The notes beneath the pieces were generated by a model that saw nothing but the letters and a program-made list of their open reading frames with translations, made no database searches and had not been told where the DNA came from. A stretch of 64,000 nt of DNA, taken from NCBI GenBank assembly GCA_014695345.1, contig JACJOC010000012.1:124001-188000 (forward strand), given 5' to 3'. This stretch comes from Cyanobacteria bacterium FACHB-471. Lineage in GTDB: Bacteria; Cyanobacteriota; Cyanobacteriia; Elainellales; Elainellaceae. The position numbers and the translations under genes were made by a program. Position 1 is the first letter of the stretch. The number at the start of each line of letters is the position of its first letter. Positions 1-64,000 of this stretch are shown piece by piece.

Positions 1-26
1 GAAAGTATCGTTCAAGTTAGATTCGC

Positions 27-149
27 TCAACAGCGGAGAGATCGATGGAAAAATAAGAGTGTCGCCAGCAGCAATCTAGGTAAGAGGGCGATCGCCAACC
101 ATAAGAAAGTAACCGTCAAAACACCTGTCAAACTCAAAAACTTCAGCAT
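27..149 (-). CDS. Possible small hydrophobic peptide (40 aa)
   Basis: A short ATG frame on the minus strand encodes 40 residues beginning MLKFLSLTGV, almost entirely hydrophobic with one likely membrane span and a basic tail ending in HRSLRC. It lies just downstream of the broken nickel/cobalt exporter on the same strand. I do not recognise it as any known small photosystem or cytochrome subunit. It may be a real small membrane protein or a chance frame in decayed sequence. Confidence 0.2.
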   Translation of the reverse strand: MLKFLSLTGVLTVTFLWLAIALLPRLLLATLLFFHRSLRC

Positions 150-187
150 AGGATTACTTCGATACAATTGGAGAACTCACTTGCAAC

Positions 188-488
188 TCAAAACTCAAAA
201 TCTATCACTTGCATAAATGCTTGTGTGGAAATGCCAACGCTAGTTAGCACAATGCTTAACGCACTTACGACGGGTAATATTTTCAGCAATCGCCGTTGAC
301 TGAGAACTTGTTTTAACAGTCGCTTAGTGTAAACGAGCAATCACTCCAATCCAGTCAGCACGATCGCTAAACCTGTACTAAACGCCAGCACCAACACCAG
401 TCCAACAGCCACATTACCTAAAGCGATCGCGCTAAGCAACAACTAAATCATGTACCTAATCGTGAGCATGAGTATGGCTATGGATAGG
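188..488 (-). pseudogene. Remnant of a nickel/cobalt exporter (RcnA/NiCoT-like)
   Basis: Read on the minus strand, 459-488 encodes a histidine-rich stretch (HSHTHAHD), as found in the cytoplasmic loop of RcnA-type nickel/cobalt exporters. After a frame change, positions 188 to about 432 encode LLLSAIALGNV and GLVLVLAFSTGLAIVL, resembling the C-terminal transmembrane part of that family, then LLVYTKRLLK and a last hydrophobic segment. A TAG follows the His stretch, another TAG precedes the LLLSAIAL frame, and an in-frame TGA interrupts it after TGLE, so no intact protein can be made. The N-terminal membrane segments are not recognisable upstream. The family assignment is from remembered family features, not a search. 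Confidence 0.6.
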
Positions 489-750
489 GAAACCCTCACA
501 CTCACTATGTCTTTGAATCGGGATAAGCCGCTTATGTTATGGAAAAAGTTCTTTCAATAATCGGCTTATGTTAAAGCGCTGCATGAGTAGGTTCAAATCG
601 CCAGCAGTACTCCACCAACTGTATATCCTACAAACCCTGACGTGGTGAGAGCGATCGCTGAGTTGGGGTCAATACAAGTAGACTTCATCCATTTGGATTG
701 CAGACGAAGCAATTTTTTTGGTGCTGTGAACAAAAGCCTCAGCCAAAGTC

Positions 751-1524
751 TCAATATCCACCCAATCTGCCTCTGCGTTTGGTCTCGCGTTCGGCTTGAC
801 GAAAGAGGAACAGTCCCAAAGAAAAATAGACGACTCCATTGGCGAGGGCGATCGCCCACTGTCCCCAGTTCAGCCCCAATTCCCGCGCCATCAGATCTCG
901 CAGTAGTCCTGCTCCGGGTGTCATCGGCAGCAGCAGCGCAAATATTCTGCCTGACCCAACCCAGGTCTCAGTAGGAACGGATAGTAAAAATAGCAAAGCA
1001 AATTGAAAAATACCGAGTAATTGTTGGACTCGTTTCAACAACAGGGCTAGGGACCCCATTGCAAACGCTAGCCCGTAGGCTCCTAGCAGCACGGTGATAA
1101 AGGGCAATAGCAGACTGGGCGGAAAGGAAAGCTGACTGCCCGTGATCGCAATGATGATGAGTAAAATGCTGATATTAAGTGTGATTTGAATGGTGAGACT
1201 GGCGATCGCTCTCACCAAAAAAACCTTTGATGCATTAAAAGGTGAGAGAAAAAGCTGCTCCAAAGTTCCGGTTTGCGCCTCATTTTGCAAACCTCCAGCA
1301 ATGTCACTCATGATAAACAATACTAGTGTCCACAGGACATAGCCAATTACAACGGCGTCCAGGCGATCGCCAAACTGAAGCCCTGGTCCTGCAATATATT
1401 GGGCACTGAGAAAGAGTCCATAAAAAATGGAGGTTGTGATAATGATGCCGCCAATTGCCTCTGTAGAATAGCGAATCAGTTGAATCCAACTGCGCCTGAG
1501 TTCTGCCAAAAATAGCTCAACCAA
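751..1524 (-). CDS. ABC-2 type transporter permease
   Basis: This 257-residue integral membrane protein has about six hydrophobic segments (for example GIIITTSIFYGLFLSAQYI and TLNISILLIIIAITGS) and the general plan of ABC-2 exporter permeases. It is the membrane partner of the ATPase encoded immediately upstream on the same strand. The best start is a TTG at 1524 that overlaps the end of the ATPase gene by 8 bases, so the two are probably translationally coupled; no ATG gives a full-length protein. The substrate cannot be told from sequence; drugs, lipids or polysaccharides are all handled by this class. The C-terminus is basic (ETKRRGRLGGY). Confidence 0.85.
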   Translation of the reverse strand: MVELFLAELRRSWIQLIRYSTEAIGGIIITTSIFYGLFLSAQYIAGPGLQFGDRLDAVVIGYVLWTLVLFIMSDIAGGLQNEAQTGTLEQLFLSPFNASKVFLVRAIASLTIQITLNISILLIIIAITGSQLSFPPSLLLPFITVLLGAYGLAFAMGSLALLLKRVQQLLGIFQFALLFLLSVPTETWVGSGRIFALLLPMTPGAGLLRDLMARELGLNWGQWAIALANGVVYFSLGLFLFRQAERETKRRGRLGGY

Positions 1525-2437
1525 GGGTTTTCTCCCGCACCAGTTTTAGAAAAATATCTGTTAAGTTCGCTTGATCTCGGTAGACTCTGACCAGTGGTAG
1601 AGGCTTCAGCACATCAAGGATTTGATATAGCTCGTCTGACTCACGCACATAAATCAACTGTCCTTGAAAGGTGCCACCTAACTCTTTCACTTTACTCACT
1701 TTTTCTGAGTCTAAAGGATGCTCTAGCTCAATCGTGTAAGCGGTTCCTGAGAACTGGCGAATCAGTTCTGAAGTAGGTTCTTCAATTGCAATTTTGCCCT
1801 GTTGGATAATTGCGACCCGATCTGAAAGTTCTTCTGCAATGTCGAGTTGATGTGTAGTGAGTAAGATGGCTCGCCCCTCAGCAGCAATTTCACGAATCAA
1901 CTGTTTTACGGTTTGGGTAGCTTCTACATCCAGTCCTAAAGTGGGCTCATCCAACAACAACAGTTGCGGATCGTGAATTAGGGAAACGGCGATCGCCAGT
2001 TTTTGCTGCATCCCGCGTGAAAGCGTTTGTACGGTCGTACTTCTTTTGTCGGCTAGCCCAAATCGTTCCAATAATTCTTGCCCACGCTGCCGAGCAGTAC
2101 GACGAGTTAGTCCGCGCAGCACGCCAAAATATTCCAAATTTTCCTGGGGCGTGAGTCGCCAGTAGAGGTTGCGGTTGCCCTCCAAAACAGCACCAAGCGA
2201 TCGCAAAGCACGCGAGTCGCGATGAGGATTGCGTCCAGCAATGCTGACCCACCCCTGATCAGGCAAAATCAACCCTGCAATCATCTTGATCGTGGTTGTT
2301 TTTCCGGCTCCATTTGGCCCTAAAAATGCCAGAACCTCACCCACCGACAATTCCAGGGAAACATCCTGAACTGCTTCTAGCACCTTGCCCTGAGATCGAT
2401 AAGTTTTTCGCAGACGTTGAGCTTCGAGGACTCTCAT
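1517..2437 (-). CDS. ABC-2 type transporter ATP-binding protein
   Basis: This is the ATPase of an exporter. Walker A (GPNGAGKTTT), the signature (LSRGMQQKLA), Walker B (LLLLDEPTLGLD) and the switch histidine (LLTTHQ) are all present in the first 215 residues. The C-terminal 90 residues form the accessory region usual in CcmA/DrrA-like ATPases. I chose the ATG at 2437 (MRVLEAQRL) because the family starts just before the first strand; an upstream in-frame start at 2500 would add 21 residues unlike the family. It forms a two-gene operon with the permease at 751-1524. Confidence 0.92.
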   Translation of the reverse strand: MRVLEAQRLRKTYRSQGKVLEAVQDVSLELSVGEVLAFLGPNGAGKTTTIKMIAGLILPDQGWVSIAGRNPHRDSRALRSLGAVLEGNRNLYWRLTPQENLEYFGVLRGLTRRTARQRGQELLERFGLADKRSTTVQTLSRGMQQKLAIAVSLIHDPQLLLLDEPTLGLDVEATQTVKQLIREIAAEGRAILLTTHQLDIAEELSDRVAIIQQGKIAIEEPTSELIRQFSGTAYTIELEHPLDSEKVSKVKELGGTFQGQLIYVRESDELYQILDVLKPLPLVRVYRDQANLTDIFLKLVREKTLG

Positions 2438-2598
2438 AGTATTTCTAAGATTGACTGAAGTAGAGAGCCAGGAGAAGCACCTCTTAACCTGTATTCTCAC
2501 AAATTTGAAAGGGGTAAGGTAAGCTGCAAAATGGTAGATGTGCTTTTATCTAACTCACGCTAGCCTGATCGGTTGATCCGTGTGAATGAGGTGTACGT

Positions 2599-3501
2599 AT
2601 GTTTATTCCACCGGGATTTTATCAACACTCTGTCATGACCTCACTGGGAAAGATGGTCTACTACACGGCTGAGGGTCAGCCTTGGGTGACTCAAGAAGTG
2701 CCCCATGCCGATGTCCCTACACTCGTCTTCTTTCACGGCTTTGGTGGCGGCTCTTCTTCCTATGAGTGGTCTAAGGTTTATCCTGCCTTTGCCGCCCAAT
2801 ATCGCATCCTGGCACCTGACCTGATCGGCTGGGGGCAGTCTGACCATCCCGCCCGCGACTATAAAGTTGAGGACTATGTAAACACGCTGATTGAATTCAT
2901 GGAAAAGACGTGCAGTGGACCGACAACGGTGATTGCGTCGTCTTTGACGGCTGCTTTTGTGATCCGAGCGGCGATCGCCCGTCCCGAATTGTTCAAATCC
3001 CTCATCCTCACTACCGCCGCAGGGCTATCTGACTTTGGTGAAAACTACACTCGCAGCTTCTTCACTCAATTAGTGAATATTCCTGTAGTCGATCGCCTGT
3101 TTTACACTGCTGGAGTCGCTACCAGCTTTGGCATTCGCAGCTTTTTGGAACAGCGCCAATTTGCCCGTCCAGAGCGAATTTCTGACGAAATTGTTGAGGC
3201 ATACCTGGAGTCGGCGACCCAGCCCAATGCTGAATATGCAGCCCTTTCGTTTGTGCGGGGCGACCTGTGCTTTGACCTATCGGAATACATGACCCAGCTC
3301 ACCGTGCCAAGCGTAATCCTCTGGGGTGAAAAATCTCAATTTACGGGTCCAGAAATTGGTCGCCGTCTAGCTGAAATGAATCCTACTGTGGTTCAATTTC
3401 ATCAGCTGACTGATGTTGGGCTAACTCCCCAACTCGAAATTCCTGCTGTCACTATTGGCTTGATTCAAAAGTTTCTACCCCCGCTAGAGCCAGCAGAATA
3501 G
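2599..3501 (+). CDS. Alpha/beta hydrolase-fold protein with degenerate catalytic residues
   Basis: The 300 residues follow the alpha/beta hydrolase fold: an oxyanion-hole HGFGGG near residue 49, the strand APDLIGWGQSD near residue 75, and a nucleophile elbow region. The elbow reads ASSLT instead of the usual G-x-S-x-G. The usual catalytic acid segment reads WGEKSQFTG, where WGExD is expected. The usual C-terminal histidine segment reads DVGLTPQLE, where (A/G)GH-x-PQLE is expected, so leucine replaces the catalytic histidine. This suggests an altered or lost hydrolytic activity. The Anbu-type peptidase starts 45 bases downstream on the same strand and may be cotranscribed. Confidence 0.8.
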   Translation: MFIPPGFYQHSVMTSLGKMVYYTAEGQPWVTQEVPHADVPTLVFFHGFGGGSSSYEWSKVYPAFAAQYRILAPDLIGWGQSDHPARDYKVEDYVNTLIEFMEKTCSGPTTVIASSLTAAFVIRAAIARPELFKSLILTTAAGLSDFGENYTRSFFTQLVNIPVVDRLFYTAGVATSFGIRSFLEQRQFARPERISDEIVEAYLESATQPNAEYAALSFVRGDLCFDLSEYMTQLTVPSVILWGEKSQFTGPEIGRRLAEMNPTVVQFHQLTDVGLTPQLEIPAVTIGLIQKFLPPLEPAE

Positions 3502-3546
3502 AGCATCAGCATAGCGAGCAACTACAGAGGACAACAAACTACGGCT

Positions 3547-4314
3547 ATGACCTATTGCCTGGGCATTATTACTCAACATGGACTCGTGATTGCTGCTGAC
3601 TCTCGCACTAATGCGGGCGTAGACTACATCTCTACCTATCAAAAGCTATTTGACTTTTCCTTACCTGACCAGCGGGTGATTTTGCTCTGCACGTCTGGCA
3701 ATCTGTCGATGACTCAGGCTGTTCTCCATGCCCTGCGGCGTGACCTTAAACTAGGGGAAGGGGACACCCTGCACAGTTTGCCTACCCTATTTGACACGGC
3801 TCGTTACGTAGGCGCTAAAATTCGTCAAGTGCAAGAGCAAGACCGCTCGTGGCTAGAGCGCGACAAGATTGACTATCACTGTAGCTGCCTCCTGGGCGGA
3901 CAACTTCCAGGGGAAGAGCCAGCACTCTATTTAATCTATAGCCAGGGCAATTTTGTTCAGGCGACTCGAGAAACACCTTTTCTGCAAATCGGTGAAACTA
4001 AGTATGGAAAGCCGATTCTCGATCGCACCTTAACTTTTGAAACGCCCCTAGAAGCCGCCACAAAATGTGCGCTTTTATCAATCGACTCAACCATGAAATC
4101 CAATATCTCGGTTGGGCCACCGATTAATCTCATTAGCTATGCTGCTAACAGCTTTAATGTTAAGCATCAGCTGCGGCTCCGAATTGGAGATCCGTACTTA
4201 GCCAAAATTCGCAAGCTTTGGGAAACGTCGCTTCGTCAAGCGTTTGACCAAATGCCCAATATCGAGTGGGATCACGATCTAGGAAACTTACAGGAAGATA
4301 TTTTCACAGATTAG
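3547..4314 (+). CDS. Anbu-type proteasome-like peptidase
   Basis: The 255-residue product begins MTYCLGIITQHGLVIAADSR, the hallmark start of the Anbu (ancestral beta subunit) family of bacterial proteasome relatives, an Ntn-hydrolase fold. Removal of Met1 would expose Thr2 as the N-terminal nucleophile; Asp18 and Lys33 sit where the 20S proteasome triad residues lie. Length agrees with Anbu (about 240-260 residues). In many proteobacteria Anbu is encoded with a transglutaminase-like protein, an alpha-E protein and an ATP-grasp protein. None is nearby here; the only close neighbour is the degenerate hydrolase 45 bases upstream. Substrates of the family are not firmly established. Confidence 0.9.
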   Translation: MTYCLGIITQHGLVIAADSRTNAGVDYISTYQKLFDFSLPDQRVILLCTSGNLSMTQAVLHALRRDLKLGEGDTLHSLPTLFDTARYVGAKIRQVQEQDRSWLERDKIDYHCSCLLGGQLPGEEPALYLIYSQGNFVQATRETPFLQIGETKYGKPILDRTLTFETPLEAATKCALLSIDSTMKSNISVGPPINLISYAANSFNVKHQLRLRIGDPYLAKIRKLWETSLRQAFDQMPNIEWDHDLGNLQEDIFTD

Positions 4315-4547
4315 TGGCTAATGTGAAGAGATTTGCCTGATTTCAAGCTGCCCTAAAAGCTGGATTTACGACTATATAGACTGACCAATAAGCTTCTGTG
4401 AACTTCAAGTTATGCGCTTGACAGGACTGCATCTGCAAGACAATCATGGATCATTACAGTGAAAATACCTAAGGTCACTAACTCGTCGAGGCTCTGAGGT
4501 GCTAGCTACAGTAAAAACACGTACTAGCAAACGACGCACAAGCTCTA

Positions 4548-4620
4548 AGGGGTGCAGAAAATTAAAGCTGTGTTGCAGAAAGTCAGAGTTGTGTTGCAGA
4601 AAGTCAAGGTTGTGTTGCAT
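4548..4620 (+). repeat. 21-bp tandem repeat array (three copies plus a degenerate one)
   Basis: The element TGTGTTGCAG starts at 4569, 4590 and 4611, exactly 21 bases apart, and a degenerate copy precedes it from about 4552. The unit reads roughly GTTGTGTTGCAGAAAGTCA plus two variable bases. In one plus-strand frame it encodes heptapeptides QKVRVVL and QKVKVVL within a 43-codon GTG-initiated frame (4552-4683). It lies in the 846-bp gap upstream of the phototaxis operon. Confidence 0.85.
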
Positions 4621-4943
4621 ATTAGAGTAGGTTGTTGCATGGACTGTTTCTATAGATTGTTCAGAGCTGTCCTTCCGAACTGATTTTCATCTACCAGGTT
4701 CATTTCAGTTCGTTCTACCTACAGATTTATCTACCGCAGTTTTAGCTGCACCGTTTTTTAGTCTCAAGCGGTGTCCTAGTTGGCATAGTTTTTACCAATA
4801 CCAGTAGAAGTTTATTTGCGTGTAAGAAGGGAACCCAGTGTTAGCCTGACAACATCTAATTTGACGCTCCAAACGACTCTCCTCCCTTACTCTCTTTTGA
4901 CACAGGCTAGGGTAGACACAGTCTTGCCTGAACTCAAAATGCT

Positions 4944-4987
4944 GCTTTTAGCCCTCAAGTGGGATCTTGAGGAATTGCGCTAAAAGC
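4944..4987 (+). promoter_or_regulatory. Compound hairpin upstream of the phototaxis operon
   Basis: GCTTTTAGC (4944-4952) pairs perfectly with GCTAAAAGC (4979-4987), and directly inside CCTCAAG (4953-4959) pairs with CTTGAGG (4966-4972), leaving a 6-base loop and a 6-base one-sided bulge. It ends 173 bases before the first operon gene and could be a 5' leader structure or the terminator of an upstream RNA. The rest of the gap 4315-5160 shows only the 21-bp array and no convincing gene. Confidence 0.55.
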
Positions 4988-5160
4988 AAAAGCTTACATT
5001 CTCAGATTGAGAGATCAGGATCATTTCTTAAACCAGCCTCTGACACTTCAACTCAATAGAAGTGAAGGGATTTGCTTCGACTACCAATTTTTAAGTTAAA
5101 CCTCTTCAAAATCTGCCTAAAGACGCGCAGCACACCAATCGGATCGGATATCTCATTCCC

Positions 5161-6471
5161 ATGCTTACTCCAACATCTATTAGCTCATTGGAACCTCCTG
5201 TAAAGACTTGTGAGATAGAAAACCTCAGCGAATTGATTAAACATATTCAATCCTGTGAACTGCAACAGTTTACAGGACGACTAGATTTAGATATTAAAGA
5301 AGCCTCAAACTCACTGTGGAGTTTGTTCTTTTATGCAGGAAAGTTGGTTGGGGCCGCTAGCGAGATGCATTCAGTTCGATGCTGGTATCGCCAAATGGCT
5401 CAAGCTTGTCCCCAATTCAAGCAGGCTACCTATGAGCGCAAGCTAGACCAACCGCAATGGAGTTATTTCTCCATCCAAAATTTGTTGAAGCAGGGAAAAA
5501 TTCCACAGAAGCAGTTAGAGAGTGCGATTGAGGGCTGTGTCACTGAGATTTTGTTTGATATTTTTCAGCAAGATCAGCAACAGGTTGAGCGCTTGCCGAT
5601 CCAGTTAAGTTATCGTCGGGTTCCTCCTAAATTTCAAGATTTGCTGCAAATTCCCATTTCAGCTCAGCAGGTTTGGCTCAAGGCTTCACACGACTGGAAA
5701 CTGTGGCAGCAGGCGGGTTTTGATCAATATTCTCCAAATCTAGCTCCTGTTATTTGGAGTAAAGAGGAATTACGCAAACATACTTCACCTGCGGCATATC
5801 AGAATGTGACTGCGTTAGTGGATGGCGATCGCACTCTACGAGATTTGGCAATTCGACTAAAACAGCCCTTGGTATCTTTAACCCGTTCCATCATGCCCTA
5901 CGTTAACCGAGGCATCATGGGGCTAATTGAAGTTGAGGACTTTAACACTTCAGCCTTACCTAACTCTAGTGCTGCTCCCTCTACATCGACAGCTAATCAG
6001 CAAGAGCCAGCAAAACCTCTAGTGGTTTACATTGATGACAGCCGCTTTGACCGAATCACAATGGGACAGATTTTGCTCAAAGCAGGCTACCGATTCATCA
6101 ATATTCAAGACCCATTACAGGCATTGCCAACGCTGATTGAGCAGAAACCTGATCTCATTTTTTTAGACTTACTTATGCCAGTCACCAATGGATATGAGGT
6201 ATGTGCCCAGATTCGCCGTGTCTCGGCACTTAAAAATACCCCAATCATCATGGTGACTAGCCGAGATGGAATCGTTGATCGAGTACGCGCCAAGCTGGTG
6301 GACGCAACTGGCTTTATTGCTAAGCCGATTGAATCAGAAAAAGTACTCACAACTTTGCTGGAGCATCTACCAACGGTTCAGGCTGATCATCCTTCTCCTC
6401 AGCCTCAAACGTTAAACAGAAACCTGATTGATTGGCAAAAAAAATTGGGAAGCCCTGTAAAGCAACTCTAA
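5161..6471 (+). CDS. pixG: PATAN-REC response regulator (PatA/PixG family)
   Basis: This 436-residue protein has an N-terminal PATAN/DUF4388 domain (about residues 18-160, with FTGRLDLDIKEAS and LFFYAGKLVGA), a middle helical region, and a C-terminal receiver domain (about 285-405). The receiver has the acidic pair IDDS, phospho-acceptor Asp336 in LIFLDLLMP, Thr in VTSRD and Lys in AKPIE. This architecture is that of PatA, PixG and related cyanobacterial regulators, which lie first in taxis operons. Here it heads six genes with chemotaxis functions. It presumably receives phosphate from the CheA encoded downstream and acts on the type IV pilus machinery, as in phototaxis systems; that output is inferred from the family. 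Confidence 0.88.
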   Translation: MLTPTSISSLEPPVKTCEIENLSELIKHIQSCELQQFTGRLDLDIKEASNSLWSLFFYAGKLVGAASEMHSVRCWYRQMAQACPQFKQATYERKLDQPQWSYFSIQNLLKQGKIPQKQLESAIEGCVTEILFDIFQQDQQQVERLPIQLSYRRVPPKFQDLLQIPISAQQVWLKASHDWKLWQQAGFDQYSPNLAPVIWSKEELRKHTSPAAYQNVTALVDGDRTLRDLAIRLKQPLVSLTRSIMPYVNRGIMGLIEVEDFNTSALPNSSAAPSTSTANQQEPAKPLVVYIDDSRFDRITMGQILLKAGYRFINIQDPLQALPTLIEQKPDLIFLDLLMPVTNGYEVCAQIRRVSALKNTPIIMVTSRDGIVDRVRAKLVDATGFIAKPIESEKVLTTLLEHLPTVQADHPSPQPQTLNRNLIDWQKKLGSPVKQL

Positions 6472-6615
6472 CTTCCCTAAAAAGACTCTGCTGGGTCAAT
6501 GGCAAGAAGAGTTTTACAGCCCAATAGCCGGAATCAGGAAAGTATCCGGAGAAGCAAGCAAATTCAAGGGTAAAAGCAGATACCACTTATAAGTTCTATT
6601 TTGTAAACACGGCAC

Positions 6616-6981
6616 ATGAGTACAGTTCTTTTAGTTGAAGATAGTCGCACAGAAACCGAGGTGCTTACTCGATTTCTTAAACAAGCAGGGTTAGAGGTAA
6701 TCAGCGTTGCGTCTAGTGAAGATGCTCGGCTTAAGCTTCAGTTGTATAAGCCTGATCTGGTGTTAATTGATGTAATTTTGCCAGGACAAAGCGGATTTGA
6801 ATTCTGTCGCGAGTTAAAAACCAATGCCAACACGCAAGGAATTCCAGTTGTAATTTGTTCAACCAAAGGAACTGAAGTCGATAAACTTTGGGGCTTGCTG
6901 CTTGGGGCAGATGCCTATATGCCTAAACCTGTTGAGCAAGATGAATTAATCCATACCGTAAAGCGGTTAATGACAGTGTGA
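6616..6981 (+). CDS. pixH: CheY-like response regulator (PixH type)
   Basis: A single receiver domain of 121 residues: the acidic pocket VEDS at residues 7-10, phospho-acceptor Asp52 in VLIDVILP, the conserved threonine/serine region VICSTKG and Lys in MPKPVE. It has no output domain, so it works as a CheY-type diffusible regulator or phosphate sink. It lies 144 bases after the PATAN-REC gene and 16 bases before a CheW gene, matching the G-H-I order of the pix phototaxis locus. The symbol rests on gene order and on the bilin-binding receptor downstream. Confidence 0.88.
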   Translation: MSTVLLVEDSRTETEVLTRFLKQAGLEVISVASSEDARLKLQLYKPDLVLIDVILPGQSGFEFCRELKTNANTQGIPVVICSTKGTEVDKLWGLLLGADAYMPKPVEQDELIHTVKRLMTV

Positions 6982-6997
6982 CGTAGAACAAAATTTT

Positions 6998-7537
6998 ATG
7001 GCAACTTCACTTGATCCAAAGCTGCCAGTGAGTTCAATGCTGGCAGCGGCGAGTCTTGATTTTCTATCGCCCGAATTGCCGCCACCGGACAACCGGGAGC
7101 GGTTACTCCGCGTACATTTGAGTTTACAAGATAGCGCCTTATTACCGCTGAAACACACAACAGAAGTAATCAGGGTAAATGGAGAGGATATTTTGCCCAT
7201 TCCTGAAATGCCTGATTGTGTCTTAGGCATTTGTAACTGGCGAGGAGAAATGCTTTGGCTAATTGACGTGAGTCATTTGGTGGGGCTTTCTCCCCTATCC
7301 TGGCGAAAACAAGGGACGGCAACACCCTTTGTAGTTGTAACTGAAAGTGATGAACAGGCATTAGGACTGCTAGTGATGCAGGTTGAAGAGGTTGAGTTCC
7401 ATTCCTTAGAAAACCTCCAGGCACCCACATTAGGCTTGCTTTCGCCGGGGTTAATGCCATTTGTGTTAGGGGTTTTGCCAAATAGTGGCACTCCTGTTTT
7501 AGATGTTTTGGCGATCGCTCAGCATCACTTTGAATAA
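6998..7537 (+). CDS. pixI: CheW-like scaffold protein (PixI type)
   Basis: The 179 residues contain a CheW domain (about residues 40-175) with the characteristic LPIPEMPDCVLGICNWRGE segment and a C-terminal NSGTPVLDVLAI strand, preceded by a 35-residue proline-rich N-terminal extension. CheW proteins couple the receptor to the histidine kinase CheA. The gene starts 16 bases after the cheY gene and is followed by a 98-base spacer holding overlapping hairpins before the receptor gene. It is probably the adaptor that links the multi-GAF receptor to the CheA at 11666. A second CheW gene closes the operon. Confidence 0.88.
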   Translation: MATSLDPKLPVSSMLAAASLDFLSPELPPPDNRERLLRVHLSLQDSALLPLKHTTEVIRVNGEDILPIPEMPDCVLGICNWRGEMLWLIDVSHLVGLSPLSWRKQGTATPFVVVTESDEQALGLLVMQVEEVEFHSLENLQAPTLGLLSPGLMPFVLGVLPNSGTPVLDVLAIAQHHFE

Positions 7538-7576
7538 CTCACTGAGTAACTCATTGAATAACTCAATGAGTTATTC
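7532..7576 (+). promoter_or_regulatory. Overlapping hairpins in the cheW-receptor spacer
   Basis: TAACTCATTGA (7547-7557) pairs perfectly with TCAATGAGTTA (7563-7573) across a 5-base loop. An alternative outer arm, GAATAACTCA (7532-7541), can pair with TGAGTTATTC (7567-7576). The two folds are mutually exclusive. There is no following T tract, so it looks more like an RNA processing or stability element than a simple terminator. The receptor gene then has a good ribosome site, AAGGAG near 7622, before its GTG start. Confidence 0.6.
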
Positions 7577-7635
7577 GTTAAAAGCTAGCAGCTCAATCTT
7601 AGATCATCCGCACCAGTCAGCAAGGAGAACCAGTC

Positions 7636-10600
7636 GTGCAAAAACTTGATCAATTTCAACAATTTCTAGATGCTCACCCTTCAAATGGGCTACCCCCCAA
7701 CTCAGCATCTGGTTCTACTTCTAACTCTGTTGTGAATGGCACCATGACTAACACGACTGAAGAAGATGTACTTCAATGGCTGCTCAACCTGTCCAATCAG
7801 ATGAGCCAAACAGAAACCATTGATCTTCTGTTAATGACCGTGGTGACAGAAGTTCAACGATACTTCCAGCTAGATCGGGTTTTGGTTTACCAGTTTCACA
7901 ATGAGAACAATGGTGCTGTTTTGGCGGAAGCCATTGTCTCAGGATTTACTCCCACTATTAATGAAGCGTTGCCAGCGATCGCCTTTGGAGCAGCTCACTC
8001 AACCCTTTATCAGCAGCAGCAGATGATTGCGATCGAAAACGGCGCAAAATATCTCACGCCTCATCAGCGCCAACTGTTAGATCGGTTTCAGGTCGCGAGC
8101 AGCCTCAGCCTTCCTGTTTTGCTACGGGGCGGCGTATGGGGTCTGCTGGTCGCCCAACGATGTGCGATTCTGCGCCCCTGGAGTGAAACCGAAAAGCTGG
8201 TGTTGCATCAAGTCAGGACTGAACTTCAATTACACCTTCAGCCTTTAGCGCTACACGCACAGCAACGGCGACAAGTTAAGGTAGAGGATGCTTTCGCCCA
8301 AATTCTAGAGAGAACGCAGCCCTCCTCAGATACCAACACAGCACTTGCAAACTTGTGCCAGGAGTTAAGACTGTTTTACCGAGCCGATCGAGCAGTCGTT
8401 TACCGATTTCATTCTGACTGGAGCGGTGAGTTTGTGGCTGAGTCAGTTGCGGCCGGCTGGATTTCGGTGATTCAAGAACAGGAAATAGATCCTAGTCTCA
8501 GATCAGCCGATATCATCAACCACGATCGCTGCACTACAAAGCGGATGGGTTCTCCCCCCCAGCCCAATGACAATATCAAAATCCTCAAAGATACTCAGGG
8601 TGGCAGCTATGTAAAACGGATGGATGTGAAGCAAGTCAACGATATCTCCAAGGCTGGTTTCTCCGCTTGCTACCTAGACACGCTGGAAAAATATCAGGCT
8701 AAAGCCTATCTTATTGCTCCTATCTATGAAGGCAACGAACTTTGGGGACTACTCGCCATCTATCAAAACACTGCACCTCGGCAATGGCAGGAGCAGGAAG
8801 CTGCACTGTTGTTAGTCTTAGGTGAGCGGCTGAGCATGATGTTGACGCAGTTGAAATATCTAGCGCGACTGCAAGAAAAAACAGACCAGCTCCAAATCCA
8901 ATCTCAACAGCTTACAGAATCGGTAGAGCAAGGAGTAGCCCACAACAAACTCATTTCCAGAATTGGACTGGCTCTAGTTCAAGAAAAATACTCGCCTGAC
9001 AGTCTTTTAGACTTTGTGGTGAGAGAGCTTCGCAAACAGTTAAAGAGCGATCGCGTTGCTGTTTATCGCTTCTACCCAGATTGGGGCGGTGAGTTTGTGG
9101 CGGAATCGGTTGCTGAAGGCTGGGTAAGATTGGTAACTCCAGAAATGAATACCATTTGGGAAGATAGTTACCTTCAAGAAACCCAGGGGGGACGATATCG
9201 CAACAATGAAACCTTTGCGGTAGATGACATTTATCAAGCGGGACACGCAGAATGCCACATCGAGGTGCTGGAGCAATTTGAGGTGAAAGCTTATGCGATC
9301 GCTCCCATCTTCCAGGGTAAAAAACTGTGGGGGCTGATCGGAGCCTATCAAAACAGCCACTCTCGGCATTGGAATGAACTGGACGTAAATCTTTTATCTC
9401 AAGTAGGTGTACAGATTGGGCTAGCACTCCAACAGGGAGAATATTTGGAGCAGTTACAGCAGCGATCAGAGCAATTAAGCAAGGTTGCAGAGCAGGAGCG
9501 GTTGATTACAGAAGTTGTTAACCGCATCCGGCGATCGCTTGACATGCAGCAAGCCTTTAAAACAACCACCCGAGAAATCCGCAATTTCTTAAAGGCTGAT
9601 CGGGTTGCCATCTTCAAGTTTGACCCAGATGGTCGAGATGGCAGGACCGTTGCAGAAGATGTTAATTCTGCCTACACGGCTGCGCTTTCTGTTAAAGTCA
9701 CCGATCATTGTTTTAGCGAAAACTTTGGCCGAAAGTATAAACAGGGCTGGGTGAGCACCATTCCAGATATCTATCAAGCAGGTCTGGCAGACTGTTACAT
9801 TGAAGTCCTTTCCCAATTTCAGGTCAGAGCAAATCTAGTCGTGCCCTTACTCAAAGGAGAGGAACTATGGGGATTGTTCTCCATTCACCAGTGCAGCGGT
9901 CCGCGAGAGTGGCAAGACTCTGAAATTGAATTTGCCAAGCGAATCGCAGCTCAGCTAAACGTGGCGATTCAGCAAGGGGAATACCTGGAGCAAGTACAGC
10001 AAAAGTCTGAGCAATTAGCAAAGGTTGCCGAACAAGAGCAGCTAGTCACCAAAATTGTGGATCGCATTCGGCAATCACTCGACACTCAGCAAGCCTTTAA
10101 AACAACCGCTAGAGAAATCCGCAATTTCTTAAACGCTGATCGAGTCGCTATTTTCAAATTTGACCCAGGCGGCCGGGATGGCAAAACCGTTGCAGAAGAC
10201 GTTCGTTCTGCTTACACCGCTGCACTCTCTGTTAAAGTTACCGATCATTGTTTTACCGAAAACTTTGGTCGGAAGTATAAGCAGGGTTGGGTAAGCAAAG
10301 TTTCAGATATTTACGAGGCGGGACTGGCAGACTGTTACATTGAAGTCCTTTCTCAATTTCAGGTCAGGGCAAATTTAGTGGTACCTTTGCTCAAAGGAGA
10401 AGAACTGTGGGGTCTATTTTGCATTCACCAGTGCAGCGGACCACGAGAATGGCAAGACTCTGAAATCGACTTTGCTAAACGAATTGCGGCTCAGCTCAAC
10501 GTCGCCATTCAGCAAGGGGAGTACCTGGAACAATTGCAGCAAAAGACAGAACAGCTTGCCACTGCTGCCCAGCGAGAAAAGATGGCAAAGGAGCAGCTTC

Positions 10601-11583
10601 AGCAGGAAGTAATGCAACTGTTGTCGGCAGTTCGTCCGGCACTGGATGGCGATCTAACGGTTCGGGCTCCCATGACCGATGACGAGGTGGGCACGATCGC
10701 CGACGCTTACAACAACACGCTGGGCAGTCTGCGACAGATTGTGACTCAGATGCAGATTGCCTCTCAACAGGTTGCCCAAACTTCTCAGATCAGTGAGTCT
10801 TCGATCGCCAGTCTGACTAACCAGGCAAAACACCAGTTTCAAACGCTGAGTCAAACTTTGGAGCGGGTACAGCTTGTGGCCAGTTCCACAGAAGCAGTGG
10901 AGGCAAGCGCTCAACAGGTAGAGGTCGCTGTACAGCAGGCGAATCAAATTGTTCTCGCAGGTGATGCCGCAATGGATCGCACCGTAGATGAGATGCAAAA
11001 CATCCGTGAAACGGTGGCAGAAACGAATAAGCGACTGAAGCGACTGAGCGAATCTTCACAGAAGATTTCTAAAGTGGTGAGTCTAATTAGCAATTTCACC
11101 ACTCAAACTCAACTGTTAGCGCTGAATGCTTCGATTGAAGCGACGAGAGCCGGGGAATATGGACGCGGCTTTGTGGTGGTCGCCGATGAGGTGCGATCGC
11201 TGGCTCGTCAGTCTGCGAATGCGGCAACCGAAATCGAGCAACTGGTGCAGGAAATTCAGGCAAACACCGCCGAAGTGTCTACTGCAATGGAGACTGGCAT
11301 CCAACAAGTTGCATCAGGAACCACCGTGGTCAGCGAGGCCCGTCAAAACCTGAATGCGATCGTTGCAGCCACCGACCAAATCAGTCAGCTTGTGGCTAGC
11401 ATCACTGGTGCAACACAAGAACAAACGCAGCAGTTCAAATCGATGAAGCTAACCGTTGCTGAGGTCGCAGAGATTGCTCAGAAAACCTCGAAAGATTCTG
11501 TCGAAATCTCGCAATCATTTAAGGAGCTGTTGGCGATGTCTCAAGACCTGCAAGTTCAAGCCAATCAGTTCAAAGTCAAGTAA
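7636..11583 (+). CDS. pixJ: Cyanobacteriochrome phototaxis receptor (PixJ-like MCP, five GAF domains)
   Basis: This 1315-residue methyl-accepting protein has five GAF domains, a HAMP-like segment (about 995-1045) and an MCP signalling domain with its hairpin tip near residues 1155-1200 ([12 protein letters not shown]). I see no membrane span. GAF1 (about 55-195) lacks the bilin cysteine. GAF2 has canonical Cys345 (ACYLD) and a possible second Cys299 (DRCTTK) in an insertion. GAF3 has Cys540-His541 (ECHIEV), Trp508 and LQETQGGRY, the red/green signature. GAF4 and GAF5 carry DHCF motifs (Cys692, Cys872) and canonical Cys720 and Cys900, the DXCF class. GAF4 and GAF5 are nearly identical and exactly 180 residues apart. 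GTG start with AAGGAG upstream. Family knowledge: PixJ-type receptors steer phototaxis; the colour classes are predicted from motifs. Confidence 0.93.
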
Positions 11584-11602
11584 GCTTCACTCATTTTTCT
11601 GT

Positions 11603-11628
11603 TAGGGGCGAACGGATGTTTGCCCCTA
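11603..11628 (+). repeat. Short hairpin of the GTAGGGGC/GCCCCTAC type
   Basis: TAGGGGC (11603-11609) and GCCCCTA (11622-11628) form a 7-bp stem in the 82-base spacer between the receptor and cheA genes. Its ends match the larger dispersed hairpins at 39697 and 48973, so it is probably a short member of the same repeat family. Confidence 0.55.
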
Positions 11629-11665
11629 CCTCATGTTTACTTCGTAGCATTCACACCCACCCACC

Positions 11666-14600
11666 ATGCCCTTAGATCCGGACATTCGCGAGGAAACCTA
11701 TCCCTACTTTTTGCAAGAGGCACCAGAACTGTTGCAAGCTCTGGAACAAGGTTTGCTGGATTTGCAAGACGGTTGCAGCATCAATCAAATTAATGCTTTG
11801 ATGCGAACGACCCACACGCTCAAAGGGGCAGCAGCAAGTGTGGGGCTAGAAACGATCGCCAACATTGCCCACTCTTTAGAAGATATCTTTAAGGTGCTTT
11901 GCAGACCTGAAGTCATCATCGATCCAGATGTAGCGGCTTTGTTGTTTGAAGGATACGACTGTCTGGCACGACCGCTAAGGGCTGAAATTACAGGTAGCTC
12001 GATCAATACTGCCGAAATTCTTGACCGCTCGGCTGCCATTTTTGCTCAGCTTGAGGCCCGGTTAGGAGACTGTTTTAACCAAGAGGATTACCTGCCTACC
12101 TCAGAGGAGCTAGGGTTTGATATCACACAGTCCATGTTTGAAGTGGGCGTTACCCAACGGTTAAATGACCTGGCTCAAACAGTTGCCCAGGCTCCTCCTC
12201 ATAAAGTTGCGGCGACTCTCCAAATTCATGCCGAAGTGTTTTTTGGTTTGGCTGAATCCTTGGGCTTGCACGGATTTGGAGCGATCGCCGCAATCACACT
12301 TGCAGCCCTAGACCAACATCCTGATCAGGCTGTCACCATCGCGCAATTAGCTTTAGCTGATTTTCAGGCAGGATGCGCGGCCGTGCTAGCAGGCGATCGC
12401 ACTCAAGGAGGACACCCCTCCCTTGCCCTGCAACAGCTTGTAGAGCCCGTTCCAGCTAACGTGACGGAGACGTCGCAACCGGACTGGTTAAGCGAATTTG
12501 ACGCTGCCTTCGAGCAGGAAATTCAGCAGCAGGAGCAGAGCGATGAACTCAATTTAGAAACTACATCTGATGCAGCCTTAACAGATGTAGTTTTGGGAAA
12601 TTTGGAAGACTTGGAAGATCCTACTATCCGCTCTTTTGAATTAGAAGCAAGTTTAAAGGATAAATTTACCTCAGTTGACCTAGAACTTCCCCTAGAAGCC
12701 TCAATCTACCCAATCGGCTTCCCAGAAGACTCGGCAGTCATTCTTCCGGATACTGAAACCGAGCTTGAAGCGGATACTGAGGCAACGATTGAAGCCGCTA
12801 CAGAAACTATTACAGATGACATTACAAATAACTTTATAGAAGACATTACAACAGGAGACATTACAAATGACATTGATATTGCCCCTATTAACTACCATGA
12901 AATAGAAACCAACCATTCTACAGCGACCCAGACCTCGCCTGATTCCATCACGGATACAACGGACACGTTAGAGGAGCCTGTTGTTTCAATTTCTTCGTCA
13001 GATTCTCTATTAGAAGACACGAGTGGCGATCGCGATACAACCCATGAGGTTATTCATGCTTCCGAGCAATTCACTGTTGAAGCGATCGTCGACACAACAG
13101 AAACTAAAGCCACTAATGATATTGAGCACTCTACTCCTTCCCTAAAAACTCACCATCAAAAACATCGAGGATTGTGTAGGGTATTTCAATGGATTCGAGA
13201 TTCCTTCCTGATTCAAGCTGGACTGCACCCCGACAACCAGTATTCTGAGCCAATCGCATCAGCAGAGATTCCTGCAACTGCGGCTTTAATGCAAACTTCT
13301 GCTGAGCAGCCATTAGAGAAGGCAGATCTAGAAGAGGTAAGCTCCAAAGAAGTAATCCCAAAAAAGGTAAATCCAAAAGCGGCAGATCAAGCAGGAGATC
13401 AACAGGTTGCTCCAGCCGAAACGCAACATGAACAATCTGCCGACTCATTGCTAGAAACATTTTGGGCATCCGTTGTCCTGGATGAACTCATCGTCCAGCC
13501 AGAAGGGGAGATCGCCGATTCACCTTCTACACTCTCCCAATCACTCGCTCCCAGCTCTTCGATAACCACCACTAGGGAACCATTTCAGTTATGGCCCCTG
13601 CAAGAAGATTCGCCTTCCCTGCAATCCCAATCTCAAACTACGTCTAAAGTAGCCGACTCGATCGCTTCCAAAAAACATTTTCGATCTAATCAGGTGCGGG
13701 TCAATGTAGAACATCTCGACCAGCTAAATTATTCAATTGGGGAATTGCTGACTCAGCAAAATCGTCAGTCGCTCCAAAATGAACGCCTGCAAGCGGAAGT
13801 AAAACTGCTATTAAAGCGGCTAAACCAGCACCAGCAAGTGCTGAGCCAGCTTCAAGATCAGGTCGATCGCCAGCCTTCGCAATCGTTATCTGTTGAGCAA
13901 AAACTGGTAGCCGCCAAGCGCACAATGTCTCCCCTTCAGGCTTTGCCTTCAACGTTTGGCGATCGCTTCGATACTTTAGAACTGTCTCGCTATAGTGATT
14001 CTCATTTGCTAGTTCAATCTCTGCTAGATGACACGATGCAAATTGCTGAAGCGGCTGAAGCGATTGACCTATTCTCTCAAGAGTCTAATCAAATTTTCGA
14101 GAAACAGCAGCGACTGTTAGCCGGAACTCGTGATGCATTGATGCAGGCTAGAATGCTGCCCTTGAGTGAGGTATTCAACCGTATTCCACGTGTTTTGCAA
14201 AAGTTAAAAACCTCAAGCGACAAGCAAGCTCACCTGGAACTGCACGGAACGGAAGTATTGGTTGATAAGGCGATCGCCGAGAAACTCTACGAGCCGTTGC
14301 TGCACCTAATTCGCAATGCGTTTGATCATGCCATTGAGCCAGTTGTGATTCGCCGCCAACAGGGCAAACCAGATGTCGGGCAAATTGGAATTAGCGCCTA
14401 TCACCAAGGCAAATATTTGATTATTGCAGTGCAAGATGATGGTAAAGGATTGGACTATGAGCGAATTCGGCAGCGACTGGTGGAGCGTCAATTGGTTTCA
14501 TCCAACCAGGCAAGTACTCTTACTCAGTCTCAGCTAATCGATTTCCTGTTTGAACCAGGCTTTTCCACGGTTACCCAGGTCAACACTACTTCAGGACGAG

Positions 14601-15676
14601 GAGTGGGTCTAGATGTTGTGCGAGAGCAAATTCTGGGATTGCAGGGGGCAGTCAGCGTGCAATCGGCGATCAATCAGGGAACTACTTTTACACTTCAGAT
14701 TCCGCTGAGTTTGGCGATCGCCAAGCTGCTGATTTGTCAGGCGGGTACTGGAACCTACGCACTCACCACCGACGCGATCGAGCAGATTCTAATTCCCACA
14801 TCTCAACAGATTCAAGAGCGGCAAGGTCGTAAAATCTTGCACTGGCAGAAAGCAGGCACCTCACAGCTAATCCGGATTCATTCCATTGCAAAACTGCTAA
14901 ACTACCGTTCATCCATTACGTCTTTATCACCTCAACCCGCATCTGCCACTTCAACTCTAGACAAACACGTCCTTCTGGTTCGCCATCAGGGAGAACTAAT
15001 CGGCTTGGAAGTTGATCAGCTGATTGGAGAGCAAGAACTGGTGATTCGTCCGTTGGGAACCAGACTGGACTCGCCCAATTATGTCCAGGGGGCAAGTGTT
15101 TTAGCCGATGGACGACTCACTTTAGTCGTGGATGGAGGTGCATTATTACGGCAAGTCCTCAATCAACCGCTAGCCCCTCGTTCTTCAAGTGTTGCTCCCA
15201 TCAATTCTCCAATCATGGAGCAACCTCCACTACAAACAACGGCTACTCTCATTCCCACCTCTAACTCTAAGGAATGGGAGGATGATAAAACAATTTTGAT
15301 TGCAGAAGACTCGATCACAGTGCGGCAAACACTCACCTTGACGCTACAAAAAGCAGGCTATCAAGTGTTACAAGCCAAAGATGGACAAGAAGCGATCGAG
15401 CAACTGCAACAACCAAATAATGTTCGGTTAATGTTTTGCGATCTGGAAATGCCTCGAATGAATGGCTTTGAATTTCTTAAACAGCGACAGCAGTTTCCGG
15501 CGATGGCAAAAATTCCCGTGATTGTTTTAACCTCGCGCAGTGGCGAAAAGCATCGTCTGTTGGCAATGGAACTGGGTGCAACGGCTTACATCACAAAACC
15601 CTACATCGAGCACAAGCTGCTAGGAATGGTGGCAGACCTGTTTGAACCAAAAGAGATAGAAGTGTCCGCGGACTGA
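11666..15676 (+). CDS. pixL: Hybrid chemotaxis histidine kinase CheA with receiver (PixL type)
   Basis: This 1336-residue kinase starts with an Hpt domain whose phosphorylatable His50 lies in TTHTLKGAA. A second helical Hpt-like domain without a clear histidine follows (about 145-250), then a long acidic, threonine- and aspartate-rich linker (about 270-660) with DIT-type repeats near 12805-12890. Next come the dimerisation helices, the ATPase domain (N box LIRNAFDH near 883, G boxes DDGKGLD and GRGVGLDVV), a CheW-like domain, and a C-terminal receiver with phospho-acceptor Asp1259 (FCDLEMP). This is the PixL/TaxAY1-type architecture. It should phosphorylate the receivers encoded upstream and its own receiver under control of the multi-GAF receptor. 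Confidence 0.92.
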   Translation: MPLDPDIREETYPYFLQEAPELLQALEQGLLDLQDGCSINQINALMRTTHTLKGAAASVGLETIANIAHSLEDIFKVLCRPEVIIDPDVAALLFEGYDCLARPLRAEITGSSINTAEILDRSAAIFAQLEARLGDCFNQEDYLPTSEELGFDITQSMFEVGVTQRLNDLAQTVAQAPPHKVAATLQIHAEVFFGLAESLGLHGFGAIAAITLAALDQHPDQAVTIAQLALADFQAGCAAVLAGDRTQGGHPSLALQQLVEPVPANVTETSQPDWLSEFDAAFEQEIQQQEQSDELNLETTSDAALTDVVLGNLEDLEDPTIRSFELEASLKDKFTSVDLELPLEASIYPIGFPEDSAVILPDTETELEADTEATIEAATETITDDITNNFIEDITTGDITNDIDIAPINYHEIETNHSTATQTSPDSITDTTDTLEEPVVSISSSDSLLEDTSGDRDTTHEVIHASEQFTVEAIVDTTETKATNDIEHSTPSLKTHHQKHRGLCRVFQWIRDSFLIQAGLHPDNQYSEPIASAEIPATAALMQTSAEQPLEKADLEEVSSKEVIPKKVNPKAADQAGDQQVAPAETQHEQSADSLLETFWASVVLDELIVQPEGEIADSPSTLSQSLAPSSSITTTREPFQLWPLQEDSPSLQSQSQTTSKVADSIASKKHFRSNQVRVNVEHLDQLNYSIGELLTQQNRQSLQNERLQAEVKLLLKRLNQHQQVLSQLQDQVDRQPSQSLSVEQKLVAAKRTMSPLQALPSTFGDRFDTLELSRYSDSHLLVQSLLDDTMQIAEAAEAIDLFSQESNQIFEKQQRLLAGTRDALMQARMLPLSEVFNRIPRVLQKLKTSSDKQAHLELHGTEVLVDKAIAEKLYEPLLHLIRNAFDHAIEPVVIRRQQGKPDVGQIGISAYHQGKYLIIAVQDDGKGLDYERIRQRLVERQLVSSNQASTLTQSQLIDFLFEPGFSTVTQVNTTSGRGVGLDVVREQILGLQGAVSVQSAINQGTTFTLQIPLSLAIAKLLICQAGTGTYALTTDAIEQILIPTSQQIQERQGRKILHWQKAGTSQLIRIHSIAKLLNYRSSITSLSPQPASATSTLDKHVLLVRHQGELIGLEVDQLIGEQELVIRPLGTRLDSPNYVQGASVLADGRLTLVVDGGALLRQVLNQPLAPRSSSVAPINSPIMEQPPLQTTATLIPTSNSKEWEDDKTILIAEDSITVRQTLTLTLQKAGYQVLQAKDGQEAIEQLQQPNNVRLMFCDLEMPRMNGFEFLKQRQQFPAMAKIPVIVLTSRSGEKHRLLAMELGATAYITKPYIEHKLLGMVADLFEPKEIEVSAD

Positions 15677-15696
15677 GTTCATTACTGAGCAGAACT

Positions 15697-16173
15697 ATGC
15701 ATGACGATTCAAAATTAGAGAAGCTGATTGTTTTTGCGATCGCCAACTATGATCTAGCGCTGCCCATTGATCAAGTGCTGCGGGTAATCAACTATCCCCT
15801 TGATACAAGCAAATCACTCGAAAAAATCGGGTTGATTCAATGCGGTCGCCACACGATTAGAGCAGTGAATTTATCTCAGCAGCTTCAGCTCGAAACCCCT
15901 GATGCCCAGCCTTTGCCATTTCTGATGTTAGTTCGAGGGATAGATCAAGAACTGTGTGGCATTCCAGTCTCCGCTCCACCCGATGTGATTGAAATTTCTA
16001 TTGAGGCACTACAGCCGCTCGAATGGACTTCTACCACATCCCCGTTGCTCAAAGTAGTCAGCCATACTGCTGTCGTCAAGCAAACGGACGAAACCCTATC
16101 TATCCTTTTGCTTGATCTGTATCAAGTGCTAGCTGACTCAACACAAAAACTACTAGGTGCATCTATAGCTTGA
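15697..16173 (+). CDS. Second CheW-like protein of the phototaxis operon
   Basis: A 158-residue protein beginning 21 bases after the cheA stop. The sequence follows the CheW fold: VFAIANYDLALPIDQVLRVINYP at the N-terminus, a central strand set with PLPFLMLVRG, and a C-terminal LSILLLDLYQVL strand. It is more divergent than the first CheW at 6998. It may bind CheA or compete with the first adaptor, giving a second array composition. The gene closes the six-gene operon; the next gene is on the other strand. Confidence 0.72.
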   Translation: MHDDSKLEKLIVFAIANYDLALPIDQVLRVINYPLDTSKSLEKIGLIQCGRHTIRAVNLSQQLQLETPDAQPLPFLMLVRGIDQELCGIPVSAPPDVIEISIEALQPLEWTSTTSPLLKVVSHTAVVKQTDETLSILLLDLYQVLADSTQKLLGASIA

Positions 16174-16206
16174 GCTAGCCTTCCCTTGTCATCTCTATCA
16201 TAAAGG

Positions 16207-17061
16207 CTACTTTGCTTGCTTTTGCTTCTGTTCAAGCTTCTGCATGGCAAACAGAGCGACCCCAATCAAGACAAAGGAGAAAATTGTTGTTAGAGTTCCT
16301 AGCGCGTACAGGGCTGGGGATGTAACGTTGGTGGTCATTCCAAAGATCTCTAGAGGCAGCGTATTGGTTTCCCCAGAGATGAGGGAGGTGCGGGTAAATT
16401 CGTCGTAGGAAAGGGTAAAGCCAAGTAATCCAACGCCAATCACACTGGAGGCAATCAGCGGAAAAACAACTCGCCAAAAGGTTGTGCGATCGCTTGCTCC
16501 CAAGTCTCGTGCAGCTTCTTCATAGGCAGGGTTAAAGCGTCCAAAGATACCCAACATGATCAGGAAGGCGAAAGGCAATGTCCAGGTCAGATGTCCGACC
16601 AGAGCCGAGGAATACCATTGAATCGGCAGATTCAATAAGTTGAATACAATTCCTAAACCGAGGGAAACCAAAATGCTGGGAACGATTAGACTCGATATGG
16701 TGAGATAAAAAATCAGATTTGATCCTCTAAATCGGTAGCGAAATGCTAGTCCTGCCATGACGCTTAACACAACTGTGATTACCATGATGGATAACCCCAG
16801 CAGAAGCGATCGCTGAAAAGCGGTGACAAAATCACCCACTCGCTGCGGACCAAACACCGCCATAATCCAGTGAAAGCTAAATCCACGCATAGGGAAGAAA
16901 AGCTGTCCCTCTGGACCCTGAAACGATAGTAGAAATACTGCAAACATTGGTCCGTAGAGAAACAAAACAAACAGTCCAAAGAAGCCTGGAAGTAAGTAAT
17001 CAGAGAGCGATCGCTTCTTCTTTTCTGAGCTTGAAGAGAGGGATTGAGTTGCTTGTGCCAT
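16207..17061 (-). CDS. ABC transporter permease, PotC-like
   Basis: A 284-residue inner-membrane protein with six predicted spans and the cytoplasmic EAA loop (EEAARDLGASDRTTFWRVV) that docks on the ATPase, typical of spermidine/putrescine-type importers. Residues 1-20 are serine- and lysine-rich before the first span (LLPGFFGLFVLFLYGPMF). It is the last gene of a minus-strand operon ATPase - binding protein - PotB-like permease - PotC-like permease. A 41-base spacer with GGATGA-type heptamers separates it from the preceding permease. Polyamines are the likely substrate by family, but related systems take up other small cations or osmolytes. Confidence 0.85.
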   Translation of the reverse strand: MAQATQSLSSSSEKKKRSLSDYLLPGFFGLFVLFLYGPMFAVFLLSFQGPEGQLFFPMRGFSFHWIMAVFGPQRVGDFVTAFQRSLLLGLSIMVITVVLSVMAGLAFRYRFRGSNLIFYLTISSLIVPSILVSLGLGIVFNLLNLPIQWYSSALVGHLTWTLPFAFLIMLGIFGRFNPAYEEAARDLGASDRTTFWRVVFPLIASSVIGVGLLGFTLSYDEFTRTSLISGETNTLPLEIFGMTTNVTSPALYALGTLTTIFSFVLIGVALFAMQKLEQKQKQAK

Positions 17062-17102
17062 AGGAAGGATGAGGGGTGAAGGATGAGGGATAAAGTGGCT
17101 AC
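17062..17102 (-). repeat. Heptamer repeat in the permease spacer
   Basis: The spacer between the two permease genes is made of degenerate GGATGAG/GGGTGAA heptamers (plus-strand sense). The same repeat fills the spacer at 17958-18007. Confidence 0.6.
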
Positions 17103-17957
17103 TTAAAGCTGCTTACGAATATCTACAACTCGCAAAATTGCAAACACGATGAGCAGGGTGAGCGTTAATAGCACGATCGCATTGGCGGCAGCAGCAGGAT
17201 ACTGCAAGCTATCAATTTGGTTTTTAATCAAGTAACCCACTGAGGAAGATTTGCCGCCACTCATGAGCCGCATCGTGGCAAACTCTCCCATCACTAGCGT
17301 CACCACAAAGATGGTACCGATCGCAATTCCGGGAGCTGATAAAGGTAAAATAATTCGCTTTTGGATATTAAAAGCAGAGGCACCTAAATCTTCTGCGGCT
17401 GAAATCAGAGCGCGATCGATCTTCATCATGCTGTTGAAAATGGGAGCGATCATAAACAAACAATAGAGATGCACCATCGCCAAAATCACTGCAAAATCAG
17501 AGAAAAGGAACATCTCAACAGGGCGATCGACAATCTGTAAACCCATGAGTGCTTTGTTGATCAAGCCTTCTCTTCCTAGAAAAGGAATCCAGGAGATCAT
17601 GCGAATGATGTTGGAAGTGAGAAACGGAACTGTACAAATCAGAAACAAGATCGTTTGCCACTTTGTACTCTTGATCCGAAATGCCAGGTAATAGGCAACC
17701 GGATAACTAATTAAAACGCAGACCAGCCACACCAGAAACGCAAACTTGAGAGTGTTAATGTAGGTCGATAAATACGCTGGAGAGGTAAAAATTCCGATGT
17801 AATGCCTCAGTGTGAAACCGGGAGTAGTGGCAATGCCGTTAAAGTTCCAGAAACTCACGATCAAAATAACGGCAATGGGTAGCACCAATCCAAACAAAAA
17901 GACCAGGGTTTGGGGTGCCGCCAGGAGGTAGGGGCGTAAGGCTTTTGATTGAGTCAT
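17103..17957 (-). CDS. ABC transporter permease, PotB-like
   Basis: The product has six hydrophobic spans and the EAA-type loop AAEDLGASAFNIQKRIILP expected of PotB-class permeases. I chose ATG 17957 (MTQSKALRPYL) because the family has a short N-terminus before the first span; an upstream in-frame start at 18032 would add 25 residues read through the heptamer repeat. It pairs with the PotC-like permease downstream and with the binding protein and ATPase upstream to form a complete importer. Confidence 0.87.
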   Translation of the reverse strand: MTQSKALRPYLLAAPQTLVFLFGLVLPIAVILIVSFWNFNGIATTPGFTLRHYIGIFTSPAYLSTYINTLKFAFLVWLVCVLISYPVAYYLAFRIKSTKWQTILFLICTVPFLTSNIIRMISWIPFLGREGLINKALMGLQIVDRPVEMFLFSDFAVILAMVHLYCLFMIAPIFNSMMKIDRALISAAEDLGASAFNIQKRIILPLSAPGIAIGTIFVVTLVMGEFATMRLMSGGKSSSVGYLIKNQIDSLQYPAAAANAIVLLTLTLLIVFAILRVVDIRKQL

Positions 17958-18007
17958 GGGAAGGATGAAGGGATGAGGGATGAGGGATGAGGAGTAGGCG
18001 ATGAGGA
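17958..18007 (-). repeat. GGGATGA heptamer array between binding protein and permease genes
   Basis: Four or five tandem units (GGATGAA, GGGATGA, GGGATGA, GGGATGA, GGAGTAG in plus-strand sense) occupy 17963-17998, followed by looser copies. Short heptameric repeats (STRR type) are known in cyanobacteria. The array lies immediately before the permease start codon and leaves little room for a normal ribosome site. Confidence 0.75.
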
Positions 18008-19330
18008 TTAGGCGACGATGAATTCTGTCCACTTGTAGACGAGATATTCCTGTTGCTGCATAAATGAGTTCCAGCAGACGACGTTGCCCATTCGTTCGGT
18101 GAAGGAACCGCCATCACGCACGGCACCCGCTGATTCAATCTTTTTACCGAAGGGATCAATCATGTCGATCGCCGCTGGTTTTCCTTCATACCAGAAATCC
18201 CATTCTTCAGGTTGCATAAAGTTGCGAGCCTTTTCAGGCGCAGCACTGTAATAACCCTGGCGACTCAAGAATCCGCCTACCCAACCATCTAGCATCCAGT
18301 TGAGGTAGTCGTAAGCTGCATCTAAGGCAATGCCAGAGAGATTTTTGGATAATCCTAAACCACCCCCCCAACCGCGATAGCCCTCCTTCAAAGGAGCATA
18401 GATGCATTCAAATCCTCTCGCTTTCACAGCCGTGACTGCAGGTGACCACATCGATTGCAGCACGACTTCACCAGAGGTCATGAAGTTAACCGACTCATCA
18501 AAACTCTTCCAGAAAGCACGGAATTGCCCTGCTCGCTTTTGCTCAATCAAGAGTTTGGTGACTTGATTCAATTCTTCTGGAGTCATGTTGCCTTTATCTT
18601 CAAAGGTCATCAACCCCTGTGCCTCAAGCACCATTGCCGCATCCATAATGCCAATGGAGGGAATATCCAACAGTGATGTTTTCCCTCTAAATTCTGGGTT
18701 AAACAGCTCTGCCCAGGACTCAATTTTTCGACCTACCAGATCAGGACGATAGCCCAGCGTGTCAGCGTTGTACTGAAAGGGAATCATCGTTGCCCAGTTG
18801 GTAGGCTCTGGAGCAAATTCTGTAGAATCTTGTCCGGTGACATACATCACCTTACGGGGAGCTGTGCCTTGAGAGGTGTTTACTCTCGCACCAGAATACA
18901 GTTCTCCAGTGGTAAAAATTGGGGTAATTGCATCAAATTCTTGAATGCGGCTTACCTCAATCGGCTGAAGGTTTCCAGACGGCACCACCAGCGGCAAACT
19001 AAAATACTCACCATCATAAATGTCGTACTGTTTTGGTTGAGTCACGGCAATTTGTACATTTTCTGCCGTACTCAGCGCCCGCATTTGAATCTTAAATCCT
19101 AAGTCTTCTTCGGCTTTGACCCGGATATCATTGATTTGTGCGGCTCCTGTACCAATCAAACGCAAGGTGACATCTTTGATCTGATTGGTATTGATGGTCG
19201 GGCCTTGCGCTGGGTTGTTAGGTGTGCCGCTGGGAGCCTGAGCTTGGGGAGACGAACAGCGTGCAGCTGCTAATGCGGCTCCCGTCGCTAATCCTCCTTG
19301 AATGAAGGTGCGTCGATTAATCTTAGACAT
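18008..19330 (-). CDS. Periplasmic solute-binding protein with Tat signal (PotD/PotF class)
   Basis: The 440-residue product starts MSKINRRTFIQGGLATGAAL, a twin-arginine signal (NRRTFI followed by a hydrophobic stretch), so it is probably exported folded by the Tat pathway. A cysteine at about residue 25 is preceded by Arg and is a poor lipobox. The mature part is a family 1 solute-binding fold like PotD, with aromatic residues in the cleft region (for example WGGGLGL and YLNWMLDGW). I chose ATG 19330 because the signal begins there; earlier starts overlap the ATPase gene. It is the receptor of the importer encoded around it. The substrate is not certain. Confidence 0.85.
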   Translation of the reverse strand: MSKINRRTFIQGGLATGAALAAARCSSPQAQAPSGTPNNPAQGPTINTNQIKDVTLRLIGTGAAQINDIRVKAEEDLGFKIQMRALSTAENVQIAVTQPKQYDIYDGEYFSLPLVVPSGNLQPIEVSRIQEFDAITPIFTTGELYSGARVNTSQGTAPRKVMYVTGQDSTEFAPEPTNWATMIPFQYNADTLGYRPDLVGRKIESWAELFNPEFRGKTSLLDIPSIGIMDAAMVLEAQGLMTFEDKGNMTPEELNQVTKLLIEQKRAGQFRAFWKSFDESVNFMTSGEVVLQSMWSPAVTAVKARGFECIYAPLKEGYRGWGGGLGLSKNLSGIALDAAYDYLNWMLDGWVGGFLSRQGYYSAAPEKARNFMQPEEWDFWYEGKPAAIDMIDPFGKKIESAGAVRDGGSFTERMGNVVCWNSFMQQQEYLVYKWTEFIVA

Positions 19331-19401
19331 GGAGTGGGTGCTTGATAATGGGTGGTTGGGGATTGACCGATATGACAAGCAAATGACGAGTTCATAACAA
19401 A

Positions 19402-20601
19402 TTAGTGGGGAAGAAATACACAATTTCCTTCTGACCAACGCAATGTCACCAGTTGTCCTTCAGCGTAGGAACCTGTTTCCCAAGCTGTGGTAGGAGATTT
19501 GTAGAGCAGTTCTTTGCCTGTCTTTTCTTCCATCAGAACAACCCGTGTAACGTAGCCTGTCATCTCAATGGAGACAATTCGAGCAGTAATGTGATTTGCA
19601 CGAGGAGTGGGTTTTTCACTGGCTGCATTAGGGTAAGGTTCGATTTGCATCAAATCAGGACGAATCGAGCAAGCTGCCATTGAACCCACTGGAACCGCAT
19701 ATCCACGAGAATAAAGTGAGCCAATGCCTTCTACGCCTAGCTCAATCACATCCATACCGGTACCTGGATCGGGAGCGCAGTGAAGGACTTTGCCCTGAAA
19801 GATGTTGTTGTCGCCCATAAATTTTGCGACAAACTGAGAGGCAGGCAATCTAAACATTTCTGCTGGAGTTGCCACTTGATCTAACCGTCCCTGACTCATG
19901 ACCACGACCCTATCTGAGAGGGAGAATGCTTCTTCAGTATGGTGTGTGACTTGCACAAAGGTCATGCCAAATTGCTTTTGAATCCGGCGCAGTTCGGTTC
20001 GCATTTGGACTCGCAGGTTCTCATCTAATGCGCTCAGGGGTTCGTCTAGCATCAACACTTGTGGACGAGTGACTAGCGATCGCGCCAAAGCAATTCGCTG
20101 TTGTTGCCCACCACTCAGTTGACTAGATTTGCGATCGCCCAAATGACTCAATCCCACCAATTCCAGCATTTCGCCGACACGAGCTTTGCGCTCCTGGGCT
20201 GAAATGTTTTGCATCTCTAAGCCAAACTCAATGTTCTGCCAAACCGTCATGTGGGGAAACAGCGCATAGCTTTGAAACATCATGGATGTGTTGCGCTTAG
20301 CGGCAGGGATGTTGTTGACTCGGCGATCGCCAATTAAAACATCTCCACTGGTAATCTCCTCATGTCCGGCGATCATCCGCAATACCGTTGTTTTGCCACA
20401 GCCGCTTGGACCTAGCAAACAACAGTAAGAGCCTGCCGGAATGTCTAGCGTGACGTTTTCAACTGCCGTTACAGGGCCGTATTTTTTAGTTACCTGTCGA
20501 AGTGACACCCATGCAGCCGCATTAGCTAAAGCGTGTTGAATATCAGTTGCCTGTACTGCGGTGGCTCCATTAACCAGGGTCTTTCGTGCGTCGATCGTCA
20601 T
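19402..20601 (-). CDS. ABC importer ATP-binding protein, PotA-like
   Basis: A 399-residue ATPase with Walker A (GPSGCGKTTVLRM), Q-loop (MMFQSYALFPHMTV), signature (LSGGQQQRIALARS), Walker B (VLMLDEPLSALDE) and switch region (VTHHTEEAF). The C-terminal 130 residues form the TOBE regulatory domain usual in PotA/MalK-type importers. An extra 30 residues precede the first strand. It is the first gene of the four-gene minus-strand operon. The 725-base region upstream, shared with the divergent GntR-type regulator, contains paired TGTATACA palindromes that may control one or both units. Confidence 0.92.
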   Translation of the reverse strand: MTIDARKTLVNGATAVQATDIQHALANAAAWVSLRQVTKKYGPVTAVENVTLDIPAGSYCCLLGPSGCGKTTVLRMIAGHEEITSGDVLIGDRRVNNIPAAKRNTSMMFQSYALFPHMTVWQNIEFGLEMQNISAQERKARVGEMLELVGLSHLGDRKSSQLSGGQQQRIALARSLVTRPQVLMLDEPLSALDENLRVQMRTELRRIQKQFGMTFVQVTHHTEEAFSLSDRVVVMSQGRLDQVATPAEMFRLPASQFVAKFMGDNNIFQGKVLHCAPDPGTGMDVIELGVEGIGSLYSRGYAVPVGSMAACSIRPDLMQIEPYPNAASEKPTPRANHITARIVSIEMTGYVTRVVLMEEKTGKELLYKSPTTAWETGSYAEGQLVTLRWSEGNCVFLPH

Positions 20602-21326
20602 AGCCTTCTCCTACAAAACAATAAGATAGACACAAGAAGCTGCCGCATTAACCTGCTGGAGGATTAACCCGTTCATGCTTTAATTGTGAGAACCTCAGGG
20701 CAACACTTTAAGTGCGAGGAAAGCAAACAGTTCCTATCTTTTTTCAAAAAATTCACCAATAGCAACAGCGGTTTAGCTGCTGCTAAGAAAAAACAATTGA
20801 GTTTAGTTAATCGTTTCATCTCAAGCAAATTTGTATTACTGAAAACAGTTTTGTTTAGATACCTCTAGGGTATTAGGGGTAGCAGGGTGGGAGCGATCGC
20901 ATACTTGTTGATCAAAGAGATGATTTTAGATAAGTCGAGCAGTAGATTGTTATCTAGAGAAGTAGAGGAAAAATTCTTACACCTGACCTGAAATATATTC
21001 ATCCCAACATTACACAAAATGAATTGTGCTAGTTCACAAAATAAATGTAAGGATTTGTAAAATTGTAAGATTGCGTGTTGAACCGCCTCGATGTATGGAA
21101 TTAACAGGCAACATCATTTAATCCCATTAATTTAGGGAAAGGGCGATCGCTACACAAACGCACCAAGCTTGTATACAATACCTGTATACATAAATCTCGG
21201 AGCATTATCCAGAAAACATTGCACGAGAAATATTGCTCCTCCCTGACCGATTAAACTCTACTGGTAAATTGTCCTACAATCACCCAGTATTCTCACAAAT
21301 GCTTTCATAGCCAAAGATTTCTGACT
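20602..21326. promoter_or_regulatory. Divergent intergenic region between importer operon and GntR gene
   Basis: 725 bases with no convincing gene. A 60-codon plus-strand frame at 20686 is AT-rich, basic and unlike any family I know. The region contains two HIP1 octamers, several AT-rich stretches suitable for promoters, and the paired palindromes at 21169-21190 close to the regulator gene. Confidence 0.5.
21169..21190. promoter_or_regulatory. Candidate GntR/FCD operator (two palindromes)
   Basis: TTGTATACAA (21169-21178) and TGTATACA (21183-21190) are perfect palindromes with centres 13 bases apart, 137 bases before the start of the FCD-type regulator. TTGTATACAA-like palindromes are typical operators of the FadR/FCD branch of GntR regulators, so autoregulation is likely. 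A third copy lies at 22565-22574. Confidence 0.7.
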
Positions 21327-22058
21327 ATGGTTCGTACCTCCAAAGCGGCTCAAACATCCCAGTCAAAAGCAATTGAGAAGCCAACCGAAGAGTTTATTTA
21401 CACCGAACTTTACAACACTATCTGTGAACGACAGTTGCTTCCCAAAACTAAGTTAGGAGAAGCGATGTTGGCAGAACATTATGGCGTGAGCCGCACCATT
21501 ATTCGACAGGTGTTACAAAGATTGGCGGGCGATCGCCTGGTCAAGCTAGAACCCAATCGAGGGGCATTCGTAGCCCATCTCACGTTGAAAGAAGCACAGC
21601 AAATTTATGAAGCGTGGCGATTAGTAGAAGCAGCCATTATTCGTGAAGTCGTTAAAACCATCACGCCAGAGCAGATCGCATCTCTACGAAAACTCATTAC
21701 AGCCGAGCGAAAAGCCTGCGACGCAGAAGATTATCCTTTGCTAACCCGCTTGTCGATGCAGTTTCACACGCAACTGGCTAACTTATGTAGTAATCAATTC
21801 CTTAGTCGTTTCCTCAAAGAGGTAATTCCTCAGACCGCACTGGCTTACTTCTATGAAGTGAAAAAGATGCCAGTCTGCATGAAGGATGAACATGGTGAAA
21901 TTCTTGATCTAATCGAGTCCGGTGATGAGGAAGCTGCCGTTGCTGCGGCTAAACGACATCTGGATGGCATTGAAGCGGCACTGAATGCCCAAGCCTCTCT
22001 CGATCAGCAAGCATCTCTCGTGGACAAGCTGAAGTTGAGAGTGTCCTCACTATCCTGA
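21327..22058 (+). CDS. GntR family regulator, FCD (FadR-like) branch
   Basis: A 243-residue regulator. Residues 20-90 form a winged helix-turn-helix (LGEAMLAEHYGVSRTIIRQV and RLVKLEPNRGAFVAHL). Residues 100-225 form the FCD effector domain; helix residues including His in TRLSMQFHTQLA and His in VAAAKRHLDGIEA are placed to bind a metal or carboxylate ligand, as in the family. It is divergent from the polyamine-type importer and preceded by two TGTATACA palindromes. It probably controls that importer and itself; the ligand is unknown. Its last 9 bases overlap the convergent InsA-like gene. Confidence 0.9.
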   Translation: MVRTSKAAQTSQSKAIEKPTEEFIYTELYNTICERQLLPKTKLGEAMLAEHYGVSRTIIRQVLQRLAGDRLVKLEPNRGAFVAHLTLKEAQQIYEAWRLVEAAIIREVVKTITPEQIASLRKLITAERKACDAEDYPLLTRLSMQFHTQLANLCSNQFLSRFLKEVIPQTALAYFYEVKKMPVCMKDEHGEILDLIESGDEEAAVAAAKRHLDGIEAALNAQASLDQQASLVDKLKLRVSSLS

Positions 22059-22349
22059 ATCTGAATCGTCAGAAGTGAGATTTTCTTTGGGCACGTTGGG
22101 TAAAAGTCCTTCCTGTTTTGCCCAGTTATAGATTGTGCTGTGACTAATTCCCGTTAGTCCCTCAATTTCACGCAGAGTTAACCCAGAGTGATACATGCGA
22201 GTACAAATTTGCCTGGTGTCGTTAGAGTAGCCCCGATGCACATAAGTCTCGATAAATTGGCGACTACAATTCTTGCATCGATAGTTTTGTTTACCCCGTC
22301 GATGTCCATTTTTTTGAGATTGCTCTGACCCACAGTGAGGGCATTTCAT
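22050..22349 (-). CDS. InsA-like zinc-ribbon/HTH protein (IS1 family relative), standalone
   Basis: 99 residues from ATG 22349: a zinc ribbon (CPHCGSEQSQKNGHRRG then YRCKNCSRQF, four cysteines) followed by a helix-turn-helix (LTLREIEGLTGISHSTIYNW). This is the DNA-binding half of IS1 family transposases (InsA). No InsB catalytic part, DDE-type residues, terminal inverted repeats or target duplications are seen, so it is not a complete insertion sequence. It may be a domesticated or leftover DNA-binding protein. It ends inside the 3' end of the convergent GntR gene (9-base overlap). Extra in-frame sequence upstream of the chosen start looks unrelated. Confidence 0.7.
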   Translation of the reverse strand: MKCPHCGSEQSQKNGHRRGKQNYRCKNCSRQFIETYVHRGYSNDTRQICTRMYHSGLTLREIEGLTGISHSTIYNWAKQEGLLPNVPKENLTSDDSDSG

Positions 22350-22783
22350 TGAAATTGGCTTTGATTCAAGGATGCACTGAGATAAAACCATTAGTTGTAC
22401 AATTCCGTGAATACAGTAAACCTTTAACTCCTGCATTTACAGCCAAGAGTTAAACAGTTGTTGAATTAGGGCTTCAAGCTAAATTTGGGAAAAAAGTTAA
22501 ATTCAGCTCAAGACTTTTATGAGTTGAGACTACCTCAATTTGCATACGTTTTTTGTCTACTAGGATTGTATACAAAATTTGTACGCAGAATCTGTGTTAA
22601 GTGTTACGTTTTGCTTCATCAAGGGAGTGAGCGACTTTTGATTCGTCTTCATTCCCCAATTGCTACCCCAATTGCTACTTTGAGAGTGTTTAGGTGGCGC
22701 TCGCCCAAAAACTTGTACTTACGGACACTACGGAGGCAGTAGTGTAAAACAAAGGTAGTTATTCCTCACCCATCACCATCTCA
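22350..22783. other. Gene-poor stretch between the InsA-like gene and a TIR remnant
   Basis: No gene is supported. The stretch contains a third TTGTATACAA palindrome (22565-22574), immediately followed by AAATTTGTAC. An 85-codon plus-strand frame from 22485 has no recognisable features. Confidence 0.4.
22565..22574. promoter_or_regulatory. Third TTGTATACAA palindrome
   Basis: It is an exact match to the palindrome at 21169-21178 and could be another site for the GntR/FCD regulator, although no obvious promoter target lies beside it. Overlap by chance is possible because the sequence is AT-rich. Confidence 0.4.
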
Positions 22784-22974
22784 ATGTCTAGCCCCGCGCA
22801 AGTGTTTATCTGCTACGCGCGCAAAGTCAGCTATTCCTCGATCGCCTGCTGATGCACCTGGCACCGCTGGAGGAGGAGATTAGCGTTTGGTCAGATCAGA
22901 GATTGGAGATTTTTCAAGAGGGAGGGGACAAGCTCTACTTCAACACCTCGCTCTGCGAGTCTTTAACTCAGTAG
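22784..22974 (+). pseudogene. Frameshifted remnant of a TIR-domain gene
   Basis: From ATG 22784 the frame reads MSSPAQVFICYARK, the classic start of a bacterial TIR domain (VFICYARKD), then drifts and stops at TGA 22850-22852. Shifting frame at 22840 restores DRLLMHLAPLEEEISVWSDQ, the next conserved TIR block (HL-x-PLE-x-x-x-x-VWSD), which continues open to TAG 22972-22974. The expected acidic residues after YARK are missing and the domain is cut after about 60 residues, so it is a truncated and frameshifted fragment. Such TIR domains occur in bacterial signalling and anti-phage proteins. Confidence 0.7.
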
Positions 22975-23268
22975 CGATCGCATTCCCCATACACAGATCA
23001 CTCCAGTTGCCATTGCCAAGAGCGAAACGCGGGTTTTCCAGGCAACGAGAATGGTGGCGATCGCTGCCACTACTTCTGGCAGTCCACCTCCGACAATATT
23101 GGGCGCAACGATAGAAACCAGTACCGTTCCAGGAATGTATTCTGACCAGATTTTTACTTTTTCGGATAGGGTAAAACGCTGCACAATCCACAGTCCGCCT
23201 GCTCTGGTGGCATAGGTGACGACTGCCATTCCCAAAATCACCCAAAACGCTTCAGGACTAATCTGCAT
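22963..23268 (-). CDS. azlD: AzlD family branched-chain amino acid exporter subunit
   Basis: A 101-residue membrane protein with about four hydrophobic segments (WVILGMAVVTYATRAGGLWI, GTVLVSIVAPNIV, EVVAAIATILVAW, LLAMATGVICVWG). The conserved TYATRAGG motif is typical of AzlD. Its start overlaps the end of the AzlC gene by 11 bases, the usual arrangement. AzlCD-type pairs export branched-chain amino acids or analogues. The stop codon overlaps the 3' end of the TIR remnant on the other strand. Confidence 0.88.
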   Translation of the reverse strand: MQISPEAFWVILGMAVVTYATRAGGLWIVQRFTLSEKVKIWSEYIPGTVLVSIVAPNIVGGGLPEVVAAIATILVAWKTRVSLLAMATGVICVWGMRSLLS

Positions 23269-23950
23269 GGCGTAAAGCTCCTACAAAACTGCCGATGATT
23301 CCGCCGATGAGGATGTACCAGTTGCCCGGAAGCCAATGAGAAGTGGCGATCGCGGCGATCGCAGCAACCAACCACGGCAAAAAGTCAGACTTGCCCCGCC
23401 ACAGTGTCACCAACAGTGCAATAAATACAGCCGTGAACGCAAAATCCAAACCCCATTGGGCAGGATCATCCAGGGCTGCACCGACGGTTTGTCCTAACAG
23501 CGTTGAACCTGTCCACGCAATGAAAGCAACAATTCCGCTGCCGATCAGAAATGCACCGTTGAGATTTCCCTTAGAAAACTCACCCATCGTCAATGCCCAG
23601 CTCTCATCAGATAAGAAAAACAGCGCTCCATAGGCTTGCCAGGGACGAAGGCGCAAGAACCAGGGACTTAGCGCCGCGCCCATCAGGATGTGTCGCAGGT
23701 TAATCACCAAAGTGGTGAAAATGATAGTGATAGCAGGCAATGGAGTTTGCCAAAGCTCAACGGCAATAAATTGAGACGCTCCAGCAAAAACAAAGCTACT
23801 CATAAATAGCGCTTCAGCTAAACTCATGCCTGCCTGACGCGATAAAGCGCCAAACACTAAACCATAGGCAAAGATGCCAATGGCGATCGGAATGGTTTGC
23901 TTGATGCCAGCCACCAATCCTGCTCGATCGAATGTGACAGATGCTTCCAT
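23258..23950 (-). CDS. azlC: AzlC family permease
   Basis: A 230-residue permease with the AzlC landmarks GLVFGALSRQAGMS, FAGASQFIAVELW, NLRHILMGAAL and SDESWALTMGEFSKGN, and about six spans. It is the larger subunit of the AzlCD exporter for branched-chain amino acids. I chose ATG 23950; a TTG nine bases upstream is also possible. It overlaps azlD by 11 bases. There is no Lrp-type regulator beside it, unlike some other genomes. Confidence 0.9.
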   Translation of the reverse strand: MEASVTFDRAGLVAGIKQTIPIAIGIFAYGLVFGALSRQAGMSLAEALFMSSFVFAGASQFIAVELWQTPLPAITIIFTTLVINLRHILMGAALSPWFLRLRPWQAYGALFFLSDESWALTMGEFSKGNLNGAFLIGSGIVAFIAWTGSTLLGQTVGAALDDPAQWGLDFAFTAVFIALLVTLWRGKSDFLPWLVAAIAAIATSHWLPGNWYILIGGIIGSFVGALRHAD

Positions 23951-24070
23951 AAGCTGCAAACCGCTAGAGCAATGATGAACTCTAGCTTACAGACATCCGC
24001 AATATGATTCTTGAAGAATATTGCCCTCTTTGGCGTAAAACATGTGGCAGGGAATACGCCTTGTAGCGAC

Positions 24071-24775
24071 TTACTTAAAAAGCGGAATTATCCAAGCAGC
24101 CGTAATGCTAACCAAAATTGCTAATTCTAGAACGGGCATCGCTTGAACTGCCTGAAACCAGGCTGTCCCTGAACTTTGTCGCAGGTTTGACCACCAGCTA
24201 GAGAGATGGGTAGACCACAGTTTAGGACTATCCTGCTCACGAAATCGCCAGTTCAGCATGGACAGCAATAGAGGCACCCCACCCACTTTTGCATTCATCA
24301 GAAGGTGAAGAGCGATCGCCACCACCACAATCACCCAAGAAATTAAGTGTGCGTAATACCAGGCGTGGTTGAGTTCTCCTCGTGGCAACCATTTCTCACT
24401 CATCATCTTGCCGCTAAACAGAGCAAAGGTGAGTGCAATTAGTGTAAAGGTGTTAGTGAACCGATTGAGTGTATACCACCAAATGGGTTTACCCACTTTA
24501 GACAGTTGAGGAAAAGAATCAGGTTGAACCAGTCGCCTTTGTCCTCGATGAAATGCATAAACCACAAAGGCAGGAAAAATCAATAAAGTCCACAGTCCAA
24601 AAGTTCCATGTATTCCTTCAATTTCCCGATAGTCAGGAAGTGGAATTTTTCCCCAACGCCCGTCATAGGTGTTGTAAGTCCAAAAAGCGGTGAGAACTGC
24701 ACAAATGAGAAAAAGCCCAGTGAGTCCATGCAAAGTCCGCAGGAGGAATGGTTGATATGGCTGACTTGGTTTCAT
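24071..24775 (-). CDS. Cytochrome b561-like membrane protein
   Basis: A 234-residue membrane protein with four main spans. Histidines placed in or near spans (TLHGLTG at 17, EGIHGTFGLW near 50, YYAHLISW near 143, IALHLLMN near 156) fit the bis-haem ligands of di-haem b-type cytochromes. The loop between spans 1 and 2 contains YNTYDGRWGKIPLPDY. This family shuttles electrons across the membrane. The partner is unknown. It is divergent from a PadR-type regulator, and the shared 146-base region holds an 18-bp perfect palindrome, so it is probably the regulator's target. Confidence 0.75.
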   Translation of the reverse strand: MKPSQPYQPFLLRTLHGLTGLFLICAVLTAFWTYNTYDGRWGKIPLPDYREIEGIHGTFGLWTLLIFPAFVVYAFHRGQRRLVQPDSFPQLSKVGKPIWWYTLNRFTNTFTLIALTFALFSGKMMSEKWLPRGELNHAWYYAHLISWVIVVVAIALHLLMNAKVGGVPLLLSMLNWRFREQDSPKLWSTHLSSWWSNLRQSSGTAWFQAVQAMPVLELAILVSITAAWIIPLFK

Positions 24776-24837
24776 AGAACAAAGCTGTCTGTCATGCTGT
24801 AGTGGAGGCTAACTTCTTGCAGAACACCCAGATTATC

Positions 24838-24855
24838 TATATGACTAGTCATATA
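24838..24855. promoter_or_regulatory. 18-bp perfect palindrome, candidate PadR operator
   Basis: TATATGACTAGTCATATA reads the same on both strands. It lies between the divergent cytochrome gene (start 24775) and the PadR gene (start 24922), 63 and 67 bases from the two start codons, a typical operator position for both promoters. Confidence 0.65.
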
Positions 24856-24921
24856 CTAATATGAAAATATATCGGCTTCGAGGGTGTTACTCATCTTCCC
24901 CTTTCGTTTAGTGAATTGCTT

Positions 24922-25464
24922 ATGTCTCTTGCCCATGTCATTCTCGGTTTGCTCCAACAGCAAGAGCGGACGGGCTATGACCTCAAAACTGAGTGCTTTG
25001 ATGATTGCATTGCCCATTTGTGGCCGGCTGACCAGGCGCAGATTTATCGCACTCTAGATAAGCTAGAGGCGCACGGCTGGATTAGCTGCACAGTTGAGAT
25101 CCAGCACGATCGCCCCAATCGCAAAGTCTATCGCATTACCCAGTTTGGGAAGGAGGAGCTAACCCAATGGCTTCAGACCCATCAGCCTCTACCAATTTTG
25201 CGAGAACCGCTGCTTGCTCAACTTTACTTTGCGGCTCAGCTACCCGATCAGGCGATTGTGGAGCTATTGGAGCAAGAATATGCAGCACGGCGCGAAAAGC
25301 TAGCTGAGTGTGAAGCTATTCAAATTCCATCCGTGGATGATCCAGCTGCGTCTCGCGACCCCAAAATGCATCAGTTGGTATTAGATTTAGTGACCCGACG
25401 AGAACAGACCTATTTAGATTGGCTGAGGGATGCGATCGCAACAATTCGTACTGAGTCAGCCTAA
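24922..25464 (+). CDS. PadR family transcriptional regulator
   Basis: A 180-residue regulator from ATG 24922. The N-terminal 80 residues form the PadR winged helix (ILGLLQQQERTGYDLK, then QIYRTLDKLEAHGWI and YRITQFGKEEL). The C-terminal half is the helical dimerisation domain (PF10400-like, with REPLLAQLYFAAQLPD and a final helix YLDWLRDAIATI). PadR proteins are usually repressors of adjacent genes that respond to small aromatic or other molecules. A palindrome sits 67 bases upstream, between it and the divergent cytochrome gene. The oxygenase fusion gene starts 34 bases downstream and may be cotranscribed. Confidence 0.9.
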   Translation: MSLAHVILGLLQQQERTGYDLKTECFDDCIAHLWPADQAQIYRTLDKLEAHGWISCTVEIQHDRPNRKVYRITQFGKEELTQWLQTHQPLPILREPLLAQLYFAAQLPDQAIVELLEQEYAARREKLAECEAIQIPSVDDPAASRDPKMHQLVLDLVTRREQTYLDWLRDAIATIRTESA

Positions 25465-25498
25465 TTCCATTGACGCTGTTGTTTGAGTGGTTAACCAT

Positions 25499-26743
25499 AT
25501 GAATGAGGCATTTGCATCTAATGATATGCAAAGCAGCATTCATTCACCGCTGGTTTCAAATATGTCACTACTTACAACGGGTGATCCGGCTCCCTGGTTT
25601 GTCCTTCCTTCAACCTCAAATCCAAACTACATCTTTGATACGGTTGGTGGACATCGTGTCATTCTTTGCTTTCTAGGTAGCTCAAAGCTAAAAGTATCAG
25701 CAGCTGTATTAGAAAAATTTTGTAAATTACAGCAGCAGTTTGAACAGTCTGAGACTCCATTTTTTGGAGTTTTCATTGATCCGGACGATGCTTCCCTGGC
25801 TCATCTGGTCCAAAATCCTACCTACTTTAAGCTGCTTTGGGATTTTGAGCAGAAAGTGAGTCTGCAATATGGAGTCTGCGGAGTGAGCAATGAGGAAGGG
25901 GGCGATCGCCTCCACTACGCTCCGACTACCTTTGTCTTAGACGAAAATCTTCGCGTTCTCCAGACTTTTCCCATTCAAGACCCGACTCATCACGTCGCAC
26001 AAGTGCTTGACTTTGTTCAGGCACTACCTGTGGAGGCACCTCGGTTTGCCAGCAGACAGGCTCCGGTTTTGCTCATTCCTAATGTGTTTGACCGTGACTT
26101 TTGCCAGCATCTAATTCATCTTTATGAAACCAAAGGCAGCAGAGACTCTGGCTTCATGCGTCAGGTTGATGGTAAAACGGTCGAGGTAATGGATTATGAG
26201 TTCAAACAGCGACGCGATTTTCTAGTAGAAGACCCACCTCTACTAGAACAGGTCAATCATCTGATTCTGCGGCGAGTCAAACCCGAAATTGAAAAAGCCT
26301 TCCAATTTAGCATCAGTCGATTTGAACGGTATCTGGTCGCCTGCTACGAATCGACCAACCAAGGATTTTTTAATCGCCACCGCGACAACACTACGAAAGG
26401 AACTGCCCACCGTCGATTTGCCATGTCGCTTAACCTCAACACAGGTGACTATGAAGGAGGCTGTTTGAGCTTTCCAGAATATGGAAATCAGCTTTACCAA
26501 CCCGGCGTAGGGGAAGCGATTATTTTTTCTTGTTCCTTACTGCATGAAGCAACGCCCGTAACTAGCGGTCGGCGGTTTGTGCTGCTGTCCTTCTTTTATA
26601 ACGATGAGGATGCCAAGCTGCGCGAACAAAACCGCAGGTACGTTGTCCTCAACTCAGAAACGAACCCTACTCCCAAGGCAAGCAGTACTCAGCCCCAAAA
26701 GTCATCGTTAGGATTCCAACCTAAAAATCGTAAAAAGCGCTAA
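25499..26743 (+). CDS. Redoxin-like domain fused to a 2OG-Fe(II) prolyl-hydroxylase-like oxygenase
   Basis: The 414-residue protein has a thioredoxin/peroxiredoxin-like domain (about residues 20-165: GDPAPWFVLPS, LLWDFEQKVSLQYGV, TTFVLDENLRVL) and a P4H-type double-stranded beta helix (about 180-390). The iron ligands are His294 and Asp296 (NRHRDN) and His349 (LLHEATP); Arg358 or Arg359 should bind 2-oxoglutarate. In the redoxin domain the usual peroxidatic cysteine segment reads CFLGSSKLKVS, so the cysteine at the active loop appears lost. Similar fusions are known in cyanobacteria. The substrate is unknown. The tail is basic and serine/proline-rich. I use ATG 25499 rather than a GTG 12 bases earlier. 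Confidence 0.85.
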   Translation: MNEAFASNDMQSSIHSPLVSNMSLLTTGDPAPWFVLPSTSNPNYIFDTVGGHRVILCFLGSSKLKVSAAVLEKFCKLQQQFEQSETPFFGVFIDPDDASLAHLVQNPTYFKLLWDFEQKVSLQYGVCGVSNEEGGDRLHYAPTTFVLDENLRVLQTFPIQDPTHHVAQVLDFVQALPVEAPRFASRQAPVLLIPNVFDRDFCQHLIHLYETKGSRDSGFMRQVDGKTVEVMDYEFKQRRDFLVEDPPLLEQVNHLILRRVKPEIEKAFQFSISRFERYLVACYESTNQGFFNRHRDNTTKGTAHRRFAMSLNLNTGDYEGGCLSFPEYGNQLYQPGVGEAIIFSCSLLHEATPVTSGRRFVLLSFFYNDEDAKLREQNRRYVVLNSETNPTPKASSTQPQKSSLGFQPKNRKKR

Positions 26744-26970
26744 TAACTACTAGTTTTCTATAGTTTCCTATTTTTGACGCTTTATTGCTTGCCTGTCTCT
26801 CGGCTAGGAGTCAGGCACCTAACCGATTAAATCATCGTCTCTTAAGCAATGCTGTAGACTTTCAAAATTTTCTAAATTGTGTCACAAAAGCACTTAATAC
26901 TGAACCGAGAAAGCTCTAAATTAAGAACTAAGGGTGTTAAGCACGATAGGGGTGTCGAGGAAAAGAAATT

Positions 26971-27618
26971 ATGCGTCAAGTTTTATTTGTAATTGCTGGC
27001 TGTCTAGCTTATTTAGCTTTCAAAAGTTTTGCAGATGCGTCTGTGCTGGTTGTCACCTCTGACCCTTCGCTTAGCGGTCTTTTGGCTTCGTCACCGCTCG
27101 AAGCGTTTGTAAATCAGGCTGATTTTGGCAGTAGCCCTGCCCCTGCACCAGATCTCTTATCTTTTGTCATGTATGAGGCAGATCCGGTCGAGTCTTCGGT
27201 CAACCTGCGTGACTGGATGCGACTGTTGAATCTGAGCGAACCAAATTCGCCTGAAAATACGCTGGCTCACATCGTTGCCTGCTTATTTACCCGCGACCTC
27301 GGTGTTAGCGGCAACCTTGAGGCTTCTGTAGATCGCTGGTTGAGTGAGCAGGGGCAAGCAAACAAATCTGCCTTGCTGCCCTTTGATATGTCTTCTCCTT
27401 GGGTGAATACGCTGAGCTTGGCAGGAGTAGACGAGTCACCAGAAGGCGATCGCATCACTTATCACCTGCAAGGCACCATGCGAACCTCCGTCCCCAACGA
27501 ATTCTTCCCGGTTGAGCTATCGATCGAGATGGTTAACGATGGAGAAGGAGGCTGGCTAGCTGAAGACTTTGAAGTCTCCCCCAATGGTGAATTTGAAGCA
27601 CTTCCCAATGCTGGATAA
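26971..27618 (+). CDS. Hypothetical protein with N-terminal signal or anchor
   Basis: A 215-residue protein whose first 25 residues (MRQVLFVIAGCLAYLAFKSF) look like a signal peptide or membrane anchor. The rest is acidic and globular, with a segment FTRDLGVSGNLEASVDRWLSEQG and a C-terminal beta-rich part ending VEMVNDGEGGWLAEDFEVSP-like (VELSIEMVNDGEG and WLAEDFEVSPNGEF). It has no catalytic motif I recognise. It may be periplasmic. It stands alone between the oxygenase fusion and a convergent beta-lactamase. Confidence 0.7.
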   Translation: MRQVLFVIAGCLAYLAFKSFADASVLVVTSDPSLSGLLASSPLEAFVNQADFGSSPAPAPDLLSFVMYEADPVESSVNLRDWMRLLNLSEPNSPENTLAHIVACLFTRDLGVSGNLEASVDRWLSEQGQANKSALLPFDMSSPWVNTLSLAGVDESPEGDRITYHLQGTMRTSVPNEFFPVELSIEMVNDGEGGWLAEDFEVSPNGEFEALPNAG

Positions 27619-27650
27619 AGGGATCAGGGACTAGGGATTGGGGTCAGTCG
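27619..27650 (+). repeat. GGGAT-type heptamer repeat after the hypothetical gene
   Basis: Degenerate heptamers (GGGATCA, GGGACTA, GGGATTG, GGGTCAG) follow the stop codon at once. The same type recurs at 56112-56150 and in the ABC operon spacers. Confidence 0.5.
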
Positions 27651-27683
27651 CACTCTCGCTAATCACCAGGAAACGAGGGAAAC

Positions 27684-28661
27684 TTACTGACTCCATTCAT
27701 CCCAAGCTGCGCGGGTCACCTTGGCGATAACTTCTTCGCGAGTTGCATCATCAGCTCTAGAATCTGAGACAAAAGCTGCTACTGCCAAATGTCTACCATC
27801 GGGCAGCGTCACCAGTCCGACATCATTGGTTGCTGCGGTTATACCGTCTACGGTACCCGATGAACCTGTCTTGTGAGCTACAACCGTTCCTTCAGGCAAC
27901 AGTCCTTTAATCCGCTGTAAGCCTGTTGGGGTCTCTGTCATCAGTTGCAACAGCAATGCTTGACTAGAGTCTGAAAGTCCTTGACCTTCGTGCAGTGCGT
28001 GCAACAAAGCGACTGCTGCATCAGGTGTTGCGTAGTTGCGATACTGCAATGCGCTGTCTTGCCCTAGCTCCTTTTCTGTATCAGCTACAACAATGTCATT
28101 GATGCCCAAATCGCGCAAATATTCAGTTACAACTTCCGGCCCGCCAACCAAACGTAACAGCACGTCGCAAGCTGTACCATCACTTTCAGACACCATGTAC
28201 TTCAGCAATTCCGCCACACTTAGCTCTACCCCTTGCGGATTTGCGTCTCGAATGGGGCTGTGCTGAAAGTCCGAGACAAAATCGTCAGGTTGAACCTGAA
28301 CTCTCTGCTCCAGGTCTAGCTTGCCTTGATCGACTTGAGCCAGTACAGCCATCCCAATGGGAAACTTGTAAACGCTTTGCATCGGGAATTGCTGGTCGCC
28401 GTTGAGCGTAACCGTCTCTCCAGTTTCTAGCACCGTGGCTGTAACTCCAACCCGTCCTTGAGCAGTATTGGATATTTGCTCAATCTGGTTATAAAGTTCG
28501 TTCTCGCTGTTCTCGCTGGGTGTGGTAACTTCTCCCGATATACCTGTTCTACCGTCCTGGTTAACCGCTCTACTGCTGGAGTCAGTGTTTGTACAGCTAG
28601 CGGCTAACAAGGATAGACAAAAGCCGCAAAGCCACAGCTTTTTCAGCATCATTGAATTCAT
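27684..28661 (-). CDS. Class A beta-lactamase-like lipoprotein
   Basis: A 325-residue serine hydrolase. Active-site Ser96 lies in SVYK, followed by the SDN-position motif SDG (SESDGTACD), a glutamate in ADTEKELGQD at the omega-loop position, and HKTGSSG. The layout resembles the PER/CfxA (A2) branch of class A enzymes. The N-terminus has a lipobox (LAASC, Cys23), so the mature protein should be membrane-anchored. I chose ATG 28661; a TTG 18 bases upstream is possible. It could hydrolyse beta-lactams or act on cell-wall precursors. No mobile element flanks it, so it looks chromosomal and resident. Confidence 0.88.
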   Translation of the reverse strand: MNSMMLKKLWLCGFCLSLLAASCTNTDSSSRAVNQDGRTGISGEVTTPSENSENELYNQIEQISNTAQGRVGVTATVLETGETVTLNGDQQFPMQSVYKFPIGMAVLAQVDQGKLDLEQRVQVQPDDFVSDFQHSPIRDANPQGVELSVAELLKYMVSESDGTACDVLLRLVGGPEVVTEYLRDLGINDIVVADTEKELGQDSALQYRNYATPDAAVALLHALHEGQGLSDSSQALLLQLMTETPTGLQRIKGLLPEGTVVAHKTGSSGTVDGITAATNDVGLVTLPDGRHLAVAAFVSDSRADDATREEVIAKVTRAAWDEWSQ

Positions 28662-28825
28662 AAACTTCTGGGGAACCAAAACAAACAGCTTGAAGATACA
28701 TCTACAAAATGCTGGGTTCCAGAATTTATGAAATTATTAGTAGGTTGTAATAACGGGAATCTCAAAATAGATGAGGATGTTCACCTTCTAAGATGGTAAG
28801 TAGGTGGACATAAATAAATGGTGCC

Positions 28826-28905
28826 GTAGGGTGCTGTTAGACGTAAGCCGTAACGCACCGCATCGCAAGGCTTTGATGCGTTACGCGATCGCTAACACAT
28901 CCTAC
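28826..28905. repeat. Dispersed hairpin repeat (GTAGGGTG...CATCCTAC type)
   Basis: The unit starts GTAGGGTGCTGTTA and ends TAACACATCCTAC as imperfect inverted ends. Inside, GTAACGCA pairs with TGCGTTAC around a loop. The copy at 38779-38855 shares the GATGCGTTA/TAACGCATC core. The rest of the gap 28662-28985 shows no gene. Confidence 0.7.
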
Positions 28906-28985
28906 AAATAATTGGGGCTTTCTACTTATCGAAAACGCTCTCAATTTAAGTCAAGCAAGACACGGTCTAGGTTACATAGTCCGGG

Positions 28986-29630
28986 CTATGAGGTTGCGAA
29001 GCCTTTACTCGCTGTTTTGGTTGATTTCGATGCAGCCGAAGTGAACTTGACGATCTTAGTGTTTGGTTTGGAGCGGTGCTGTTGCTTAGCCAGATAGCGT
29101 TCGTTAATTTCAACCAGGCTGCGACAACGTTCATATTCATTCTGAAAAAGCTGATAAACATCTTTGTAAGACAGATGAATATTAAATTCCAATTCTTCAA
29201 TTTCGAGTAAGTTTAGCGTTATTTCCAGAAGTTTTGTCCTGGTTTTGGTGTCATCGAGTTTAGGTTCTCTACATGTCTGCAACAGTTCAAAGTGTGTCTC
29301 GACCGGTACATATGGCTTTATGTCAATCGCAAAGTCTTTTGTACCATTACTCCTTGTATAGCTGACAACTCGCCCAACGGCCTCGTACCCGCCAAACCGT
29401 TCAAGTTTGTCTGCTGCATGGATATCTTTATCCAAATAAAGCCAAACATGATCCAGTACTCTTATCTGCTCCTGACAACCTTTGTAGGGAACAACCTTGA
29501 CGTTTCGCAGCAGAAAAGCAGTATCTCCAGTTTTGTTAGCCGTTTCCCAATGGTTTAAACATCCCTGAAAACGAACGGTCTGGCCCAGCCAGTCAGCAAG
29601 AGGTCTACAAGCTATCGATGACTTCTGCAT
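28986..29630 (-). CDS. Hypothetical protein (214 aa)
   Basis: I do not recognise this protein. The N-terminal half (ADWLGQTVRFQGCLNHWE, then LLRNVKVVPYKGCQEQIRVL and DHVWLYLDKD) alternates hydrophobic and polar residues like a small beta barrel. The C-terminal half is helical and charged (LLEITLNLLEIEELEFNIHL, QNEYERCRSLVEINERYL) and ends in a basic serine/lysine tail. No signal peptide or membrane span is seen. It lies 133 bases downstream of another unknown gene on the same strand and may form an operon with it. Confidence 0.65.
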   Translation of the reverse strand: MQKSSIACRPLADWLGQTVRFQGCLNHWETANKTGDTAFLLRNVKVVPYKGCQEQIRVLDHVWLYLDKDIHAADKLERFGGYEAVGRVVSYTRSNGTKDFAIDIKPYVPVETHFELLQTCREPKLDDTKTRTKLLEITLNLLEIEELEFNIHLSYKDVYQLFQNEYERCRSLVEINERYLAKQQHRSKPNTKIVKFTSAASKSTKTASKGFATS

Positions 29631-29763
29631 CTTGATACTCCCATAACTCTTCTTCTACTTTTGAAAGCAACGTACCCTGCTACTGAACTGAACCTGGCTG
29701 AATATAGCTGGATTCCCAAGCGATTCGATCGTCGGAAATCTAGACATCAAAATTACGTAAGAA

Positions 29764-30129
29764 CTAGGCTGATTTCTTCTGCCGCACGGGACGCTTGTAA
29801 GCAGACTTCTTCTTGAGTCCGACGATTTGAGCTTCGCTGCTATCAGCTCCAAATTGGGCAACCACAGCATTTTTAGCTTCAAGAATCGTGTTGTGAAACA
29901 TCCACTCAGATTGGCGGGCAGCATCCAAAGCAGCGCGATATTGAGCTTTGAGTTGGGCTTCAAGCTTCTGTGATTTCAACATCTCAACTTGTGCTTGCTC
30001 GATCTGGGAAATTGAGGCTTCTTTGCGGTAAGGGGCATAGTCAGTGATGGTTTGCAATCCTTCAAAAATGTCTTGATCTGCGTTCAGGACACTCGGAGCT
30101 AAGCGATTGTTTGTGTTTTGGGTCGTCAT
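29764..30129 (-). CDS. Hypothetical coiled-coil protein (121 aa)
   Basis: A small soluble protein. Residues 40-90 form one long helix (SQIEQAQVEMLKSQKLEAQL then YRAALDAARQSEWMFHN), followed by ILEAKNAVVAQFGADS and a very basic C-terminus (KKKSAYKRPVRQKKSA). The basic tail could bind nucleic acid or another acidic partner. It has no recognised domain. It is transcribed towards the 214-residue unknown gene. A 90-base region before it leads to the 21-bp repeat array. Confidence 0.7.
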   Translation of the reverse strand: MTTQNTNNRLAPSVLNADQDIFEGLQTITDYAPYRKEASISQIEQAQVEMLKSQKLEAQLKAQYRAALDAARQSEWMFHNTILEAKNAVVAQFGADSSEAQIVGLKKKSAYKRPVRQKKSA

Positions 30130-30261
30130 TGTTCGGTTCCTTTAGAATTGACTGGATGATGTGAAGGTGCCCGATCGCAGCTAAGGACTAATGAACAAGC
30201 GATTGTTTTTAAAGAATCTTAAACAAGAGTGAGCAATGAATTTCGAGGGTTTACTTCGTCT

Positions 30262-30450
30262 CGACCCATCAATTCGTTCAATTGATGGGTCAATTCGTAG
30301 ATTCGACTAGTCAATTCGTTCAATCGATGGGTCAATTCATTTACTCGACCAGTCAATTCGTTCAATCGATAGGTCAATTGGTTTACTTGACGAGTCAATT
30401 CGTTCAATCGATGAGTCAATTGGTTTGCTCAACAGTTTGCTTGACGAATC
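30262..30450. repeat. 21-bp minisatellite with alternating 42-bp units
   Basis: About nine 21-bp units, each starting near GTCAATTC, alternate between two types: GTTCAATCGATGG-like and ATTTACTCGACCA-like. The higher-order period is therefore 42 bp. On the minus strand the array is open from a TTG at 30419 and encodes heptads such as LNELTHR and VNELTHR, a perfect leucine heptad pattern; the plus strand is open too. Whether either is translated is unknown. The gap 30130-30821 also contains a hairpin at 30647. Confidence 0.85.
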
Positions 30451-30646
30451 AATGTAGAGTTACAGCACTTTGCATTAACTGCACAAGAGGTGAGCAGAGA
30501 GGATGTACTGCATATCCCACAATACATTTCCCATTCCGTAAGGAATCTGAGAATATGCGGAAAGATTCGGGCTATCCAGCCGAAGCGACGCATTATGTGG
30601 AAAGATTCGAGCTGAGCACTGAATTTCCGGTGTTATGCTGAATCAT

Positions 30647-30683
30647 TCTGCCTAAGATCCAACTGTGGGATCTTAGGCAGAAA
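30647..30683. terminator. Perfect 15-bp hairpin
   Basis: TTCTGCCTAAGATCC (30647-30661) pairs perfectly with GGATCTTAGGCAGAA (30669-30683) across a 7-base loop. There is no clear T tract on either side, so it may be a terminator, a processing site or the core of a small palindromic element. The next gene starts 139 bases downstream. Confidence 0.5.
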
Positions 30684-30821
30684 CGTTCTGTCTAATAAGT
30701 TGTTAGCAGCTTAGTAAGCCTAAACGGGATGTATACCGCAAAAGATGCTGACGGAAGCTTCCCTTCAATCATGAATAGCAGTTCAGTCGGCAAAAATAGA
30801 GACTTAATGTAGGAGTGGACA

Positions 30822-31448
30822 ATGAAACACTACACCGTGGTCATAGATACCCGCACTGGGGAAGTTGTTAGTAAAAATCCTGTTCCTGATTTCAACAACT
30901 TCATAAAATCTAAGCAAGTTGAATATCCTGAGCCACAGTACAGTCTGTCTCTTGTCGAAGAATGTCCCTCCAAAGAATCGCGTACGTTTATTGTTGTCAA
31001 GCAGCTTGGAGAAGTAATTTACCGAGCTTGGTACTGTCCACAAAATTGGACTTATGTACAAAGCAGCTATCCAACTTCCATCTACAACGTTCAGGTCATT
31101 GAGGAGCCAGCAGAAACTAAATGTACTTATCTGCTAGTTACAGACGCACAAACTCAAGAGGTCGTGAAACAATGCTTGGCTGACAGTTGGACACTAGATG
31201 GTCAACCCAAACTTGAACATTTGGCAAAACGTTATCCACCTCTGCACTATAAAGTCAGAGTTTTTGAGGAAGAACCTACGGGTTCCCGCTCCTACGTTGT
31301 GATCGCTGATACTCAAACAGGCTCCATTGTTCAAAAAATTGATATCACAAATGGAGATCCTCGATTTCTTGGTGAGGAAGTGAGTGCGTTAAAAGCACAG
31401 TATCGAGAGCCTCGATACTGTGTGGATCGAGTGGTTGATGTTAAGTAG
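30822..31448 (+). CDS. Unrecognised protein built of four internal repeats
   Basis: The 208 residues divide into four repeats of about 50: one starts HYTVVIDTRTGEVV, the second RTFIVVKQLGEVIYR, the third TYLLVTDAQTQEVVK and the fourth SYVVIADTQTGSIVQ. Each begins with a beta strand and a turn, continues through a variable polar stretch, and ends in a tyrosine-rich strand (PQYSLSLVEE, SIYNVQVIEE, LHYKVRVFEE, PRYCVDRVVD). The pattern suggests a small alpha/beta unit duplicated twice. It has no signal peptide or catalytic motif. I do not know the family or function. A GGAG-containing ribosome site (TAGGAGTGGACA) precedes the ATG. Confidence 0.8.
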   Translation: MKHYTVVIDTRTGEVVSKNPVPDFNNFIKSKQVEYPEPQYSLSLVEECPSKESRTFIVVKQLGEVIYRAWYCPQNWTYVQSSYPTSIYNVQVIEEPAETKCTYLLVTDAQTQEVVKQCLADSWTLDGQPKLEHLAKRYPPLHYKVRVFEEEPTGSRSYVVIADTQTGSIVQKIDITNGDPRFLGEEVSALKAQYREPRYCVDRVVDVK

Positions 31449-31506
31449 TGCGATCGCTCACCCGTGGGTTGGGTTGATGAAGGAAACCTAACAACTCCTT
31501 AGCCAC

Positions 31507-31736
31507 CTACTTCACGCGCTTCAAAGATCGCCAGCTAACCCTCGCGTGCACCGGACAGGATGGCAACTCCTGGCTTCGTTTCAATGTGATCTGCCGCCGG
31601 TGACGCTCGCCGTTGTACTGCCAAGTCCTCGATGAAGGCGCAGCTTGGAGGTTGCCCATCGGTATCCAGCGCGATCGCTCATCTTGTAGGGGTCGTCGTG
31701 ACGCACCTCTTTGCATTCAATTGCGTAATTTCTGAT
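31507..31736 (+). pseudogene. Possible decayed coding fragment
   Basis: On the plus strand a protein-like frame reads YFTRFKDRQLTLACTGQDGN, then SWLRFNVICRR, a TGA stop, then LYCQVLDEGAAWRLPIGIQR up to TGA near 31734. The composition is more protein-like than the flanks, but I cannot assign a family. It lies in the 377-base gap between the four-repeat gene and the dienelactone hydrolase gene. Confidence 0.25.
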
Positions 31737-31825
31737 GATATTTACCCGCTTTTGAGTGGGTGTTGAAGTTAAGTTTGGGTTAGAGGATAGAGATATTGAG
31801 AGTTTAGATTCTCAAAGGTGAGTGG

Positions 31826-32494
31826 TTACTTGACGTGCTGTGATAAAAAGTTGAGCGATCGCTCCCATGCCAGCTTTGTAGCCTCTGGATCGTAGCTATC
31901 GTTATTCTCGTTACCAAAGGCGTGCTGCGCCTGATAGCGATAGAGCTCGTGATTGACGTTGCCTTCCTTTAATCGTGCCTCTAGGTCGTCAACCTGTTCG
32001 GTTGGGAAGAAGCTATCCTGCTGAGCAAAATGTCCTTGAAAAGGAATGCCAATCGTGCGGGTATCAGCCGCTTCAGCGGGTGGGACACCATACCAAGAGA
32101 TGACAACATCAGCTTCTGGAACGTGAACCGCCGCTAGCACGGTTAAGGCACCCCCCATGCAAAACCCCAGGACTGCTACTTTGGAACTGCCTTGGTGGAG
32201 ATACTGTACGGCACCGCGAATGTCCTGAGTTGCCGCATCACCAAAATCAAGTTCGTTCATGAGATGGGCTGCTTCTGCCTCTTCGAGAGTGACCTTTCCC
32301 CGATAGAGATCAGGCACCAAAACCCGATATCCCTGCTCGACGAGCTGATTGGCTACGCCTTTGATTTGGTCGTTCAATCCCCACCATTCTTGAATGACGA
32401 CAACTCCAGGAGCATTACTTTGATCGGCAGGCTCAGCATAGTAGCCAGAGCAGGTTTGTCGATCTGGACGCTGAAAGGTGATAATTTCTCCCAT
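31826..32494 (-). CDS. Dienelactone hydrolase family protein
   Basis: A 222-residue alpha/beta hydrolase of the dienelactone hydrolase type. The nucleophile is a cysteine (GFCMGGAL near residue 113), which defines the family; the acid is in the segment after IPFQGHFAQQDSF and the histidine in YQAQHAFGNEN. The family opens enol-lactone rings in aromatic degradation, but cyanobacterial members often have unassigned roles. It is not in an aromatic pathway cluster here. It starts about 50 bases downstream of the membrane-linked gene pair on the same strand. Confidence 0.9.
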   Translation of the reverse strand: MGEIITFQRPDRQTCSGYYAEPADQSNAPGVVVIQEWWGLNDQIKGVANQLVEQGYRVLVPDLYRGKVTLEEAEAAHLMNELDFGDAATQDIRGAVQYLHQGSSKVAVLGFCMGGALTVLAAVHVPEADVVISWYGVPPAEAADTRTIGIPFQGHFAQQDSFFPTEQVDDLEARLKEGNVNHELYRYQAQHAFGNENNDSYDPEATKLAWERSLNFLSQHVK

Positions 32495-32544
32495 GAAATT
32501 TCTCCTAAAAATTAGATCTCCTGCAGTCCGTTTTTTTGGGTCGC

Positions 32545-33210
32545 TTATCGAAACAGCTTAGTCTGCCGAACGATTAGCCCAAGTCCTCCTAACAGCAAGG
32601 CTACTACCAGAATGATGATAGGCAACCGTGATGAGTTTTGGTTGGCAGGAATAGTCTGACCATCACCAGAGACAGTATTTTCAGTAGATTGATTATCTGC
32701 CGTTTGAGTTGCTTCCGTTGAAGTGATTGTTTGAGTCGAAGGGCTAGTTGCTGGTGTAGTTCCCCTACCCACGATCGCCACATAGCTTAATTCAAAAGGC
32801 TGAAAGTCTGCTCCGGCTTGAGGCGCACCATTGAGCCGTAGCTCATACTCACCAGCTTCTGGAAAGACTACTTCAGCGCCAGGAATACCCTGATATTGTT
32901 CAGCAGAGATTGCTTCAAGGGTTGGCTCTAACACCGGAGTTTCCCCTTCAGTGTAAGGAGCAGAATAGACCGTTAGCTTACAGTCACATTGCTCTAGGGG
33001 CACGATCGCCCCTCCTTCCTGAGTGAGTGCAACCCAAACCTGGGCAGGTTCCCCCGATTTAGGATTGTGGTTTGGTTCGACGTGCCAGAGTCCAGCGACG
33101 TTATCAGAGACTTCAACTTTGTGGGCAAGGGTGGGCATTTCTGCCCACAACAAAAGTGGAGCTGTGAGTAAAACAGGAGTTAATCTACTGATTTTTGCTG
33201 GGGAAAACAT
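32545..33210 (-). CDS. Exported protein with C-terminal membrane anchor
   Basis: This 221-residue protein has a signal peptide ending near LAHKVEVSDN, a periplasmic beta-rich domain of about 120 residues with a CDCKLTVY segment and GEYELRLNGAP, a threonine/serine/glutamine-rich linker, and a C-terminal membrane span (IIILVVALLLGGLGLIV) followed by a basic stop-transfer. The layout resembles periplasmic copper- or metal-related proteins, but no clear copper motif is seen beyond the Cys-Asp-Cys. It overlaps by 26 bases the end of the UreH-like/ferric-reductase-like gene, so the two products probably work together at the membrane. Confidence 0.75.
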   Translation of the reverse strand: MFSPAKISRLTPVLLTAPLLLWAEMPTLAHKVEVSDNVAGLWHVEPNHNPKSGEPAQVWVALTQEGGAIVPLEQCDCKLTVYSAPYTEGETPVLEPTLEAISAEQYQGIPGAEVVFPEAGEYELRLNGAPQAGADFQPFELSYVAIVGRGTTPATSPSTQTITSTEATQTADNQSTENTVSGDGQTIPANQNSSRLPIIILVVALLLGGLGLIVRQTKLFR

Positions 33211-34402
33211 AAAGTTTTTCTAATGCAAGGAATGACCAGAAATGGCGCGATCGCACCAACACCACTAAGAGGGCAATCGCTCCTAACACCACTGCTGCAA
33301 TCTGATTCACCAGGGATTGCTCAAATCCACCCAGATAGTGAGAGCCCAGTAGAATCGTATGAATAGCAGCCAGAATAAACGCTGGAACGCTGAGCAGATG
33401 GAGCGATCGCCAGTGTTTTCCTAATCGTTTCACCATGCGATCGAAACTGGTGAGGGCTAGTGGCGCAAGCAATGCTAACGATACAATGCCTGCCCAACTG
33501 CCGATTTGATGAGTGGGTAGCAAAAAGGGAATGGCTTGAACGTTCCAGCCCATCGTGAGTGTGTGACCGATGTGAGCCAGCGCCAAAATGAATGCTCCTA
33601 CACCCAGGGCACGACGATAGCGGAGAGGTTGCCCCCAAAGCCGACTAATCGGACGGGCAATCAACGCTAGCATCAGGCAAACCAGAGAAGCGTGCCCGGT
33701 GTAATCGATCATGTCCCCTGTTCGCAGCAGGGTGAGAATGCCAATGGTGAGCGTGAGCCAACCACCCATGCGAAAAAGTTGACTGCGGCGATCGCCACTC
33801 ACGAGTGACCCGACCAGTCCTACACCCAGCATCAGCGGCAACGTTCCTAGCCCAAACGCCAGCATGGTGACACTGCCAATCCAGGGATCGCCTGTCTCTG
33901 CTGCCTTAATCTGTGCCGCGTAGAGGAAACCGCAGGGAATCAGCCCCCAAACGATACCCAACAGTGCCGGAGTCCACCAGTGAGACGAAAGTGATAGTTT
34001 CACCATGCCGCTGCTGAGGCGGTTGTGCCAATTCTTTTGAGTAAGCGGATGTAAAAGTGGCAGACGTGGGACAGACTCCGGGTTGATTTGCGATAGTCCA
34101 AACCAGATTAGCAAGATGCCCGTCAGAATAGCCATACCTTGACGCAAAGCACTATCAACTCCAGCAAACTGCCCACTTGCAATAAGTACGGAACTCAACG
34201 CACCAATGCCTGCTCCCACGAGGGCATAGCTGAGCAACCGACCTAGATTGAGCAATCCATGAAAGCAAATCTGCTGCTGCCAGGATGGTTTTTCCTGTTG
34301 TTGTGACAGGGAAAAGGCGACAGTGATTGGGCCACACATACCTGCACAGTGTCCAAAGCTTCCCAAAAATCCTAGAGTGGCAATTAGCAGCAAATCCAGC
34401 AT
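33185..34402 (-). CDS. UreH-like (TauE/SafE) domain fused to a ferric-reductase-like membrane domain
   Basis: A 405-residue polytopic protein. The first 220 residues match the UreH-like/SafE domain, including the hallmark HCAGMCGP motif in the first span (residues 20-27) that is thought to bind metal. The second half has five or six spans with histidines (HIGHTLTMGW near 268-277, SLHLLSVPAF and AIHTILLGSHYL further on), placed like haem ligands in ferric-reductase-type or MsrQ-like membrane domains. I chose ATG 34402 rather than a TTG six bases upstream. A metal (possibly copper or iron) handling role coupled to electron transfer is an inference. It overlaps the next gene by 26 bases. Confidence 0.78.
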   Translation of the reverse strand: MLDLLLIATLGFLGSFGHCAGMCGPITVAFSLSQQQEKPSWQQQICFHGLLNLGRLLSYALVGAGIGALSSVLIASGQFAGVDSALRQGMAILTGILLIWFGLSQINPESVPRLPLLHPLTQKNWHNRLSSGMVKLSLSSHWWTPALLGIVWGLIPCGFLYAAQIKAAETGDPWIGSVTMLAFGLGTLPLMLGVGLVGSLVSGDRRSQLFRMGGWLTLTIGILTLLRTGDMIDYTGHASLVCLMLALIARPISRLWGQPLRYRRALGVGAFILALAHIGHTLTMGWNVQAIPFLLPTHQIGSWAGIVSLALLAPLALTSFDRMVKRLGKHWRSLHLLSVPAFILAAIHTILLGSHYLGGFEQSLVNQIAAVVLGAIALLVVLVRSRHFWSFLALEKLYVFPSKNQ

Positions 34403-34675
34403 GGTCAATCTAAAGCAACCGTCGATAACTGAAGTCTCTGGATCAAGCTTAGAGTTTGTTGAGCAGCGATCGCCCCTCTCTGAGTAGAGAAGTACCGGGC
34501 GGGCTGCTAAAGATAGTAAGCGTCAACAGGATCGCAGATGACTGTTTCAACACGAACTCCTTGGACTGGAGCGGACGCTTATCATCCTCACCAACTCTTT
34601 GGTGTTCGTCAAAAGACAGGCTGTAAAACTTCCAGGAAACTTGCAGAAGTGGGCGATCGCACAACCAGTTTGCAT

Positions 34676-35413
34676 CTATTCCACCTGATCGGGATCAAGC
34701 CCCATTTCTCTCAGACGTTCTGCTAAACGGTTCGCTCGCTGCCGTTCTTGCTCTGCCCTCTGCCGTTCTTGTTCTGCAACTTCCTGAGCGGTTGGCAAGA
34801 GAGTCCCCTCTGGGGTTGTCCAGCGTAACCAACGGGTGGTGATGCTCTGATAGGTTCCCTCCCACAGGGTGAGGGTGAGTTTAAGCTGTTCGCTAGTTAA
34901 TCGCCCCCAATCATCTGGCTCCATCGATTCGTAGAAGCCGTTGTGAGCCGTGAAGCCAGCCAATTCGGTGGTGAAAGGGTCAAACCAGATATATTCTGGG
35001 ACGCGCAGTTGATCCTGATAAATTTGCTTCTTCTCGACTTTGTCGCGGATGGCAGTGCTTTCTGAGATCAGTTCTATAACTAAATTGGGTGATTTTTCTT
35101 CTTCCCAAACGACCCAGCTTTTGCGCTCTTTTCTGGGAACGCCCAAAACGACAAAGAAATCTGGCCCACGGAAATCTTGATTTCGTGCTTGTTGAAGGCT
35201 GAAGTAGACAAACATATTGCCGCCGACGAAGAAATCTTGGCGGTCAGCCCAATGTAACTCCAGGGATTCGATCAGCAGGCGCATTTGAGCGGCATGGCGA
35301 GGTGTTTCCATTGGAATGCCATCGTCGTAAGGAAGTTCATCTTGGGTCGGAGGGATGGTAACTCCGTAATATTCCAGCTCGCGCCGTCGGGATGATTCGA
35401 TGTCGATGGACAT
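34676..35413 (-). CDS. Uma2 family protein (putative nuclease, DUF820)
   Basis: A 245-residue member of the Uma2/DUF820 family, which is greatly expanded in cyanobacteria and has a PD-(D/E)xK nuclease-like fold. The core segments are GPDFFVVLGVP (Asp), SPNLVIELISEST (Glu) and DKVEKKQIYQ (Lys). The last 40 residues form a glutamate/arginine-rich coiled coil (AEQERQRAEQERQR). The function of most members is unknown. It stands between the membrane module and the cruE-cruH operon on the same strand, with no evidence of cotranscription. Confidence 0.88.
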   Translation of the reverse strand: MSIDIESSRRRELEYYGVTIPPTQDELPYDDGIPMETPRHAAQMRLLIESLELHWADRQDFFVGGNMFVYFSLQQARNQDFRGPDFFVVLGVPRKERKSWVVWEEEKSPNLVIELISESTAIRDKVEKKQIYQDQLRVPEYIWFDPFTTELAGFTAHNGFYESMEPDDWGRLTSEQLKLTLTLWEGTYQSITTRWLRWTTPEGTLLPTAQEVAEQERQRAEQERQRANRLAERLREMGLDPDQVE

Positions 35414-35488
35414 GGTAGCAACTCCGTGTCTGTAGTCTGCGATCTACCTGTGAACCAGGGGCTGAACGGCTAATGATGTAGATCCTAA

Positions 35489-36571
35489 CTACATTGTCCC
35501 TCGTTCTGCCTGGTGTTTGATCAAGCGTTGCACACTGGCGAGAGTTGGGTTGAGTTCGTAGCTGCGGCGTTCGGGGTGATTGAGGTAGGCAACTTGTTCT
35601 TGCTCGATCATCAGCACATCCTGACGCACTAGTCCGTCTAGCAGTTTTTGAGCCGAGCCAAACATCTTGTTTTTGACAAAGCGGCGAAAGCGTTCGGGGA
35701 GTTTGTGCAGACGATGGAAGGCGTTGAGCGAGGTGAAGTGAATCAGGTAAGCCTTGGTGCGGGTTTCGTGGATGGGGCAAAACAGGCAGTAGATTTTGAA
35801 ATCGTTGCCTAGCGCCGATGCCCAATGGGGGTAAACGTAGCTGACGTCGAGCGGTTCGGGGTGGAGCCGCCGCAGTGCCGGAAAAATGAGTTGCGAGACT
35901 GACCAGATTTTGTCGATTTTGTAGTAACTCTGTGCCTGATAGTGAGCATCGACGCGATCGCCCCCTTCCTCTAACCCCTCCAGCTTTGCCTCAGCCCAAG
36001 CCTGATAGTCGTCGTGCAGATGCCCGTGATACATATCCATCAGGTTTTCGATCAGAAAAGAGAAGTGAGCGTTGCACTCAATGATCGAAACGGTGGCAAT
36101 GTAGTTGAGGTGATCCCATTCGGGCAAGCCCATTGGCTGCACAGTAGGCTGCATTTCTCCACTGATAGATTCCTGCAATCCTTGGGTGCTGGGATAGAGC
36201 CAGATGAAACCATCTTGATCCCGCACAGGATAGCGGCGAATTTGGCAGGTAGGTAGCTTCTGGTTGTCTGCCAGGTAAGGGACAGCGGCGCACTGTCCTG
36301 CTGAGTTGAACTGCCAGCCGTGATAGGCGCACTCCAGCCAATCACCAATCACCTTGCCTTCGCTCAGCTTGACGTGACGATGGGGGCAGCGGTCTTCTAA
36401 GGCATGAATCTGACCTGTGCGATCGCGATACAGCACGATATCCTGATGCCAGAGTGTGATCCCCACGGGCTGCGTCTGCACTTCGCTGCTGCGGGCGACG
36501 ACATACCAATGATTGGGGTTGATGCCCAGCCGCCGCACATCTCGATGGGTAGAAGAAACGTCCGTGATCAT
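35489..36571 (-). CDS. cruH: Rieske-type ring-hydroxylating oxygenase, probable CruH
   Basis: A 360-residue Rieske non-haem iron oxygenase. The [2Fe-2S] ligands are in CPHRH and CAYHGW (residues about 62-84), and the mononuclear iron site is in [14 protein letters not shown]. Its start overlaps the stop of the CruE-like gene by 4 bases (ATGA), so the two are translationally coupled. CruH is the enzyme that oxidises the C-18 methyl groups of the aromatic carotenoid renierapurpurin to make synechoxanthin, following CruE. The assignment rests on the pairing and Rieske type, not on a search; a different oxygenase cannot be excluded. Confidence 0.72.
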
Positions 36572-38508
36572 ATCTGCAACATTCCTTGGGGATTTACCGA
36601 GAGCAGCGATCGCCGCTGAAGCCCTTCCCGGTGAAGGATCTCGTTTGCTGCCAGTAGGCCGCTGCTGATTGCCCGTTCCATTAAGCCGCAGGGGAAGGGC
36701 ATCTTGACCCAGTCTCCCGCAAATAGCAGGTTAGCGGCAGAGGTGCTGGTTTCGGGGCGATCGGCGTAGCTGTTGGGCGGGAATCCGGCGAAGTTTTTCT
36801 GATTCACCAGTTCCCGATGCAAAACCGTTGCCTGTTGCAGTTCCGGCACGATTTCGTACAGTTCTTGCTCAAAGGTGGTCAGCAAAGCCTGTTGCGTTGG
36901 GAACTTGGCTTCTTTGTAGCAATAAGCGTGAAGCTCGACAACGCTACCCCCCGTACGTTCTGCCCAATCGATGTAATCTTCCTGGATGCGGTGATAGAGG
37001 GTGATGCTGTCGGTGAGGCTATAGCCCGACAGGGAAGCAAAGTTGCTGTGCTGCCAGGGAAAGTCACGGTCAAACCAGAACCGAGCCACTGCAAATGGGT
37101 CAGCCACCGCTAACTGTTTGACCTGCTGTGCCACCTGAGGATGGGCTTCACCTTCAGAGAGAGAAAACAGATGTTGAACGCCCGGTACGTCTGCCGCAAA
37201 TACATAAAAGTCTGCTTCTACAGTTTCGCTCGGCATTGCTTCAGCGGCGATCGCCACCAACTGCACCTGTTCTTCTTGCCGCTGGATCACCTGAAAGCGG
37301 GGCAAATCGCGCTGGGCGGGACCACGCTGAACTCGTCCCTGTGAGTTATACATTGCGCCATGACAGGGACAGTGAAACGCACCGTCCTCCTCTTCGTGCA
37401 CGGTGCAGCCCTGGTGAGTGCAGCTGAGGGAAACGGCTTCGTTGCTGTTGGCAGCGACCGCATAGACCGCATCGCCCGCGCCAAAGTATTCCAACTGATC
37501 TGTGCTAAGCAGCGGATTGCGCTTTACCCAGAACGGCACCCGACTGCTGCTATTTCCTTGCTGATAGCTGAGGGCTTTTACCTGCCCCTGATCCCAGCGC
37601 ACACCGCTGACGGTGACATCCGTGAGAATGGTGCCGCCACTTTGCTGAATCGACTGGGCGATCGGATCTACCAGGCTTCTGCCCATATCCTGACGAGTGC
37701 CGTTAAATGCCAGCCCTTCTGGATTGCCAAAGAAGTAAAAGTGAAAGAACTGCATTAGCTCTCCCGCACTCATGACATCGGGTGCATTCAGGCTGGACTT
37801 GGCGAAGGGCAGAAAGTAAAGGTCGTACAGCCCTTGAGGAAAGCCTTCTTTCGTCCATTCCGCCACGGACAGATGGTCGAGCCGCTGGAAACTCTTTTGA
37901 GCATTGAATCCAGTAATTTCACGAAACACCTGCCAGTGTTCATACTTGGTTAGGTTTAACCCCCAACTCAGGCGATTGGAAGAAGACACCGCCAGATCAA
38001 CAATATTCCAGGGGAAGGCAGAGTGGCTGGGGCGGAAAACTTCGGGGCGATACTGGCGATCGCGATAAACCACCGAGTAATATTCCAGCGACTTGAAGTT
38101 ATCCGTTGCACCGATCTCCTGAACTAACCCCTTCAAGTTGTAATACTGCGGGAAAAAGCCGTGGAACCCATGCTCCATCATGAGCGTTTGGTCGCCCACC
38201 TGGATTTCCCAACTGGCAACTTTGCCGCCCAGTTGAGCCGATCGCTCTAAGAGCGTGACGGCAAATCCACGCTGGCTAAGTTCATAGGCACAAGCCAAAC
38301 CCGCCAAACCACCCCCCACTACAGCAACACTTTTGGGCTGGTTGAGATAGCGGGGTAAGTCAAGCGTGTCTTGCTGAAAGACGGAAGGCTGGGGTTTGGC
38401 GAGGCGAGAGTAGCCGACCAGTCCTCCTACGGTACCGATTCCGAAAAGCTTGAGTAATGTTCGTCGAGAGACGGATTTCAACAGGGCAGAACCTAACGCT
38501 TCACTCAT
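36568..38508 (-). CDS. cruE: FAD-dependent carotenoid desaturase/methyltransferase with inserted Rieske domain, probable CruE
   Basis: A 646-residue flavoprotein. A twin-arginine-like start ([16 protein letters not shown]) is followed by a FAD-binding motif ([21 protein letters not shown], residues 62-82) and the [10 protein letters not shown] segment typical of phytoene-desaturase relatives. A Rieske domain is inserted in the middle (CTHQGC and CPCHGA). The last 60 residues carry the flavin-binding tail ([20 protein letters not shown]). CruE/CrtU-type enzymes desaturate and migrate methyl groups of beta-carotene to make aromatic rings. The Rieske-inserted form next to a Rieske oxygenase supports CruE. 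The Tat-like start would need experimental proof. Confidence 0.75.
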
Positions 38509-38778
38509 TATTTACGAAAACTAAGGCAGGAATGGATGTTTGATGCACTGAGCACTTTAAGACATGAATCATACCAACCCTGGGCGATCGCCCTCTGCTC
38601 TATCCAAACCCTAATAAAAGCCTTATGAAATGAAGGATTCAGCCCTTTCTAGTGAAATCGTTAGCCGATAAAGCTCTTTATCATGTCTCTACATTCGAGA
38701 GAATGCCCGATTTCTTGATCCCCACTGTTCAAGCCTGTTTCTAGCGAGAACGGGACGATCAAGCCCCACCTAAAATTC

Positions 38779-38855
38779 GTAGGATGCGTTAGCGTCAGCG
38801 TAACGCATCAAAGCTTTGACAGACGTGCGTTACAGCTCTGCCCAACGAACCCTAC
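38779..38855. repeat. Dispersed hairpin repeat (GTAGGATGCGTTA type)
   Basis: GATGCGTTA pairs with TAACGCATC in the left half, and the unit ends AACCCTAC as an imperfect complement of the GTAGGATG start. It is related to the copy at 28826-28905. Confidence 0.7.
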
Positions 38856-38858
38856 AGC

Positions 38859-38925
38859 GTTGCGTAATGCTCCTGTGTCTTTCCGCGATGCTCCTGCGTC
38901 TTTGCGCAATGCTCCTGTGTCTTCC
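38859..38925. repeat. 21-bp tandem repeat array
   Basis: ATGCTCCTGTGTCT-type cores start at 38867, 38888 and 38909, spaced exactly 21 bases, with a fourth degenerate unit towards 38946. In one minus-strand frame the unit encodes heptapeptides KTQEHYA, KTQEHRG, KTQEHCA. This is the third 21-bp array in the window, with a sequence unrelated to the others. Confidence 0.8.
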
Positions 38926-38965
38926 CGCATTCCTGCAATGCTGCTGAAACGTGCAGCGCCTTAAA

Positions 38966-39063
38966 TGTAGGTTGTCTCGGAGGCACGTCAAACACAAGTT
39001 GAGGGCACGAGACCCAACACAGTCCTTGCTGCTCTGGATTTCGTGCCCTCAACCTAGCCTACA
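38966..39063. repeat. Inverted-repeat element
   Basis: TTGAGGGCACGA (38999-39010) and TCGTGCCCTCAA (39041-39052) are perfect 12-bp inverted repeats. They are flanked by TGTAGGTTG on the left and CAACCTAGCCTACA on the right. It resembles the TTGGGTTTCG/CAACCCAAC element at 44850. The remaining sequence of the gap 38509-39154 has no gene. Confidence 0.65.
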
Positions 39064-39154
39064 AGTCAACTAACTTGCGTAGTTCCTCTGCTGTAGGGGC
39101 GTGGCAGTGCCAAGCCCCTAACCGGAATACCGCACTTTATTAAATTCAGGCTCC

Positions 39155-39577
39155 TTACTGTTTCGGTTTTGCTGCCTGCGTATCAAAAACCGCGCCAGCG
39201 CCATAGGAATCAATATCCATTGCTTCAGAACCACCTCTGACCAGCAAACTCAGCATTGAGCCAAGCTGAAACCAGATGAGTAGCGCAGTCGGCACCACGA
39301 CGATCGTTGCCAATCCAGCGGCAAACCACCAAACCAGGCTAAATACTGAAAAGCTAGCTGCCATGAAAACCACCAGGCAGACCGTCAAGCCGAAATAAGC
39401 GGCGATCGCATGGGGCGTTGCATAGTTGATTTTGGATTGAGACTGACGGTTTGTATCCCACTGAGCGACCTGATATTCCAGGATGTCTTTGAAAATGAAC
39501 CCAAAGGCGATCGCAAAGAAATTGCTCACCATAATCAGCGTAAACACAGGAGGATTAGTAAAAGGTTCAGGGTTCAT
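39155..39577 (-). CDS. Hypothetical membrane protein (140 aa)
   Basis: A small membrane protein with about four hydrophobic segments (FTLIMVSNFFAIAFGFIF, HAIAAYFGLTVCLVVFMAAS, VWWFAAGLATIVVVPTALLI, GSMLSLLV). A polar loop after the first span is rich in Gln and Asn. The C-terminus is hydrophilic. I do not know the family; it resembles cyanobacterial proteins of unknown function with a DUF-type four-helix plan. It is surrounded by repeats and stands alone. Confidence 0.65.
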   Translation of the reverse strand: MNPEPFTNPPVFTLIMVSNFFAIAFGFIFKDILEYQVAQWDTNRQSQSKINYATPHAIAAYFGLTVCLVVFMAASFSVFSLVWWFAAGLATIVVVPTALLIWFQLGSMLSLLVRGGSEAMDIDSYGAGAVFDTQAAKPKQ

Positions 39578-39696
39578 GATTAGATGCTCCGCAGGAGTGC
39601 TCGTCAGTTAACAAATGTAAAGATAAGTATATAGCAAGTCGTTTGATGCTGAGGTCTTATGACAGTCTGCTCTCTGGCGTGGCGATCGTATAAACC

Positions 39697-39896
39697 CGTA
39701 GGGGCGCGGCATTCGACCCCTATCTCTTGGTTCTGAACCGGACCCCACTCGAATGCAACGCCCGGTTCGGCACAACCATTCCCTTAACGCGTCCAGTTCG
39801 GCACAACCATTCCCTTAATCCGAACCGGGCGTGGCATTCGGGCGAAAAAAGAGGATGGGTGGCGAATAAAGTTTGCCGAATGCTGCGCCCCTACGG
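39697..39896. repeat. Composite hairpin element of the GTAGGGGCG family
   Basis: The outer arms CGTAGGGGCGCGGCATTCG (39697-39715) and CGAATGCTGCGCCCCTACG (39877-39895) pair at 18 of 19 positions. Inside, GTTCGGCACAACCATTCCC starts twice, at 39765 and 39796, 31 bases apart, and CCCGGTTCGG pairs with CCGAACCGGG. It fills most of the 358-base gap before gcvT. The copy at 48973-49042 shares the arms without the inner part. Confidence 0.8.
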
Positions 39897-39935
39897 TCTA
39901 ATTCAGATTAGGCATAGATTTTAGGAACTGGAATT

Positions 39936-41078
39936 GTGACCAATCACTCTGAAGGGATGCAGCCCATTGCCTCTCTGTTTCGCACTCCGCTTTACGAGCT
40001 GTATCGCGAAGCTCAAGCCCGCATTGTCCCTTTCTCTGGATGGGAAATGCCTGTGCAGTACAGCGGCATCTTGCCCGAACATCGGGCTGTGCGTGAGGCA
40101 GCGGGGATGTTTGACATCTCCCACATGGGAAAGTTTGCACTAAACGGCGCAGATGTGATCGACGCGCTTCAGCTACTTGTTCCTTCTGATTTGAGTCGTT
40201 TGCAGCCCGGTGAAGCACAGTACACGGTTTTGCTGAATGCTCAGGCAGGGATTATTGACGATCTGATCGTTTACTACCAGGGAGTAGACGCGAAGGGCGA
40301 TCAGCGGGTGATGCTGATCGCCAACGCAGCTACAACAGTGAAAGACCGTGATTGGCTGCTGGCAAATCTGAGTTCAGACCTCAACTTTCAAGACTTGTCG
40401 CCTACAAAAGTTTTGTTAGCGGTGCAAGGACCAAAGGCAGTTAGCTTACTTCAGACCTGTGTGCAGGAAGATTTATCTCAGGTCAAACGGTTTGGACATC
40501 GGGAAGGCAGTGTTTTGGGACAGCCCGGTTTTTTGGCACGGACGGGCTATACGGGCGAGGATGGCTTTGAGGTGATGGTCGATCCGCAGACGGGGATTGA
40601 TCTGTGGCGATCGCTCCTCAAATCTGGCATCACCCCCTGCGGCTTGGGCGCACGCGACACCCTGAGGCTCGAAGCGGCAATGGCACTCTACGGGCAGGAC
40701 ATTGACGAAACCACCACACCGCTCGAAGCGGGTTTGGGATGGCTGGTTCACCTTGACCGCAAAGGGGACTTCATTGGTCGCAAGGTGCTTGAGGAGCAGA
40801 AGCAATTTGGCGTAGCGCGAAAGCTAGTCGGGCTACAGATGGAAGGGCGAAACATCGCCCGTCACGATTATCCAGTGCTGTTTAACCAGGAAAAGGTTGG
40901 GGTTGTTACCAGCGGTACCGTGTCTCCAACTTTGGGGAAGGCGATCGCCCTTGCCTACGTTCCCACTCACTTAGCTAAGACGGGGCAAGAATTAGACATT
41001 GAGATTCGCCAGAAAGCATATCGGGCGATCGTTGTGAAACGTCCGTTTTATAAGTCGGCAGCAATTCCTACGCTTTGA
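39936..41078 (+). CDS. gcvT: Glycine cleavage system T protein (aminomethyltransferase)
   Basis: The 380-residue T protein transfers the aminomethyl carbon of glycine, held on lipoyl-GcvH, to tetrahydrofolate, releasing ammonia. Family segments are clear: FSGWEMPVQYSGI, GMFDISHMGKF, DDLIVY, ARTGYTGEDGFEV and GLGARDTLRLEAAM. I keep the GTG start at 39936, with AGGA nine bases before it; an ATG at 39957 is also possible. It is the first of the contiguous gcvT-gcvH-gcvP set on the plus strand. In cyanobacteria the system serves photorespiratory glycine. Confidence 0.95.
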   Translation: MTNHSEGMQPIASLFRTPLYELYREAQARIVPFSGWEMPVQYSGILPEHRAVREAAGMFDISHMGKFALNGADVIDALQLLVPSDLSRLQPGEAQYTVLLNAQAGIIDDLIVYYQGVDAKGDQRVMLIANAATTVKDRDWLLANLSSDLNFQDLSPTKVLLAVQGPKAVSLLQTCVQEDLSQVKRFGHREGSVLGQPGFLARTGYTGEDGFEVMVDPQTGIDLWRSLLKSGITPCGLGARDTLRLEAAMALYGQDIDETTTPLEAGLGWLVHLDRKGDFIGRKVLEEQKQFGVARKLVGLQMEGRNIARHDYPVLFNQEKVGVVTSGTVSPTLGKAIALAYVPTHLAKTGQELDIEIRQKAYRAIVVKRPFYKSAAIPTL

Positions 41079-41263
41079 GGGGCGATCGCACCCATTGCTC
41101 TCACCTCTGCTGAAGTTTTTGCTTAGGACACTTGCTTGAGTCACTACAGTTTCAGCAAATCTGAAATCTATGAGCATTTTTGTCAGGCTACTGTAGCTTT
41201 TTCGGCTTTTACGGAATAATTTTGTTTGAGGTATTCCCCTCAAATCTTTATTGGCAACCTGCT

Positions 41264-41653
41264 ATGGCGCTCGAATATCCCGAAGACCTAAAGTATCTCG
41301 ACTCCCATGAGTACGCTCGGCTAAATGGCGACATTGCCACCATTGGCATTACTGCTTTTGCGGTTGATCAGCTTGGCGACATCGTTTTCCTGGAGTTGCC
41401 CGACGTTGGCTCAGCCCTGACCAAAGGAGAAACCTTTGGCACTGTCGAATCTGTGAAAGCGGTAGAAGATTTGAACGTTCCGATCTCAGGCACTGTAATC
41501 GAACGAAATGACCCAATGGTCGAAGCGCCTGAGCAAGTGGCAAAAGATCCTTATGGTGAGGGCTGGCTGCTCAAGGTGAAATTTGAAGATGCCAGTGAGC
41601 TAGACAGCGCTTTGTCTGCCAGCGAATATCAGGCGCAGGTCGAAGGGGAATAG
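41264..41653 (+). CDS. gcvH: Glycine cleavage system H protein
   Basis: A 129-residue lipoyl carrier. Lys65 in [10 protein letters not shown] is the lipoylation site. The order of strands ([29 protein letters not shown]-type core, [19 protein letters not shown]) is that of GcvH. I chose ATG 41264 because the family starts at this point; an in-frame extension upstream to 41180 has a different composition. GcvH carries the aminomethyl intermediate between the P protein and the T protein, both encoded beside it. Confidence 0.95.
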
Positions 41654-41793
41654 TCTGTTTAGCCTGACCAGACCCAGGCAGCTAAGGCAATTATTCTGCT
41701 ATTTATTGCAAAGTATTGCAGAATAGTCAGAAATCTGATCAATTCAGATCCGTTCTGAGCTGTCTTTGTTGTCGTTCCCCCTGCACTGCCTCC

Positions 41794-44700
41794 ATGTCTT
41801 CAGATTCTCTTGATCTGCATCCCTCGTCCGATTTGAGCCAGTCCGATTCTGATGCGTCATACGCTCAGGTTGACTCGTCTGCCGTCTTCCAAAATGGGAA
41901 TGGCTCCGCTGCTAATGGGTCAACCAAACAGGCATTTGGTGAGGCGCAAGGGGAGTTTGAGCGCAGGCATATTGGACCCAGTCCAGCGGACGTAGAGGAA
42001 ATGCTGGAAGCTTTGGGCTTTTCGACACTGGAGGCACTGATCGATCAAACGATTCCGCCTGCAATTCGTCTGCAAAAGCCGCTGGAGCTATCGGTTGGGT
42101 CGAGTGAATATGAGGTGTTGCAAGAGTTGAGGGCGATCGCCACTCAAAACCAGATCTTCCACTCTTTCATCGGCATGGGCTACTCGAACTGCATCACGCC
42201 CCCGGTGATTCAGCGCAACATTCTCGAAAATCCGGGTTGGTACACCCAATACACGCCCTACCAGCCAGAAATTGCTCAGGGGCGACTGGAGGCAATGATC
42301 AACTTTCAGACAATGGTGATCGACCTGACCGGACTGGAGATCGCCAACGCTTCTTTGCTTGATGAAGCAACCGCTGCTGCCGAAGCGATGACGATGAGCT
42401 ACGGCTTACACAAAGGGAGTGCCAAAGCCTTCTGGGTTTCCGCAGCCTGCCATCCTCAAACGATTGACGTGATTCAAACCCGTGCCCAGCCGCAGGGGAT
42501 TGAGGTGATCGTGGGCGATCACCAGACCTTTGAGTTTGATCAGCCTATTTTTGGCGCACTGCTGCAATATCCGGCAACAGACGGCACGATTTACGATTAT
42601 CAAGAGTTTATCCAACGGACGCATGAGGCAGGCGCACTGGTAACAATGGCAGCAGATTTGCTCAGCCTCACCTTGCTGAAGCCACCAGGGGAACTCGGTG
42701 CAGACATTGCCGTGGGCAATACCCAGCGGTTTGGCGTTCCCATGGGCTATGGTGGTCCCCATGCGGCCTACTTTGCCACGAAGGAAGCGTACAAGCGGCA
42801 AATTCCGGGGCGATTGGTGGGCGTTTCCAAAGATGTATCGGGACGACCCGCGCTACGATTGGCGCTGCAAACCCGCGAACAGCACATTCGTCGGGACAAG
42901 GCGACCAGCAATATTTGTACAGCACAGGTGCTACTGGCGGTGATGGCGAGCATGTATGCGGTCTATCACGGGCCGGAAGGACTGCACCAGATTGCCCGTC
43001 GCATTCATCAGCGCACTGCAACTCTGGCAGAGGGTTTGCAGCAATTGGGCTATGAGGTGGGTACGCCATTTTTTGACACGCTGCGAGTAGAGGTAGGCGA
43101 CCGGGCTGAGGAAATTTTGGAACGGGCGATCGCCCACCGCATCAACTTGCGTCGGTTGGGCGATCGCGCCATTGGTATTTCCTTGGACGAAACTACGTCT
43201 GAGCCGGACCTGCTGCACCTCTTTAAGGTTTTCCTAAAAGGAGAAACGCCCCACTTTACCCCATCGACTCTTTCTCCCCGGAGCAATTTTCAAATTCCAG
43301 TCGTCCATCAGCGAACGAGTGCTTACCTGACCCATCCCGTTTTCCACCGCTACCGCTCTGAGACGGAACTGCTGCGCTACATTCATCGGCTTCAGGCAAA
43401 GGATTTGTCGTTGACAACGGCAATGATTCCGCTTGGCTCTTGCACGATGAAGCTAAACGCGACGGCTGAAATGATTCCAATTAGCTGGCCTGAGTTTGCT
43501 CAGATTCATCCCTTTGCGCCGCTGGCACAAACTCAGGGCTATCAAACCCTGTTTCAGCAGCTAGAGCAAATGCTGTCAGAAATCACCGGATTTGCCGGGA
43601 TCTCGCTTCAGCCTAATGCCGGATCGCAGGGCGAATATGCTGGACTGCTGGTCATTCGGCAATATCACGAGCAGCGTGGCGAAGGGCACCGTAACATTTG
43701 CCTGATCCCAGAATCGGCGCATGGTACTAACCCCGCCAGTGCAGTCATGGCTGGGATGAAGGTTGTCCCGGTTGTTTGTGATGCAGACGGCAACATTGAT
43801 GTAGCTGACCTAAAAGCAAAAGCCGAGAAGCATCGCGATCATCTGGCAGCGCTGATGGTGACATATCCTTCGACTCACGGTGTGTTTGAGGAGGCGATTC
43901 AAGAGATTTGTGCGATCGTCCACCAGCACGGCGGTCAAGTCTATATGGATGGCGCAAACATGAACGCCCAGGTTGGGCTTTGCCGTCCGGCAGATTTTGG
44001 CGCAGATGTCTGTCACCTCAATTTGCACAAAACTTTCTGCATTCCTCATGGCGGCGGCGGACCAGGTATCGGACCAATTGGCGTAAAACCCCACTTGAAA
44101 CCCCTCCTGCCAGGTCACTCTGTCGTTGACATTGAAGAAGTCTACTCAGAAGGTGACGTTCAAAGTTCAAAATCCAAAGCTCAACCTGCTCGAATCGGTG
44201 CAGTTGCTTCGGCTCCCTGGGGCAGCAGCAGCATTCTGCCAATTTCCTGGATGTACATCGCCCTAATGGGATCGACTGGACTAACTAGAGCCACACAAGT
44301 CGCGATTCTGAATGCTAACTACATCGCTAAACGATTGGAGAATGATTACCCCATTCTCTACAAAGGCAAAAATGGACTGGTTGCCCACGAGTGCATTTTG
44401 GATTTGCGCCAGTTTAAGAAAACCGCTGGGATCGAAGTTGATGATATCGCCAAACGGTTGATTGACTACGGTTTCCATCCACCAACGGTATCCTGGCCGG
44501 TTGCCGGCACGGTGATGGTGGAGCCCACCGAGAGTGAGTCCAAGCAAGAGCTAGACCGCTTCTGTGATGCCATGATCGCAATTCGCGAGGAGATTCGCGA
44601 AATTGAGCAGGGGAAAGCCGATCGCCAAAACAACCTGCTTAAAAATGCACCCCACACCGCCGAAATTCTCATCAGCGATGAATGGGAACGTCCTTACTCC

Positions 44701-44835
44701 CGTAAGCGCGCTGCTTACCCAACTTCCTGGACGCAAGAAAACAAATTCTGGGCTTCAACCGGACGAATCGATAATGCCTATGGCGATCGCAACCTAATTT
44801 GTGCCTGCCTACCTATGGAAGCTTACGCAGAATAG
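41794..44835 (+). CDS. gcvP: Glycine dehydrogenase (decarboxylating), P protein
   Basis: A 1013-residue single-chain P protein that decarboxylates glycine and loads the aminomethyl group onto GcvH. The core starts at about residue 50 with [18 protein letters not shown], and the PLP lysine is Lys746 in [17 protein letters not shown]. Both the N-terminal (degenerate) and C-terminal (catalytic) halves are present, with the glycine-rich loop before HSVVDIEE. I use ATG 41794; a TTG at 41716 would add 26 residues with a cysteine-rich stretch unlike the family. The first 45 residues are serine-rich and not conserved. It completes the gcv cluster. Confidence 0.95.
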
Positions 44836-44849
44836 GATAGAGAAACGCA

Positions 44850-44922
44850 GGTTGGGCTGAAGCATGAAACCCAACAGGTCTAAAACTCTAAGATTGTCGG
44901 GTTTCGCTAGCTCAACCCAACC
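44850..44922. repeat. Inverted-repeat element after gcvP
   Basis: GGTTGGGCTGAAGCATGAAAC (44850-44870) and its right arm ending CAACCCAACC (44895-44922) are imperfect inverted repeats of about 27 bases. It may serve as the gcvP terminator; this element type is dispersed in cyanobacteria. Confidence 0.65.
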
Positions 44923-44943
44923 TCTAGGTCAGGAGCGTATCCT

Positions 44944-45570
44944 ATGGTTCAAAGCCTACCGATTAGCAATTTAAGTTTGTACGATATCAAAGCCAAGTTT
45001 GATTTGAGGGAAGCGCAGGACGAATCCTTCTTCCCGGAATGGTATCAGGAACTACCAGAGCTAACCGAATCGGAACAGCAAGCTTTGGATCAGATTAAGC
45101 GCAACTTCCTATATCTAAATGAATCTCCCCTAGCGGAAGTTGCTGTGAAAATGGTTGTTTTGTCGCCCTTACTGTCAATGGCAGGCTTTTATCAGCCACC
45201 GTTTCGCTTTTCTACGGAAGCATCGGTTCAAATCACCGCTGAGGATGACGGGCAATTGTTTCGTGGAAGGATTGATGTGCTGGTGCTGCAAGAGCGCTTC
45301 TGGATTCTCACTGTTGAATCAAAAGAAGCTGGTTTTTCACTCAAGCAGGCGATCGCCCAAGCACTCGCCTACATGACGGGTAATCCTTACCCTGAACGCC
45401 CCGTTTTTGGTCTCGTAACTAACGGTAGCCACTTCATTTTTCTGAAGTTGACTCAACGCGAAATACCCCAATATGCTTTGTCAGATGAATTCTCTTTAAT
45501 GAAGCGCAGTAACGATCTATATCATGTCCTTAAGATCTTGAAGCACCTGGGAAAATCGCTAGTCTTTTAG
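44944..45570 (+). CDS. HsdR N-terminal-like nuclease-fold protein
   Basis: A 208-residue protein resembling the standalone cyanobacterial proteins annotated as restriction endonuclease subunit R-like. The PD-(D/E)xK core is visible: Asp in RGRIDVLVLQ, then Glu-x-Lys in LTVESKEAGFSLKQA, followed by a helix with QALAYM. There is no helicase, methylase or specificity subunit nearby, so it is not a type I system. Its real function is unknown. The alpha/beta hydrolase gene begins 25 bases downstream on the same strand. Confidence 0.8.
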   Translation: MVQSLPISNLSLYDIKAKFDLREAQDESFFPEWYQELPELTESEQQALDQIKRNFLYLNESPLAEVAVKMVVLSPLLSMAGFYQPPFRFSTEASVQITAEDDGQLFRGRIDVLVLQERFWILTVESKEAGFSLKQAIAQALAYMTGNPYPERPVFGLVTNGSHFIFLKLTQREIPQYALSDEFSLMKRSNDLYHVLKILKHLGKSLVF

Positions 45571-45594
45571 GAGAATCTTGACGGAGAAGGACGC

Positions 45595-46524
45595 ATGACA
45601 GACTGGTGGCAAATCTTCCCACAGGGGCGGCAAACGCTGACGATTGAAGATGCTGAAGGTGAAAAGGTGGCGATCGCCTACGGGGAAGCCGGAACCAGAC
45701 AACCCCTGTTTTTACTACATGGCATTGGCAGTTGGAGCTATAGCTGGCGGCACAACGTCAAACCTCTGTCGCAGCACTTTCGAGTCATTTGTCCAGATGC
45801 AAAAGGTCATGGCTTCTCGCCTGCCTCCACTGCACCGGAAACAGTTGGGCATCAAATTGTCGAACTAACCCGGATCATCCAGGCATTGACCGATCAGCCT
45901 GCCATTTTGGTGGGAGAATCTCTGGGCGCGTTAACGGCTTTGGCGGTAGCACAGGCTCATCCAGAGTTGGTCGAACGGCTGGTGCTGATCAACGTGCCGA
46001 TCTTTCCGCGACAGTTGCCGAGTTTGGGAATGCGATCGCTTGCTGACATTCCTCTAGATCTGGTGCGCTGGTTTGATCAGTCACGCCTGATTCGTTCCTT
46101 TGCGCCTGTTGTCCGTTCCATTACCTGGCTGATGCGGCAGGAAGTTGTCGCTGACCCAAACTCCATTACAGATGAGGAAATTTACTGGCTCACCTATCCC
46201 TATGTTGAGTTCCCCGGCACAATTACTCAGTTTGCGACGGATTTACAGCAATCGGCGCGAGAAATTCGCAATTTGCAAACCGGACAACCGAGTATCATTC
46301 GCACCATCCAGCAAGATCTAGCCAAGGTGGTTTGTCCGACGTTAATTCTGTGGGGAGAGTGCGATCGCTGGTTTCCCGTTGCGGATGGCGAAAAACTTCA
46401 CGCTCACCTGCCCAATTCGCAGTTTCAGGTTATTCCCAACTGCGGACACAATTCCTCTAGCAGTGCGGCTCCAGTGAATGAAGCGATTCTGTCCTTTATG
46501 CAAACAGAGGCGGCTACTCGGTAA
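45595..46524 (+). CDS. Alpha/beta hydrolase (canonical)
   Basis: A 309-residue hydrolase with all family motifs: oxyanion HGIGSWSYSW near residue 42, nucleophile elbow GESLG (serine near residue 109), catalytic acid in WGECDRWFP, and His in IPNCGHNSS. The central cap region (about 150-230) is helical. Substrate unknown; possible roles include lipid or pigment metabolism. It follows the nuclease-fold gene closely but convergently faces hisA. It contrasts with the degenerate hydrolase at 2599. Confidence 0.88.
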   Translation: MTDWWQIFPQGRQTLTIEDAEGEKVAIAYGEAGTRQPLFLLHGIGSWSYSWRHNVKPLSQHFRVICPDAKGHGFSPASTAPETVGHQIVELTRIIQALTDQPAILVGESLGALTALAVAQAHPELVERLVLINVPIFPRQLPSLGMRSLADIPLDLVRWFDQSRLIRSFAPVVRSITWLMRQEVVADPNSITDEEIYWLTYPYVEFPGTITQFATDLQQSAREIRNLQTGQPSIIRTIQQDLAKVVCPTLILWGECDRWFPVADGEKLHAHLPNSQFQVIPNCGHNSSSSAAPVNEAILSFMQTEAATR

Positions 46525-46666
46525 GGAGCGATCGCAAGACACAGCCTGTCTGAGGAGGAAATATCCCTACGCTCAAGTTTGTAGCGGATTTGAGAAAAAT
46601 TTGCTGCTGGCTGACTCGATTCAGACCATAGCCCCAGATTGATCCCAATCTCCAATTTCTATCGCT

Positions 46667-47437
46667 TTAAGCAAACGCTGAACCTAAATCGGGAGGAACA
46701 TCCTGCCAGCGACCGGGACCGATCGCCCGTAATGCTTCCTTCAACACAACATCTCCGGTGTACAGCGCCCGACCTACAATCACTCCCGTTACACCCGTTG
46801 GCTCTAGCGCCAGCAGACTGAGCAAATCAGTTGTGGAGCTAATGCCGCCGGACGCAATGACGGGAACCGAAACGGCTTCTGCTAGCTCTCTCAATGCCTG
46901 CTGATTGGGTCCTTGCAGGGTGCCGTCTCGGTGAATGTCAGTGTAGATAATCGCAGCAACGCCTGATTGAGCCATTTGCTGAGCCAAGGCGATCGCCTCT
47001 ACCTCAGAAGTCTCTAGCCAGCCGCGAGTCGCGACTTTGCCATTTCGCGCATCGATGCCAACGATGATTTGTTGGGGAAATTCCTGACAAAGTTGATTCA
47101 CTAAATCGGGCTGCTCGACTGCAACCGTTCCTAGAATGGCGTAGCGGACTCCCATCTTGAATAGGTTAGCGACACTTTGGCGATCGCGCAGTCCACCGCC
47201 CACCTGAACGGGCACATTCACGGCTTGGGCGATCGCCTCAATAGCCTGCCAGTTAACCGGATGCCCTGCCTTTGCTCCATCCAGGTCAACCAGGTGCAGC
47301 CGAGTTGCGCCCTGCTCAACCCACTGCTGCGCTACAGCTACCGGATTTTCGTCAAACACCTGAGACTGCTCATAATCTCCCTGATAAAGCCGGACACAGC
47401 GTCCTTTGAGCAAATCGATCGCTGGAATCACATCCAC
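46667..47437 (-). CDS. hisA: HisA, ProFAR isomerase
   Basis: A 256-residue TIM barrel that isomerises ProFAR to PRFAR in histidine biosynthesis. The two catalytic aspartates are in [10 protein letters not shown] (Asp8) and [10 protein letters not shown] (Asp about 131); the phosphate-binding segments VQVGGGLRD and IASGGISS are present. The start is a GTG at 47437, giving the expected [10 protein letters not shown]-terminus. It stands alone, as his genes usually do in cyanobacteria. Confidence 0.95.
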
Positions 47438-47654
47438 AGCTGCTAATCCTCTCTATATCTATCAACCACAACGCGTTAGACCCACTCTTATCTAAGGCAG
47501 GGTGTTTCAAGGCGTACCCCGCTCCAAAATACCCAGCTTGATGTAGAAACGGTGTTAGGACTCTGCTTACATTAAAGAAAGCCAGAATCATAAAATTGTG
47601 CACCGTTCCGCGCCCATAGTGTATGGTATCCCCTAAACGTATTGAGAGGCTCAG

Positions 47655-47948
47655 ATGTACAGTCAAGAAGGTTATACCCAACTGACGTTTCACTACATTG
47701 ACGGTCGTAGTGAGTCTTTTACGGTTTACGAACCGATTGAAGACGCTGCCAACCCTCCAGGACTGAATTTGGAGGTGCGCCACCTGTTAGAAAAAGACTG
47801 GTGGATCGTCAACCTAGAGGAACAAACGGTGTTTATCAACATTGATAATGTCATCAAAGTTGAAGTGAAGCCTGCTATTCCTGACCTCAGAGGGGAAGGC
47901 GTTTTTTCTAATGCGGACCAGGTGACTACCATTAATCGGATGCGATAA
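47655..47948 (+). CDS. Conserved hypothetical cyanobacterial protein (97 aa)
   Basis: A small acidic soluble protein. It reads as a beta-rich domain: YTQLTFHYIDGRSESFTVYE, then DWWIVNLEEQTVFINIDNVI and KVEVKPAIPDLRGEG. No catalytic motif is seen. I do not know the function. The DUF362 gene starts 9 bases downstream on the same strand, so the two are probably cotranscribed. Confidence 0.78.
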   Translation: MYSQEGYTQLTFHYIDGRSESFTVYEPIEDAANPPGLNLEVRHLLEKDWWIVNLEEQTVFINIDNVIKVEVKPAIPDLRGEGVFSNADQVTTINRMR

Positions 47949-47956
47949 GGATAACC

Positions 47957-48928
47957 ATGCAGCCAAGCGTAAGTCTAATTCGGGCTGAAAGTTACGAAAT
48001 TCAGCAGCTACGGGCTCATTTAGAGCGGTTGCTAGAGCCTCTGGGCGGAATGGCGGCGTTTGTGAAAGCGGGCGATCGCGTCTTACTCAAGCCGAATCTG
48101 CTGACAGGGGCACGTCCCACAAAGGAATGCACGACTCGTCCAGAGGTGATCTACTGTGTTGCCCAAATGGTGCAGGAAGTAGGTGGAAAGCCGTTTTTGG
48201 GAGACAGTCCCGCCTTTGGCAGTGCCGCAGGAGTAGCTAAGGCAAATGGCTATTTGCCCTGGTTAGACAAATTGGGTGTCCCTATTGTGGAACTGCAAGG
48301 CAAGCGCTATGAAACGGTTAGTGCAGACTTTAACCATCTGCTGCTTTGCAAGGAAGCGATGGAAGCCGATGTGGTGATCAACTTGCCTAAAGTGAAATCT
48401 CATGTGCAGTTGACGCTAACTCTGGGTGTGAAAAATCTGTTTGGCTGTGTTCCTGGCAAGATGAAGGCTTGGTGGCACATGGAAGCTGGGAAGGACAGCG
48501 ATCGCTTTGGCAACATGCTGGTCGAGACGGCTCGGGCGATCGCCCCTAACCTGACCATTATGGATGGCATCATCGGTCATGAAGGCCAAGGTCCCAGCGG
48601 TGGTGAACCTCGTCTCTTGGGTGTTTTGGGCGCTTCGGCTGATGTGTTCGCGCTTGATCGAGCGATGGTAGAAATCCTCAATGCTGACCCCGCTGCGATC
48701 CCCACAGTGGCTGCTTCTCAACGCTTAGGAGTTTGCCCTGAGTTGGAATCTATCCATTTCCCTCATCTCATGCCCCAAGAGCTAAAAATTCTCGACTGGA
48801 AGCTACCCGAACAGCTGATGCCGATTGACTTTGGTGCACCTCGCGTGATCAAATCGACCTTCAAGCATCTCTACATTCGGTTCATTAAAGAACCCATTGC
48901 AGCTTATGCTTCCCAGGCGCATTTGTAG
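47957..48928 (+). CDS. DUF362 domain-containing protein
   Basis: A 323-residue protein of the DUF362 family. Characteristic segments are VLLKPNLLTGARPTKECTTR, LGDSPAFGSAAGVAKANGY, VVINLPKVKSHVQLTLTLGV, VKNLFGCVPGKMKAWWH and IMDGIIGHEGQGPSGGEPR. Some DUF362 proteins carry C-terminal ferredoxin cysteines; this one has no such cluster. The function is unknown. It follows the 97-residue gene closely. Confidence 0.88.
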   Translation: MQPSVSLIRAESYEIQQLRAHLERLLEPLGGMAAFVKAGDRVLLKPNLLTGARPTKECTTRPEVIYCVAQMVQEVGGKPFLGDSPAFGSAAGVAKANGYLPWLDKLGVPIVELQGKRYETVSADFNHLLLCKEAMEADVVINLPKVKSHVQLTLTLGVKNLFGCVPGKMKAWWHMEAGKDSDRFGNMLVETARAIAPNLTIMDGIIGHEGQGPSGGEPRLLGVLGASADVFALDRAMVEILNADPAAIPTVAASQRLGVCPELESIHFPHLMPQELKILDWKLPEQLMPIDFGAPRVIKSTFKHLYIRFIKEPIAAYASQAHL

Positions 48929-48972
48929 TTTGAGAGAAGTTATACCAAACGTCTATAAAGTAGCAGTATCGG

Positions 48973-49042
48973 TAGGGGCGAAGCATTCGGTTACAATCCT
49001 TGCAACTAAAGCACAATTCCTTGACCGAATGCTTCGCCCGTA
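48973..49042. repeat. Hairpin element of the GTAGGGGCG family
   Basis: TAGGGGCGAAGCATTCGGT (48973-48991) and ACCGAATGCTTCGCCCGTA (49024-49042) pair at 18 of 19 positions around a 32-base loop. It is the simplest member of the family seen at 39697 and lies between the convergent DUF362 gene and the coiled-coil gene. Confidence 0.82.
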
Positions 49043-49189
49043 CACCCAATAGTGCTTCTTCCCAAAGCGGATTCCGTATTAGATGATGTTCTGGGAAAAG
49101 ATTTAACCCTCGGGTAGGGGCGGATTTTGACAGAGCCTTTGCCCATAACCGATAGCTTAGTTGCTAGACCTGCCCTTAGGCGGTGTTAG

Positions 49190-49729
49190 CTACAAACTAG
49201 ACTCTTCAAGAATTTCCTCAGATTGACCCGGTAGCTCTATCGAAGAGATGATTCTGGGAACAGGCAAGAGATACCGGGTTTTTCCTAGTTCTTCCTGCAA
49301 TTTTTCTGTTTGGGCTGCGATCGCATTATATTGATTGACCAACTTAGAATACTCAGCGTAAAGCGAATCATACTTGGCGACGGCAGCATTATGGTCACTT
49401 GCCATTTGGTTATGCTGCTCAACTGCTTTGGTATATTCTGCCTGCAAAGAAGCCGGGATTCCGTCTGGATAATCCTGATTAAATGTGGTGATTTTTGACT
49501 GCAAGGTCTGAATTTCAAAGCTAGATGAACTTAGCTCCAGCGTCATCTCTTTTAGCCAAGATTCCATCTCTTGCATTGCAGAATGCTTTGCACCAAGTTC
49601 TACCTCAAAATTGCTGAGTTTAATCCGGTCGTCCCGCTTATCAAAGTTTTGGACGCTGACAAAAACCAGATTCACGCCGAAAAGAAATGCGATCGCTGTA
49701 ACCAGTCCAAGTAGCCGAATTCTAAACAT
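49190..49729 (-). CDS. Membrane-anchored coiled-coil protein
   Basis: A 179-residue protein from ATG 49729: one N-terminal membrane span (LLGLVTAIAFLFGVNLVFVS) followed by a long periplasmic or cytoplasmic coiled coil (HSAMQEMESWLKEMTLELSS, YTKAVEQHNQMASDHNAAV, YAEYSKLVNQYNAIAAQTEK) and a proline-containing tail. I chose the start so that the span is at the N-terminus; an upstream start at 49789 overlaps uppP. No family is recognised. It lies 37 bases downstream of uppP and may be cotranscribed. Confidence 0.7.
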   Translation of the reverse strand: MFRIRLLGLVTAIAFLFGVNLVFVSVQNFDKRDDRIKLSNFEVELGAKHSAMQEMESWLKEMTLELSSSSFEIQTLQSKITTFNQDYPDGIPASLQAEYTKAVEQHNQMASDHNAAVAKYDSLYAEYSKLVNQYNAIAAQTEKLQEELGKTRYLLPVPRIISSIELPGQSEEILEESSL

Positions 49730-49766
49730 CGTTTGCACTCTCTGATGCTCTAACCAATCTTTTAAG

Positions 49767-50756
49767 CTAGCTGCTAGCAAGCCGCCCACTGGCGATCGCT
49801 AACAATAGGGATAAGCCAAATGCCAGCCGATACCAAACAAAAACCCAGGTACTTTGGCGCTGCAAGAAACGAATCAACCAGGCGATCGACAGATAGGAAA
49901 AGATGAAAGTTGAGATAATTCCCACAATCAGGGCAGGCAAAACATCCAGGTGATTTCTGATCTCGGTCGACTGGTAAAGGGTGGCGATCGCCAAAGTTGG
50001 CAAACCTAGCAGGAAAGAAAACTTGGCTGCTGCCTGTCGCTCTAGTCCCAAGAACAAAGCCATAGTCATTGTTGAACCGGAGCGAGAAGTTCCTGGAATA
50101 ATTGCCAGCATCTGCCCCAACCCCACCAAAATTCCGTCCTTGATTTCAAGCAGGTTGAACCCTCGCTTGCGACTGCCAATTTTCTCAGCCAGACCCATCA
50201 AAAGCGACATTATAATGGACATGCAAGCAATGACCAACGCCCCCTCTAGTACGGATTGAGTTGCCTCTGGCAAAAGCTTTTTGTAAAGCAACCCTCCTGC
50301 CAATGCGGGCACCGTACCAATAGCAATGCCAACAAAAATTTTCCACTCCTCTTGTTCCCAGTTCTTTTTGCGAAAAGCCGTCCAGCTTCCCGTCAAAGTC
50401 TGGTAGATGTCTGACCAGAAGTAGATTAGTACTGCAATGACGCTGCCAAACTGAATTGCGTCTACAAAATACTTCTCTCCCAAAACATCCCAGCCAAACA
50501 CTCGGGTAAACACGAGCAAATGCGCTGTGCTGCTAATGGGTAAAAACTCGGTTATTCCCTGGACAAGCCCCAAAATAACGGCTTGCAGCAGGTTTACTTC
50601 CCCAGCAGCGACAGCCTCGGTTTGAGCAATCAATGAGGGCAGGAAGGATGCGGGTATTAGATCATGAGGCAAGGCAAGTATGCATTCCACAGACTGAGAC
50701 CAACTTGTTAAGTTGGTCATTAGAGTTAAACCTGCATTGATTTCGGCCAAACCCAT
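49767..50756 (-). CDS. uppP: Undecaprenyl-diphosphatase (UppP/BacA)
   Basis: This membrane enzyme dephosphorylates undecaprenyl diphosphate for recycling of the peptidoglycan lipid carrier. The two active-site segments are present: QGITEFLPISSTAH near residue 66 and PGTSRSGST near 220, with about eight spans. The first 55 residues are an extension absent from enterobacterial UppP; they include ALPHDLIPASFLPS. I use ATG 50756, with a GTG 6 bases upstream as an alternative. A gene for a coiled-coil protein follows. Confidence 0.93.
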   Translation of the reverse strand: MGLAEINAGLTLMTNLTSWSQSVECILALPHDLIPASFLPSLIAQTEAVAAGEVNLLQAVILGLVQGITEFLPISSTAHLLVFTRVFGWDVLGEKYFVDAIQFGSVIAVLIYFWSDIYQTLTGSWTAFRKKNWEQEEWKIFVGIAIGTVPALAGGLLYKKLLPEATQSVLEGALVIACMSIIMSLLMGLAEKIGSRKRGFNLLEIKDGILVGLGQMLAIIPGTSRSGSTMTMALFLGLERQAAAKFSFLLGLPTLAIATLYQSTEIRNHLDVLPALIVGIISTFIFSYLSIAWLIRFLQRQSTWVFVWYRLAFGLSLLLAIASGRLASS

Positions 50757-51086
50757 GCTCACTCCTCAATAAAGTCCAAGTTTCAACAAAATTGCTGCCC
50801 TAATTTAAGCTTGAATTGCTGAATGTGTCTGCCTTAAAGCCTCAGCTATACAAAATCTTTTCACCCCGGCACTATTCAAGCGACAGGCTAAAAGATGCCA
50901 AATCCCTACGCAAATCTTACGCAGCAATCTGCCTCTATCCCGGAATGTTTAGAGAATCAGAAGCTTGGAAGGTTTTGAGAAGGCGCGTTTTCGGACTTAA
51001 AAAACTGCGCTATTGTTGTTAAATATGCCCCCCAGGGGGATAATTTTGTGATATGTTAAAAAAAGTAAATTAATACTCATAATACT
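50757..51086. other. Intergenic region with a GC-rich palindrome
   Basis: 330 bases without a supported gene. Around 51028-51041 is TGCCCCCCAGGGGGATA, a 5-bp GC stem that may be a terminator or a protein-binding palindrome, followed by an AT-rich stretch just before the DUF3120 gene. Confidence 0.4.
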
Positions 51087-51848
51087 TTGTCTTCTTTTAC
51101 TCCGTCATCGACAGCCCTCTACCAGGCTCGTCTAAAAGAACCCTCTTTAACTGAAGCGCCTTCCGAGAGTTGGGTGGGCGATCGCATCTCACCAAGTCGC
51201 ATCTCGCAGTCCTGGCGGTTTTTCGCAGCTTCTGTATTTTTAGTATCGGTACCTGTTTTTTTTCAAGCCCCGTTAGTTAGATGGTCGCCTTGGCTTAGCT
51301 TAACTCTAACTTTGGCTTGGCTGGGGTTGGGCCAGTGGCTTCAATCTCGCCCTTCAAGTAATCCCTCTAGTAAGCTCTGGGGCGATTTGCTATTGGGGTT
51401 CGCTTGGACGTGGCTAGCAGGTTCGATTTACTGGGGTTGGTTTAGATGGGAGCCACTCCTGCATTTGCCGATTGAAGCGGTCGGACTGCCGTTCACCCTT
51501 TTGTGTCTAGCCAAACAGCGCGGAAAGGTAGGTAACTGGTTCTATCTGGGTTCCTTATTCGGCACAGTCATGACGGATCTGTATTTCTACATAGCGAACC
51601 TGATTCCTCACTGGAGACAGCTAATGCAGGTGGAACCGAGCCAAGCGGAGGCTATTTTGCAGGATGCAGTTGCTCAAATTCAAACTCCCTGGGGAGTTTG
51701 TTGGGCTATCTTTTTGATCATCATTCTTCTGGTGGTGGGTTGTTTACCCATCCGCTCTCGACAGCTACACTGGAGAGCGTTTAGTGGAGCCGTGTTGAGC
51801 ACTTTGCTAGTCGATGGTTTGTTTTGGCTAGCTGCTTCCTCAGTCTGA
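51087..51848 (+). CDS. DUF3120 membrane protein
   Basis: A 253-residue protein of the cyanobacteria-specific DUF3120 family. The first 40 residues are polar. The rest contains about six spans with family segments SWRFFAASVFLVSVPVFFQA, GFAWTWLAGSIYWGWFRWEP, LPIEAVGLPFTLLCL and GSLFGTVMTDLYFYIANL. It starts at a TTG at 51087; no upstream in-frame ATG exists close by. The function is not known; the family is found in oxygenic phototrophs. Confidence 0.88.
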   Translation: MSSFTPSSTALYQARLKEPSLTEAPSESWVGDRISPSRISQSWRFFAASVFLVSVPVFFQAPLVRWSPWLSLTLTLAWLGLGQWLQSRPSSNPSSKLWGDLLLGFAWTWLAGSIYWGWFRWEPLLHLPIEAVGLPFTLLCLAKQRGKVGNWFYLGSLFGTVMTDLYFYIANLIPHWRQLMQVEPSQAEAILQDAVAQIQTPWGVCWAIFLIIILLVVGCLPIRSRQLHWRAFSGAVLSTLLVDGLFWLAASSV

Positions 51849-51878
51849 CTCAGGATATGATTGGAGGTATCCTGAGTC
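51847..51878 (+). terminator. Hairpin overlapping the DUF3120 stop codon
   Basis: GACTCAGGATA (51847-51857) and TATCCTGAGTC (51868-51878) form a perfect 11-bp stem with a 10-base loop that overlaps the last base of the stop codon. No T tract follows, so it may protect the 3' end rather than terminate by the intrinsic route. Confidence 0.55.
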
Positions 51879-52099
51879 GATACGGAAACATAGTTCGCTG
51901 AACACACAGGTCTTTGGCACTGTTGCGCTAGTATAGAATCTCCTGCTAAGGAGCGTTGCGCTATGGCACCGTGCTGAAGTTGGGTCTACAGAGAATTATT
52001 GAGGTTAAGGTTTCCAATATTTGTATTTTGGGAACCTTCGTGAGTTATGGATAGATGCTTCAGGATGCATCATAGGGAAAGATCAGCGGTTCTTAGCCT

Positions 52100-53095
52100 G
52101 TGGTGACTTCACAACCCGTTCCCCATCTGATACTTCGTAACGAGTCAGGTAATCGTTATCTCTCCTTAGCAGGCAGCAATTGCTGGACTGTCGGGCGAGG
52201 TGATGATAACAACTTTGTGCTGCCTGATCGCTGGATTTCCCGTAACCATGCCATGCTTCAACGGATGGAGACGGGAGAGTTTTACTTGATCGATTTAGGT
52301 AGCCGCAATGGTTCGTTTGTCAACGGACGGCGAGTCAGTGTGCCTGTAACGCTACAAAATGGCGATCGCCTTACCTTTGGGCAGACCGAGCTAGAGTTTT
52401 ACTGCCCTCCCATCGAGCACATGACTGACGCTTCGATGGGGGGAGTGCCAGATTCAGAAGAATTTACCGCTACAGCAACCCTGCATGTGCGACGGTTGAT
52501 CTCGGTGCTGGTGGTTGATATTCGTGACTTTACGGTGATGACCCGACAGCTTGACGAGAAAGTGCTGTCTGAGGTGATTGGCACCTGGTTCCGCTGTGCA
52601 GGAGACATCATCCGCGAATACGGAAGCTGGGTTGATAAGTACATTGGCGACGCGATCATGGCGGTCTGGATTCATGGCGCTCAGGGCGTTAGCCATGATG
52701 AAATGATCCGCATTGCTCATGCCCTCAGCGCTCTACACAAGATGACTAGTCAGCTGCATGAGCGCTATCCTTTGCCATTTCCGCTACGGGTTGGGGCAGG
52801 ACTAAATACGGGCTACGCGATGGTTGGCAATACGGGAACAGGCGATCGCCCTGACTACACGGCTTTGGGTGATACAGTCAATGCGGCCTTCCGATTAGAA
52901 TCGTCAACTAAGCAAATCGGTATGGATGTTGCCTTGGGCGAAACAACCTACAAATATTTAGCAGCCTCTGGTGCTAACCCCAAACTATTTAATCAATACA
53001 CCGTCAGTATGAAGGGTTACGACTCGCCGACCTTGACCTATGCAGGCTCTTTTGCTGATCTGAATACTTTTCTGCAGATAACCGGGAAGGTGTAG
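52100..53095 (+). CDS. FHA domain class III adenylate cyclase
   Basis: A 331-residue cyclase. Residues 12-95 form an FHA phosphothreonine-binding domain (VGRGDDNNFVL, SRNHAML, DLGSRNGSFVNG). Residues 130-320 form a class III cyclase: metal ligands Asp140 (VVDIRDF) and Asp184 (YIGDAIM), adenine-side Lys180 and Thr254 (DYTALGD), and the transition-state pair in VNAAFRLE. Thr254 indicates class IIIb and ATP as substrate. FHA-cyclases are common in cyanobacteria and link phosphothreonine signalling to cAMP, which often controls motility. It starts with GTG 52100. Confidence 0.92.
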   Translation: MVTSQPVPHLILRNESGNRYLSLAGSNCWTVGRGDDNNFVLPDRWISRNHAMLQRMETGEFYLIDLGSRNGSFVNGRRVSVPVTLQNGDRLTFGQTELEFYCPPIEHMTDASMGGVPDSEEFTATATLHVRRLISVLVVDIRDFTVMTRQLDEKVLSEVIGTWFRCAGDIIREYGSWVDKYIGDAIMAVWIHGAQGVSHDEMIRIAHALSALHKMTSQLHERYPLPFPLRVGAGLNTGYAMVGNTGTGDRPDYTALGDTVNAAFRLESSTKQIGMDVALGETTYKYLAASGANPKLFNQYTVSMKGYDSPTLTYAGSFADLNTFLQITGKV

Positions 53096-53267
53096 GGATC
53101 AAAGGCTACCGTTTGGGGATCGATTGAAAAATTGGACGGGAAGATTCTCAAGGGTGGCGATCGATTGACCAGCGGAAGTGGTAGTCTCTAAGTAAGCGCT
53201 GTGTATAGCTTGCATAGGTTTGAGTTCAATCGATTTAGATTAATTTGGAGCGGGAGGGATCTTACTA

Positions 53268-53693
53268 ATGAGACGACTGGTTGGCGTAGTGCTGGTTTTA
53301 GGTTTACTGGTCGGTTGTTTAGGATGGCTAGGGTTGCCTCAACCAGCCATTGCAGCTAATTTGAGTAGCCTGACCTTCAATTCATCCCCAGTCTTGGCAG
53401 CAGATATCCGAAACAGTGTGGATGACAAGATGCTTGAACTGGGTAGAAAGTTGGACTTAAACAACACAAATGTCCGTGCTTTCACCCAATATCCCGGACT
53501 GTACCCCACCTTGGCTCGGATGATTGTTAAGAATGCACCTTTTGATGAAGTTGAAGATGTCCTGAACATGCCCAACTTGACCGATCGCCAGAAGGAAATT
53601 TTGCAGGCAAATCTGGATAAGTTTACCGTGACCCAGCCAGATGATGCTTTTGTTGAGGGAGGCGATCGCTTTAACAACGGCATTTATCGATAG
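53268..53693 (+). CDS. psbU: Photosystem II extrinsic protein PsbU (12 kDa)
   Basis: A 141-residue precursor. Residues 1-29 are a signal peptide ([20 protein letters not shown], cleavage probably after AIAA), directing it to the thylakoid lumen where it stabilises the oxygen-evolving complex. The mature part has the PsbU segments [40 protein letters not shown] and [16 protein letters not shown], with a helix-hairpin-helix-like fold, and ends [13 protein letters not shown] strong ribosome site (GGGAGGGA) precedes the ATG. It is monocistronic. Confidence 0.97.
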
Positions 53694-53833
53694 GACTGGT
53701 CAAAACCAAGTCAAATTTAATTCTTTCATTTCTGTCGAATTCGACTCGCTCTCTGTACAGTAGGTTTAATCCAAAAGTTATTTCAGGTCATCCTGCATTG
53801 CTTTTGCTACTGTTCTCAGGGAGCGATTTTTAA

Positions 53834-55555
53834 TTGCCACATTCGTTAGATTCTGATGTGCTTGATTTAGCCCTCTCTCAGCCATTTGATGTTTTAGTGG
53901 TAGGCGGTGGGGCAGCGGGGCTATATGCAGCACTTTGTTTGCCGGAGCATTTTCGCGTCGGACTGATTACCAAAGATACGCTCTCGCTTTCTGCCAGTGA
54001 TTGGGCTCAGGGCGGCATTGCAGCGGCGATCGCTCCCGAAGACTCTCCTATCCTACATATCGAAGATACGCTTAAAGCTGGAGCCGGACTGTGTGACCCT
54101 GCTGCGGTAAAGCTGCTAGTTGAGCAAGCCCCCCGCTGTATTCAATCTTTAGTCGAGATGGGTGTTGGGTTCGATCGCCACAACGGAGAACTGGCGCTCA
54201 CTCTAGAAGCTGCTCATTCGCGGCGGCGTGTGCTTCATGCCGCAGACACAACGGGACGGGCAGTCATCACTACGCTGACGGCACAAGTGCTGAGCCGCAA
54301 AAATATTCAGGTGTTCTCGCAAGCGTTTGCCGTAGATCTCTGGTTAGCTGCCGATCGCTGCAAAGGCGTTAGCCTTGGCTACCAGGGAAAAGTAATCTGG
54401 CTACAAGCTGGAGCCGTTGTGTTAGCCACTGGCGGCGGCGGACAAGTTTTCGCTCAAACGACTAATCCTGCTTTAAGTACCGGAGATGGTGTGGCAATGG
54501 CGTGGCGAGCAGGCGCACAGTTGCGCGACCTGGAGTTTGTCCAATTCCATCCCACCGCATTGACTAAAGCGGGCGCACCCCGATTCTTGATTAGTGAAGC
54601 CGTTCGGGGAGAGGGCGCACATCTGGTTGATGAGCAGGGGCAGCGATTTGCTTTTGACTACCATCCTGACGGAGAGCTTGCTCCCAGAGACGTGGTTAGT
54701 CGGGCAATCTTCAGCCACCTGCAAAAAACGGCGACTGATTTGGCGACAGCCCATGTTTGGCTTGATCTGCGTCCCATTCCAACTGAAACGATCCGGCATC
54801 GCTTTCCCAACATTATTCAGGTGTGTCAGCAGTGGGGCGTAGACGTGTTCCATGAACCGATCCCGGTTGCTCCTGCTGCCCATTACTGGATGGGCGGTAT
54901 CACGACCGACTTGATGAGCCGCACTTCGATTCCAGGACTGTATGCGGTGGGAGAAACAGCTAGCACGGGCGTACACGGAGCCAATCGACTGGCTAGCAAC
55001 TCTCTGTTGGAATGTTTGGTTCTTGGCGCGCAGCTTGCCCATCTGGAGTTTCAACCCGCTTCAGAATTAGAGAGCGGAAGAGCGGAAGAGCAGGAGAGTG
55101 GGGAAGTCTCGCTGGCTTACACTCCAGATGCGGCGGAGGTTGCTCAGGTTGAAATGCTGAGGCAGGAAATTCCTAAGCTGGTTTGGCAGAGTGCTGGAAT
55201 CTGCCGAGAACAGCGATCGCTTGAAGAGGCGATCGTCCAAGTCGAAACCTGGCAACAAAAATTTGCTGCGCTCTCGCTCACTCAAACTTTGGTAGACCTG
55301 CAAGTAGATCACTTCTTGCAGCTAGACGTTCCTAACCCTGACTTGCTGCTGCGAACCTGGGGCGAAACGCGCAATCTTTTAGATACCGCCTATCTGATCC
55401 TGAAGAGCGCTGCCTTTCGCACTGAGAGTAGGGGCGGACACTACCGGCTGGATTATCCTCACACAGAACCTGACTGGCAAGTCCACACATTGGTTTGCCA
55501 TCAAACCTGGCAAACCTCGACCGCTTCTCCCCAACCCTCAAACTTTAACCCCTAA
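53834..55555 (+). CDS. nadB: L-aspartate oxidase
   Basis: A 573-residue FAD enzyme that oxidises L-aspartate to iminoaspartate for NAD synthesis. It has the dinucleotide motif VVGGGAAGLYAAL, the ASDWAQGGIAAAI loop, FVQFHPTAL, a succinate-dehydrogenase-like capping domain with PRDVVSRAIF, and the flavin tail GLYAVGETASTGVHGANRLA. The start is a TTG at 53834, directly after an in-frame TAA. A charged linker near residues 415-430 (SGRAEEQESGE) precedes the helical C-terminal domain. Its 3' end overlaps the convergent Nudix gene by 11 bases. Confidence 0.95.
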   Translation: MPHSLDSDVLDLALSQPFDVLVVGGGAAGLYAALCLPEHFRVGLITKDTLSLSASDWAQGGIAAAIAPEDSPILHIEDTLKAGAGLCDPAAVKLLVEQAPRCIQSLVEMGVGFDRHNGELALTLEAAHSRRRVLHAADTTGRAVITTLTAQVLSRKNIQVFSQAFAVDLWLAADRCKGVSLGYQGKVIWLQAGAVVLATGGGGQVFAQTTNPALSTGDGVAMAWRAGAQLRDLEFVQFHPTALTKAGAPRFLISEAVRGEGAHLVDEQGQRFAFDYHPDGELAPRDVVSRAIFSHLQKTATDLATAHVWLDLRPIPTETIRHRFPNIIQVCQQWGVDVFHEPIPVAPAAHYWMGGITTDLMSRTSIPGLYAVGETASTGVHGANRLASNSLLECLVLGAQLAHLEFQPASELESGRAEEQESGEVSLAYTPDAAEVAQVEMLRQEIPKLVWQSAGICREQRSLEEAIVQVETWQQKFAALSLTQTLVDLQVDHFLQLDVPNPDLLLRTWGETRNLLDTAYLILKSAAFRTESRGGHYRLDYPHTEPDWQVHTLVCHQTWQTSTASPQPSNFNP

Positions 55556-56111
55556 CCCCTTTATCTTCCAGAAAAGGCTTTGCCAACAGCAGGCTACAGA
55601 TCGTCTTCGCGTCTACCGCTTCACCTGATTGGATGGCTTGCTCTAGCTCTTGAGGAGTCATGAGAATAGTTTCCATATCCTCATCTTCGTCTTGGCTGGG
55701 TGGAAGCTCAAGCTTCTCCAAGTCCTGGGCTAGAAACGCGTAAATAATTTCATCAGAGTAGCCGGGAGCCAAGAAAAACTCTCCCAACTTTTGCCAGCGA
55801 TGAGCCCGATATCCAGTTTCTTCCTCAATTTCTCGCTGCACGGTTGCTGCCGGATCTTCGTTCGGTTCGACAGTTCCCGCCGGAAACTCTAGCAGACGAC
55901 CCTGTGCTGCAAAGCGATATTGCCGCACCAGCACCAGCTTTCCATCGGGAGTGACTGGAACTGCCAGCGCCCCTCCCGGATGGCGAACACATTCCCAATC
56001 GCCTTCGACCTGATTGGGCAGGCGCAAACGAGTGACTTCAAAGTTAAACTTTCGTCCCTGGTAGAACAGCCGTTTGCTGAGAAGTTGGGAAGGCTCTTGA
56101 CCGGGTGGCAT
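55545..56111 (-). CDS. Nudix hydrolase, ADP-ribose pyrophosphatase-like
   Basis: A 188-residue hydrolase with a complete Nudix box: G of AGTVEPN, E of NEDP, then REIEEETGY. The proline usually found 16 residues after the box in ADP-ribose hydrolases appears in FFLAPGYSDE. The likely reaction is ADP-ribose to AMP plus ribose phosphate, but other nucleoside diphosphates are possible. It is convergent with nadB and overlaps it by 11 bases. Both genes touch NAD metabolism, though that may be chance. Upstream is a G-rich heptamer repeat. Confidence 0.9.
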   Translation of the reverse strand: MPPGQEPSQLLSKRLFYQGRKFNFEVTRLRLPNQVEGDWECVRHPGGALAVPVTPDGKLVLVRQYRFAAQGRLLEFPAGTVEPNEDPAATVQREIEEETGYRAHRWQKLGEFFLAPGYSDEIIYAFLAQDLEKLELPPSQDEDEDMETILMTPQELEQAIQSGEAVDAKTICSLLLAKPFLEDKGVRG

Positions 56112-56150
56112 GAAGGGGGATGGGGATTAGGGATCGGGGGCTAGGGATTG
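56112..56150. repeat. GGGATTA-type heptamer repeat
   Basis: Degenerate heptamers GGGGATG, GGGATTA, GGGATCG, GGGGCTA, GGGATTG follow one another between the Nudix and M23 peptidase genes. They belong to the same class as those at 17062, 17958 and 27619. Confidence 0.65.
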
Positions 56151-56174
56151 GATACTGCTCCAAAAGCTTCGTCG

Positions 56175-57485
56175 CTATTGGACGAAGTTAGCGGCAGCCT
56201 GACTGGTGGAGGTGAGGTAGAAGGTGCTGGCGGGTTTCATGGCTAGACCAACGTCCCGAAGTCCTTTGATTGCTAGCATCTCCTCACTGTCGGGCTTAGC
56301 GGGAACTTGAGCGTTCCGGAAGCCGTTGGTTAGCTGGGCTAGAGCTTCCTGCAAAAGCTGACCTGCATCCATTGCCAGCCAGCCCTGATCAGTTTTTTGA
56401 CGAAACTCAAAGTGCAGGTGGGGCCCAGTCGAATTGCCCGTACTGCCGACGCGACCAATCACTTCACCTTGCTCGACCCATTCTCCTGGCTCGACAAACA
56501 GTTCAGACATGTGGGCGTAGAGCGTTTCAATGGTTTCGTCGCCGTGGGACATGACGACCGTTAAGCCATAACCGCCCATGAAGTTAGCGATCGCCACTTT
56601 TCCGGTGTAAGCCGCGACGACAGGGGTGCCCATAGGTGCGCCAATGTCGGTGCCCTGGTGCAAGCGATAACCACCAGAAATGGGGTGCAGCCGCCAGCCA
56701 AAGGCAGACGTGATTACAGAGGGAATCGAGAGCGGAAACATCAGGCTGACGTTGCCATTTCCAGGGAGAGCGGAAGGGCGAATGGTGCGGCTAAAGTATT
56801 CTCTGCCTGAAGGGGTGGTGCCGCCGATGGTCACGCCGCTAGGTCCAATGCTGACTGGACCTAACCGCAGAGTACGATCGCCACTTTGCGAGGCGGCTAC
56901 GGTTTGAGAATTGCAGATGCTAGCGGGTACATTTTGACCGCTCGCTACCGTTGCCTGACAGCCTGTTGAGCGCTCAGAGAAGACTACCGCAGGCTGTTCA
57001 TAGCCTTGGGTTGCGCCGATGCTGTACTCGGTCGAGTCAATGTAGCTGTTTTGCTCGACTGCCGGAGCAGAGTTGGATGGACTTAAATTGGATGGACTTA
57101 AACTGTCTGCTGTAATGGGTGTGTCGCTAGACAGCCCAGGCACCACAATCGTCGAAGCATCGGGTGCAGGTTGGCTGGAGGCTTGACTGGGAGAAGAACT
57201 AGGGGCAGGGCTTGCTGCTGGAGGTTGCGTCACAACAGGAGCCGGAGCAGGTTCAGGTTCAACCACGACTGGAGCGGGAGGTACAGACTGCGGGCTGCTT
57301 TCAGCAGGCATTAGCAGGTCTTGAGCGCTGGGAACAATCACTTCCGAAGCATCAGGGGTTTGGGCAAAGGTGACCATACTGCTGCTGAGGATGCCTAAGC
57401 CACCTAGCCAGCCAATTCCCCGAACTAGTAGCGATCGCTGAACGGAAGATTGGGTTGAAATTCGAGTATTACGTCGTTGAGTCAT
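56175..57485 (-). CDS. M23 family metallopeptidase
   Basis: A 436-residue secreted peptidase. The N-terminus has a signal or anchor (GIGWLGGLGILSSSMVTFAQ). Residues 50-150 are a proline/serine/valine-rich linker. The catalytic LytM-like domain (about 260-380) has zinc ligands in HQGTDIGAP (HxxxD) and HLHFEF (HxH). It probably cuts peptidoglycan or regulates amidases. I use ATG 57485; a GTG three bases earlier is possible. It stands between Nudix and birA on the same strand. Confidence 0.93.
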   Translation of the reverse strand: MTQRRNTRISTQSSVQRSLLVRGIGWLGGLGILSSSMVTFAQTPDASEVIVPSAQDLLMPAESSPQSVPPAPVVVEPEPAPAPVVTQPPAASPAPSSSPSQASSQPAPDASTIVVPGLSSDTPITADSLSPSNLSPSNSAPAVEQNSYIDSTEYSIGATQGYEQPAVVFSERSTGCQATVASGQNVPASICNSQTVAASQSGDRTLRLGPVSIGPSGVTIGGTTPSGREYFSRTIRPSALPGNGNVSLMFPLSIPSVITSAFGWRLHPISGGYRLHQGTDIGAPMGTPVVAAYTGKVAIANFMGGYGLTVVMSHGDETIETLYAHMSELFVEPGEWVEQGEVIGRVGSTGNSTGPHLHFEFRQKTDQGWLAMDAGQLLQEALAQLTNGFRNAQVPAKPDSEEMLAIKGLRDVGLAMKPASTFYLTSTSQAAANFVQ

Positions 57486-57675
57486 CACTGCGTCCGCTAC
57501 GTTAAAAACTTGCCCTGAGCGATTTAGGCTAACTGTTTAAGTCTTATTTATATTGCACTCAACCTATGATGATGCAACAAACCGGGTGAGACTTCCTCCA
57601 GGTGGTCATCATTCTAGTCGTCTACTTGGGGCATTCGGTTCCATCAGCATGGAATTACGATGACTTGCCAGCAGA

Positions 57676-58533
57676 CTAGACTGATGCACTATTGCCCAGA
57701 TTGCCATACCCCAGACTGATTGTACCGGGCTTGAGGCTAATTTCGGTTGAAGTAGCGGGATTTTCCTGGTTCAAGCAAACTTGCAGGTCGCCTGTTGCAG
57801 AAACACCCGTGACCTGTGCGGTCTGCTCTGCCCCAGGCTGATCGATTGTAACAAGGTGCCCGATGCTGGTTAGGAGTGCCTGATAGCGCGGCAAGATTGC
57901 TTCGATGCCGTGCTGCTGCCAGAGTTGATAGCCAGCCATCATGCCTTGCAAGGCGATCGCCGCCAGCATTTCTAATGAAGAAATCGCCGGATCGGGCTGC
58001 TTCAGAATTTCCTGCAAGCTAATTCCTGTGGGTGGAACGGGATTCTGCCAATTGATCCCCACGCCTACGATCGCTTGTGTGATTTGCCCCTGCTGCATTC
58101 GCGTCTCAGTCAGAATGCCACCCAGCTTGCGTTTCTGCACAACCAGGTCGTTCAGCCATTTCAGCCCGACTGGAATACCGTAGTTTCGCAATGCTGCTGC
58201 AATGCCCCAAGCGCTACAGAGTGTCAGTTGAGCGCTATTTTCTACAGGAAGATTGGGGGTAAGCGCCAGGGATAAGTACAAGCCGCCTGGAGAAGACTGC
58301 CACTGTCGCCCCCATTGCCCTCGCCCAGACTGTTGCTGAAGGGCGATCGCCACGGTGCCTTCGGTTGCGCCCTGGTCTAGCAAATTCCAGAGCACACGAT
58401 TGGTTGAATCAACGGTTTCAAATAGGTGAACTGTAAACGACGGCTCATTGGCTTGGGACAATTCTTGCCCTGATCGAATCTGATCGCGGCAATGCGATAA
58501 GGCGGTTTTGAGCTGATCTGGATCGAATCTCAA
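57676..58533 (-). CDS. birA: Biotin--[acetyl-CoA carboxylase] ligase
   Basis: A 285-residue biotin protein ligase that activates biotin to biotinyl-AMP and attaches it to the carboxylase carrier protein. Core motifs are GRGQWGRQW, SSPGGLYLSLAL, LKWLNDLV and GGILTETR, with a C-terminal SH3-like domain (LKPGTISLGYGNL). It lacks the N-terminal helix-turn-helix of regulatory BirA, so it is not a repressor. The start appears to be TTG 58533. It is divergent from pgeF, with 60 bases between the start codons. Confidence 0.92.
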   Translation of the reverse strand: MRFDPDQLKTALSHCRDQIRSGQELSQANEPSFTVHLFETVDSTNRVLWNLLDQGATEGTVAIALQQQSGRGQWGRQWQSSPGGLYLSLALTPNLPVENSAQLTLCSAWGIAAALRNYGIPVGLKWLNDLVVQKRKLGGILTETRMQQGQITQAIVGVGINWQNPVPPTGISLQEILKQPDPAISSLEMLAAIALQGMMAGYQLWQQHGIEAILPRYQALLTSIGHLVTIDQPGAEQTAQVTGVSATGDLQVCLNQENPATSTEISLKPGTISLGYGNLGNSASV

Positions 58534-58593
58534 GGGTGAAGTCAGCCTGAATCAATGCGGGTTAGACTAGCATAGATTTTGCCCCCTTCACCC

Positions 58594-59436
58594 ATGACAA
58601 CTTCTGTAGCAACCTGGCAGTGGCAAACTTGGCAAGGGCTGCCATACCTGACCTGTAGCCTCCTGGAACCCTGGTCGCACGGTTTTTTTACCCAGCAGTT
58701 TTCGCCGCGATCGCCCGCTGAATTGGTGAAAGTGCTTGATCCGGCAGTTCCGGCTTATCGCATCCGCCAAGTTCACGGAAACAGGGTGCTAAGTCCCTCG
58801 GAAGTCGAGCAGTTTCAGCAGGAGCAAATGTCCTCTGAATCAGGCGATGAAATTGAAGTTATCTTTCCCCCTGCGGATGGCTTGCTGACGGAGCAAGCAG
58901 GCCAGGCAATATGGGTCTGTAGTGCAGACTGTGTGCCTGTGCTGATTGCAGATGTTGAAACTGGGCAAACAGCAGTAGTTCATGCAGGTTGGCGCGGTAC
59001 AGCGGGCGCGATTGTGCCAGAAGCGATCGCTCGCCTGTGGACACAGGGCAGCAAACTGCACAATTTAAGAGTCGCAATGGGGCCTGCGATCGCTGGAGAA
59101 GTTTACCAAGTGTCCACCACGGTTGCGGCTGAGGTTGGGGCAACCGTGGTGCAAGATGTGGTTAAAACAGAACCTACTCCAGAGCCAGAGGTGATTTTGG
59201 CAGCACTGAGAGAATTGCCAGAGTCTCCTTTGTTAAGTGACCCCCAGCCAGGACGGGTACGGCTAGATGTGCGACGAGTCAACGAGCTTCAGCTTGAGCA
59301 GGCGGGCATTCCCCCAGAACACATTGCGATCGCCCCCTACTGTACCTATCAGCACGCTGAGCATTTCTTTTCCTATCGTCGCGATCGGCTCAAAAAAGTG
59401 CAGTGGTCAGGAATTGTGAGTCGGAGACTGCCCTAG
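58594..59436 (+). CDS. pgeF: Peptidoglycan editing factor / purine nucleoside phosphorylase (PgeF/YfiH family)
   Basis: A 280-residue member of the YfiH/laccase-domain family. Metal-site residues are in VHGNRV, CSADCVPVLIAD and HAGWRGTAGAI, with a C-terminal CTYQHAEHFFSYRRD. The family was called polyphenol oxidase; members have since been described as correcting cell-wall precursors and as purine nucleoside phosphorylases. I chose ATG 58594 over a TTG 15 bases upstream. It is divergent from birA and convergent with the glucokinase gene. Confidence 0.9.
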   Translation: MTTSVATWQWQTWQGLPYLTCSLLEPWSHGFFTQQFSPRSPAELVKVLDPAVPAYRIRQVHGNRVLSPSEVEQFQQEQMSSESGDEIEVIFPPADGLLTEQAGQAIWVCSADCVPVLIADVETGQTAVVHAGWRGTAGAIVPEAIARLWTQGSKLHNLRVAMGPAIAGEVYQVSTTVAAEVGATVVQDVVKTEPTPEPEVILAALRELPESPLLSDPQPGRVRLDVRRVNELQLEQAGIPPEHIAIAPYCTYQHAEHFFSYRRDRLKKVQWSGIVSRRLP

Positions 59437-59451
59437 CCCCTAGCCCCTCTT

Positions 59452-60135
59452 CTAGTCACGCCAAAGAGCAATCCCACCCAGTAAACCCATGATGTTTTCC
59501 ACGATGGTGACGTTGGCGGGTAAGTTGAGCGTGACTTGTCGGGCTTCGCCGCCCCCGATGTAGAGACGCTCGTAATTAAATAGATGCTCTAGAGTGGCGA
59601 TCGCTTTTTCTAGACGACGATTCCAGCGCTTTTTGCCAATCGATTCTAAGGCTGTCCGTCCAAGCTGCTCTTCGTAGGTTTGATCTTTGCGAAACGGGTG
59701 ATGTCCCATTTCTAAGTTGGGTACCAGTTTCCCATCGACAAATAGAGCAGAGCCAAAACCCGTACCCAGCGTGATCACTAGTTCCACACCTTTTCCGGAG
59801 ACGGCTCCTAAACCCTGAATATCAGCATCGTTCGCGACACGGGTAGGTTTGCCCAGTTTTTCAGTCAGGGTTTTCTCCAGGTCAAAGCCGACCCAGGAAG
59901 TATCAAGATTTACGGCAGTGTCAATGATGCCCTGCCGCACCACGCCTGGGAAACCGACAGAAACCCGATCGAAAGCTTGAGCAGATGCAAGCTCGGCGAT
60001 CGCCCCGACAATTTTTTCTGGCGTAGCAGGCTGAGGTGTATCTACCCGCGATCGCTTGTTCTGAGGCTCGCCTGTCTCGTCTAAAACCAGCGCTTTGACT
60101 CCGCTCCCACCAATATCAACCGCTAAAGTTTTCAT
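59452..60135 (-). CDS. ROK family kinase, polyphosphate glucokinase-like
   Basis: A 227-residue sugar kinase. Phosphate-binding segments are LAVDIGGSGVKAL at the start and TLGTGFGSALFVDG near residue 126; the sugar-binding region includes GFPGVVRQG and ELVITLG. The length and the short ROK form resemble PpgK, which phosphorylates glucose with polyphosphate. I chose ATG 60135, where the family begins; an upstream start would add 14 residues. It is convergent with pgeF. Confidence 0.85.
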   Translation of the reverse strand: MKTLAVDIGGSGVKALVLDETGEPQNKRSRVDTPQPATPEKIVGAIAELASAQAFDRVSVGFPGVVRQGIIDTAVNLDTSWVGFDLEKTLTEKLGKPTRVANDADIQGLGAVSGKGVELVITLGTGFGSALFVDGKLVPNLEMGHHPFRKDQTYEEQLGRTALESIGKKRWNRRLEKAIATLEHLFNYERLYIGGGEARQVTLNLPANVTIVENIMGLLGGIALWRD

Positions 60136-60381
60136 TCCAAAGTTTATAAACTGTGAGGATACCCTATAGCCGTTCAAAATGGGTAGGATTTGCCCTAAAG
60201 GAGGTACTTCTCACAACTACCCATCTTCAACTGATTTAAGCAATCAGTTTCAGAACAGCCATATCGATCCTAGATCATTTTCCTAGATCATTTATTAAAA
60301 TGAACGAATTGGGAAAGACCAATCCCTGTGGGGATTTGCCTCTCGCAACTCGTTTCACAATTGATTTGAGATTGCTACAGT

Positions 60382-61278
60382 TTAGCGATAATAAAAGTCG
60401 TAGTCACTGAGAGAAATGATTCTGGAACGGACTGCGTGATAGTAGAATCTGGCTTTTTCAGTGACAACTCGAAGAGTTTTAAGTACCGCTTTTTCTAATA
60501 GCGATTGTTGTGGATGTTCAATTTTGTATTGGGTGTCAAAATATTCCTGCTTGTCTTTTGGTTCGGCTTCTCCGTTAGAGATTTTTGCCTTCTCAATTTT
60601 GTCATCAAAGAATTCAACCCCTTCCATTGAATCGTGCCTGACTGGCAGACCCACTTTGGCTGCAGCTAACCCCATTGCTGTGCCGCATCCACGATAAGTG
60701 CCGTGTAGCTCAAAGTAACGGGCGATCAATTCAAACTGCTCTAGAAATTCAATTTCTTTTCCTGCATCTTTCTTCAACACAAACAGGAATTCGTAGACCC
60801 ATTTAACGTTTTTGTCCTCTAGATTGATGTCTAATTTTTGAGACAAATATCTCAATCGTTCCAGCCATTGAAGCCTGATTTTTCTGAGGCGATCGCTTTT
60901 CACGTCTACACGCAGCTTTTCCTGTTTAATAATGCTGGAGCAACTTCTAGCTGTAATTCCTGGAAGCCACTCATGGTCCTGAGGAAAAGGTGCCAAGATG
61001 CGAACATCTGAGTCAATATTGACACAGTAATCAAACATGGATAACGCCTTCTCTAACAAGCATTTTCTGTCATTGCTGTGGTAAAAAAAGTGTCTTCGAT
61101 GCTGAATGGGAATAACATTACAGCAGTCCGCAAAGGCTTTCGGCTTATCTGTAAAAATGAGAAAAGGAGTACCAGAGGAATACTTCTCTAAATCCTTTGC
61201 TAGCTCCCTTGCCAAAGCTCGATAAGTTGAGCCATAGGCCAGAGTGCAAAAGCAAAAAGTTTCTTGCTTCTGAGTCAT
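60382..61278 (-). CDS. Putative glycosyltransferase (GT-A-like)
   Basis: A 298-residue protein starting MTQKQETFCFCTLAYGSTYR, then FLIFTDKP and FDYCVNIDSDVRI. The DSD triplet near residue 94 looks like the metal-binding DxD of GT-A glycosyltransferases, and CGTAMGLAAAKVG lies near the acceptor end. The C-terminus is basic and aromatic. Its AT-rich composition and lack of HIP1 sites are slightly unlike its neighbours; recent gain is possible but unproven. It stands alone. Confidence 0.65.
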   Translation of the reverse strand: MTQKQETFCFCTLAYGSTYRALARELAKDLEKYSSGTPFLIFTDKPKAFADCCNVIPIQHRRHFFYHSNDRKCLLEKALSMFDYCVNIDSDVRILAPFPQDHEWLPGITARSCSSIIKQEKLRVDVKSDRLRKIRLQWLERLRYLSQKLDINLEDKNVKWVYEFLFVLKKDAGKEIEFLEQFELIARYFELHGTYRGCGTAMGLAAAKVGLPVRHDSMEGVEFFDDKIEKAKISNGEAEPKDKQEYFDTQYKIEHPQQSLLEKAVLKTLRVVTEKARFYYHAVRSRIISLSDYDFYYR

Positions 61279-61494
61279 TTCTCTTATTTACAACCTATTA
61301 AAATTACTGATAGAGAGTGGTAAAACAATCTAAATTTAATTTTAGTTGCTTCAATAGACCGCACCCTAATTGACCATATCCAAATTAGATTATTTGAACC
61401 TGCTCAAGATAGAAGTCTACCAAAAGATAGAATTTGTCTTCTAATCAAGTCTATGGGTTGAATTTTATAGAAATAATCAATGCGCTGTGGCTTA

Positions 61495-63480
61495 CTACAT
61501 CTCATCCTGTTTCGATTGGAATCGATAAAAGACGTATCCATCCCGAAACGGATAGTCATCTGAGACGTGCTGAATAATTCCCTGGTCGAGCAGGATTTGC
61601 CCTAGATGGATAGCTTCTTCACGAGTACAGTTTTGGGTTTGCACTAACCATGCCACAGCTTCTGAACCAATAAAGCAAGCCGGATAAAGGTTTTGGCGAT
61701 ACCAGCGATCGCTCACCTCCACACCAGCCGATCCTTGTATAGCTGTAGCGATCGCCTGAATCTTTTCATCGGTCAACAGTTCCGCAGGGGCAATGGTGGC
61801 CGATCGCTCACTCGCTTCAGCGGTGTTTGTTGCACTGCCGATGAGGGACAAAGTGGGTTTGTCAGTGTCGCCATTGGAGAGTTGGGGAGAATTTTTGGCA
61901 TTCGCGGCAGGAAGCTGTCGCCACAATGCAACGAATTCTTCGAGGTGGGGCGATCGCAAGTGCAAATCCCGTTGGGGAAAAGGAACCGTGATGCCGTATC
62001 GCCTTAAGCTTGTCTCAATCCGATAGTACAAATCGCTTTTGACGCGAAACTGCTTTTTGGGTTCGCCCGTCCAGACCATTAGCTCAAAGTTCAGCGCACT
62101 ATCTCCAAGCCCCTGAAACCAAACCTCAGGAGCGGGTCTAACTAAAACATCGGGGTGACTGCGGGCAGCTTCTAGCAATGCAGCCTGGACTCGATTTGTA
62201 TCAGAATCGTAGGCGATGCCCACGGGAATCCGAATTCGCGAAACCGGATCGCCATGACTCCAATTGACCACTTCGGTTTCCAAAAATCGGGAATTGGGCA
62301 CGATGATTGTCACCTGATCGAGCGTGCGAATTTCGGTACTGCGCGCCCCAATGCGTTCGACGGTGCCCATCAGCTCTGCGACTTTGACAAAATCTCCGAC
62401 CTGAATTGGGCGTTCCAGGGTAATAATCAAGCCGCTGATGAAGTTGTTGGTGATGTTCTGAATACCAAAGCCAATTCCCACACCCAGGACGCTAGCAATG
62501 ATGGCGAGAGAACTAACATCTAAGCCCCAGATCTGCAGCAGGACGATGAGCCCTAAAAAAGCTAGCGTGTACTGGGTCAAGATAGCAATGACATCCTGAA
62601 TCCGGAGTTCTGCACCCGTTCTGCTGAGGATGTAAAACCGAAATAGCCGAGTAACGGCACTGACTGCAAACCAGAGCCCGATGGTGAGCGCTAACAGCAG
62701 CAGCAGTTGCAGCGCTGAGTAATTGCCTTCTCCTAAACCCACGATGGGAGTGTTGAGGAAGTTAAGCAGGGAGTAGCGTAACCCCCTCATCTCCGGAAAC
62801 AAATCGGTGATATAGAAAGCGACAGCGGACCAGAGCCCGATTTGAATGCCTAACAGAGCAAGCTGCAAAAATAGTCGAGCAGATCGTTCTCTCGGATGAA
62901 ATAGAGCATCTGGATCGCCTAGCCAGTCGCTCAGACGGTGAGACAGCCATTTCCCTAGAAACCGCAGCCCCAGATGAAAGGCGATCGCTACTACTAACAC
63001 GACCGCACTAAATATTGCTGCCTGTTGAAAGTAAGCGGGCGATCGCTCTAACTGTCCCCGACGCAAAGCTGCCTCAATGTCACTTCGCCAGAGAGTCGCC
63101 TGACTCAAAGGATTGATACCTGTGGTGACATCACCGTCAGTGACCGTGATCAGGTTGCGGTTGCTGGCTTCACTCCGAATGATCGTCAGCTTGTCATCAC
63201 GCTCTACCCGAATGTCAGTAGGCTCAGCCGATCGCACTTCCTGCCGCAGCGCTTCGTTAATAATTTCAGCCCGCTCAACGGCCGTTAGATTTCCCGATCT
63301 GCCGATTTGAAATAGCTCAACTCCATCCACTACCACGGGTGCTTTAACCGTCTGAGTCGCTAACGGAACTTGAGCTATTCCTGGAAAAGTCAAACTCAAC
63401 AGCAGCGTTAGCGCTCCCAGCAACAGCCACAACCAACGACGGTTCCGATGCAGGAGTTTGGGAAGGGGTGATGGCAGCAT
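61495..63480 (-). CDS. MscS family mechanosensitive channel with C-terminal DEP domain
   Basis: A 661-residue membrane protein. A signal peptide (LLLGALTLLLSLTFPGIAQ) and a periplasmic domain with FQIGRSGNL are followed by several spans. The MscS pore and vestibule module (about 320-510) has the GIGFGIQNITNNFISG segment and LERPIQVGDFV. The last 85 residues form a DEP domain (ACFIGSEAVAWLVQ, EEAIHLGQILLDQGII, DGYVFYRF). DEP domains usually bind membranes or signalling partners, so the channel may be tethered or regulated. A linker rich in Ser, Thr and Asn joins the two. It is monocistronic. Confidence 0.88.
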   Translation of the reverse strand: MLPSPLPKLLHRNRRWLWLLLGALTLLLSLTFPGIAQVPLATQTVKAPVVVDGVELFQIGRSGNLTAVERAEIINEALRQEVRSAEPTDIRVERDDKLTIIRSEASNRNLITVTDGDVTTGINPLSQATLWRSDIEAALRRGQLERSPAYFQQAAIFSAVVLVVAIAFHLGLRFLGKWLSHRLSDWLGDPDALFHPRERSARLFLQLALLGIQIGLWSAVAFYITDLFPEMRGLRYSLLNFLNTPIVGLGEGNYSALQLLLLLALTIGLWFAVSAVTRLFRFYILSRTGAELRIQDVIAILTQYTLAFLGLIVLLQIWGLDVSSLAIIASVLGVGIGFGIQNITNNFISGLIITLERPIQVGDFVKVAELMGTVERIGARSTEIRTLDQVTIIVPNSRFLETEVVNWSHGDPVSRIRIPVGIAYDSDTNRVQAALLEAARSHPDVLVRPAPEVWFQGLGDSALNFELMVWTGEPKKQFRVKSDLYYRIETSLRRYGITVPFPQRDLHLRSPHLEEFVALWRQLPAANAKNSPQLSNGDTDKPTLSLIGSATNTAEASERSATIAPAELLTDEKIQAIATAIQGSAGVEVSDRWYRQNLYPACFIGSEAVAWLVQTQNCTREEAIHLGQILLDQGIIQHVSDDYPFRDGYVFYRFQSKQDEM

Positions 63481-63518
63481 AGAGAGAAATTAGTTGAAGG
63501 CGGGGAGAGCATTATGGG

Positions 63519-64000
63519 TTATTGGTCGTCTGTCAAGAGACGGCTTTGCTCCGCCGCTGCATTTGGAACGCGGGGGCGCAGTTGTTCTAGTAAAGTGGTT
63601 GCCACAAACCAAACGCCTAACCCCATCAGCAGCAAAACACCCAACCCCACCAGCCACATTAGCAGCGTATTCTTCTGCAATGGGTTTCCTTGAGCATAAT
63701 GAGTGTGTTCTCGGACATTCAGTTCCGTTGAGTTGCTATCATCAAATTGGGTCAGGGCTGCAATGATTTTATAGGGACCGATTCGCAAGGTGTCCTTGCT
63801 AGACAAAGGCTGGCTGCCCTTTTCAATCAGGCGACCGTTAAGGTAGGTGCCATTGGCGCTGCGGTCGGTGATGTAAAGCTGGCGCTCGGCAAGGGTGATT
63901 AGGGCATGAAAGCGAGAAACCTGTTTGTGAGGTAGCTCTAACCGTGAAACGGCTTTTTCGCCCAGATTTTCGGGCATCTGATCCATTTCTCGCCCCAGTG
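63519..64000 (-). CDS. FHA domain protein with C-terminal membrane span (truncated at window end)
   Basis: The visible 160 residues begin inside an FHA domain: LGRE (the conserved Gly-Arg), then PHKQVSRFHALI and TDRSANGTYLNGRLI. A single membrane span (MWLVGLGVLLLMGLGVWFVA) lies near the C-terminus. The frame is open to the window edge. An internal ATG at 63986 would cut the FHA core after the Gly-Arg, so the true start lies beyond 64000. FHA domains bind phosphothreonine peptides, so a kinase partner is expected outside the window. Confidence 0.88.
   Translation of the reverse strand, partial: LGREMDQMPENLGEKAVSRLELPHKQVSRFHALITLAERQLYITDRSANGTYLNGRLIEKGSQPLSSKDTLRIGPYKIIAALTQFDDSNSTELNVREHTHYAQGNPLQKNTLLMWLVGLGVLLLMGLGVWFVATTLLEQLRPRVPNAAAEQSRLLTDDQ

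Follow-up and report, generated by a model that had tools for sequence, protein, structure and literature searches.

Three apparent cyanobacteriochrome lineages in a putative phototaxis receptor of a cyanobacterium

Introduction

Can one soluble receptor read several parts of the spectrum and deliver a combined signal to one CheA? The question is raised by a gene of Cyanobacteria bacterium FACHB-471, located in a stretch of 64,000 nucleotides (hereafter the window), which an earlier note described as a phototaxis receptor joining three apparent cyanobacteriochrome (CBCR) classes. The idea of a multicolour receptor is already established for PtxD, the NpF2164 protein acting in hormogonia of Nostoc punctiforme, which has seven GAF domains, at least six of them binding bilin, presents six-colour conversion and is required for positive phototaxis, as stated in passages of PMC5812497. 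The same passages describe PixJ1, encoded in a tax operon, as having two transmembrane domains and bilin in one GAF only, and are the source of the names PixG, PixH, PixI and PixL applied below.

Here we describe the follow-up of this gene. We hold it probable (roughly 0.7) that it encodes a soluble PixJ/PtxD-type phototaxis receptor in which GAF2 to GAF5 are bilin sensors acting through a single CheA; bilin binding, the colours, the direction of signalling, the motility output and the integration of colours are what we infer from the sequence.

A five-GAF receptor in a tax operon

The open reading frame occupies exactly 7636-11583, starts with GTG, carries AGGAG immediately 5' of this codon, and encodes 1315 amino acids on the plus strand. 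Pfam recognizes in it five GAF stretches (E 5.9e-100) and an MCPsignal domain (4.6e-40), together with a HAMP match that is sub-threshold, at 17 bits against a cut-off of 25. No transmembrane helix is predicted in the receptor and its highest 19-residue hydropathy is 1.45, in keeping with the earlier description of the protein as soluble. A codon-by-codon check places C299, C345, W508, C540-H541, C692, C720, C872 and C900, as well as DHCF at residues 690-693 and 870-873, so that all the Cys, Trp and His residues and the DHCF motifs that had been named for four of the GAFs are present, and those originally numbered stand at their numbers.

The gene belongs to a six-gene tax operon ordered DUF4388-REC, REC, CheW, receptor, CheA, CheW (Table 1), where DUF4388 is what we take to be the PATAN domain. 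CBCR-lineage GAFs joined to an MCP, in a cluster with DUF4388-receiver, CheY, CheW and CheA proteins, correspond to the PixJ/PtxD type, and the single CheA that had been proposed as the output partner is indeed encoded directly after the receptor, at 11666-15676. Among the 16 loci compared, the first five genes occur in the order of the window also in L041, L042, L043, L044, L055, L088 and L095; the second CheW is present in the first six of these and not seen in L095, whose CheA sits close to the end of the available stretch. Judged by its genes, the operon fits the tax1/ptx clusters known from Synechocystis and N. punctiforme (passages of PMC5812497).

The CheA of the window has 1336 amino acids, versus open reading frames of 1050-1171 in eight of nine complete relatives (the ninth, L096, has 1411), and a long linker rich in Asp, Glu and Thr separates its Hpt from its dimerisation domain.

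Table 1. Features of the receptor locus (positions in the window; residues of the receptor)
Feature	Position	Strand	Basis
PixG-like protein, DUF4388 + receiver domain	5161..6471	+	Pfam, locus comparison
PixH-like CheY, receiver only	6616..6981	+	Pfam, locus comparison
PixI-like CheW	6998..7537	+	Pfam, locus comparison
Five-GAF MCP photoreceptor (putative), PixJ/PtxD type, 1315 aa	7636..11583	+	ORF list, Pfam, operon, tree, class HMMs
GAF1, residues 62-209, without canonical Cys	7819..8262	+	tree clade of 20 first GAFs, SH-aLRT 100
GAF2, residues 233-411, insert-Cys lineage	8332..8868	+	alignment, tree, motif count, codons
GAF3, residues 454-606, red/green (XRG) lineage	8995..9453	+	residues, tree, identity
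GAF4, residues 637-786, DXCF, Cys692 + canonical Cys720-Tyr721	9544..9993	+	motif, alignment, tree
GAF5, residues 817-966, DXCF, Cys872 + canonical Cys900-Tyr901	10084..10533	+	alignment, tree
HAMP-like, residues 1004-1034	10645..10737	+	Pfam, below cut-off
MCP signalling domain, residues 1120-1280	10993..11475	+	Pfam
PixL-like CheA: Hpt, dimerisation (weak), HATPase, CheW, receiver	11666..15676	+	Pfam, locus comparison
Second CheW-like protein, last in operon	15697..16173	+	Pfam, locus comparison

Lineages of the GAF domains

The GAFs were placed in a tree of 132 rows, built from 127 GAFs of 30 proteins (that of the window included) and six solved reference GAFs, with one row of at most 110 residues left out; it is a quick tree, with support below 80 on 49 of its 128 inner branches. 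Among the references, 6bhn, 5dfx and 6oap are presumably NpR6012g4, Slr1393g3 and PPHK, respectively. Two others are identified in passages of PMC5240096 and PMC11284453, 3W2Z as AnPixJg2 and 4GLQ as TePixJ. By this tree and by class HMMs, the four Cys-bearing GAFs fall into three lineages: GAF2 into the insert-Cys lineage, GAF3 into the red/green one, and GAF4 and GAF5 into the DXCF one. A tree gathering all four in one class had been named beforehand as one of the results that would overturn the proposal of three classes in one receptor; this is not the tree obtained, and the three lineages are supported. GAF1, which possesses C176 and no Cys at the canonical place, groups with 19 other first GAFs, including those of PtxD-type receptors (SH-aLRT 100).

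GAF3 carries W508-E-D510 of a WXDXXL motif, Cys540-His541, Phe487 and Phe548. It is 61% identical to AnPixJg2, 61% to NpR6012g4 and 50% to Slr1393g3, and groups with these three (SH-aLRT 86), as expected of the red/green (XRG) lineage. The likeness to these solved structures, comprising WXDXXL, Cys-His and both Phe residues, concerns GAF3 only. Since the XRG Trp and the two red/green Phe residues are kept, the likeliest cycle for this domain is red/green; typical XRG GAFs with this Trp bind phycocyanobilin without isomerisation, according to the text available from PMC11284453.

GAF4 and GAF5 have both the DXCF Cys and the canonical Cys. With 88% identity across 175 columns, the two are close tandem duplicates, which limits the five GAFs to three kinds of sensor at most. 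Both domains stand in a DXCF clade (SH-aLRT 95) separate from the clade of TePixJ (95), to which they are 38% identical, and, unlike TePixJ, which has Cys-His, they carry a canonical Cys-Tyr, a pair found in 15 of 25 sampled DXCF GAFs (classes by regular expression). Their colours are therefore not readable from TePixJ: of the "blue to violet" label once given to them, the DXCF motif and the two cysteines stand, and the colour is a guess from the class. DXCF GAFs of this kind occur once each in genomes G007 and G025 and twice in G008. As in PixJ1 and TePixJ (blue/green DXCF), a DXCF GAF is joined to an MCP, and PixJ1 shares the tax operon as well; unlike PixJ1, the window receptor has no predicted transmembrane helix.

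An insert-Cys GAF that has lost its motif Asp

In GAF2, Cys299 (CXXK) lies inside the insert and the canonical Cys is Cys345-Tyr346. The domain clusters with its counterparts in G001, G002, G007, G008 and G025 (SH-aLRT 96), and the wider group takes in g3 of the PtxD ortholog L088, the NpF2164g3 counterpart (SH-aLRT 87). The loop Cys, the canonical Cys and the placement beside a GAF orthologous to NpF2164g3 argue together for the insert-Cys lineage, and both C299 and C345 are kept in all eight aligned sequences, i.e., the window and seven relatives.

The DXCF/DTYL motif of GAF2, in turn, lacks its conserved residues, with Ile314 at the place of Asp and Ile316 at that of Tyr; this sets it apart from UG1 (Mbr3854g4) and VO1 (NpF2164g3), with which it shares the insert Cys and CXXK. 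The motif Asp is present in 81 of 84 distinct insert-Cys GAFs, the three exceptions, all with Ile, being the window and its congeners G001 and G002. Two residues further, Tyr, His or Phe is found in 77 of the 84 and Ile in six (the window, G001, G002, G007, G008 and G025). Passages of PMC5240096 report that Asp and Tyr variants of UG1 and UG2 still bind bilin and photoconvert less efficiently, and that a change of Tyr to Phe retains almost 90% of the conversion efficiency, so that the Tyr alone would not be decisive for GAF2. Because Ile314 and Ile316 occupy positions at which mutations of UG1 and UG2 reduce photoconversion, it is doubtful that GAF2 is a working violet/UV switch: its candidate membership in the insert-Cys class is borne out as a lineage by tree and HMM, and the switching that this class would imply is not. 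In UG1, Phe684 and Tyr777 tune the near-UV and green peaks (PMC5240096, same passages); by spacing calculated from residue numbers, Phe266 and Tyr353 of the window appear to match them. Asp312 precedes the lost Asp position by two residues.

Selection within the genus

Against G001, dN/dS is 0.11 for GAF1, 0.065 for GAF2 and 0.077 for GAF3. Against G002 it is 0.11 for GAF1, 0.061 for GAF2, 0.211 for GAF3, 0.038 for GAF4, 0.076 for GAF5 and 0.069 for the MCP, where the GAF3 value, obtained over 112 codons of a gene that is frame-broken in this very domain, is probably inflated by the out-of-frame letters included. These figures are to be read with a high dS (0.65-1.37), and the two comparisons are not independent, as little separates G001 from G002. 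Tree, conservation and dN/dS rule out a chance scatter of Cys residues along the receptor.

In G002, the receptor gene (locus L040, G002:C590) is split in GAF3 at 2020-2122, into overlapping open reading frames at 2020-3747 and 53-2122 on the minus strand; the break may be either a draft-assembly error or a real frameshift.

Relation to PtxD and recurrence of the architecture

The ortholog of PtxD (NpF2164) was located as L088 of genome G388, with seven GAFs, an MCP and the same gene cluster; its insert Cys is residue 546 counting from Met58 of the open reading frame, the number published for NpF2164g3. NpF2164 itself was sought in G409, a genome matching the NpR6012g4 domain at 99%, where no open frame as long as PtxD gave a match. 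The L088 receptor and that of the window have in common a Cys-less GAF1, insert-Cys and red/green GAFs, an MCP, and the CheY/CheW/CheA gene order. By the class HMMs, L088 presents a Cys-less GAF1, two insert-Cys GAFs, three red/green GAFs and one of g7 type, and no DXCF GAF, whereas the five GAFs of the window comprise a Cys-less GAF1, one insert-Cys, one red/green and two DXCF domains, the insert-Cys GAF being without the motif Asp and Tyr. The absence of DXCF from L088 makes the third class of the window a real difference. By its domains and operon, then, the window receptor belongs to the same family as PtxD, as what looks like a close cousin with a third kind of sensor added.

GAF5 of L088 (residues 928-1080) has Cys-Tyr, whereas g4 and g6 have Cys-His. 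NpF2164g5 of PtxD is reported in passages of PMC6121604 as a fluorescent, non-converting GAF, to which this Tyr may be related.

The frequency of the combination was approached with an insert-Cys GAF model, scoring up to 12 candidates per genome; of 387 genomes of the class, themselves drawn from a larger group, it matched 152. The sample consisted of the 60 strongest further loci among the matches listed and 30 earlier proteins, and is biased to insert-Cys proteins; its 94 GAF entries correspond to 93 different sequences, as L062 and L092 are identical, and the frame-broken G002 gene accounts for two entries, neither scored as three-class, while the G001 ortholog ends at a contig edge. All three classes are present in at least five of the 94 entries (the window, L095, L061, L136 and L125). 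A first regular-expression classifier gave three (the window, L095, L061), a second one also three (the window, L095, L136), class HMMs with key residues four (the window, L095, L061, L136), and L125 was added by reading its domains; five is a lower bound, since domains were read individually in eight proteins only. Their outputs, checked by Pfam, are an MCP in the window and a histidine kinase in L061 and, by sequence pattern, an MCP in L095 and L125 and a histidine kinase in L136. The three-class receptor thus recurs across different families, and a unique architecture is ruled out. Insert-Cys combined with red/green is commoner: 14 of the 94 entries, 12 of them among 34 recognized MCP proteins, by a pattern that misses some MCPs. 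In passages of the open-licence PMC literature, no description of a three-class receptor was found.

MCP receptors of this kind combine insert-Cys with red/green, insert-Cys with DXCF, or all three, several of them with the same gene order, a pattern suggestive of PtxD-type receptors assembled from interchangeable colour modules.

Proposed mechanism and alternatives

In the reading that we favor, GAF2 to GAF5 would each most likely carry a phycocyanobilin-derived chromophore and GAF1 none. GAF3 is the expected red/green switch; GAF4 and GAF5 are expected to act as dual-Cys DXCF sensors whose dark state absorbs at short wavelengths (violet to blue); and GAF2 is the expected insert-Cys near-UV/violet absorber, Phe266 and Tyr353 recalling the near-UV/green UG1, although the loss of the conserved Asp and Tyr may leave it a poor switch, or a fixed absorber or structural relay. 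Conformational changes driven by light would pass through the linkers to the HAMP and MCP domains and control how active PixL, the single CheA, is; PixL would in turn act through PixH and PixG (a CheY and a PATAN-type CheY) on type IV pili.

That the domains could instead belong to a chemoreceptor or redox receptor, its GAFs bilin-free and their cysteines kept for another purpose, is very improbable. GAFs can persist in these proteins without the canonical Cys, as GAF1 and slot 3 of three relatives do, but the tree places the four domains in question beside bilin GAFs that have been characterised or beside orthologs of these, the lineage-specific second Cys is kept wherever the lineage has one, and the genome encodes a bilin reductase. 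A more serious contender, to which we nevertheless give well under even odds, is a receptor with only two working colours, in which GAF3 and the GAF4/GAF5 pair switch and GAF2 binds bilin but is locked, serving as fixed absorber, light-energy donor or structural relay. It would agree with the rarity of Ile at the Asp position (3/84, all from this genus) and at the Tyr position (6/84), with the UG1/UG2 variants that bind bilin and convert less well (PMC5240096, passages), and with a precedent for a non-converting, fluorescent GAF in PtxD itself, NpF2164g5 (PMC6121604, passages). Yet within the genus GAF2 (dN/dS 0.061-0.065) is conserved to the same degree as GAF3, both its cysteines are kept in the window and in 7/7 relatives, Asp312 could substitute for the lost Asp, and the Tyr-to-Phe variant of PMC5240096 lost little efficiency (almost 90% retained). 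A bolder version, speculative and in our view unlikely, is that GAF2 of this genus is under selection and has turned from a switch into something else, staying doubly linked, working without the motif Asp or using Asp312 in a new register; the receptor would then join a red/green switch and a DXCF switch present in two copies to a near-UV absorber that is locked, and would read colour balance against a near-UV reference.

The origin of GAF3 calls for its own weighing. In the same-family relatives G007, G008 and G025, the GAF of slot 3 is devoid of the canonical Cys and lies in another clade of the best tree, which indicates that a red/green GAF is not essential to this receptor type. This genus might have gained its slot-3 red/green GAF by domain exchange, the receptor being a recent mosaic, a possibility to which we give somewhat less than an even chance. 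It would account for the 61% identity of GAF3 to AnPixJg2, as against 51% to slot 3 of G008 and 48% to that of G007, for its best match in G025 being slot 2 (47%), and for the clade change, in proteins whose GAF4 is 71-74% and whose HAMP-MCP part is 79-80% identical to those of the window. However, an AU test (p 0.44) does not reject a tree in which all slot-3 GAFs form a single clade, identity is equally low for GAF1 in these three relatives (47-52%), and fast decay following the loss of the Cys accounts for the same slot-3 pattern.

Whatever the history of its third slot, the receptor that we favor, with GAF2 to GAF5 as bilin sensors of three lineages, would be a handy short system in which to study the weighing of several colours by one CheA, a matter that, to our knowledge, is open for PtxD too. 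Its most interesting part is the Asp-less yet conserved GAF2, in which nature offers a way to see whether an insert-Cys photocycle can do without the near-universal Asp.

The host genome

In the host genome, bilin reductase (PF05996) is matched once and the PilT family three times; two of the PilT-family matches exceed the cut-off, which 5 of 14 control genomes also pass. Two further proteins of this genome carry two DPCF GAFs each: L049 (G000:C99:14000-24000), at 2516-7168, has a 19-residue hydropathy maximum of 2.51 and adjoins tax-like genes, and L050 (G000:C63:352000-362000), at 4376-8011, has a maximum of 2.38. The DXCF GAFs of both group with TePixJ. From the hydrophobic stretches, DPCF GAFs and tax-like neighbours of L049, the host seems to have membrane-bound as well as soluble phototaxis-type receptors. 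On the contig of the receptor, at a distance of about 47 kb, L051 (G000:C23:76000-90000) encodes at 4991-8857 another insert-Cys GAF protein, with a histidine-kinase pattern.
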